NCBI GenBank assembly: GCA_030611415.1
Contig: JAUWPW010000010.1
Span: 1 to 33,031, forward strand
DNA length: 33,031 nucleotides
From: Candidatus Bipolaricaulota bacterium
GTDB taxonomy: Bacteria; Bipolaricaulota; Bipolaricaulia; UBA7950; UBA9294
Direction: 5' to 3'
Below, in pieces: positions 1-33,031 of this stretch. A program made the translations under genes and the position numbers. The stretch's first letter is position 1; each line of letters begins with the position of its first letter. Under the pieces are notes generated by a model. It saw nothing but the letters and a program-made list of their open reading frames with translations, was not told the origin of the DNA and made no database searches.

Positions 1-479
1 TTGCCGCTGTGGGCGGGGTGACCGCCGCCGCGGGACGCCTGATCGGTGATGTGGGTCGGATCGGCAACTTTGTAATGGCTGGCGTGTTCGTTGTTGTAGG
101 ACTGTACCTTCTGGATGTAATTCGGCTATCCTGGGCGGCTCCCTCGGGGACAAAGGTACGTGTGGGAGGACTTCCTGGCGCGATGATTCTGGGGCTGTTG
201 TTCGGTATCGCGCTCGGCCCATGCACGTTTGCCTACCTGGCTCCAATGCTGGCGGTCGCTTTCGATGTGGGGACAAACGATGTCTTGTTTTCGGCCGCAC
301 TGTTGCTGACATTTGCCGTTGGACATTGCGCGGTGATTGCGGTGGCGGGGGCATCGATTGGAGCGGTTCAGCGTTACCTTAACTGGAATGAAGCAAGCCA
401 AGCGATCACGTGGGTGAAGCGAGTGTGCGGTGTTCTCGTGATCTGTGGCGGCGGATATCTAATCTATCTGGCCATTTAA
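1..479 (+). CDS. CcdA/DsbD-family membrane thiol-disulfide transporter, 3' part
   Basis: The frame is open from the left edge, so the N-terminus lies outside the window; a GTG at position 9 is probably internal. Visible are about four hydrophobic segments and the motif GPCTF in the middle of a membrane segment. This is the conserved Pro-Cys motif of the CcdA/DsbD transmembrane domain, whose cysteines carry electrons across the cytoplasmic membrane. The next gene, 18 bp downstream, is a mini-thioredoxin, and a second DsbD-like protein follows, so this is a thiol-redox cluster. The family usually feeds reductant to periplasmic thioredoxins or to cytochrome c maturation; the target here is unknown. 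Base composition is clearly more G+C-rich than the rest of the window. Confidence 0.8.
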   Translation, partial: AAVGGVTAAAGRLIGDVGRIGNFVMAGVFVVVGLYLLDVIRLSWAAPSGTKVRVGGLPGAMILGLLFGIALGPCTFAYLAPMLAVAFDVGTNDVLFSAALLLTFAVGHCAVIAVAGASIGAVQRYLNWNEASQAITWVKRVCGVLVICGGGYLIYLAI

Positions 480-497
480 CAGGCCAAAGGAGAAACG

Positions 498-728
498 ATG
501 AAGATCGAGATCTTGGGCACAGGGTGCCCGAAGTGCAGTGCGACGATGGCAAACGCAGAGAAGGCCGTCACCGAAGCCGGGATCCAGGCTGACATTGTCA
601 AGGTGGAGGATCTCAACGAGATTGCGTCGCGAGGCGTGATGATGACGCCTGCGTTGTCCATTGACGGCGAAGTCAAGGTAGTAGGAAGAATTCCGACCGT
701 AGAAGAAATTAAAGGGTGGCTCGCCTAG
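498..728 (+). CDS. Mini-thioredoxin (MTH895/TM0996-type redox protein)
   Basis: This 76-residue protein begins directly with the first beta strand and carries a CPKC active site at residues 10-13, followed later by a Thr-Pro (cis-Pro) in the stretch VMMTPAL. That is the minimal thioredoxin/glutaredoxin-like fold of archaeal and anaerobic-bacterial small redox proteins. No signal peptide is visible, so it is expected in the cytoplasm. A good Shine-Dalgarno (aaaggag, about 485-491) fixes the ATG. It follows the CcdA fragment by 18 bp and is likely co-transcribed. A plausible role is electron donor or acceptor for the CcdA channel; the partner is inferred from context only. Confidence 0.85.
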   Translation: MKIEILGTGCPKCSATMANAEKAVTEAGIQADIVKVEDLNEIASRGVMMTPALSIDGEVKVVGRIPTVEEIKGWLA

Positions 729-831
729 CGGCGGCCCAACAGCATCGAAGGAGGTCCGCGTGAGACTGTTAGCTGAGTGGTTCCCGTCAGGGTGCAGGAT
801 TTGGTGTCAAAGGTGATATGATGGGAGCACA

Positions 832-1971
832 TTGAACAGTCAACGAGCAGCAGTGCGGTGCAGTCTCTTCCTAGGTTTGATTCTTTTTGTTTGGGCCTTT
901 TCCACATTGGGAACAGATCTTCTCGTCTTCTCTGAACAAGGCTGTCCACAGTGTGGACGGCTGGAGGAGTTCCTGGAACGCGTCTTGCCGAACTACCCTG
1001 GGTTAAACATTCTGCGCTACGAGATCCACGACCCCGACGCCCAAGACCTCCTCGATCGACTCCTTGTCGCGTATGGAGCTGAGCTCGGATCGGTCCCTAT
1101 TCTGTTCATCGGTGACGTTGCTGCGGTGGGTGGTACGTACTATGGTTTGCGGGATGAGCCGTACGCGGTAAGCGGGCGCGTGGAGGAATTGGCGCTACAA
1201 GAAGCGATCGACCGTGCGATCGGGTCCCAGGCTGTATCTCCCTTGGAACGGGCGGGAGACAATCAAGGAGGCGGCCTGGCGAGCACGCTGACAATTCCTG
1301 CTGTCGTCCTTGCTGCTCTGGCGGACTCCCTTAACCCTTGTACGTTTGCCGTGCTCGTCCTGTTGTTGGGCACGCTTCTGGTGGCGGGTCGAAAAGGCAA
1401 GGTGCTGCAAGCTGGTCTCGCGTTCACCGGCGCGATTTACCTCTCGTATTTCCTGATGGGAATCGGGATCTTCTCGGCTATTCAGGCCGCGGGGGTCCAG
1501 CGGCCGTTTATCCTGGCGGTGTCCTGCTTGGCGATCCTTCTCGGGCTGTGGAATACAAAGGATTTCTTCGCGTACGGGAAGTGGTTCACAATCGAAGTAC
1601 CGAAGCGTTGGCGCCCAACCATGAAGCGAATCACGGCGTCGGTCGTCTCGGTGCCTGGCGCGTTCGCTGTGGGTGTTGTGGATTCGTTGTTCTTACTGCC
1701 TTGCTCGTCGGGACCCTACATCGCTATCTTGGCCCTGCTTTCGAAGACAACTAGCCGGTCGCAGGGGATCATATACCTCCTGCTATACAACTTTATCTTC
1801 GTTCTCCCCCTCCTTGTGATTACGGGTGCAGTCCATTTCGGGTTCACAACAACGGCAAGAGCCGAGCGATGGCGATCAGCCCGTCTAGGAAAGCTCCATC
1901 TGATCTCCGGGATTGTCATGCTGCTGCTGGGGATAGGGATGATCATCGCAGTGCAGTTCGGGTACATGTAG
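832..1971 (+). CDS. Thioredoxin-like domain fused to DsbD/CcdA-type membrane domain
   Basis: The protein has 379 residues from a TTG start preceded by gggag. Residues about 10-28 form a signal anchor. A thioredoxin-like domain follows with CPQC at 38-41 and a cis-Pro region (SVPILFIG) near residue 90, presumably on the outer side. From about residue 145 a polytopic domain carries NPCTF (about residue 170) and LPCSSGP (about 291), the two transmembrane Pro-Cys motifs of DsbD/CcdA. The fusion of an extracytoplasmic thioredoxin to the electron-transfer channel resembles DsbD with a reordered layout: soluble domain first and no separate C-terminal thioredoxin. The mini-thioredoxin upstream could be its cytoplasmic donor. 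Base composition is G+C-rich. No terminator is evident after it. Confidence 0.8.
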   Translation: MNSQRAAVRCSLFLGLILFVWAFSTLGTDLLVFSEQGCPQCGRLEEFLERVLPNYPGLNILRYEIHDPDAQDLLDRLLVAYGAELGSVPILFIGDVAAVGGTYYGLRDEPYAVSGRVEELALQEAIDRAIGSQAVSPLERAGDNQGGGLASTLTIPAVVLAALADSLNPCTFAVLVLLLGTLLVAGRKGKVLQAGLAFTGAIYLSYFLMGIGIFSAIQAAGVQRPFILAVSCLAILLGLWNTKDFFAYGKWFTIEVPKRWRPTMKRITASVVSVPGAFAVGVVDSLFLLPCSSGPYIAILALLSKTTSRSQGIIYLLLYNFIFVLPLLVITGAVHFGFTTTARAERWRSARLGKLHLISGIVMLLLGIGMIIAVQFGYM

Positions 1972-2014
1972 CAGGCATTCCAAAAGCGGAACATCTTGCG
2001 AGATGGGGTAAAAG

Positions 2015-2152
2015 ATGAGGAAAACAGGGATACGTGTTGTATGGATCCTGCTCACGGTACCGGCCACGCTGATCGTACAACCTTTCCGAGTGTGCCCGTT
2101 TGTCAGCTCGATGCTCAAGGTCTTCCGTCCGAGCGGTTCTTGCCGATCATGA
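2015..2152 (+). CDS. Possible 45-aa hydrophobic peptide (doubtful)
   Basis: An ATG preceded by ggggtaaaag opens a 45-codon frame encoding a basic N-terminus (MRKTGIR) and a hydrophobic segment of about 16 residues (VVWILLTVPATLIV), then a short tail with two Cys. It could be a tiny signal-anchored peptide or the 5' stub of a decayed gene of the redox cluster. It has no recognisable family. The same stretch is also open in an overlapping frame with no protein-like character. Low confidence. Confidence 0.25.
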   Translation: MRKTGIRVVWILLTVPATLIVQPFRVCPFVSSMLKVFRPSGSCRS

Positions 2153-2302
2153 GGGCTGGGCCTTCGTCATGTGGAATCCACGCTTCTCAAACTGCCCCAG
2201 CAGGTCGTCAGGGGAGGAGAACCACTGCCCCCACTTCGTGGAGTTGTTGCGATAGTGTCGAAGCTATTGACGCCAAGCTTCTAACAGATGGTCTCTGACT
2301 TC

Positions 2303-2827
2303 TTACAAGAGAGCCTCTAACGGCCTCTCATATGTATTTACTGAGAAGATCTCAGCAAGATCTTTACGAGGGCGTGCGTCTGGTTGAATTGCGGGTAATC
2401 CAATCGGCGTCAGGGATATGACCTGCTTGTCTTCTGGAACGTGTAACAGCTCGCCAACCTTATTTTCGTCGAATGCTCCGATCCAGCAAGTCCCATACCC
2501 CAGGCTGTGCGCGGCTAGGATCATGTTCTGCATGGCGATAGTTGTGTTTACCTTAAGCCATCTCTCGTACTCTGTCGGGATATCTACCGCGGCAATGATA
2601 ACGGATGCCTCGGCCATCCAGTGCTGTCCATGGCACGCAGCGGCCACTTTTCGCTTTAGCTGGGGGTCGTTTACGATTACAAAGTGCCACGACTGGAGGT
2701 TCTTCGCAGAAGGTGCCTGCCGTCCGGCCTCCAGAATTGCGCGTAGGTGCTCTCCCGGGATCTTGTCCGGCTTGTAGTGTCGAATACTTCGCCTGTTCCT
2801 AATCGTCTCGATTGTATCAAGCGCCAT
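2303..2827 (-). CDS. Nitroreductase-family flavoprotein
   Basis: This 174-residue protein has the typical start of the FMN-dependent nitroreductase family: RRSIRHYKPDKI at about 12-23 (FMN phosphate contacts), APSAKNLQSWHFV at about 38-50, and a later GYGTCWIGAF segment around 110-119 with the family's Gly-rich loop. The family uses NAD(P)H to reduce nitro groups, quinones or enones, or serves in flavin-dependent modifications; the substrate cannot be read here. Length fits the short single-domain subgroup. Start is supported by aaggaggat just upstream on the minus strand. It stands alone, divergent from the aminotransferase operon and convergent with the redox cluster. Confidence 0.88.
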   Translation of the reverse strand: MALDTIETIRNRRSIRHYKPDKIPGEHLRAILEAGRQAPSAKNLQSWHFVIVNDPQLKRKVAAACHGQHWMAEASVIIAAVDIPTEYERWLKVNTTIAMQNMILAAHSLGYGTCWIGAFDENKVGELLHVPEDKQVISLTPIGLPAIQPDARPRKDLAEIFSVNTYERPLEALL

Positions 2828-3109
2828 GGTATCCTCCTTGCTTATTCCATTTCTATATAGTTGGTTGTCTCAGTATACCCCATAATATATAGCCTGTGGC
2901 CCTGCGCGTCAACAAAGGCCTCACATTATGAATCACCGGTTCCCTGTTGAATCGAAGTGGACTAAACGCAAGCTTGCATCGAAAAAGGGCGCGGCTAGGT
3001 GTTATTATAACGTTGTTTTACAGTCAAGCGATTATGCAAGGGAGAAATGGAGAGAAGGCAGTGGTTATTCTATTGTACAAAGGTGTGTAAGTGAAAGGAG
3101 ACGATCGAG

Positions 3110-4456
3110 ATGATTGAATCGGAAGAAAGGGCAAAATTAGTAGCGGATCACATTTACGGCACCTGGAGAGCGCAGAGAGGATGGAAAAAACCGCTATTCA
3201 TAACAAGGGCTGAAGGTGTATATCTCTATGACGATAAGGATAAACCCTATCTTGATTTCTCATCCCAGTTGATGTGTTCGAACCTCGGTCATGGTAACAA
3301 GGCAATAATCAATGCCATAATCGCCCAAGCGAGGAAATTACCATATATAGGTCCTGGATTTGCGTGTGAAGCGAAGGCAAGGGCAGTTGAGGCTTTACTC
3401 GATGTGATGCCTGAAGGTCTAAATAGGTTCTTCTTCTCCACCTCTGGGACTGAGGCAAACGAGGCTGCGACAAAGATGCTCAGGCAGTATATGGCGCCTA
3501 AGTATAAGATAATCTCACGTTACCGTTCATACCACGGCGCTACGGCCGCGGGCATTTCATTAACCGGAGATCCCAGACGTTGGTATGCAGAGAGGGCAAG
3601 GTGTACGATACCCGGGATAGTCTTTGCCCCAGATCCACATTGCTACAGATGCCCATTGGAAGTAGAATACCCTAATTGCAGTCTGCAGTGCGTTGAATAC
3701 ATAGACTACATGATCAAAGAAGAGGGGAATGTGGCTGCGGTCTTTGTGGAGCCCGTTGTTGGAACAAACGGCAAGATAGTTCCACCTCCGGAATACTATC
3801 CTCGGTTAAGGAAAATCTGTGATGATAATGGGGTGTTGCTTGTTGCAGATGAAGTGATGAGCGGCTGGTATCGCACGGGACCGACATGGGCTCTCGACAA
3901 TTGGGCCACTAAGCCAGATATCTTAACCACGGCAAAGGGCTGCACAGGGGCGTATATCCCCGCTGGAATTACCGCAACGACCGAAGAGATCGCGGATTTC
4001 TTCGAGGATGAGATTATGTGTCATGGACACACTTATTCGATGCATCCGCTTGTCTTAGCAGCCATTCCGGCGGCCATAGAAGAGTACAGAAGACTTACAG
4101 CAACAGGTCTGCCGCAAAGAGTGAGCAAGCATATAGAAAAGAGGCTTCACGAACTGATGGATCGGCATGTATGCATCGGCGATGTAAGGGGCATTGGGCA
4201 TTTTTGGGCTGTCGAAATTGTCAAGAATAGAGAAACGAGGGAACCATTCAATACAAAAGCTGATAAATTTGCCGATGGGCAGACCATGACGGATAAGATC
4301 GCAAGCGATGCACTAACACGTGGATTATATATCCACAATTGGTACGACCACTTCACTGTGGCACCTCCGTTAATCATTACAGAGGAGGAGCTTGATAAAG
4401 GTATGAGGATCTTCGATGAGGTGTTGAAGACGGCAGACAGAGAAGTGGAGGACTGA
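3110..4456 (+). CDS. Class III PLP aminotransferase (omega-amino acid / taurine type)
   Basis: The protein has 448 residues, normal for class III (subgroup II) aminotransferases. It shows SGTEANEAA near residue 112 (cofactor phosphate site), VADEVMSGWYRTG with Asp247 for the pyridine nitrogen, and Lys276 in AKGCTG as the Schiff-base lysine. A Cys-rich segment (HCYRCPLEVEYPNC) near residue 181 resembles that of taurine/beta-alanine-pyruvate aminotransferases. The enzyme should move an amino group from an omega-amino compound to an oxo acid, giving a semialdehyde. The next gene is a semialdehyde dehydrogenase, which fits. SD aaaggag lies 10 bp upstream. Arg is mostly AGA/AGG and Ile often ATA, unlike the flanking genes. 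The exact amino donor is an inference. Confidence 0.85.
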   Translation: MIESEERAKLVADHIYGTWRAQRGWKKPLFITRAEGVYLYDDKDKPYLDFSSQLMCSNLGHGNKAIINAIIAQARKLPYIGPGFACEAKARAVEALLDVMPEGLNRFFFSTSGTEANEAATKMLRQYMAPKYKIISRYRSYHGATAAGISLTGDPRRWYAERARCTIPGIVFAPDPHCYRCPLEVEYPNCSLQCVEYIDYMIKEEGNVAAVFVEPVVGTNGKIVPPPEYYPRLRKICDDNGVLLVADEVMSGWYRTGPTWALDNWATKPDILTTAKGCTGAYIPAGITATTEEIADFFEDEIMCHGHTYSMHPLVLAAIPAAIEEYRRLTATGLPQRVSKHIEKRLHELMDRHVCIGDVRGIGHFWAVEIVKNRETREPFNTKADKFADGQTMTDKIASDALTRGLYIHNWYDHFTVAPPLIITEEELDKGMRIFDEVLKTADREVED

Positions 4457-4525
4457 TACGAACGGGCGAGAGAAAAACCATGTCTGGAGCACGAGGAACC
4501 ACATAAACAAAGGAGTGTATACGAT

Positions 4526-6016
4526 ATGGCAATCCTAGAGGATCCGATAAAAGAGGTACTGGAACTTGAGAACTATATCAATGGAGAATGGGTCAAGTCC
4601 GACTCAGATCAATTTTCCGATGTTGTGAACCCAGCCACTGGCAAGACCATAGCAAGAACCCCCATGTCGACCAGAAAGGAAGTGAATGCAGCCATAGAAG
4701 CGGCTAAAGACTCCTTCCCTGATTGGAGAAGGACCACCCCGCTCGCCAGGGTAAGGTGTCTGTTCAGATTGAAAGAGCTGTTGGAAGAGAATTTTGAGGA
4801 GCTGAGCAGAGTCCAAACGATAGAGCATGGAAAGACGATCGATGAATCGAGAGGGGAGACAAGACGCGGTATTGAAATGGTTGAAGTTGCTACTGGGATC
4901 CCTTCATTAATGATGGGATACAACTTAGAGGATATCGCAACGGGCATAGATGAATATGTCATCTATCAGCCTCTGGGTGTCTGTTGCCACATCGCCCCTT
5001 ACAACTTTCCATTCATGGTACCACTTTGGTTTGCGCCTTTCGCTGTCGCTACTGGAAATACCATTGTCATAAAGCCATCGCCCAGGGATCCCATAAGCCA
5101 AGTAAAACTTGCTGAACTAGTGGATGAGGCTGGCTTTCCACCGGGTGTGTGGAACGTAGTTCATGGACATAAAGATGTAGTGTCGGTTCTACTGGAGCAC
5201 CCGGACATTGAAGCGGTAACTTTTGTTGGCAGCACAAAGATAGGAAGAGACATCATTTACAAGAAATGTGGTGAAACCGGCAAGAGGGCCATTGCCCAGT
5301 GTAGTGCCAAGAACTACATGGTAGTAATGCCAGACTGTAATGTAGGGAGAACCATTCCAGCGTTGATGACATCGTTCTTTGGTAACACAGGGCAAAGATG
5401 CTTGGCAGGTGGCAATCTTGTCATTGTCGGCGATAGCAAGTTCTATGAGGAATTTCTGGACGCGGTTGTTGATACGACATCTAGGATAAGGATTGGGTAT
5501 GGACTTGATGAAGCGACACAAATGGGTCCAATGCAGTCAATTGATGGCAAGGAGAGGGTCCTAGCGTATATAGAAAAAGGTATAGAGGAAGGAGCAAACC
5601 TCAGGCTTGATGGCAGGCAGTTCAGTGTTAGAGGAGATTACCCTGATAGGTATTTCCTTGGCCCAACTATTCTCGAGGGTGTTGCAACGGATATGAAGGT
5701 GGCCAAAGACGAGATCTTCGGGCCCCTGATGAGTGTTATGAGAGCGAAGGACCTTAATGAAGCGATAGAAATGGCAAATGGTAGCGACCTTGGCAATGCG
5801 CACGCTATTTTTACTTCAAGCGGTAAGGATGCCAGAGAGTTTCAGTACAGAGTCCAGAGTGGCAATGTTGGCATAAACATTGGAATAGTAGCTCCTATGG
5901 CATTTTTCCCGTTTGGTGGGATGAAAGATTCTTTCTTTGGGGTCTTGCATGGACAAGGGAGAGATGTGATCCGATTCTTCACCGAAAGCAAGGTTGTAAT
6001 TCAGAGGTGGTTGTGA
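4526..6016 (+). CDS. CoA-acylating semialdehyde dehydrogenase (MMSDH-like)
   Basis: The protein has 496 residues of the aldehyde dehydrogenase superfamily. The catalytic Cys is C292 in NTGQRCLAG. The position of the usual general-base Glu is Ala257 (AQCSAKN), and the surrounding AKNYMVVMPD and C-terminal SFFGVLHGQG match methylmalonate-semialdehyde dehydrogenases. These lack that Glu and release the product as a CoA thioester. With the aminotransferase upstream, the likely sequence is amino acid to semialdehyde to acyl-CoA (for example beta-alanine to malonate semialdehyde to acetyl-CoA). Sulfoacetaldehyde or succinate semialdehyde cannot be excluded. SD aaaggag precedes the ATG. The stop codon directly abuts the GTG of the next gene. 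AGR-rich codon use is shared with the operon. Confidence 0.85.
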   Translation: MAILEDPIKEVLELENYINGEWVKSDSDQFSDVVNPATGKTIARTPMSTRKEVNAAIEAAKDSFPDWRRTTPLARVRCLFRLKELLEENFEELSRVQTIEHGKTIDESRGETRRGIEMVEVATGIPSLMMGYNLEDIATGIDEYVIYQPLGVCCHIAPYNFPFMVPLWFAPFAVATGNTIVIKPSPRDPISQVKLAELVDEAGFPPGVWNVVHGHKDVVSVLLEHPDIEAVTFVGSTKIGRDIIYKKCGETGKRAIAQCSAKNYMVVMPDCNVGRTIPALMTSFFGNTGQRCLAGGNLVIVGDSKFYEEFLDAVVDTTSRIRIGYGLDEATQMGPMQSIDGKERVLAYIEKGIEEGANLRLDGRQFSVRGDYPDRYFLGPTILEGVATDMKVAKDEIFGPLMSVMRAKDLNEAIEMANGSDLGNAHAIFTSSGKDAREFQYRVQSGNVGINIGIVAPMAFFPFGGMKDSFFGVLHGQGRDVIRFFTESKVVIQRWL

Positions 6017-6463
6017 GTGGAAATAAACACAGCATCTGAAGCTATTAGTTTCTCACAAGAGCTTGAGGATGAGGGGGCGCAATTCTATCAGGATCTAGCC
6101 CGAAGGTATACTGAAGGGAAAGAGATATTCTTGTCCTTTGCCAAGGAGAATGCTAGCAACGTAGTACAAGTAAGAAGAGCCTATTACGGAGTAATCAGTG
6201 ATGCGATCGAAGCCTGTTTTTCCTTTGGAGGCATAGACACGGACGATTATTCGATTGACACTAGATTGCCTAAGGATATAAGTTACTCTGATGCCTTAAG
6301 GGCAGCTGTAGCGATAGAAGAGAAAACGGTGAGCTTCTATTCAGAGGCAGGCGAAGTTTCGAAATCCTTAATGGCAGATGTGCCCAGGGCTTTTGGAATA
6401 ATAGTTAAGAAAAGAGATAAACGCATTAATAGATTGAGGACATTACTTAAGGAAGGCAAATAG
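6017..6463 (+). CDS. Ferritin/rubrerythrin-like helical protein with eroded iron site
   Basis: The protein has 148 residues, begins with GTG immediately after the dehydrogenase stop, and so is translationally coupled. Two repeats of the rubrerythrin-like helix pattern are visible: ELEDEGAQFY (15-24) and AIEEKTVSFY (99-108), each followed by a second helix. In canonical members those second helices carry E-x-x-H ligand pairs. Here they read ENASN (44-48) and RDKRIN (133-138), so both His and one Glu are replaced. The fold is probably kept, while a normal di-iron centre is unlikely. A structural or carrier role beside the dehydrogenase is conceivable, but no function can be assigned. It shares the AT-richer, AGR-rich composition of the operon. 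Confidence 0.6.
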   Translation: MEINTASEAISFSQELEDEGAQFYQDLARRYTEGKEIFLSFAKENASNVVQVRRAYYGVISDAIEACFSFGGIDTDDYSIDTRLPKDISYSDALRAAVAIEEKTVSFYSEAGEVSKSLMADVPRAFGIIVKKRDKRINRLRTLLKEGK

Positions 6464-6657
6464 TGGCTAAGGTAATCTCAACTCGCTCCGTTCATTGTGC
6501 AAAAAGACATGTTAGTGTCTTTGTTACCGAGTGGAATGATGGGCACCTTACAGTTAAATGCGGTCTTTCGAAATACTGCGGTGATAGTTGCCCATATCTG
6601 AAGGATCCCGATTACAAGAGTGAATTTGGAAGAACACCTAAGTATGAAGCAATCTAA
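6463..6657 (+). CDS. 64-aa Cys/His-rich protein of unknown function
   Basis: A GTG overlaps the previous stop by one base (tagtg), so translation is coupled. The product is small and polar, with Cys12, Cys33, Cys39 and Cys43 plus His11, His16 and His28. The C-terminal half has the pattern C-x5-C-x3-C-P, which could bind zinc or a small Fe-S centre. The first part (STRSVHCAKRHVSVFV) looks like two beta strands around the first Cys. I do not recognise the family. It closes the four-gene aminotransferase operon; the following membrane-protein gene has its own RBS after a 56-bp gap and a different codon preference. Confidence 0.65.
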   Translation: MAKVISTRSVHCAKRHVSVFVTEWNDGHLTVKCGLSKYCGDSCPYLKDPDYKSEFGRTPKYEAI

Positions 6658-6713
6658 TGAAGTGGAAACTCTAGAAGGAAGGCCTCATCAGGGGGCCGGG
6701 GAAGGAAAAATCT

Positions 6714-7739
6714 ATGGAGAAATTCTTGCTAGAAAAAATAGACGAGTGGGTACACAGGGGCCTAATCTCTCCCGAACAAGCAGACTCGCTTAGGCAAAAC
6801 GAAACAGGACCTGAGGATATCCCGCGAGCTCACCGCGTGAAAACGGATGAAATCCTTGTTTATCTGGGGAGCCTCATCATCTTTCTGGCAATAGCCTTCT
6901 TGGTGGGTCTGAACTGGGAACCATTGGGGAGCACGGCTAGGATACTCTCGGTGGTGCTTCCTACAGTTTGCATGCTTGCGTTGGGTCAATGGCTGCGTGG
7001 TTCAACAAGCGCACGGCTGCAAAGAGGGGCACAAGCCTTGTGGCTAGGGGGCTGTCTGGTGAGTGGGGTTGCTTTCGGTGTAATCGTGTATGAACTAGCT
7101 CTCATCGATTGCTCAAAGCTTCACGAAATAGGACCCAGTCATCTGCTGTTCGTAATAAGCTGTCTGTTGGCAACTTGCCTAGCTGGGGCTGCCTTTATCT
7201 TGCTTAATACAGTCACTCAGAGTATCGTCTTCCACCTGTGTGGTAGTGCCACGTTGCTTATATTTGTCGGGTGGCTGGGCTACCAGCTCGTGTCTTTCTC
7301 CTCCTTCTATGGGAATTTAGTGTTTCTTGGGCTTGGCCTGGCAATCGCTGGGTTATGGCTGGCACTCTCAGAATGGCTACTATCAAGGGAAAGGAAGGAT
7401 TTAATACGGGTATCTCGCATGTTCGGAGCCCTGACCGTGTTAGGATTTACCCTGGTCCTAGTTATGCAAGAATATGGGACGCTGTGGCAGGAAGTAGTGA
7501 TGGCCAGCATAGCGTTCTTGGCCGATCTTTCCTTTACTATTGCCAGCGTGAGACGACAGTCGCAAACATTCTTGTACAGTGGCGCGGCCGGACTTCTTGT
7601 TCTGATAACCTATCTTACTGTCAAGCATTCTACGGGTAGAATTGCAATGCCCATTGCCCTTCTGATTATTGGGGCACTGTTTATCGGGTTGGGATTGGGA
7701 ACGAAGCAACTGATAAAACGTGTACGTAAGTCCGGATAG
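6714..7739 (+). CDS. DUF2157-like predicted membrane protein
   Basis: This 341-residue protein has a soluble N-terminus (about 1-45) with the pattern EKIDEWVHRGLISPEQADSL, typical of the DUF2157 family, followed by roughly nine to ten hydrophobic helices through to residue 335 and a basic tail (KQLIKRVRKSG). No catalytic motif is visible. Members are found across bacteria as uncharacterised inner-membrane proteins. SD ggggaagg sits just before the ATG. A short GC-rich inverted repeat lies upstream near 6679-6695. Codon use (CGN for Arg) is like the bulk of the window rather than the preceding operon, so it probably is not part of it. It converges with the Crp/Fnr gene. Confidence 0.75.
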   Translation: MEKFLLEKIDEWVHRGLISPEQADSLRQNETGPEDIPRAHRVKTDEILVYLGSLIIFLAIAFLVGLNWEPLGSTARILSVVLPTVCMLALGQWLRGSTSARLQRGAQALWLGGCLVSGVAFGVIVYELALIDCSKLHEIGPSHLLFVISCLLATCLAGAAFILLNTVTQSIVFHLCGSATLLIFVGWLGYQLVSFSSFYGNLVFLGLGLAIAGLWLALSEWLLSRERKDLIRVSRMFGALTVLGFTLVLVMQEYGTLWQEVVMASIAFLADLSFTIASVRRQSQTFLYSGAAGLLVLITYLTVKHSTGRIAMPIALLIIGALFIGLGLGTKQLIKRVRKSG

Positions 7740-7813
7740 GCGACACCATAGGAATCTGCGTCCGCGCGGGACCACTGGTTGATTCTTGAAAAAGCGAAAT
7801 ACCTACTGTCGAC

Positions 7814-8476
7814 TCAGCTCGCCATACCGCACTTCTCGCGTAGTTCTTGCTCATTCTTTATAACGATTCGGAAACGGCTCTTGTCGAGAATTCCTTCGCG
7901 CGCAAAGCGATTAAGGGCAAGGGTTGTGTTCTCACGAGCTGAACCGATCATATCGGCAAGTTCTTTGTGAGTAAGTTGGAGTCTTATCAAGGTTCCATTC
8001 TTTGTTTTCACACCGTATTCGCTTGAAAGCTTCAGCAAGCGTCGAGAAAGGCGAGCCTGAATATCTCTAAACGCGAGGTCTTCCAGGGTATCTTCGCATT
8101 CCTGAAGCCGACGAGCGAAATGGGTAAGCATTGCTTGAAGAAATGGCAGATCGTTCTCGAGCGCCTCAATACACATTGCTTGACTCAGACAGCTGAGTAG
8201 TGTTTCCTCAACCGCAATTGCCAGGTGACGGTGGCTTTTTTCTCCAACAAGGCACATTTCACCGAATATGTCACCGCTATTAATGATAGCGGAAGTGAAT
8301 GTCTTGCCGCTTTCGTCGAGGTAGGCTAATTTCACGAGTCCCTTCTCAACTAAGTAGATTGTATTACTAGGAGAATCGGGTTGATAGATTGTCTCCCCAC
8401 GTTCGAACACAGCTACTCTTCCCTTATGTGTTAGCAGTTGACCAAAGTCAAGTCTCTTCTTAGTGGTGCTAGGCAT
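7814..8476 (-). CDS. Crp/Fnr-family transcriptional regulator
   Basis: The protein has 220 residues. The N-terminal cyclic-nucleotide-binding-like beta roll covers about 15-125 (ERGETIYQPDSPSNTIYLVEKGLVKL, GDIFGEMCLVGE), a long dimer helix about 125-150, and a winged HTH about 165-215 (LTHKELADMIGSARENTTLALNRF). The cAMP-contacting Arg-Ser/Thr of CRP is not present (SHRHLA instead), and there is no N-terminal Cys cluster as in FNR, so the effector is unknown. SD gaggggg precedes the ATG. It lies about 190 nt downstream of the 16S 3' end on the same strand with no obvious terminator between them, so read-through is possible. A half-palindromic TGTGA-type element at 8578-8593 might be its own operator. 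Confidence 0.9.
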   Translation of the reverse strand: MPSTTKKRLDFGQLLTHKGRVAVFERGETIYQPDSPSNTIYLVEKGLVKLAYLDESGKTFTSAIINSGDIFGEMCLVGEKSHRHLAIAVEETLLSCLSQAMCIEALENDLPFLQAMLTHFARRLQECEDTLEDLAFRDIQARLSRRLLKLSSEYGVKTKNGTLIRLQLTHKELADMIGSARENTTLALNRFAREGILDKSRFRIVIKNEQELREKCGMAS

Positions 8477-8624
8477 TGTTTCCCCCTCCGCATATGCACT
8501 GGCTACACTTTAGTCAGGTTTTGAAGCAGTGAGAAGGAAGAAGAAGAACTTATTTGGTATAGTTCCCGTCCCAATTAGGTAACACACGTCACATAAATTA
8601 TTGACAAAGACAGAACAAAAAGGA

Positions 8625-8633
8625 ATAGCGTGG
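8625..8633 (-). other. 16S processing stem, 3' arm
   Basis: Nine bases just outside the 16S 3' end (atagcgtgg on the plus strand) are exactly complementary to nine bases at 10307-10315 just outside the 5' end. Such flanking complements form the RNase III-type stem that loops out pre-16S rRNA. Distances of about 34 and 76 nt from the mature ends are in the usual range. This supports independent processing of this 16S transcript. Confidence 0.6.
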
Positions 8634-8666
8634 CGATATCACCGATGCTGGTCTGTTACTCCCTAA

Positions 8667-10231
<1,565 letters not shown>

Positions 10232-10306
10232 TAAGCTTTCTACTTTTGCTCTTTATAATTCGGTGATACTGTTATTTCTCACAAAAAGAGAGAAAATAAC
10301 GCATTA

Positions 10307-10315
10307 CCACGCTAT
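10307..10315 (-). other. 16S processing stem, 5' arm
   Basis: This is the partner of 8625-8633 (ccacgctat on the plus strand). Next to it, 10271-10300 holds a separate local hairpin (gttatttctc / gagaaaataac with one bulged base) inside the leader. Together they form a structured pre-rRNA leader of about 110 nt between the promoter and the mature 5' end. Confidence 0.55.
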
Positions 10316-10346
10316 CCACTTTTCAATGACCAGCAGATCAAAAGTA

Positions 10347-10375
10347 AGTATACCTTCACAGCCAAGGTATGTCAA
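10347..10375 (-). promoter_or_regulatory. 16S rRNA promoter (sigma70-type)
   Basis: On the minus strand the sequence reads TTGACA (10375-10370), a 17-bp spacer, then TATACT (10352-10347). The -35 box is the perfect consensus and the -10 box has 5 of 6 matches. Predicted start of transcription is near 10340, giving a leader of roughly 110 nt before the mature 16S. The remaining plus-strand sequence between 10376 and 10545 holds the unassigned upstream region of the Nramp-like gene. Confidence 0.85.
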
Positions 10376-10545
10376 GTGGCAGAGTTGTCTCATCTAAACT
10401 AAAGTACTCAAAATCACTTGTGAGCGGAATCATCTCTGCTTTGTAGAGTACGTGGGATAAGGGCAAAGCTCTTGGCGGCCTAGAATAGGGTGCTTGTCTT
10501 AAGGTACTATCTAGGTTCTTCTTTTGGAGGAGCGAGAAACGCAAT

Positions 10546-12045
10546 ATGGAAAAAGAAGAGAGAGAACGAGCAGAGGAAGCTACGCTGAAAGCGTTTGAGG
10601 AGCTAACACCTCCAAGCATGTCTTTGTGGAGTATGCTTGGCCATTTTGGACCAGGATTGATCCTAATGATGACGGGGATAGGCACCAGCCATCTGATCTC
10701 TGCACCTACAGCCGGTGGACGATTTGCGTATGCCCTGCTTTGGTGCTTACCGGTTGCTTACATCTTTAAGTACTATGGCTTCGAAATGGCCTTTCGATTT
10801 ACTGGTGCAACCGGGAGAAGTATGTTGGATGCTTATAGCACTGCGTGGAAAAAGTGGCCTCTTTGGTACATGTTAGTCACTACACTGATACAGTGCGTTG
10901 TAGGCCAGGCGGGAAGGGTGATTGCCGCTGCGGCGGTGCTATACTACCTTTTTACCATATCTGTAGGTATCCCAGTGCCTTTATGGGGATGGGCTTTGCT
11001 GCTGTCTGTAATTGCTTGTAGCATCATTTTGCTGGGGAAGTATGGCATATTTGAGATCCTTACCAAGGTGTTAGCAGGTCTGCTGGTTGTATCAGCTGTC
11101 AGTGTCTTTTTCTTGCGCCCGGCGCCACTATCTGCACTGGGGCATTTCTTTCTTGTTGAAATCCCTGATGGCTCGTGGTTACTCATAGCGGCATTCCTTG
11201 GCCTGTTGCCTACTGGAATCGATGTATCGCTACAGGCTTCCGAATGGGGACAGGCAAAACGCGTAGGTATGGGCAAGGTGAGGGAAATCCTCGAGAAGAA
11301 TGGATCTATTAAGGCCTTTGACCCGTTTGACGGCAAGAGAGATGATTTACGGATTAGCGTATCCGAACTACCCGCAAATGCGCGAGAGTATGCGACAAGA
11401 TGGTTCAAGGTATCTCTATGGGATTTTCGTGTTGGGCACATCATCTCGTTCATAATGGCTGGCATCTTTCTGTTGCTCGCCGCTGTATGGTTATATCCGA
11501 GTGCAGTTGAAGGACAGGCAGTCATTGGCGAGATAGCGAAGATCTTCACCGAGAGCGTTGGTTCGTGGATGATGACGGTATTCCTGCTCGGAGCTTTTGC
11601 GGCGACATTCTCTACAATGTTTAATTATTTTGATGGTTGGCCAAGGATTGTGGGGGCCTGCTGTAGAAATCTGTTCAAGCCTACGGCTAGAATGCAGGGT
11701 ATCTCTAAGGATGAGCTTTCCGATGAACAGCGGAGGTCTTGGTGCTCAGAGTATAATATCTACCGAGCTACGATGATGTTCTCCTTAGTAGCCTCGGTAG
11801 CAGTGATTGCTGGTCTACCCAAGCCGGTGTGGCTGGTGCTCGTAGCTTCTGCTGCTGCTTTCTTTGTGGCTCCCGTAATCTATGCCATGAATCTGTACTT
11901 TTGCTTTAGGATAATAGACAAGGAAGATAAAGTGTTCTATCCCAGTCTTTTCGCACGATATTTTGGCTGGGGAAGCTTTGTAGTATTCAGCGGTCTTACT
12001 GTTATCGTCGTGTTGGCCCGTGTATTTAAGGTTGTAGTTTTCTAG
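10546..12045 (+). CDS. Divergent Nramp-family transporter
   Basis: This 499-residue protein has about eleven hydrophobic helices and the Nramp (PF01566) layout. The first helix starts GPGLILMMTG as in Nramp, but the metal-binding DPGN is replaced by GTSH (46-49). The sixth helix has LPTGID (near 221) instead of the metal-liganding MPH. That puts it in the Nramp-like branch with PxxID in helix 6, whose substrate is not settled. A hydrophilic loop of about 60 residues (near 235-290) is longer than usual. The N-terminal 25 residues are charged and probably cytoplasmic. SD ggagg precedes the ATG. It is divergent from the 16S promoter. Divalent-metal transport of the classical kind should not be assumed. 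Confidence 0.8.
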   Translation: MEKEERERAEEATLKAFEELTPPSMSLWSMLGHFGPGLILMMTGIGTSHLISAPTAGGRFAYALLWCLPVAYIFKYYGFEMAFRFTGATGRSMLDAYSTAWKKWPLWYMLVTTLIQCVVGQAGRVIAAAAVLYYLFTISVGIPVPLWGWALLLSVIACSIILLGKYGIFEILTKVLAGLLVVSAVSVFFLRPAPLSALGHFFLVEIPDGSWLLIAAFLGLLPTGIDVSLQASEWGQAKRVGMGKVREILEKNGSIKAFDPFDGKRDDLRISVSELPANAREYATRWFKVSLWDFRVGHIISFIMAGIFLLLAAVWLYPSAVEGQAVIGEIAKIFTESVGSWMMTVFLLGAFAATFSTMFNYFDGWPRIVGACCRNLFKPTARMQGISKDELSDEQRRSWCSEYNIYRATMMFSLVASVAVIAGLPKPVWLVLVASAAAFFVAPVIYAMNLYFCFRIIDKEDKVFYPSLFARYFGWGSFVVFSGLTVIVVLARVFKVVVF

Positions 12046-12357
12046 CGAATCGTGGTGTATGTCTTCTACCTCAAGCCGAATCGCTCGCTGTCACAAGACC
12101 ATAGGCTTGCTTACCAAGTGATGTAGCTACGGATGATGGCATGCTCTTGGCTATTCGTTGAGCCTGTTGAATTGGTTGGACTAGACGACGAAGACCACAA
12201 CTCTTAAGGGTCTGATCAAGAGGTATGACAATGCAATCAAGAGGGCTGTACAGCAAAGAATCCCTCAACTGCAAGCGCTAGAACACTTACAGGGCGGCTT
12301 CCAGGAACAGATCCTTCTGCCTTTGTTGATCTTGCTAAGAGTACGTAGGTCGCTTTT
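12046..12357 (+). other. Unassigned 312-bp intergenic region
   Basis: No convincing gene. Several short frames on both strands have protein-like composition, such as a roughly 50-codon open plus-strand stretch at the right end and a 67-codon minus-strand frame at 12071-12274. None has a ribosome-binding site or a family I recognise. It could be decayed coding sequence. No terminator with a U-run was found between the converging Nramp-like and DUF47 genes. Confidence 0.5.
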
Positions 12358-13002
12358 CTAGATCCTTCGTTCTGCGAGACTAATCTCTATCAAGTCGGAA
12401 AGGTCTTCGGCACGATCAGAGATCTCGACCAATTCCTGCACGAATTCTCGCACCAGTATCTTTTCAGCCAGCGGGAGATCCATCAAGAATAACTCCCTAA
12501 TAAACTTCCGCTCAATATGATCGATTTCGCTTTCCTGCTTCTCGATTGCCGTAGTATGCGCAGTTACTCCAGCTTTGCTCTTAAGCAGTAACCTGATCGC
12601 CTCTTTCAGATCTGAGAGCATAGCAACCGAGCGTTCGGTAATCTCGATGGCAAGAGGCTTCAGGCTGTCAGGGATTCTGATACATTGCAGAAGTGTGAAA
12701 TCAAGGATTGCCTCAGCTGCATTTGCCAGCCGGTCTGTGTCCTCGATGATTCTCAGGATTTGGCGGCGAGAATGGGGAAGAAGTACCCCTTCCAGGAGCT
12801 CTATCTCCACCTGGCGTCGTGCGTCATCAGCTCTCCCTTCGATCTTGTGCACTTCAAACGCCAACTCACTTGCCTCCTTTGCATCACCTTTTTCTAGGTA
12901 GGCGAGTAGGCAATCGCGAAAGTGATTCAAACACTCTTCTACTAAGGCAAAGTGCTCGAACACTAGCTCCTCAATTCTGCTCTCCTTTTTCCATAACCTC
13001 AC
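12358..13002 (-). CDS. DUF47/PhoU-like protein (Pit-accessory type)
   Basis: The product has 214 residues and is all-helical, with the DUF47 (TIGR00153) pattern: repeated E/D-rich motifs such as EVHKIEGRADDARRQ, IEDTDRLANAAE, EIDHIERKF and EISDRAEDLSDLI, which in PhoU-like proteins bind metal clusters. An in-frame ATG exists at 13035. I chose GTG at 13002 because aaaggaggt lies six bases before it, and the protein then starts at the conserved RLWKKES. The family usually sits next to a Pit phosphate transporter and modulates it. No Pit gene lies in this window, so it is an orphan here. Its promoter (13034-13062) faces the promoter of the EF-G paralogue. Confidence 0.85.
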   Translation of the reverse strand: MRLWKKESRIEELVFEHFALVEECLNHFRDCLLAYLEKGDAKEASELAFEVHKIEGRADDARRQVEIELLEGVLLPHSRRQILRIIEDTDRLANAAEAILDFTLLQCIRIPDSLKPLAIEITERSVAMLSDLKEAIRLLLKSKAGVTAHTTAIEKQESEIDHIERKFIRELFLMDLPLAEKILVREFVQELVEISDRAEDLSDLIEISLAERRI

Positions 13003-13033
13003 GCTTGTACCTCCTTTACCTATCTGTGAATGC

Positions 13034-13062
13034 ATTATCGATCAGTTGTCTTCTAATCGCAA
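13034..13062 (-). promoter_or_regulatory. Promoter of the DUF47 gene
   Basis: The minus strand reads TTGCGA (13062-13057), 17 bp, then GATAAT (13039-13034). Predicted start is near 13027, leaving a 25-nt leader that contains the aaaggaggt ribosome-binding site. It is back-to-back with the promoter at 13067-13095. Confidence 0.6.
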
Positions 13063-13066
13063 ATTG

Positions 13067-13095
13067 TTGTTATACTTGTTATCGGTTGTTATACT
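13067..13095 (+). promoter_or_regulatory. Promoter of the EF-G paralogue/CBS operon
   Basis: TTGTTA (13067-13072), 17-bp spacer, TATACT (13090-13095). The decamer ttgttatact occurs twice, at 13067-13076 and 13086-13095, two helical turns apart (19 bp), so the -35 and -10 regions sit in a direct repeat that could also serve as a regulator site. The leader to the ATG at 13133 is about 30 nt and contains a ggggtgat ribosome-binding site. Confidence 0.6.
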
Positions 13096-13132
13096 GCGAA
13101 GGTATTCTGACATCCTCCAGGGGTGATAATTA

Positions 13133-15100
13133 ATGGCGCAAGAAAAAAACATCTGTTTTATTGGGCACTCTGGTGCTGGTAAATCGACGCTTATTACTTC
13201 GTTGCTGCACAAAAGCGGCATTGAAGGGGAGATTGTGCTCGATTCCTCCGAAGAAGAAAAAATGCACGGTTATTCCATTGATATGGGGATTGCTGCGTGC
13301 ACTTGGAATGGAAAACGAATTACGATGCTTGATACGCCTGGCGGGGATGAGTTCATTGAGGAAATGTATAAAGCTATCCCCGTTGCCGATCTTTGTGTGC
13401 TCACGGTAAATGGGGAAAAGGGCGTAGAGGTTACCACAGAGCGAGGATGGGATCTCAGCGGAGGAAAACAGCTCCCGACGATCGTTTTTGTCAATCACAT
13501 GGACAAAGAAAATGCGAATTTCGATGTGTCATTATCTTCTTTGCGCGATGAACTTGAGGGGAAGTTTATTCCGATCCAGATTCCAATCCGACAGGAACAG
13601 GAATTTGTCGGCATTGTGGATGTGATAGCGAACCGTGCCGTCTACTTTGATGATAAGAGCAAGAAAACTGTTCCTGCTGATTTACAGAAAAAGGTTTCTG
13701 AGGTGAGAAACTCTCTAATAGAGGAAGTTTCCTCTATTGACGACGACCTAATGTTGAAATTCCTAGAAGATGAAGAAATTAGTATTTCTGAGCTTTCTGC
13801 TGGGCTACGCAAGGGTATCGCAGATGGGGCTGTGACGCCAGTTCTGTGTGGGGCAGCCTCAGAAGACAAGGGAGTCAAGCTACTGATGGATGCTCTCATT
13901 GAGCTTGCTCCGGAAACGAAGGAGAACAAGGAGGGTCCTTGTTCTGCGATTGTGTTCAATGTGAGCACTGATCCATATCTTGGTCGACTCAATTATGTGC
14001 GAATTCTACAGGGAACCCTTAAGGAAGGAGAGACTTATTACGATATTTCTAGGAAGGAGAAGATAGAAATTCGTGATTTGCATACATTCGATGGAATCAA
14101 ACAGTCGCCAACTACGCAAGGAGAATCGGGTGAGATTGTTGCAATTGGGAAACTTGAGCGGCTTCGTGTAGGGACAACTATAGCAAGCGAAAAAGACACT
14201 GAGCCTTTTCATCTGGCGGACTTCCCTAAGCCGGTTTATTCGCGTACCCTTGTTCCTAAGAGTCAGGCTGATGTAGGGAAAATGAGTTCGGCAGTGAGGG
14301 AATTAACCACTAGCAAAGTTACGCTGAGATTGGAGCGCGACGCAGTAACTAAGGAAATGATTCTCTGGGGAATGGGTAGTATCCAATTATCGGTGTTCAT
14401 GAGTAGGTTGAAGAACCGGTTTAACGTCTTACTGGATACAAGCCGGCCGCGCATTCCGTATAAAGAGACAATCACAAAGAAAGCAACTGCGAAGTACCGC
14501 CACAAGAAGCAGTCCGGTGGTAGAGGACAGTTCGGTGAGGTGGAGTTACGTATTGAACCAATGCAGCGCGGAAAAGGCTTTGAATTTGTAGACGAAATCA
14601 AGGGAGCAGCTATCCCTGGCCAGTACATCCCCGGCGTTGAGAAGGGAGTAGTAGAAGCAATGGAAGAAGGAAACGTGGCCAAGTATCCCGTAACTGACGT
14701 ATTGGTGGCGGTCTACGATGGAAGTTTTCATCCCGTTGATTCCTCGGACCTAGCATTCAGACTTGCTGCGCGAAATGCCTTCCGTATGGCAATGGATCAG
14801 GCAAAACCATGTCTCCTTGAACCAATTATGAGCTTAGAAGTGCGTATTCCCGATGAGTACACGGGTGATGTGATCAGCGACTTGAACGGACGACGGGGGA
14901 AGATCCTAGGCATGGAACCAGTTGGTCGCGCTACCATTGTTCGAGCAGAGGTTCCGCTGATTGACTCGCAAAGCTATGCCCTTGACCTCAAATCAATTAG
15001 CCAGGGACGAGCAACGTTCCAAATGCAATTCTTGAAGTATCACCAGGTTCCACCAAATCTACAGGAGAAGATCATTAGCCAGAGCAAGGAAACTGAATGA
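13133..15100 (+). CDS. Elongation factor G paralogue (EF-G2-like GTPase)
   Basis: The product has 655 residues, shorter than canonical EF-G (about 700). It has a GTPase domain with P-loop GHSGAGKST (11-19), G3 DTPGG (67-71) and G4 NHMD (121-124), then domains II-V including the domain IV loop SGGRGQFG. In translational EF-G the G3 motif is DTPGH; that His activates the hydrolytic water and here is Gly71. The switch I consensus RGITI is also lost (MHGYSID). This matches EF-G2-type paralogues whose GTP hydrolysis and function are unclear; a canonical fusA is expected elsewhere. SD ggggtgat sets the ATG. Its stop overlaps the start of the CBS gene (atga), so the two are coupled. Confidence 0.85.
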   Translation: MAQEKNICFIGHSGAGKSTLITSLLHKSGIEGEIVLDSSEEEKMHGYSIDMGIAACTWNGKRITMLDTPGGDEFIEEMYKAIPVADLCVLTVNGEKGVEVTTERGWDLSGGKQLPTIVFVNHMDKENANFDVSLSSLRDELEGKFIPIQIPIRQEQEFVGIVDVIANRAVYFDDKSKKTVPADLQKKVSEVRNSLIEEVSSIDDDLMLKFLEDEEISISELSAGLRKGIADGAVTPVLCGAASEDKGVKLLMDALIELAPETKENKEGPCSAIVFNVSTDPYLGRLNYVRILQGTLKEGETYYDISRKEKIEIRDLHTFDGIKQSPTTQGESGEIVAIGKLERLRVGTTIASEKDTEPFHLADFPKPVYSRTLVPKSQADVGKMSSAVRELTTSKVTLRLERDAVTKEMILWGMGSIQLSVFMSRLKNRFNVLLDTSRPRIPYKETITKKATAKYRHKKQSGGRGQFGEVELRIEPMQRGKGFEFVDEIKGAAIPGQYIPGVEKGVVEAMEEGNVAKYPVTDVLVAVYDGSFHPVDSSDLAFRLAARNAFRMAMDQAKPCLLEPIMSLEVRIPDEYTGDVISDLNGRRGKILGMEPVGRATIVRAEVPLIDSQSYALDLKSISQGRATFQMQFLKYHQVPPNLQEKIISQSKETE

Positions 15101-15675
15101 ACGTTGCGTGCTACATGAGACAAGATCCAATTACTGTTCTGGGTACTGCCCCTTTGAGTAAAGCCAGAGAAGTGATGGAAGAAAACGCTCTTGGCATCCT
15201 TCTGGTTGTCTCCGATGAGGGCGAACTGAAAGGCTTTATCACAAGAGGAGCACTGAAACAAGTGCAGGATTGGGAGTTGTCGGTAGAGAAAGCATGTTTT
15301 GAAGCGCGGTTTGCAGTTTCTAAGGATGATACCCTAGAAAAGGCCGCTCTGATCCTCTTAGAGAACCAGCTGGTGCTTCTTCCCGTTGTTGATGGCAAGC
15401 ATTTAGTCGGCATCATTACTCAGGGAGATGTTCTTTTTGCGCTTGCGCGCGGATTGGGCATTGGACTTAAGGGGATTCGGTTTGTCGCGAAAGTGGCCCG
15501 TCTAGATGACTTGTATGGGATCATGAGAGTTCTACACGATAGCAATGTCCACTTGGTGAGCTTTATGCGTGGAAATAAGGAAGGAGCGTACCAAGATATT
15601 ATCTTACGTGTTCAAGAAGTTGCGGATAAGGAAAGGTTACGAGCAAAGCTTGAAGAGGCGCTGCGCCAAGGCTAA
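15097..15675 (+). CDS. CBS-domain pair protein with C-terminal ACT-like region
   Basis: This 192-residue protein has two CBS domains: about 1-60 (MRQDPITVLGTAPLSKAREVM) and about 65-125 (FEARFAVSKDDTLEKAALILLE, LPVVDGKHLVGIITQGDV). A C-terminal segment of about 65 residues has alternating strand/helix pattern reminiscent of an ACT domain. CBS pairs bind adenine nucleotides and act as energy or ligand sensors. Its ATG overlaps the TGA of the EF-G paralogue by four bases, so the two proteins are made together and may act together. No enzyme domain is attached. The ligand is unknown. Confidence 0.85.
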   Translation: MNVACYMRQDPITVLGTAPLSKAREVMEENALGILLVVSDEGELKGFITRGALKQVQDWELSVEKACFEARFAVSKDDTLEKAALILLENQLVLLPVVDGKHLVGIITQGDVLFALARGLGIGLKGIRFVAKVARLDDLYGIMRVLHDSNVHLVSFMRGNKEGAYQDIILRVQEVADKERLRAKLEEALRQG

Positions 15676-15696
15676 ATGCTTAGTATCAGTCTTATC

Positions 15697-15725
15697 TTGA
15701 CACTGTCGAGAGCGTCTAGTACAAT
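15697..15725 (+). promoter_or_regulatory. Promoter of the tRNA-tuf operon
   Basis: TTGACA (15697-15702), 17 bp, TACAAT (15720-15725), a near-consensus sigma70-type promoter. Predicted start is near 15732, 15 nt before the first tRNA. It lies only about 20 bp after the CBS gene stop, so the translation block has its own strong promoter. Confidence 0.85.
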
Positions 15726-15746
15726 AAACGGCTGGTCGAGCCTAAG

Positions 15747-15820
15747 GCCAGCGTAGCTCAATTTGGCAGAGCAACTGATTTGTAATCAGTAGGTTGCCAG
15801 TTCAAGTCTGGCCGCTGGCT
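15747..15820 (+). tRNA. tRNA-Thr (anticodon UGU)
   Basis: Acceptor arm gccagcg pairs with cgctggc, with discriminator T at 15820. The anticodon loop is tttgtaa with anticodon TGT, and the T arm has gttcaag. CCA is not encoded. First of three tRNAs ahead of tuf. Confidence 0.96.
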
Positions 15821-15832
15821 CTTAATGTGTTT

Positions 15833-15915
15833 GGAGGGGTACCGAAGTGGCCAAACGGGACGGACTGTAAATCCGTTGGCAGTCGCCTTCGGGGGTTCAA
15901 ATCCCTCCCCCTCCA
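15833..15915 (+). tRNA. tRNA-Tyr (anticodon GUA)
   Basis: Acceptor ggagggg pairs with cccctcc, discriminator A. The anticodon loop is ctgtaaa, and a long class II variable arm follows, as expected for bacterial tRNA-Tyr. CCA is not encoded. It lies 12 nt after tRNA-Thr(UGU). Confidence 0.96.
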
Positions 15916-15965
15916 AAAGCTGGTAGATGGTAGGGTTTTGGTGTACACTTTTGAGGGCTATGTAA

Positions 15966-16038
15966 GCCCGTGTAGCTCAGGTGGTAGAGCACCCCCTTGG
16001 TAAGGGGGAGGTCATCGGTTCAAATCCGATTGCGGGCT
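15966..16038 (+). tRNA. tRNA-Thr (anticodon GGU)
   Basis: Acceptor gcccgtg pairs with tgcgggc including two G-U pairs, discriminator T. The anticodon stem is ccccc/ggggg with loop ttggtaa. The order Thr-Tyr-Thr before tuf matches the E. coli thrU-tyrU-glyT-thrT-tufB cluster, except that the tRNA-Gly expected between Tyr and the second Thr is absent: only 50 nt separate them. Confidence 0.96.
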
Positions 16039-16139
16039 CATAATGGTAGCAACGGTAGGTTAAAAGTACCTTTCTTTGACGATATTGTTATAATATAATG
16101 GATAAATAAGTATAGTACCACGTTAAGGAGGTTGCAGAA

Positions 16140-17339
16140 GTGGCTAAAGAGAAATTTGAGAGGACTAAGCCGCATGTAAATATAGGGACAATCGGGCACA
16201 TCGATCATGGAAAGACAACGCTGACCTCGGCGATTACCAAAATACTTGCTGCGCAGGGGAAAAAGGCAAAGCCTCTGGAATTTGAGGATATTGATAATGC
16301 TCCTGAAGAGAAGGAGCGTGGGATTACAATTAATGTTCGGCATGTTGAATATGAAACCGACCATCGTCACTACGCGCACATTGACTGTCCAGGACACGCT
16401 GATTACATCAAGAACATGATTACTGGTGCTGCTCAAATGGATGGGGCAATTCTAGTTGTTGATGCTTCTGATGGTCCAATGCCTCAGACACGCGAACACC
16501 TTCTTCTTGCGCACCAAGTGAACGTTCCTGCGATTGTCGTGTATTTGAACAAGATTGACCAAGTTGACGATCCGGAATTGATAGATTTAGTCGAGATGGA
16601 GATTCGAGAGCTTCTTTCCGAGTATGAATTCCCAGGTAATGAGATTCCGATTATTCGTGGCTCGGCACTGAAAGCAATGGAAAGTGCCGATCCGAACGCA
16701 GAGGAATGTAAGTCGATTATTGAACTCATGGATGCCGTTGATTCCTATATTCCCTTGCCAGATCGTGAGGAAGACAAGCCTTTCTTGATGCCGGTCGAGG
16801 ATATCTTCTCCATCAAGGGGCGTGGAACGGTGGCTACCGGGCGGGTTGAGCAAGGAAAGATTACACCAGGAATGGAAGTAGAAATCGTTGGCATTCATGA
16901 TAAGGTTGACAAGACGGTTGCCACTAGTTTGGAGATGTTCAATAAGACGCTTGACTATGCAATAGCTGGCGATAACGTGGGAATCTTGTTGAGAGGAATT
17001 GACAAAGATGAGGTTGAGCGTGGACAGGTGGTTGCTGCGCCAAAAACAATCACCCCACACGCCAGATTCGAAGGGGAAGCCTATATCTTAACAAAGGACG
17101 AAGGAGGACGTCATTCTCCGTTCTTTGACGGTTACAAACCACAATTCTTCTTCCGGACAACTGATGTAACTGGAACAATTCACCTTCCAGAGGGAATCGA
17201 GATGGTAATGCCAGGCGATAATGTGAAGATTATCGGCGAACTGATTCACCATGTGGCAATGGATGAAGGGCTGCGATTTGCTATCCGCGAGGGCGGGAAA
17301 ACGGTTGGAGCTGGCGTTGTCACCAAGGTTCTTGAATAA
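16140..17339 (+). CDS. tuf: Elongation factor Tu
   Basis: EF-Tu carries aminoacyl-tRNA to the ribosomal A site as a GTP complex. The protein has 399 residues, full length. G1 is GHIDHGKT (19-26), the switch I segment is [10 protein letters not shown] (56-65), G3 is DCPGHAD (82-88, catalytic His86 present), and G4 is NKID (137-140). Domains II and III follow from about residue 210 ([21 protein letters not shown]). The start is GTG with a strong aaggagg. An A/T-rich stretch with overlapping TATAAT-like hexamers at 16089-16099 lies just upstream, but no well-spaced -35 was found, so a separate tuf promoter remains uncertain. Most likely it is co-transcribed with the three tRNAs. Confidence 0.98.
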
Positions 17340-17348
17340 GTAGACACC

Positions 17349-17513
17349 ATGGCAAAAAAGAGCGACGCGGTTATTCATGTAGCCTTGGCTTGTAGTGAGT
17401 GCAAACATCGTAACTACCACACGAAGCGAAACAAGCGAAACACTCGCGAGAAGCTAAGCCTTAACAGGTACTGTAAGTGGTGTAAGCGACATACACTTCA
17501 CAAAGAGGTTTAA
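17349..17513 (+). CDS. rpmG: Ribosomal protein L33 (zinc form)
   Basis: A 54-residue protein of the large ribosomal subunit. ATG at 17349 is nine bases after the tuf stop. Cys15-x-x-Cys18 and Cys42-x-x-Cys45 form the zinc ribbon of the C+ type of L33. The family patterns ACSECKHRNYHTKRNKRN and NRYCKWCKRHT are both recognisable. Position between tuf and tRNA-Trp/secE is the ancestral one. Confidence 0.95.
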   Translation: MAKKSDAVIHVALACSECKHRNYHTKRNKRNTREKLSLNRYCKWCKRHTLHKEV

Positions 17514-17529
17514 CAAGTTACACTTGACT

Positions 17530-17602
17530 AGGCCCGTAGCTCAATTGGCAGAGCATCCGACTCCAAATCGGAAGGTTGGGGGTTCAACTCCTCCTGGGCC
17601 TG
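17530..17602 (+). tRNA. tRNA-Trp (anticodon CCA)
   Basis: Acceptor aggcccg pairs with tgggcct, with one G-U, discriminator G. The anticodon loop is ctccaaa. It lies between rpmG and secE, a placement seen in several bacterial phyla. Confidence 0.96.
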
Positions 17603-17624
17603 CTAGAGGAAAAGGAGAAGTTGG

Positions 17625-17813
17625 ATGTTCGAGAGGATCACGGATTACCTTAAGGGGGTAAGGGGAGAAGTCAGTCGGGTAAGTTGGCCGACACGAAATG
17701 AGGTTATTTCTCTAACTGCTCTCATCTTACTGTTGGTACTTGTCTTAACGGTGTATATCTGGGGAGTCGACGCAGTTATCCAAGGAGTCCTCGGTTTCTT
17801 ACTCCAGCTCTAA
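17625..17813 (+). CDS. secE: Preprotein translocase subunit SecE
   Basis: A 62-residue single-span SecE, the essential small subunit of the SecYEG channel. It has an amphipathic N-terminal part (YLKGVRGEVSRVSWPTRNEV) with the conserved WPT motif, then one membrane helix (LTALILLLVLVLTVYIWGV). SD aaaggag precedes the ATG. It sits between tRNA-Trp and nusG as in most bacteria. Confidence 0.97.
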   Translation: MFERITDYLKGVRGEVSRVSWPTRNEVISLTALILLLVLVLTVYIWGVDAVIQGVLGFLLQL

Positions 17814-17820
17814 TCTCATT

Positions 17821-18924
17821 ATGCAAATGAAAAAATGGTATGCGATTCAGACCTATGCTGGTTCTGAACTAAAGGTAAAAGAAGACCTGAACGAGCGAGT
17901 TGAGAATCGCAACCTAGAAAGGAACTTTGAGGAATTCCACGAAAATGGTGTAGTGACCTTCTTTCTTGTTCCAGTTGAGGAGGTGATTACCTCGCGTAGC
18001 CGACGGGGAGGGGGCTTTGAGTATCGGATCCCTTACGAGTACGATCTAGTGGCTGAGCCAAACGAGCGAATTCAGCGAGGAAACGTAATTGCTCGCAAAG
18101 CTCCACGGCATATGGAGTGTGATGCGCGGGTGAGTGCGGTAGAGACATTGCAACGGGTAATTGTTGAGATGACCAATCGTAACGAACAAGAGTACCTTGT
18201 TCCGATGGACAAGCGGATCCGTCGAGATATCCGAGTGGGGGAGAAGATCAGAAACGGTGTTCCTTTGACATCAGATAAGGATGAACGGTTTATCGTTGCT
18301 AACAAGGGTGCGATCGTTTTGCGGGATAAGGTGAGAAGAACAACTTTTGAGTATCCTGACGGGAAAGAGAAGACTAGGCTGATCCCCGAGAAATGCATAG
18401 TAAAGCTGCGACAGGGGACACGACTTAGTCAGGGTGATCTGGTTGAGAAGAAAGACCAAATCATCAGTCGAGCTTCTGGGTTATTTAAGGTAAAAGAGTA
18501 TAAGGACAAGCGAGTTGGTGGAATTCAACGTATAGAAAAACGCCGTCTTTTCCCAGGATACGTATTCACCCGGATGAACCTTAACGAGAAAGAGATGATG
18601 GCGCTTATCAACGGGATCAGAGGGGCTGTGCGCTATGTTGGCTCGCGTTTTCACCCAGTCCCAATTGAAGGCCCTGAAATGAAGTTAATCAAGCGAAAGG
18701 CAGGATTGTTAGAGACACCTCTAGCAACTACCTCTGGCGAGCCAAAGATCGAAATCGATTTCAACGTGGGAGAGGTAGTGGAAATTACGGAGGGGCCATT
18801 CGCTGATTTCACGGGTGAAGTCAAAGAGATAGATAAGGAAGCAGAGGAAGTAATCGTAATGGTCAAGATCTTTGGGCGGGAGACACCCGTACATCTTGGA
18901 CTTGAGGGGATCGAAAAATTGTGA
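17821..18924 (+). CDS. nusG: Transcription factor NusG with ~175-aa insertion in the NGN domain
   Basis: NusG binds RNA polymerase and couples it with Rho or the ribosome. The usual length is about 180 residues; this one has 367. The NGN domain starts at residue 4 (KKWYAIQTYAGSELKVKEDL), is interrupted after FFLVPVEEV (about 47-58), and resumes at about 235 (RIEKRRLFPGYVFTRM). The insertion (about 59-234) is rich in basic and beta-strand segments. The KOW domain is at 314-367 (GPFADFTGEV). Thermotoga NusG has a comparable extra domain at the same place. No clear Shine-Dalgarno precedes the ATG, which follows secE by seven bases, so re-initiation is likely; ATG at 17827 is an alternative. Confidence 0.95.
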   Translation: MQMKKWYAIQTYAGSELKVKEDLNERVENRNLERNFEEFHENGVVTFFLVPVEEVITSRSRRGGGFEYRIPYEYDLVAEPNERIQRGNVIARKAPRHMECDARVSAVETLQRVIVEMTNRNEQEYLVPMDKRIRRDIRVGEKIRNGVPLTSDKDERFIVANKGAIVLRDKVRRTTFEYPDGKEKTRLIPEKCIVKLRQGTRLSQGDLVEKKDQIISRASGLFKVKEYKDKRVGGIQRIEKRRLFPGYVFTRMNLNEKEMMALINGIRGAVRYVGSRFHPVPIEGPEMKLIKRKAGLLETPLATTSGEPKIEIDFNVGEVVEITEGPFADFTGEVKEIDKEAEEVIVMVKIFGRETPVHLGLEGIEKL

Positions 18925-18945
18925 CCCAAACAATGAGGAGACAAC

Positions 18946-19377
18946 ATGGCAAAAAACGCAATCGCGAAGATTAATCTTCAGATCCCAGCGGGACAAGCAA
19001 CTCCAGCGCCACCAGTTGGTACAGCCCTGGGAGAGCATAAGTTGAACATTATGGAGTTCTGTAAGCGATTTAACGAGGCAACCAAAAAGGAAACACCTGG
19101 GGTGATCATCCCTGTTCTGATCTCGGTTTACATGGATCGTAGCTTCAGCTTCATCCTTAAACAACCACCAGCAGCAGAGTTGATTAAGATGGCAGCCGGT
19201 ATAAAAACTGCTTCACCGATACCTAACCGTCTAAAGGTTGCTAAGATTTCAACCGAGCAAGTTAGACGAATTGCTGAGCGCAAGCTTCCTGATCTGAACA
19301 CCTATAAGCTTGACTCAGCGATAAAGATTATTGAGGGTACGGCGAGAAACATGGGTATTGAGGTAGTTAGATCGTGA
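18946..19377 (+). CDS. rplK: Ribosomal protein L11
   Basis: A 143-residue L11, part of the GTPase-associated centre on 23S rRNA. The N-terminal domain has the proline-rich PAGQATPAPPVGTALG loop (thiostrepton region), followed by the rRNA-binding C-terminal domain (IKIIEGTARNMGIEV). SD gaggag is present. Its stop overlaps the GTG start of rplA (gtga). Confidence 0.98.
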   Translation: MAKNAIAKINLQIPAGQATPAPPVGTALGEHKLNIMEFCKRFNEATKKETPGVIIPVLISVYMDRSFSFILKQPPAAELIKMAAGIKTASPIPNRLKVAKISTEQVRRIAERKLPDLNTYKLDSAIKIIEGTARNMGIEVVRS

Positions 19378-20081
19378 CCCACAGTAAACGTTACAAAGAA
19401 ACGCTATTGGTAACGAATGTGAAACAGACGTGCTCTATTGATGATGCAATTGAGAAGCTGAAAGCATCTGGTACTGCTGGGTTTGACGAAACGGCTGAAG
19501 TAGTATTCAATCTGGGAATCAAGCCAAACCAGGTAAGCATACGTGGAACTTGTAGCCTTCCACATGGAACAGGAAAGACCCTTCGCATCCTTGTTTTTGC
19601 CAAAGGAGAAGACGTGACCGAAGCAGAACAGGCAGGAGCAGATTATGTGGGAGGCGAGGACTTTGCGGCAAAGATCCGTGAGGGTTGGCTTGAGTTTGAC
19701 AAGATTGTGGCAACTCCCGAGATGATGTCGGTTGTCGGTAAATTGGGAAAGATTCTCGGTCCGCGAGGACTGATGCCAAGTCCTAAGACGGGGACAGTTA
19801 CCGCGAATGTAGGAGAAGCAGTTAGAGATCTAAAGAAGGGGATGGTTGAATTTCGTAATGACCGCCACGGTGTTGCTCATTGCATCTTTGGGAAGGTTTC
19901 GTTCGAGGCAAGCGCTCTCAAGGAGAATCTTATTGCTCTTGTCGAAAGTCTTGCTGAACAGAGGCCAGAAGAAGGGTTAAAGGGGCGATACATAAACAAA
20001 ACAGCGATTGCTTCCACTATGGGACCAGGGATTGTTCTTGATCCCGAGGAAATCGCGATGGTGACAGAGCGGACGGATTAG
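19374..20081 (+). CDS. rplA: Ribosomal protein L1
   Basis: A 235-residue L1, the mobile stalk protein near the E site and in many bacteria the repressor of the rplKA mRNA. Conserved features include the GTGKTLRI segment and LGPRGLMPSPKTGTV. The start is GTG overlapping the rplK stop by four bases, so translation is coupled. No obvious L1-binding leader is visible in the short nusG-rplK gap. Confidence 0.98.
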   Translation: MTHSKRYKETLLVTNVKQTCSIDDAIEKLKASGTAGFDETAEVVFNLGIKPNQVSIRGTCSLPHGTGKTLRILVFAKGEDVTEAEQAGADYVGGEDFAAKIREGWLEFDKIVATPEMMSVVGKLGKILGPRGLMPSPKTGTVTANVGEAVRDLKKGMVEFRNDRHGVAHCIFGKVSFEASALKENLIALVESLAEQRPEEGLKGRYINKTAIASTMGPGIVLDPEEIAMVTERTD

Positions 20082-20091
20082 GAGCAACAAG

Positions 20092-20640
20092 ATGGCAACA
20101 CAAGCAAAAAAAGAAGAGGTTTCTTATCTCAAAGACAAATTCGAACAAGCTGGTTCCTTTGTTCTTGCTGATTACCATGGACTAACAGCAAATCAAATGG
20201 TGAAACTGCGTGAAATATTCACCAAACAGGGACTTGAGTTTCGAGTTGTAAAGGATACGCTAGCCCGGATCGCAGCGAAACAAGCTGGCTTCCCTGAATT
20301 GATGGATATGTTCACCGGGCCAATTGGTATAGCAATCGGCTACGATGAGCCGGCATTAGCATTCAGGCTGAGTGAGGAGTGCCGTAAACTCTATACGCCG
20401 CATTACATACCAAAGGGTGGCGTATTTGAGGGAGTGATTGTACTTGAAGGGGAGATCAAGCGTTATGCGTCCCTGCTTTCGCGCGAAGAACTACTAGCAA
20501 AACTGGCGATGGTTTGTGCAAGTCCAATGCGTGCCTTGGCTGTTGTGTTGAAGGAAACAATCCGCGAACTAGCTACTGTCTTGAACAGGGTTTGTAAACA
20601 ACTAGAAGAAGAACAGAATAAGGAGGAGCACGATGGATAA
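20092..20640 (+). CDS. rplJ: Ribosomal protein L10
   Basis: A 182-residue L10, the base of the ribosomal stalk that holds L7/L12 dimers. The N-terminal domain (VLADYHGLTANQMVKLREI) is followed by the C-terminal L12-binding helix (RELATVLNRVCKQLEEEQ). SD taggag is present. The gap to rplA is only 10 bp, leaving no room for the long L10-leader seen in some bacteria. It overlaps rplL by eight bases. Confidence 0.97.
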   Translation: MATQAKKEEVSYLKDKFEQAGSFVLADYHGLTANQMVKLREIFTKQGLEFRVVKDTLARIAAKQAGFPELMDMFTGPIGIAIGYDEPALAFRLSEECRKLYTPHYIPKGGVFEGVIVLEGEIKRYASLLSREELLAKLAMVCASPMRALAVVLKETIRELATVLNRVCKQLEEEQNKEEHDG

Positions 20641-21004
20641 AGAGGCGATCCTTCAGGAAATAGAAAACATGCCCGTGAAGGACTTAGCTGAGTTAGTAGA
20701 GATGATTGAAGAACGGTTCAACGTTTCAGCAACGATGGTGGCGCCAACGGCTGTTGCGGTAGCTGGTAACGCGGAAGAAGAAGCTGCCGCAATCGAAACG
20801 TATAACGTTGTCATCACGAGTCCTGGACAGAAGAAAATCCAGGTTATCAAAGAGTTGAAGGAGCTGACAGGAAAGGGACTAAAAGACTGCAAGGCTCTCG
20901 TGGATAACCTCCCCGCGATCGTCAAAGAAGGAGTGGAGCCTGAAGAGGCAGCAAGTATCAAGGAAAAACTGGAGGCAGCAGGAGCAGAGGTCGAATTACG
21001 ATAG
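20633..21004 (+). CDS. rplL: Ribosomal protein L7/L12
   Basis: A 123-residue stalk protein that recruits translational GTPases. It has an N-terminal dimer domain, an Ala/Glu-rich hinge (AVAGNAEEEAAA) and a C-terminal domain with KELTGKGLKDCKALVD and the end AGAEVEL. SD aaggagg lies within the end of rplJ, with which it overlaps by eight bases. A strong hairpin follows before rpoB. Confidence 0.97.
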   Translation: MDKEAILQEIENMPVKDLAELVEMIEERFNVSATMVAPTAVAVAGNAEEEAAAIETYNVVITSPGQKKIQVIKELKELTGKGLKDCKALVDNLPAIVKEGVEPEEAASIKEKLEAAGAEVELR

Positions 21005-21032
21005 CTGTAAATGGTCGATATTCTTTGCTATA

Positions 21033-21067
21033 GGTTGCCTTAGGGCAAATATTGCCTTAAGGCGGCC
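21033..21067 (+). other. Long RNA hairpin between rplL and rpoB
   Basis: Bases 21033-21048 pair with 21052-21067 over 16 positions, three of them G-U, around a loop of three. The core is gccttagggcaa / ttgccttaaggc. No U-run follows, so it is not an intrinsic terminator. In E. coli the same gap holds an attenuator and an RNase III site. A processing site or attenuation element that sets the rplL:rpoB ratio is the likely reading. Confidence 0.75.
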
Positions 21068-21085
21068 GCTATTTAGAGGGACAAG

Positions 21086-24000
21086 GTGAAACAGCGAGAA
21101 AGGAAGTTGTACGGACGAATCAAGGAGATTCTCCCTCCACCTTACCTATTGCAGGATGAGAGGGAATCATTTGATGCATTCGTAAAAACAGGAATCAAAG
21201 AAGCCTTCTCTAGTATATCTCCGATCAAGGGGCATAGAAAAGATGGGCTGGCTTTGGAGCTAATTGATCCCTACCTGGGAGAGCCGCGTAGTTCTGAACC
21301 GGAGTGTAAGGACAAAGATCTTACATACTCACGTCCATTGCGAGTAACTGCGCGTCTTCTGGAAGACGGGAAAACCCGACAGAAAACGGAGCTATACATC
21401 GGCGATTTGCCAATGATGACTGGTCGCGGTACATTCATTATTAATGGATCTGAGAATGCGCTTGTGAACGAACTGACGCGAGCGCCTGGTGTGTACTTCA
21501 CGCGGGAAGATGAGAATCAGTACAAGGGACACATCCTTCCCGAGCTGGGAGCTTGGCTTGAAGTAATCCTTGATACCAGGCGGAGAATACTTAAGGCAAA
21601 CCTCGATCGTAAGGGGAAAGTTCTTGCGACTGTACTTCTGAAGGCACTAGGGTTCAATGCAGAGAAGATTTGTTCTTATTACAGTTTTTCTCTCACTCCG
21701 GTAACCATTGAAGCCCTGGAGCCGTACCTTGGCTATCGGGCTGCTCTCCCAGTTGGGGAAGAGAAGAACATTATTCTGGTGGCTGGAGAGCAACTGCAAA
21801 AAGAGCATCTAGCTAAGCTCGAGCAAGCCAAGCTTGATTCGATCCGCCTTGTGAATCCCTATATCCAGAAAACACTGGAAGAGGATCAGATCATAACGCA
21901 AGAGGATGCATTACAAGTAGTGTACCATCATTTGCGTCCGTCCGATCACAGTTCACCAGCCCAGATGGCAGAGTATCTGGAAAACTTGTATTTCCACCCA
22001 AGAGGCTATCGTCTCTCCGAAGTGGGTCGGTTTAAGGTTAATCGGAAACTGGGAATGAAGCTGAAGCAACCGGTGCTTTACCTCGCTGACATTGTGCGAA
22101 TGATCAAGTTTCTACTTGAGGTACCAGGTAATGCAAATCTGCTTGACGAAAAGGACCACCTAGCGAATAAACGCATCAGACTCCCAGGAGAACTGGCGGG
22201 GAACGCATTGCGGACAGGATTGGTAAGAATGGCGCGAATCGGACGCGATAAGCTATCTAAGTATGCATTAGATGAACAAGACACGATTCGTCGTCTTATC
22301 TCGACTCGCACTGTACAAGGAGCAATTAACCAGCTTTTCTACACCGGTCGTTTTTCTCAATTCCTTGAACAGACCAACCCGCTAACTGAGCTAACACACA
22401 AACGACGCCTAAATGCACTTGGTGGAGGTCTGACAAAGCGACGGGCAAAGATTGAAGTGAGAGACGTACACTCGTCTCACTATGCACGTATCTGTCCAAT
22501 CGAAACTCCTGAAGGGCAAAATATCGGGCTAATTACCTCTCTTGCCTGCTATGCGCGGGTAAACAAGTATGGATTCCTGGTTGCCCCTTACAGACGTGTA
22601 GTAAATGGTATGGTGACTGATGATATCGTGTACTTGATGGCAGATGAAGAGGAAAACTACAAGATTACCCCTGCCACCACTCCGGTAGGGAAAGACGGGA
22701 GAATAATTGGAGAGCGCGTTGAGGTACGTACAGGACGTGAACAGGTGCGATTAGAGGAGCCAGAGAATGTTGATTTCATCGGAATTTCTCCGAAGGCGCT
22801 TGTTGGAGTTTCGTCGGGCTTGATTCCTTTCTTGGAGCATGATGATTCGAACCGAGCGCTTATGGGCGCAAACATGCAACGACAAGCAGTACCTCTCACA
22901 CAAGCTGAAGCTCCCTTGGTGGGGACAGGATTGGAAAGACAAGCAGCTATGGATTCTGGGATGCTTCTTCTAGCGGAAGAAAGTGGGTCTGTCGTTGAAG
23001 TAGATGCTCGTCACATTACTGTAAAGAATGGGCGCAGGAAAAAGATATACCCCCTGGTCAACTTTGAGCGGTCAAACCAGGATACAATTCTGCACCAACG
23101 AGCAGTTGTCGATAAAGGTGATAAGGTAAGAAAAGGTGACCTACTTGCTGACGGGCCGTCAAGCGATCTTGGAGAGCTTGCGCTAGGACGAAACCTCTTA
23201 GTTGGGTTCATGCCATATGAAGGGTACAACTATGAGGATGCCGTTGTAGTCAGCGAGAGACTTGTGCGCGACGATATTCTCGACTCAATTCACATCCAGG
23301 AGTTTGAAGTTAAGGCAGAGGAGACGAAACTCGGTCCGGAAGAGATTACTGCCGATATTCCGAATATCTCAAAGGAAGACTTGAAGAATCTCTATGAGGA
23401 CGGGATTATTCGTGAGGGGACAATGGTAAGTACGGGGGATATCTTGGTGGGCAAAATCACCCCGCGTGGTGAATCGGAGCCAACACCCGAAGAGAAAATT
23501 TTCCGCTCCATATTTGGAGAGCGAGCACGCAATGTGAAAAACACATCGTTGCGAATGCCTCCTGTCTCGGGAAAAGCAAAAGTAATCAAAGTGAAGAAAT
23601 TCTCCCGTGAGCAAGGAGATGAATTGGATGCCGGAGTAAACCAGCTAGTAAAGGTCTTTGTTGCTCAGCGTAAGAAGATCTCGGTTGGGGATAAGCTTGC
23701 GGGTCGGCACGGGAACAAGGGTGTTATTTCAACAATCCGCCCGGTTGAAGAAATGCCATTTCTCCCAGACGGAACCCCGCTTGACGTTATCTTGAATCCA
23801 ATGGGGGTTCCCTCTCGTATGAACTTGGGGCAAATATTCGAGGCAAACCTGGGATGGCTTGCCCATCTCACGGGTGAGGCTGTTGCCACACCGATTTTTG
23901 ATGGAGCGAGTGAAGACGAAATCATGAACGAGCTTCATGATGAAAGGAAGAAAGCCGGGCTGGCCGAAGGGGACGACTACAATGGCAAGGTGATCTTGCG

Positions 24001-24415
24001 GGACGGTCGGACTGGTGAGCCGTTTCCTCGGCCAATTACCGCCGGATACATGTATGTGTTGAAACTAGAACACATTGCCGATGAGAAGATTCATGCTCGT
24101 TCCACCGGTCCATATGCTTTGATCACTCAACAACCTCTTGGAGGAAAGGCGCAATTTGGGGGTCAACGGCTGGGTGAAATGGAGGTCTGGGCGCTCGAAG
24201 CATACGGTGCCTCCGCGCTTTTGCAGGAGATGCTTACGGTGAAATCAGATGATACACGGGGGCGAGTACAGCTTTACAAGGCGATTCTAAAGGGAGAGGA
24301 GTTTCCCAAACCAGGATTACCTGAGTCGTTTCGGGTCTTGTTACGAGAGCTCCGCAGCCTCGGCCTTTACCCGCGAGTATTTGATCGTAACAATCACGAA
24401 CTTGATATCAACTAG
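21086..24415 (+). CDS. rpoB: RNA polymerase subunit beta
   Basis: The protein has 1109 residues, complete, and is a compact RpoB without the large lineage-specific insertions of E. coli (1342). Conserved regions are present in order: the rifampicin-pocket segment SQFLEQTNPLTELTHKRRLNALGGG (about 424-448), EVRDVHSSHYARICPIETPEGQ, MPYEGYNYEDAVVVSE, KLAGRHGNKGVIS, the MGVPSRMN segment and the C-terminal FGGQRLGEMEVWALEAYGA. The start is GTG, with only a weak agaggg upstream. In the rifampicin pocket the residue matching E. coli Ser531 is Asn443, Asp516 is Glu428, and one residue (Pro535) is missing. rpoC does not follow; the next gene is a Nudix hydrolase overlapping the 3' end. Confidence 0.98.
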   Translation: MKQRERKLYGRIKEILPPPYLLQDERESFDAFVKTGIKEAFSSISPIKGHRKDGLALELIDPYLGEPRSSEPECKDKDLTYSRPLRVTARLLEDGKTRQKTELYIGDLPMMTGRGTFIINGSENALVNELTRAPGVYFTREDENQYKGHILPELGAWLEVILDTRRRILKANLDRKGKVLATVLLKALGFNAEKICSYYSFSLTPVTIEALEPYLGYRAALPVGEEKNIILVAGEQLQKEHLAKLEQAKLDSIRLVNPYIQKTLEEDQIITQEDALQVVYHHLRPSDHSSPAQMAEYLENLYFHPRGYRLSEVGRFKVNRKLGMKLKQPVLYLADIVRMIKFLLEVPGNANLLDEKDHLANKRIRLPGELAGNALRTGLVRMARIGRDKLSKYALDEQDTIRRLISTRTVQGAINQLFYTGRFSQFLEQTNPLTELTHKRRLNALGGGLTKRRAKIEVRDVHSSHYARICPIETPEGQNIGLITSLACYARVNKYGFLVAPYRRVVNGMVTDDIVYLMADEEENYKITPATTPVGKDGRIIGERVEVRTGREQVRLEEPENVDFIGISPKALVGVSSGLIPFLEHDDSNRALMGANMQRQAVPLTQAEAPLVGTGLERQAAMDSGMLLLAEESGSVVEVDARHITVKNGRRKKIYPLVNFERSNQDTILHQRAVVDKGDKVRKGDLLADGPSSDLGELALGRNLLVGFMPYEGYNYEDAVVVSERLVRDDILDSIHIQEFEVKAEETKLGPEEITADIPNISKEDLKNLYEDGIIREGTMVSTGDILVGKITPRGESEPTPEEKIFRSIFGERARNVKNTSLRMPPVSGKAKVIKVKKFSREQGDELDAGVNQLVKVFVAQRKKISVGDKLAGRHGNKGVISTIRPVEEMPFLPDGTPLDVILNPMGVPSRMNLGQIFEANLGWLAHLTGEAVATPIFDGASEDEIMNELHDERKKAGLAEGDDYNGKVILRDGRTGEPFPRPITAGYMYVLKLEHIADEKIHARSTGPYALITQQPLGGKAQFGGQRLGEMEVWALEAYGASALLQEMLTVKSDDTRGRVQLYKAILKGEEFPKPGLPESFRVLLRELRSLGLYPRVFDRNNHELDIN

Positions 24416-24848
24416 AGAAGAGAGTAAAGAGCACTCAGCTGGATTTGTTATTTACCATGAAGGGAAGGATGGGAAGCGAAATTACTTACTGCTTCGCCAC
24501 CGTGCTGGTAGGCATTGGGGATTTCCGAAAGGAAGGGTTGATCCTGGTGAGGATGAAGAAGCAGCCGCACTACGTGAAACGGACGAGGAAACGGGCATCA
24601 AGCGGATTGAATGCATCCCTGAATTCCGTGCGGTAAGCTGCTATCACTTCCTACGAAACAACAAGCCTACTCGTAAAGAGGTTGCGTATTTTCTTGGACA
24701 TACTGACAAGAAACACAAGCCTCGTCTTTCTGATGAACATACCGAAGGAAAGTGGTTGTCTTGCGCGAATGCGCAACAGATCTTAACCTACTCTGATGCG
24801 CGCGTGGTTCTGCGTAAAGCGGAGGAGTTCATTATTGGCAATAGCTAA
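24402..24848 (+). CDS. Nudix hydrolase, Ap4A-hydrolase-like
   Basis: A Nudix fold starting with SAGFVIYHEG, then the Nudix box GRVDPGEDEEAAALRETDEETGI (G-x5-E-x7-RE-x2-EE-x-G). The typical HWGFPKG before the box is characteristic of bis(5'-nucleosyl)-tetraphosphatases and related alarmone or capped-nucleotide hydrolases. There is no ATG at a suitable place. TTG at 24402 gives the family-like N-terminus, and TTG at 24381 is also possible. Both overlap the end of rpoB and neither has a Shine-Dalgarno, so translation probably depends on rpoB. The stop overlaps the next start (taatg). Substrate cannot be fixed from sequence. Confidence 0.82.
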   Translation: MISTREESKEHSAGFVIYHEGKDGKRNYLLLRHRAGRHWGFPKGRVDPGEDEEAAALRETDEETGIKRIECIPEFRAVSCYHFLRNNKPTRKEVAYFLGHTDKKHKPRLSDEHTEGKWLSCANAQQILTYSDARVVLRKAEEFIIGNS

Positions 24849-26149
24849 TGCGTGACGTTGCACTTGCGCCCTTATTGGTCTCCACAGTGATCTTTGTCTT
24901 GACCTATGTGGGGATCTTCTCTGAACGGGTACACCGAACCATTGTTAGCCTGGTTGGAGCAGTAGCGATGATCGCTCTTGGAAGCTGGTTTTCGTTCTAT
25001 GATATGCACAAAGCGGTTGAGGCAATCGATTTCAACACGATTACGCTCTTACTAGGGATGATGATTGTGGTCGGGTTATTCAAAGAGACTGGCTTTTTTC
25101 AGTACATGGCGATAAGAGCAGCCAAACTTGCTGGGGGAAAACCGTGGCTTCTGCTGGTGTACCTTGGTGTTGTCACAAGCCTTGTGTCAATGGTGCTTGA
25201 TAACGTCACGACAATCATCATCATGGTTCCGGTGACAATCTCCATAGCCGATATCCTGGGCATACCTGTTCTCCCATTCCTGGTGAGCGAGGTTCTGCTT
25301 TCCAATATTGGGGGAGTAGCAACGTTGATTGGGGATCCCCCGAACATCCTCATTGGCTCAGCTGCGGGGTTCAGTTTCACTGATTTCTTGACTCATCTGG
25401 CACCAGTTGTCGTTGTTGCTTGGATTATTGCTCAGGGGATCCTTCTCTTCCTTTTCCGATCCATCCTCGTGTGTAAGCCTGAGAACGTAGACCACCTCAT
25501 GCGGATGGATGAATCACAGGCAATTGTTGATTCCCTCACGACGACGCGAATGCTTAAAGTGCTGGGAGTGACCGTCCTTCTCTATCTTGTTCACGAGCGA
25601 ATCGGTCTCGAACCCGGTTTGGTCGCGTTGATCGGTGCGTGCCTTGGCCTCCTATGGATAAGACCAAAGCTTGAGAAACTCTTAAGCGAAATCCATTGGG
25701 AGGTTCTGCTTTTCTTTATGTCGCTGTTTGTCATTGTTGGAGGATTGGAGGCAGGAGGGATTATCACCTTAGCCGGGAGAGCAGTTGCTCAATTAGTTGA
25801 ACATGGGATGCTCGTTGCCGCACTCGTGATTCTGTGGGTTAGTGCGATTGCTTCTGGTGTGCTTAGTAATGTACCATTCACGATCGCTATGTTGCCAATT
25901 CTGAAAGGGCTAGCAACTCAGGGGATTGCAGCGGGTCCACTTTGGTGGGCCCTTGCGCTTGGAGTAGGTTTTGGAGGCAACATGACACCTATCGGAGCGG
26001 CATCTAATGTGTTTGTCGTGTCCCTATCGAGCAGTATAGGAGAACCTCTCGGATTCAGACAGTGGTTGAGAACTGGTTCGCTTGTTGCTGTCGCGAGTTG
26101 TGCTGTTGGGAGCGTTGCGCTCATTATTGCCTTTGAGCTCGGGATTTAA
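24848..26149 (+). CDS. ArsB/NhaD-type ion transporter (P-protein/citrate-transporter family)
   Basis: This 433-residue membrane protein has about eleven to twelve helices. It shows the ion-transporter family (PF03600) duplication with paired re-entrant motifs: VLDNVTTIIIMVPVTI and GVATLIGDPPNILIG in the first half, GVLSNVPFTIAMLPI and FGGNMTPIGAASNVF in the second. A cytoplasmic link lies around 205-235. Such proteins move arsenite, Na+/H+ or dicarboxylates; no ars or partner gene lies nearby, so the substrate is open. The ATG overlaps the Nudix stop by one base, making it part of the extended rpoB operon. Confidence 0.85.
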   Translation: MRDVALAPLLVSTVIFVLTYVGIFSERVHRTIVSLVGAVAMIALGSWFSFYDMHKAVEAIDFNTITLLLGMMIVVGLFKETGFFQYMAIRAAKLAGGKPWLLLVYLGVVTSLVSMVLDNVTTIIIMVPVTISIADILGIPVLPFLVSEVLLSNIGGVATLIGDPPNILIGSAAGFSFTDFLTHLAPVVVVAWIIAQGILLFLFRSILVCKPENVDHLMRMDESQAIVDSLTTTRMLKVLGVTVLLYLVHERIGLEPGLVALIGACLGLLWIRPKLEKLLSEIHWEVLLFFMSLFVIVGGLEAGGIITLAGRAVAQLVEHGMLVAALVILWVSAIASGVLSNVPFTIAMLPILKGLATQGIAAGPLWWALALGVGFGGNMTPIGAASNVFVVSLSSSIGEPLGFRQWLRTGSLVAVASCAVGSVALIIAFELGI

Positions 26150-26296
26150 TGAGGAAGGTTAACGGTCGGTTACGGGCCTTAGTTACACAGCGACGTGGTG
26201 CAAGTATCGGCTTGGATCTCGTACAGGACGTAGGTGGGTGCTGATCTTGGGAGTTCGCTCGCTATCGCCGTCTAACTACAGTAGAATCTTCGCGAG

Positions 26297-28387
26297 GTGA
26301 TAGATCAGCTATCCAGTTATCAATGGATACCTATTCGCTGGATAGAAAGGACGTTGATTGCACGTGTTCTTCTTCTTCTTCCCATAGATAAGTCCTTTGA
26401 CTTTCTCGTTCCGGAAAAGTTAGCAGGCGACATAGCTGTTGGAAGACGAGTCAGCGTACGCTTTCGAAATAAGAAGCAGTGGGGAATTGTTGCAGCACTA
26501 GCGGAAAAGACTGAGTATCCAGGACCACTGGAGGAGATAATAGAGATCTCACGCGGCCCATCTTTCTCTTCTGAGGCTCTTGGGTTTTGCTCTCGCGTGG
26601 CCAATCAATACCTTGGACCAATTGGTTTGGTCGCCAACCGTATCCTTCCAACGCGAATAAGCAAGCGTGAAGAGCGTCTGTTAAGCATATCAGACAACCT
26701 AGAGGAGGTGCTGGCTTCTCTGGAGGAGCTCTGGAAACGCGCGCCGCGCCAAGCTGATCTGTTACGGTACATTCTTGCGCACGGTTCATGCCGAGAAAAG
26801 ACGTTACGACAAGAGCTAGGCTCAATCCACGGAGCGGTGAACCGGCTGCTAGAAAAGGGACTATTGAAGCAGAGTAGCATATTGTCAGTACTGAGGCCAG
26901 ACAACCGAACCGAAGAAACGCTGAAGAAGGCTTCGTTACTCAATCAACAACAATTGTGCGGGAAACGAGTTCTTCTCTTTTCTGCCAACCGTTGGCCGGA
27001 CTATCTTCGTTTGATAGAAAGAAAGCTACCCATATCTCAAGATATTCTTATTCTTGCGCCGGAGATGTTCCTTGCACAACAGCTGCATTCTTACCTGCAA
27101 GAACACATTGGAATAGAGATAGGGCTTTATCATAGCGGGATTGCTGAGGGTCGGAGAGGAAGGGTTTGGGAGCGTGTGAGAAGTGGAGAATTGCGATTTG
27201 TCGTTGGTACTCGTTCTGCTCTTTTCCTTCCGTTTTCGAATCTGGGTCTGATTATTGTGGATGAAGAACAAGATGCAAGTTACAAGCAACAAGAGATGCT
27301 TCCTTACTACCATGCACGCCTTGTAGCACTTGAGAGAGCTAAGAATAGCCAGGCTATATTGGGATCGTCTGCCCCCTCGTTGGAAACATTTCGCGCAGCA
27401 AAACGGGGACAGTTTAAACTTATTCGTCCCAAAAAAAGTAACGGAGAAATCAACGTATGTATTGTCGACATGAACAAAGAGCACGGAGTGTTAAGCAAAC
27501 CACTCACCCAAGCAATTGAGCAAGCTATCTCCTTGGGTAAAGGATGTCTCTTGGGAGTTAACCGTCGTGGTTATTTTCAGGCTGTTTTGTGTAAGAAATG
27601 TGGCCACCCACTTCGTTGCGTACACTGCGGAGTAGCGTTAACTTATCATGTAAAGAGGGCTCAATTTGTCTGCCATAATTGTGGAGGAAGCTCTGAGAGT
27701 ATGGTCTGTCCAAATTGCGGCTCACATGCCCTTCGTTTTGTTGGCGTAGGAAGTGAACGACTGGAGAACGAAGTAAGGAATTTGTTCCCGCAAGCATCCG
27801 TTTCTCGGTTTGATCGAGATACGTTGCATCCGCATGAATACACACGGGCCATTCAACAAATGGCGAGCGGGGAGATTGATATCCTGGTTGGAACCCCTGT
27901 AATCGCCAAAGGTCCAGTTATCCCTTCTCTGGGATTGGTAGGAGCAGTTGGAGTCGATCGGCTGTTGGCATTTCCTGATTTCCGTGCCGCTGAGAGGACT
28001 TATCAATACCTTTCGAATCTAATCGGCCGCGTGGAAAAGGGAAGCGCCATTATTCAGACGCACTACCCTGATCATTATGCAGTAGTAGCAGCAGCAAGAA
28101 GGGACTATGACGCCTTCTACGAATCAGAAATCGCTGATAGAGAAAGCTTGTTTTACCCTCCATTTTCCCATCTGGCACGCGTGATTCTGCAAAGTAGTGC
28201 CTCTGAAGCACTAGTTGAAGTCATGCATCGTTTTAAGGTAGAGGCTCTTGGGCCCGCCCCATTTCCAGGCAAGCGAGGCAAAACCTATTTTCTGATCAAA
28301 GGCAAAGAGGGCAAGAGTGTGCGAACGGCTTGCTTAGCTGCTCGTAAGGCTATTCCCGGCCTAGAGATTGACCTTAACCCGGCATGA
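26297..28387 (+). CDS. priA: Primosomal protein N' (PriA) with degenerate helicase motifs
   Basis: PriA restarts collapsed replication forks. The open frame has 696 codons from a GTG at 26297. The family N-terminus (ARVLLLLPIDKSFDFLVP) begins only at about residue 22, so TTG at 26354 may be the true start; neither has ideal spacing to a Shine-Dalgarno. The eight-Cys zinc module (CKKCGHPLRCVHCG ... CHNCGG ... CPNCGS, about 430-480) is intact. The Walker A motif GxTGSGKT is missing (LLFSANRWPDY near 228-238), Walker B reads DEEQD instead of DEEH (about 321), and motif VI is IGRVEKG instead of AGRAGRG (about 572). ATPase activity is therefore doubtful, as in actinobacterial PriA. It converges with the TGS GTPase with one base between stops. 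Confidence 0.88.
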   Translation: MIDQLSSYQWIPIRWIERTLIARVLLLLPIDKSFDFLVPEKLAGDIAVGRRVSVRFRNKKQWGIVAALAEKTEYPGPLEEIIEISRGPSFSSEALGFCSRVANQYLGPIGLVANRILPTRISKREERLLSISDNLEEVLASLEELWKRAPRQADLLRYILAHGSCREKTLRQELGSIHGAVNRLLEKGLLKQSSILSVLRPDNRTEETLKKASLLNQQQLCGKRVLLFSANRWPDYLRLIERKLPISQDILILAPEMFLAQQLHSYLQEHIGIEIGLYHSGIAEGRRGRVWERVRSGELRFVVGTRSALFLPFSNLGLIIVDEEQDASYKQQEMLPYYHARLVALERAKNSQAILGSSAPSLETFRAAKRGQFKLIRPKKSNGEINVCIVDMNKEHGVLSKPLTQAIEQAISLGKGCLLGVNRRGYFQAVLCKKCGHPLRCVHCGVALTYHVKRAQFVCHNCGGSSESMVCPNCGSHALRFVGVGSERLENEVRNLFPQASVSRFDRDTLHPHEYTRAIQQMASGEIDILVGTPVIAKGPVIPSLGLVGAVGVDRLLAFPDFRAAERTYQYLSNLIGRVEKGSAIIQTHYPDHYAVVAAARRDYDAFYESEIADRESLFYPPFSHLARVILQSSASEALVEVMHRFKVEALGPAPFPGKRGKTYFLIKGKEGKSVRTACLAARKAIPGLEIDLNPA

Positions 28388-28388
28388 T

Positions 28389-29375
28389 TTAGGTGAGGTG
28401 GATTTCTATTATGTCCTTGTCCTGCAGTAGATGATCAGATGGAACCTTTTGCCCATCAAACTTCCCTGATCCCCAAATACGCACGTATCTAAGTTTGTCC
28501 ACAAATTCTCGGTGAACTAGCTCAACTGCGTCGATAACAGTGCTGCCCAACTCTAAGGTATACGGCTCCTTCATATCTGGGGGCTTTCCAGGAAGCTTTG
28601 TATAGATGCGCACGATATTAAGGGTAGCAAATACCATCTTTCGCAGCTCATCCAATCCATGAGAAGTTAGCGTTGAAGTAGATACAGTTGTAAAGAAAGA
28701 CGAGCTCTTCTGAAGAACTGCGCTGTGATCGACCAGGTCTCCCTTTGTGAGAACAATTCGCCCTAGGATTTCACGATGAACAGCTGTGTCTACTACTTCG
28801 CCTCGCGTCTTGGATTCAACAAGGAGAATGTGTCTCTCCTCCAGTAAGGAAAGGATCTCTTGGATTGCCTTGGTGAAGTGTTGTGAATTACTTCCATCGA
28901 ATACAAGCAGGCAGAGGTCGGTTTGGTGAATTAGGTTATACATCCACGGCTCATCATAGTCGCTAGTCATTGGGGGCAGGTCAATGAGTTGAATAGAGAC
29001 ATCTTGAAAACTCATCATTCCTGGAACAGGAAAAACAGTTGAATAGGGATAGTCGGCAATCTCAGGGTGGGCATTAGAAAGGGCAACAAGTAAGCTTGAT
29101 TTGCCGCTGTTTGGTGGACCAAGAAGTACGGCTTGCCCTGACCCTTCTCGTTGAATGTTATGCAAGGAGAACCCCTTCCCGTGTCTTACCTGTGGCTGGG
29201 GGTCACGCAGTTTGGCGATCCGCCGGGTGAGATCTGCTCGCATCTTATCCGTCCCTTTGTGCTTGGGGATGGTCGTGAGCATTTCTTCTAGAGCGGCAAG
29301 CTTGTCTTGTCTGCTTTGTGCGACCCGAAACCGCTCTCGAGCCTTTTTAAACTCCGGAGTCAGGTTTGCTGGCAT
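28389..29375 (-). CDS. DRG/Obg-related GTPase with C-terminal TGS domain
   Basis: The protein has 328 residues. The helical N-terminus (about 1-60) resembles DRG-type proteins and starts with the family-like MPANLTPEFKKA. P-loop GPPNSGKSS is at 86-94, the switch I segment YPYSTVFPVPG at about 109-119, and G3 DLPPM (132-136) has Pro where the consensus has Gly. G4 is TKGD (about 216-219) rather than NKxD. The TGS domain covers about 255-328 (YTLELGSTVIDAVELVHREF). TGS/DRG GTPases are linked to ribosome and stress functions; the exact role is unknown. No Shine-Dalgarno precedes the ATG, but promoter-like elements lie immediately upstream, suggesting a nearly leaderless mRNA. Confidence 0.82.
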   Translation of the reverse strand: MPANLTPEFKKARERFRVAQSRQDKLAALEEMLTTIPKHKGTDKMRADLTRRIAKLRDPQPQVRHGKGFSLHNIQREGSGQAVLLGPPNSGKSSLLVALSNAHPEIADYPYSTVFPVPGMMSFQDVSIQLIDLPPMTSDYDEPWMYNLIHQTDLCLLVFDGSNSQHFTKAIQEILSLLEERHILLVESKTRGEVVDTAVHREILGRIVLTKGDLVDHSAVLQKSSSFFTTVSTSTLTSHGLDELRKMVFATLNIVRIYTKLPGKPPDMKEPYTLELGSTVIDAVELVHREFVDKLRYVRIWGSGKFDGQKVPSDHLLQDKDIIEIHLT

Positions 29376-29387
29376 GATTGTGCATCA

Positions 29388-29416
29388 ATGTTAGGTGTAA
29401 TTGTTGTTGGTTGCAA
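29388..29416 (-). promoter_or_regulatory. Putative promoter of the TGS GTPase gene
   Basis: The minus strand reads TTGCAA (29416-29411), 17 bp, TAACAT (29393-29388). Only 12 bases separate the -10 box from the ATG at 29375, so the 5' leader would be about five nucleotides. Confidence 0.45.
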
Positions 29417-29429
29417 TAATATCGGACAA

Positions 29430-30890
29430 CTACTCGTTGTGAGGAATCTTTACGGTGCTTCCCCCAATAAACTCACGGACCATTGCGTCCCCTGGAATGA
29501 GATCGAACCCTTCAACAGCAGAGCGACTTAAGCCTGAGATCGACTGCAAAAGCTTCTCCACCCGGGCATGGCGAATGTGCGTATCAAGTAACGAAGGGTA
29601 CTGAACGAGGTCTCTACTATGTGGCCAAAATGTTTGGCTTCCGGAGAAGAATGGTTTTAGCGCGGGGAGATCGAATGGCATTCCTCCATTCACTATGTGA
29701 TCGGCGAGACCCTTGAGTGGGATGATGCTAAACAGCTCACCCATACGGACATAGTGCCAATGCAGGATTGTAGAAAGAGGAGGATGATGACGGTGTCTGA
29801 TATCGCGTAGCATCCGGCGTAAGAGGCGGACATCTTCAAATCTGGTCAATCGATGAGCTGTGCCATCTCCTTCGTACAGAGGGTTCATTGCCTCAATGTA
29901 CAAGCGAAACATCACCTTTGGGTCGATATGTTCTGTTATCGGTGGGTAAAAACCGTGCAGACAGTCAAGGAGTAATACTTCGCCTGGTTCACGCTGGATC
30001 CTCTTTGTGTTACTACGTCTTCCTTCCTTAAAGCTATAAACTGGCTTGTCAATGGCTTCTCCATCAAGCAGCGCCCTTAAGTGTTCGTTCAAGAGCTGAA
30101 TATCAAGCGCCTCAGGTGTTTCGTAGTTGCGGTCGTTTATCCAATCAGTTGGGTGCTCTGTCAATGGCCAGAAGTAATCATCAAGATTGAGCATAAGGAA
30201 CCGTAGCCCGCGCTTTTCCAAGCGCTTGGTCAACTTGACTGTTGTTGTTGTCTTTCCTGAGGATGAGGGACCGCTGATCCAAATCATCTTGATATCATTG
30301 CCAGCATTGATGCGGGCCATTACTTTGTCTGCTGCCTCATCGAGCGACGCCTCGTAGTAGGCAAGAGCATCTTCTATTAGGTGTTTTATCTTTCCAGCTT
30401 GAACGACCTCGTTCAAATGTGTTGTAGTGTCGCAGTTGTGCTGCTTGTTCCATGCCAACAAGAGACTCAAGTACTCGGGGGGGTAACCATTTCTCACAAA
30501 CTGGTCCTCGGTTATGCTGCCTTCGCGCAGCCAGTGATGTCCCCAGCGAAAACAACTGTAAGCATCTGCGGTAATATCGAAGCCATAGCTTCTTAGAACA
30601 TGTAAAACCGTATCCTGGATTTCCTCTATGGTTGGAGGAAAGTTCGATACGAGCCGGTGTGGTTCAGCATTCAGACAGATTACAATTAGATCGGAGAGAA
30701 ACTCCGCAATCGCGCTATCTGCTCCAGTTGCAGCAAATATGGGATCGTTTATTCCTGGCAGGTAATCCTGATGAAAGCCACCGATTGAATCCGCTGCTCG
30801 TCGTAGAGCACGAACGATTCGCTCCTGGTCGAAGTTAGCCAGCGCATGATTACGCCTCATAACTTTGCCAATCTTGTTCACAACGGCCAT
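29430..30890 (-). CDS. ATP-cone domain fused to uridine kinase/PRK-like P-loop kinase
   Basis: The protein has 486 residues. Residues 1 to about 115 look like an ATP-cone (VMRRNHALANFDQERIVRALRRA, then a helical repeat with TIEEIQDTVLHVLRSYGF), the nucleotide-sensing domain of NrdR and ribonucleotide reductases. From about 200 a uridine-kinase/phosphoribulokinase-type domain follows: Walker A GPSSSGKTT (207-215), LNLDDYFW (about 234-241) with the catalytic Asp region, and LLLDCLHGFYP (Walker-B-like). Kinases of this class phosphorylate nucleosides or sugars; the substrate is not evident. Some bacterial uridine-kinase-like proteins carry an N-terminal TGS domain instead. Here the regulatory domain is an ATP-cone, and a TGS protein is the next gene. 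No Shine-Dalgarno; a TATAAT lies nine bases before the ATG. Confidence 0.75.
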   Translation of the reverse strand: MAVVNKIGKVMRRNHALANFDQERIVRALRRAADSIGGFHQDYLPGINDPIFAATGADSAIAEFLSDLIVICLNAEPHRLVSNFPPTIEEIQDTVLHVLRSYGFDITADAYSCFRWGHHWLREGSITEDQFVRNGYPPEYLSLLLAWNKQHNCDTTTHLNEVVQAGKIKHLIEDALAYYEASLDEAADKVMARINAGNDIKMIWISGPSSSGKTTTTVKLTKRLEKRGLRFLMLNLDDYFWPLTEHPTDWINDRNYETPEALDIQLLNEHLRALLDGEAIDKPVYSFKEGRRSNTKRIQREPGEVLLLDCLHGFYPPITEHIDPKVMFRLYIEAMNPLYEGDGTAHRLTRFEDVRLLRRMLRDIRHRHHPPLSTILHWHYVRMGELFSIIPLKGLADHIVNGGMPFDLPALKPFFSGSQTFWPHSRDLVQYPSLLDTHIRHARVEKLLQSISGLSRSAVEGFDLIPGDAMVREFIGGSTVKIPHNE

Positions 30891-30899
30891 TGTTACGTA

Positions 30900-30928
30900 A
30901 TTATACCGTGAGCAGCCTTAAATACCCA
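30900..30928 (-). promoter_or_regulatory. Putative promoter of the ATP-cone kinase gene
   Basis: A perfect TATAAT (30905-30900 on the minus strand) is nine bases from the ATG at 30890, predicting a leader of about three nucleotides. The -35 at 17-bp spacing is weak (tgggta, 30928-30923). With no Shine-Dalgarno, this suggests a leaderless transcript. Confidence 0.45.
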
Positions 30929-31023
30929 AGAACGCTTCACAACATGAATAGAAGAATTCCTTGAAACCAACTATCCCTGTAAGAAGATTGAGGGACCATC
31001 CGAGACTCTAGGCTGTCTCTTAA

Positions 31024-31497
31024 CTAGAACCTTAACACGAAGCCTAGTCCCGTGTAGAACTTCCAGTAGTAGGCTGTGGGGTCTGCTATGGGGATGAAGA
31101 TGGCTCCTTCTCCTAAGAGATAGATGTTTGGTGTTAGGTTCACTCGCGCGCCAGCGAACGTTTCTATCAAATAGGTCGTTGTTATGCCCTCCATTTTCAT
31201 GTGTCCACCGAAGCCCAGATAAGGCACAAATTGAGCATCCTTGCTAGCAAGGTACCACTTGCCTCTTAGGCCAATTGAAGTGGATGATGTCTGCGTTGCG
31301 CCAATGCCTGCGAGGCTTGTCTCAACGACGAAGGCCATACTCATGCTCGGCGAAAGATCCGCCTCAGCCTGGAAAGCAAACGACAGGTTCGAAGAACTAT
31401 CTATGCCAACTTTGGTCTCAAGGCTGGTTGCCTGTCCCACCAAGACCGGCAACAGAAGCAGTGAACAAAGGATAATCAAATACACAACTTTTCTCAT
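31024..31497 (-). CDS. Small exported protein, probable outer-membrane beta-barrel
   Basis: This 157-residue protein has a clear signal peptide (MRKVVYLIILCSLLLLPVLV, cleavage probably after VGQA). The rest consists of alternating hydrophobic/polar strands (SNLSFAFQAEADL, MSMAFVVETSL, STSIGLRGKWYLA, YYWKFYTGLGFVLRF), about eight in all, ending in Phe. A C-terminal aromatic strand is the recognition signal for beta-barrel assembly, so an eight-stranded OmpA/OmpX-like barrel is likely, which implies an outer membrane. No close family is recognised. SD aaggaggt lies just before the ATG. It is a single gene flanked by gaps of about 130-150 bp. Confidence 0.7.
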   Translation of the reverse strand: MRKVVYLIILCSLLLLPVLVGQATSLETKVGIDSSSNLSFAFQAEADLSPSMSMAFVVETSLAGIGATQTSSTSIGLRGKWYLASKDAQFVPYLGFGGHMKMEGITTTYLIETFAGARVNLTPNIYLLGEGAIFIPIADPTAYYWKFYTGLGFVLRF

Positions 31498-31645
31498 CTA
31501 AACTACCTCCTTCTCGTTGACTCGTACTGTTCTCCTTATAGAAGACTATACTACGTAGGGCACATAGAACACAAATGCACTGCGACTGGTTCACCTGTAA
31601 CAATTGGGCGCATAGTAAGAGACACAATGCCTGGTTTTGCCTTAC

Positions 31646-33031
31646 CTATCTCCCTTGCTTCTTCTGAATCTTAGCCCATGTGTCACGTAGGGTAACGGTG
31701 CGATTGAATATAAGTTTTTCCGGCTTTGAGTCAAGATCCACGCAGAAATAGCCCTTGCGCTCAAATTGGTAATGCATACCTGGTTCTGCTCCGGCAAGGC
31801 TTGGTTCCACTTTGCATTCGCTAAGAACAGCAAGCGAGTTTGGGTTCAGGTTATCCAGCCAATCTTGATTTTCCTGAGTCTCGTAAGGATTCTCTTTTGC
31901 GAACAGATGTTCATAGACTCGAACCTCAGCATCAATTGCCTGTTTGGCTGAAACCCAATGAAGTGTTGCTCTCACCTTGCGGCCGTCAGGGGCGTCGCCA
32001 CCACGCGTTGCCGGATCATAGGTGCAATGAAGTTCTACTATGTTACCTTTTCTATCCTTTACTACATCCGTGCAGGTGATAAAGTATGCGTAGCGGAGCC
32101 GTACCTCGCGGCCTTGTGCAAGTCGATAGAACTTCTTTGGTGGTTTCTCCATGAAGTCCTCACGCTCAATGTAGAGCACTTTTGAAAAGGGCACTTTGCG
32201 TGTACCAGCACTCTCGTCTTCAGGATTATTGATGGCGGTGAGTTGTTCAACCTTGTTGTCGGGGTAGTTGGTGATGACCACTTTCAGGGGGTCAAGGACT
32301 CCCATAACGCGTGGAGCGCGGCTGTTCAAATCCTGGCGCAAGCAATGCTCAAAGAATGAATACTCAACAGTACTTTCTGCCTTGGATACACCTATGCGTT
32401 TGGCGAACTCGCGGATCGCTTCCGGAGTAAACCCACGTCGCCTCAGGCCGGCAATGGTTGGCATGCGCGGGTCATCCCACCCTTGCACGTGTCCCCCCTT
32501 AACCAGCTGCAAGAGCATCCGTTTGCTCATCATAGTGTAGGTTAGATCCAGGCGAGCGAACTCAATCTGGCGAGGATGATAAACAGCAAGTTGATCTAGG
32601 TACCAATCGTAGAGTGGACGATGATTCTCGAACTCAAGAGTGCAAATAGAATGCGTGATTCCTTCGATTGAATCGGATTGACCATGCGCCCAATCGTACA
32701 TCGGATAGATACACCACTTGTTTCCAGCACGATGATGTGAAGCATGCAGGATACGATACATAATTGGATCACGCATGTTTAGATTAGGATGGGCCATGTC
32801 AATCTTAGCTCGCAAGGTCTTGGCGCCATCCGGAAACGCACCATCGCGCATGCGGCGGAAGAGATCGAAATTCTCCTTGACAGACCGGTCACGGTATGGA
32901 CTATCCTTCCCTGAAGGTGTGATGACTTTGCCTTCACTCTGAATTGCTTTCCCACGATATTCGCTTATCTGCTCGGACGAAAGATCGCATACGTATGCCT
33001 TGCCGTCTTTGATCAGTTTACATGCCCACTC
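31646..33031 (-). CDS. glnS: Glutaminyl-tRNA synthetase, 5' end outside window
   Basis: An open frame of 461 residues runs off the right edge. It attaches glutamine to tRNA-Gln. The visible part starts inside the catalytic domain ([36 protein letters not shown]), and includes the catalytic-fold [21 protein letters not shown], the class I signature MMSKR near visible residue 169, and the two-lobed beta-barrel anticodon domain of GlnRS (KGYFCVDLD near the end). The HIGH motif lies outside. An ATG at 32851 is internal. A direct GlnRS means this organism need not rely solely on the GatCAB route for Gln-tRNA. No terminator with a U-run is seen after the stop. Confidence 0.95.

Follow-up and report, generated by a model that had tools for sequence, protein, structure and literature searches.

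Acylating aldehyde dehydrogenases are commonly regarded as self-sufficient homo-oligomers. Among described systems, an operon of Pseudomonas sp. AAC encodes a beta-alanine transaminase and a CoA-dependent malonate-semialdehyde dehydrogenase (KES23458/KES23460) and makes acetyl-CoA (PMC4907197), and CoA-acylating dehydrogenases for sulfoacetaldehyde and sulfopropionaldehyde are also known (PMC11489063). Here we analysed a stretch of 33,031 nucleotides from a Candidatus Bipolaricaulota bacterium (contig JAUWPW010000010.1; hereafter the window), in which genes for an aminotransferase (AT) and a CoA-acylating dehydrogenase (ALDH) are followed by those for a ferritin-like protein (FER) and a 64-residue Cys/His protein (Z64).

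Layout, codon usage and history of the locus

All four genes lie on the + strand. AT (448 aa, positions 3110 to 4456) is separated by 69 bp from ALDH (496 aa, 4526 to 6016), FER (148 aa, 6017 to 6463) starts with GTG directly behind the TGA of ALDH, and Z64 (64 aa, 6463 to 6657) overlaps FER by 1 bp in the junction TAGTG. SD-like sequences are present upstream of the four starts, and for both FER and Z64 the GTG start agrees with the N-termini of homologues; promoter and terminator scans of the locus gave chance level only. These four genes, with their coordinates and abutting or 1-bp overlapping junctions, had been proposed in a preliminary description of this DNA, and an ORF check found them to be right. 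The same description had all four genes using AGA/AGG and ATA heavily. As a reference we took 190 ORFs, each 150 aa or longer, found in 256 kb of this genome. AGR/Arg was 0.76 in AT, 0.93 in ALDH and 0.82 in FER (reference 0.30 ± 0.18; 98th–100th percentile; neighbouring genes 0–0.47) and ATA/Ile was 0.33, 0.38 and 0.58, respectively (reference 0.18 ± 0.10; 94th–100th percentile). The bias is seen in the first three genes; in Z64, AGR in 2/3 Arg and ATA in 0/2 Ile codons are too few for an estimate. The overall synonymous-codon likelihood of the cassette genes was not atypical (33rd–99th percentile), and G+C was unremarkable in AT and ALDH and low (42%) only in FER and Z64.

Because Z64 is found in 2/100 genomes of the phylum, because the close relatives of ALDH, AT and Z64 are in Dehalococcoidia, and because Arg and Ile codons are odd, the earlier suggestion of an acquired unit is supported, with transfer possible in either direction. 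A further event is evident within the genus. Compared with the same-genus genome G013, the flanking AT and the 3' part of Z64 are 82–94% identical at the DNA level, whereas sliding DNA identity delimits a divergent segment at positions 4450 to 6520 of the + strand, comprising ALDH, FER and the start of Z64, with 72% identity for ALDH and 47% for the faster-diverging FER; on the tree, an AU test rejects sisterhood of the window and G013 ALDHs (p = 0.004). The ALDH–FER block was swapped between two species of the genus, leaving AT on its flank and most of Z64 in place. The flanking CRP gene had no match in the genus genomes G014 and G015, and the AT of genome G010 (62%) is located at a contig edge.

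Pairing of ALDH with FER

Linkage searches were started from FER and covered three independent genome sets. An ALDH of one subfamily was upstream of FER on the same strand in 78/78 testable members, that is, 13 in Dehalococcoidia, 47 in Desulfobacteria (adjacent in 29/29 testable loci and then in 18/18 further loci) and 18 in a Thermoproteota-level phylum (18/18 adjacent). In Dehalococcoidia, the 13 strong FER matches and 13 high-scoring ALDHs share their genomes and lie side by side, whereas FER accompanied 0/14 of the more distant, lower-scoring ALDHs; the related Bacillus ALDH loci recovered were likewise without FER. The FER-carrying ALDHs are distinguished by D106 (100% vs 12% of others), T282 (92% vs 0%) and P373 (90% vs 13%), FER presence amounts to six changes on an ALDH tree of 110 rows, and ALDH and FER distances are correlated (r 0.86; 0/2000 permutations). 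No natural ALDH–FER fusion was found among the loci examined; two candidates with long open frames over FER, L184 and L192, were rejected, the ALDH being in another ORF.

Z64 was directly behind FER in 10/10 genomes with Z64, and the gene beside ALDH–FER varies between AT, an iron alcohol dehydrogenase (Fe-ADH), an FAD-oxidase or unrelated ATs. We conclude that ALDH–FER is a conserved obligate pair and that the four-gene set is not the conserved core. The four-gene unit of the preliminary description thus survives as this pair, to which Z64 was added in few lineages and in which AT is exchangeable. Its proposal that the small proteins are dedicated partners is upheld, as FER is always behind the ALDH subfamily and Z64 always behind FER, and the co-occurrence check did not find the small genes next to unrelated genes in most relatives. 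Judged by gene order, the adjacency marks a functional tie, which may reflect a physical complex. We note that correlated ALDH and FER distances and the block swap could also arise from linkage alone.

Operons move as blocks, and FER diverges faster than ALDH between the window and G013, as might be so if FER were a passenger gene that shares only its history with ALDH and has no role in the reaction. This explanation is most improbable given the strict order and adjacency across Bacteria and Archaea at every testable locus of the three sets, around which all other neighbours of ALDH–FER change. Alternatively, FER could be a scaffold that docks ALDH to whichever enzyme produces the semialdehyde (AT, Fe-ADH or FAD-oxidase) and channels this unstable product, with Z64 clamping one particular partner. 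The neighbours of ALDH–FER indeed include class-III ATs from several subfamilies that are unrelated to each other, Fe-ADH (L017, L104) and an FAD-oxidase with a CCG protein (L018, L020, L024, L107–L109), but FER is retained at the archaeal loci L029, L030 and L033 without such a neighbour, and Z64, being present whether the neighbour is AT, Fe-ADH or FAD-oxidase, is not partner-specific; we regard docking as unlikely.

Families, predicted fold and lost metal site

ALDH matched TIGR01722 with 523.7 bits (cut-off 448.5) and PDB 1t90 with 478 bits. The catalytic Cys292, the oxyanion Asn160 and both Arg114 and Arg291 are invariant across 149 ALDHs, R114 and R291 being what we take to be the substrate-site Arg pair, and the general-base Glu site is Q258 (Leu in 1T90). 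By family, ALDH is a CoA-acylating dehydrogenase of the (methyl)malonate-semialdehyde dehydrogenase (MMSDH) type, with the corresponding activity predicted. Some ALDHs of the wider family function without FER, which is therefore not required for the chemistry as such.

AT matched Pfam Aminotran_3 (PF00202; E 4e-80), and its PLP lysine motif TAKG aligns with that of 6jix; on profile and motif it is assigned to the class-III aminotransferases. Its best NCBIfam match, PRK06062, scored 382.9 bits, under the cut-off of 472, which leaves AT outside that subfamily. In a PDB search the nearest solved relative was the taurine:2-oxoglutarate aminotransferase 6JIX (272 bits; next 229), a proximity that complicates the choice of substrate. 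Together with the known CoA-acylating sulfonate-aldehyde enzymes, this proximity would suit a sulfonate pathway, in which taurine is transaminated to sulfoacetaldehyde and ALDH forms sulfoacetyl-CoA; yet the score under the PRK06062 cut-off makes substrate transfer from 6JIX weak, our literature search gave no sulfonate activity for the MMSDH subfamily, and the window yielded neither a lyase nor a transporter for sulfonates, so that we consider taurine a rather doubtful substrate.

For FER, an AlphaFold model (pLDDT 92.4) has helices at residues 6–30, 32–57, 90–117 and 121–146 and resembles the ferritin-like protein TM1526 (1vjx; TM 0.78, Foldseek probability 1.00, E 0.011), while sequence matches to 1vjx and 2fzf are weak; FER is thus predicted to have a four-helix ferritin-like fold. 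Among 105 members aligned with two diiron paralogues, the glutamates of helices A (E17) and C (E101) are retained and the ExxH motifs of helices B and D are changed to N45/N48 and R133/R136 (or Ser/Ala/His), which replaces 4/6 diiron ligands. Two ExxH motifs were present in 0/88 of the FER family, in contrast to 20/20 of the nearest diiron paralogues, in Desulfobacteria, of which 0/20 adjoin the ALDH. The earlier label of ferritin-like protein consequently needs correction: as judged from its aligned ligands, FER is ferritin-like in fold only and its diiron site is gone. Weak Desulfobacteria matches to FER (~76 bits or less) were set aside as members of the ordinary diiron family.

Rubrerythrin-like proteins are protective in anaerobes, and FER might accordingly be imagined as an antioxidant or iron protein that shields the catalytic cysteine of ALDH. 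The fold and the weak Pfam Ferritin_2/Rubrerythrin matches of some members are compatible with such a role; the replaced ligands, unlike those of the paralogues, speak against it, and we judge it very unlikely.

In Z64, an alignment of ten sequences revealed C12, H16, C33, C39 and C43 as invariant. No Pfam family was found for Z64, and its model is of low confidence (pLDDT 68) with a fold search without match. It is a candidate metal-binding adaptor, possible on its sequence. A distant match in genome G017 (E 0.007) lies in a polymerase/ruvC region that lacks an ALDH and was dropped.

Proposed route and comparison with known systems

In the reading that we somewhat favour, the locus is a horizontally acquired catabolic cassette that converts an amino acid to an acyl-CoA, with FER as a non-catalytic subunit of ALDH and Z64 as an adaptor. 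We infer the reaction, the substrate, a physical ALDH–FER complex and the roles of FER and Z64 as follows. AT would take the amino group from an omega-amino acid with a short chain, beta-alanine or 3-aminoisobutyrate being the likeliest, and so give an anionic beta-semialdehyde, which the MMSDH-type ALDH would oxidise with NAD+ and CoA to acetyl- or propionyl-CoA with loss of CO2. FER would be a dedicated accessory subunit derived from a diiron rubrerythrin-like ancestor, its iron site replaced by Asn and Arg/His, that probably associates with the oligomeric ALDH and governs how stable it is, how CoA reaches it or how the semialdehyde is passed on; Z64 would be an extra small Cys/His adaptor, probably metal-binding, in few lineages. 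The omega-amino acid to acyl-CoA conversion, as already predicted in the preliminary description, fits the AT and ALDH families and the characterised Pseudomonas operon.

A literature search found no paper describing the ALDH–FER pair, which appears to be undescribed. More tentatively, and just short of what we would call probable, FER may constitute an undescribed family, the obligate metal-free ferritin-like subunit of a CoA-acylating ALDH subfamily in Bacteria and Archaea, in which an ancient diiron site became a carboxylate–arginine core and the bundle was put to use in assembling or gating a dehydrogenase complex, with Z64 as a second, lineage-restricted subunit. A gene behind one ALDH subfamily in every testable genome of both domains points to a missed subunit and to a ferritin-like bundle that lost its metal site and was reused. 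In Dehalococcoidia, sulfate reducers and archaea, the pair flags many semialdehyde pathways that lack annotation; FER itself would otherwise be filed there as hypothetical or as ferritin.

With TM1526/1VJX and the Desulfobacteria diiron paralogues, FER shares the four-helix fold and the glutamates of helices A and C; it differs from the ferritin-like/rubrerythrin family in the lost ExxH of helices B and D and in being the obligate neighbour of an ALDH. The Bifidobacterium kashiwanohense enzyme 6JIX is the closest solved AT by sequence, but AT here scores under the PRK06062 cut-off and has an acylating ALDH as its partner. Like the B. subtilis MMSDH 1T90, ALDH scores over the TIGR01722 cut-off, has the catalytic Cys and Asn and the two substrate-site Arg and has no general-base Glu; unlike it, ALDH belongs to a separate subfamily that carries D106/T282/P373 as its signature and is obligately accompanied by FER. 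Finally, the Pseudomonas operon, described as two-gene, likewise has a class-III AT beside an MMSDH-type ALDH for the route from omega-amino acid through semialdehyde to acyl-CoA, whereas here AT is of another subfamily and FER and Z64 are added.

A four-gene group and its surroundings

The window is a single entire contig within a 1.33-Mb bacterial metagenome-assembled genome. Its gene group comprises a class-III aminotransferase (AT; 3110–4456), a CoA-acylating MMSDH-type aldehyde dehydrogenase (ALDH; 4526–6016), a ferritin-like protein (FER; 6017–6463, GTG start, abutting ALDH), and a 64-aa Cys/His protein (Z64; 6463–6657, GTG start, 1-bp overlap with FER); these positions and junctions, reported previously, were confirmed on the sequence. 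Homologues of FER and Z64 are conserved at the protein level with matching starts, which shows both to be real genes. The preliminary description had ascribed heavy AGA/AGG and ATA use to all four genes. Measured against 190 ORFs drawn from a 256-kb portion of this genome, this held for AT, ALDH, and FER (98th–100th percentile for AGA/AGG; 94th–100th for ATA); Z64, with just three Arg and two Ile codons, offers too few for a judgement. Against the same reference, overall synonymous-codon likelihood was ordinary, and Dehalococcoidia homologues show the same Arg codon bias.

Elsewhere in the window, a NusG-like protein (17821–18924), which at 367 aa is roughly double the normal size, presumably carries a large internal insertion like that of Thermotoga NusG. 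A complete 16S rRNA gene occupies 8667–10231 on the minus strand (Rfam RF00177, 1484.7 bits), with no 23S or 5S match within the window; ORFs listed in that region are artefacts.

Linkage of FER to ALDH

Using ALDH as query against 84,980 species genomes, we obtained 80 loci, in which FER is the next gene in nearly all ALDH relatives down to ~50% identity. These pairs occur in Chloroflexota, Thermodesulfobacteriota, Myxococcota, Actinomycetota, Armatimonadota, Bathyarchaeota, Thorarchaeota, and Thermoproteota; the Bacillus ALDH loci recovered lacked FER. Because this set was reached through ALDH, the search was reversed with FER as query. Among 343 Dehalococcoidia genomes, 13 strong FER matches and 13 high-scoring ALDHs adjoin in the same genomes, while FER is absent for all 14 lower-scoring ALDHs. 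The 340 Desulfobacteria genomes yielded ~50 strong FER matches, set apart from a weaker class: ALDH lies directly upstream on the same strand in 29 of the top 30 (the other is at a contig edge) and within 0.7 kb in 17 of the next 20, with two at contig edges and one showing an apparent 0.85-kb gap, some gaps being inflated because a few ALDHs are fragmented in draft genomes. In the phylum to which one archaeal locus belongs (349 genomes), ALDH is likewise upstream of FER in 18/20 cases; of the remaining two matches, one sits at the end of its contig and one is a weak match outside the family. Pooled over the three genome sets, ALDH partnered FER in 78/78 testable cases.

Z64 was detected in the window, G013 (another species of the same genus), and 8/343 Dehalococcoidia, always directly 3' of FER, and occurs in 2/100 genomes of the window's phylum. 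It gave no family match, a poor structure model, and no fold match. The earlier suggestion that the small proteins are dedicated accessory factors is supported widely for FER and narrowly for Z64. A fixed four-gene module, however, is not what we find, as Z64 is present in few genomes and AT is replaced by other neighbours. The order ALDH-FER-Z64-AT occurs in loci L016/L110, L105, and L106 (AT 70–74% identical to that of the window), whereas ALDH-FER adjoins an Fe-ADH in L017 and L104, an FAD-oxidase and CCG protein in L018, L020, L024, and L107–L109, methylmalonyl-CoA mutase in L022, and ATs of other subfamilies at further loci. Because these enzymes differ between loci, the semialdehyde source would vary, with the ALDH-FER pair as the constant element.

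Putative corrinoid or MttB-type methyltransferase genes, read by eye, lie near ALDH-FER in L012, L026, and L107, suggesting a possible link to methylated-amine metabolism. In Dehalococcoidia L015, L017, and L104 the cassette directly follows tuf-nusG-rplK, and in L017/L104 it precedes genes resembling rplA-rplJ-rplL, i.e. it lies within a ribosomal-protein cluster. The ALDH-FER pairs of one bacterial family (G008, G009, G012, G013, and the window) occupy at least four separate places in the ALDH tree, suggesting repeated acquisition within that family.

The AT (91% identity) and Z64 (76%) proteins of the window and G013 are mutually closest, whereas this does not hold for ALDH (72%) or FER (47%). 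Near 4450, DNA identity drops from ~90% to ~65–75%, recovering inside Z64 near 6520. G013 ALDH groups with Dehalococcoidia L016/L105, and its sisterhood with the window ALDH was rejected (AU test, p 0.004). From the tree and the identity drop, we conclude that ALDH and FER were exchanged as one block, in keeping with a matched pair; linkage by itself, however, could have the same effect. The DUF2157 membrane-protein gene 3' of Z64 (6714–7739) is only a remnant in G013 (L005 8580–8831), and the locus is therefore in flux within the genus.

Loss of the metal site in FER

FER of the window matched no Pfam or NCBIfam family at its cut-off; some members weakly matched Ferritin_2 or Rubrerythrin, and remote PDB matches were 2fzf and TM1526. 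Its AlphaFold model (31-row alignment; pLDDT 92.4) has four long helices, and a PDB search with it returned TM1526 (1vjx; TM 0.78, Foldseek probability 1.00, E 0.011). The weaker-scoring Desulfobacteria class served as control. These widespread ferritin-like paralogues (L235–L254; ~157 aa, homologous to FER) have both ExxH motifs in 20/20 cases and ALDH within the fetched locus in 0/20. When 105 FER sequences were aligned with two of these diiron paralogues, glutamates were kept in helix A (E17, 101/105) and helix C (E101, 93/105), while in most sequences Ser/Ala/Asn...Asn had replaced the helix B ExxH, and Arg/His...Arg/His the helix D one; two ExxH motifs were found in 0/88 FER sequences. 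FER is therefore ferritin-like by fold and fails the defining test of diiron proteins: judged from the aligned ligands and the predicted model, its metal site is lost and its fold retained.

Proposed pathway and role of FER

AT matches Pfam Aminotran_3, scores below the PRK06062 cut-off, and has taurine:2-oxoglutarate aminotransferase 6JIX as its nearest solved structure. ALDH scores above the cut-off of TIGR01722 (CoA-acylating MMSDH), with 1T90 as nearest solved structure; its catalytic Cys292 and Asn160, together with arginines R114 and R291, are invariant among 149 ALDHs compared. The simplest reading is that AT would convert an omega-amino acid to a semialdehyde and ALDH this to an acyl-CoA. 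MMSDH membership and the conserved arginines favour an anionic beta-semialdehyde as the probable ALDH substrate, the main rival being sulfoacetaldehyde derived from taurine. Because the metal site is lost while fold and strict linkage are kept, FER is best explained as a putative subunit without catalytic function in this ALDH subfamily. FER-linked ALDHs are told from others by D106, T282, and P373, signature positions that are candidates for contact with FER. The analysis itself establishes the protein families, the ALDH-FER linkage, the replaced ligands, the fold of FER as a prediction, and the joint exchange of ALDH and FER; the chemistry, its substrate, a physical complex, and what FER and Z64 do are inferred.

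Our searches of the open-licence literature turned up no description of FER and, for this reason, this partner protein appears to be new. The AT/ALDH pathway is of an already known kind: a Pseudomonas operon has been shown to process beta-alanine by a route through an AT and an acylating ALDH (PMC4907197).
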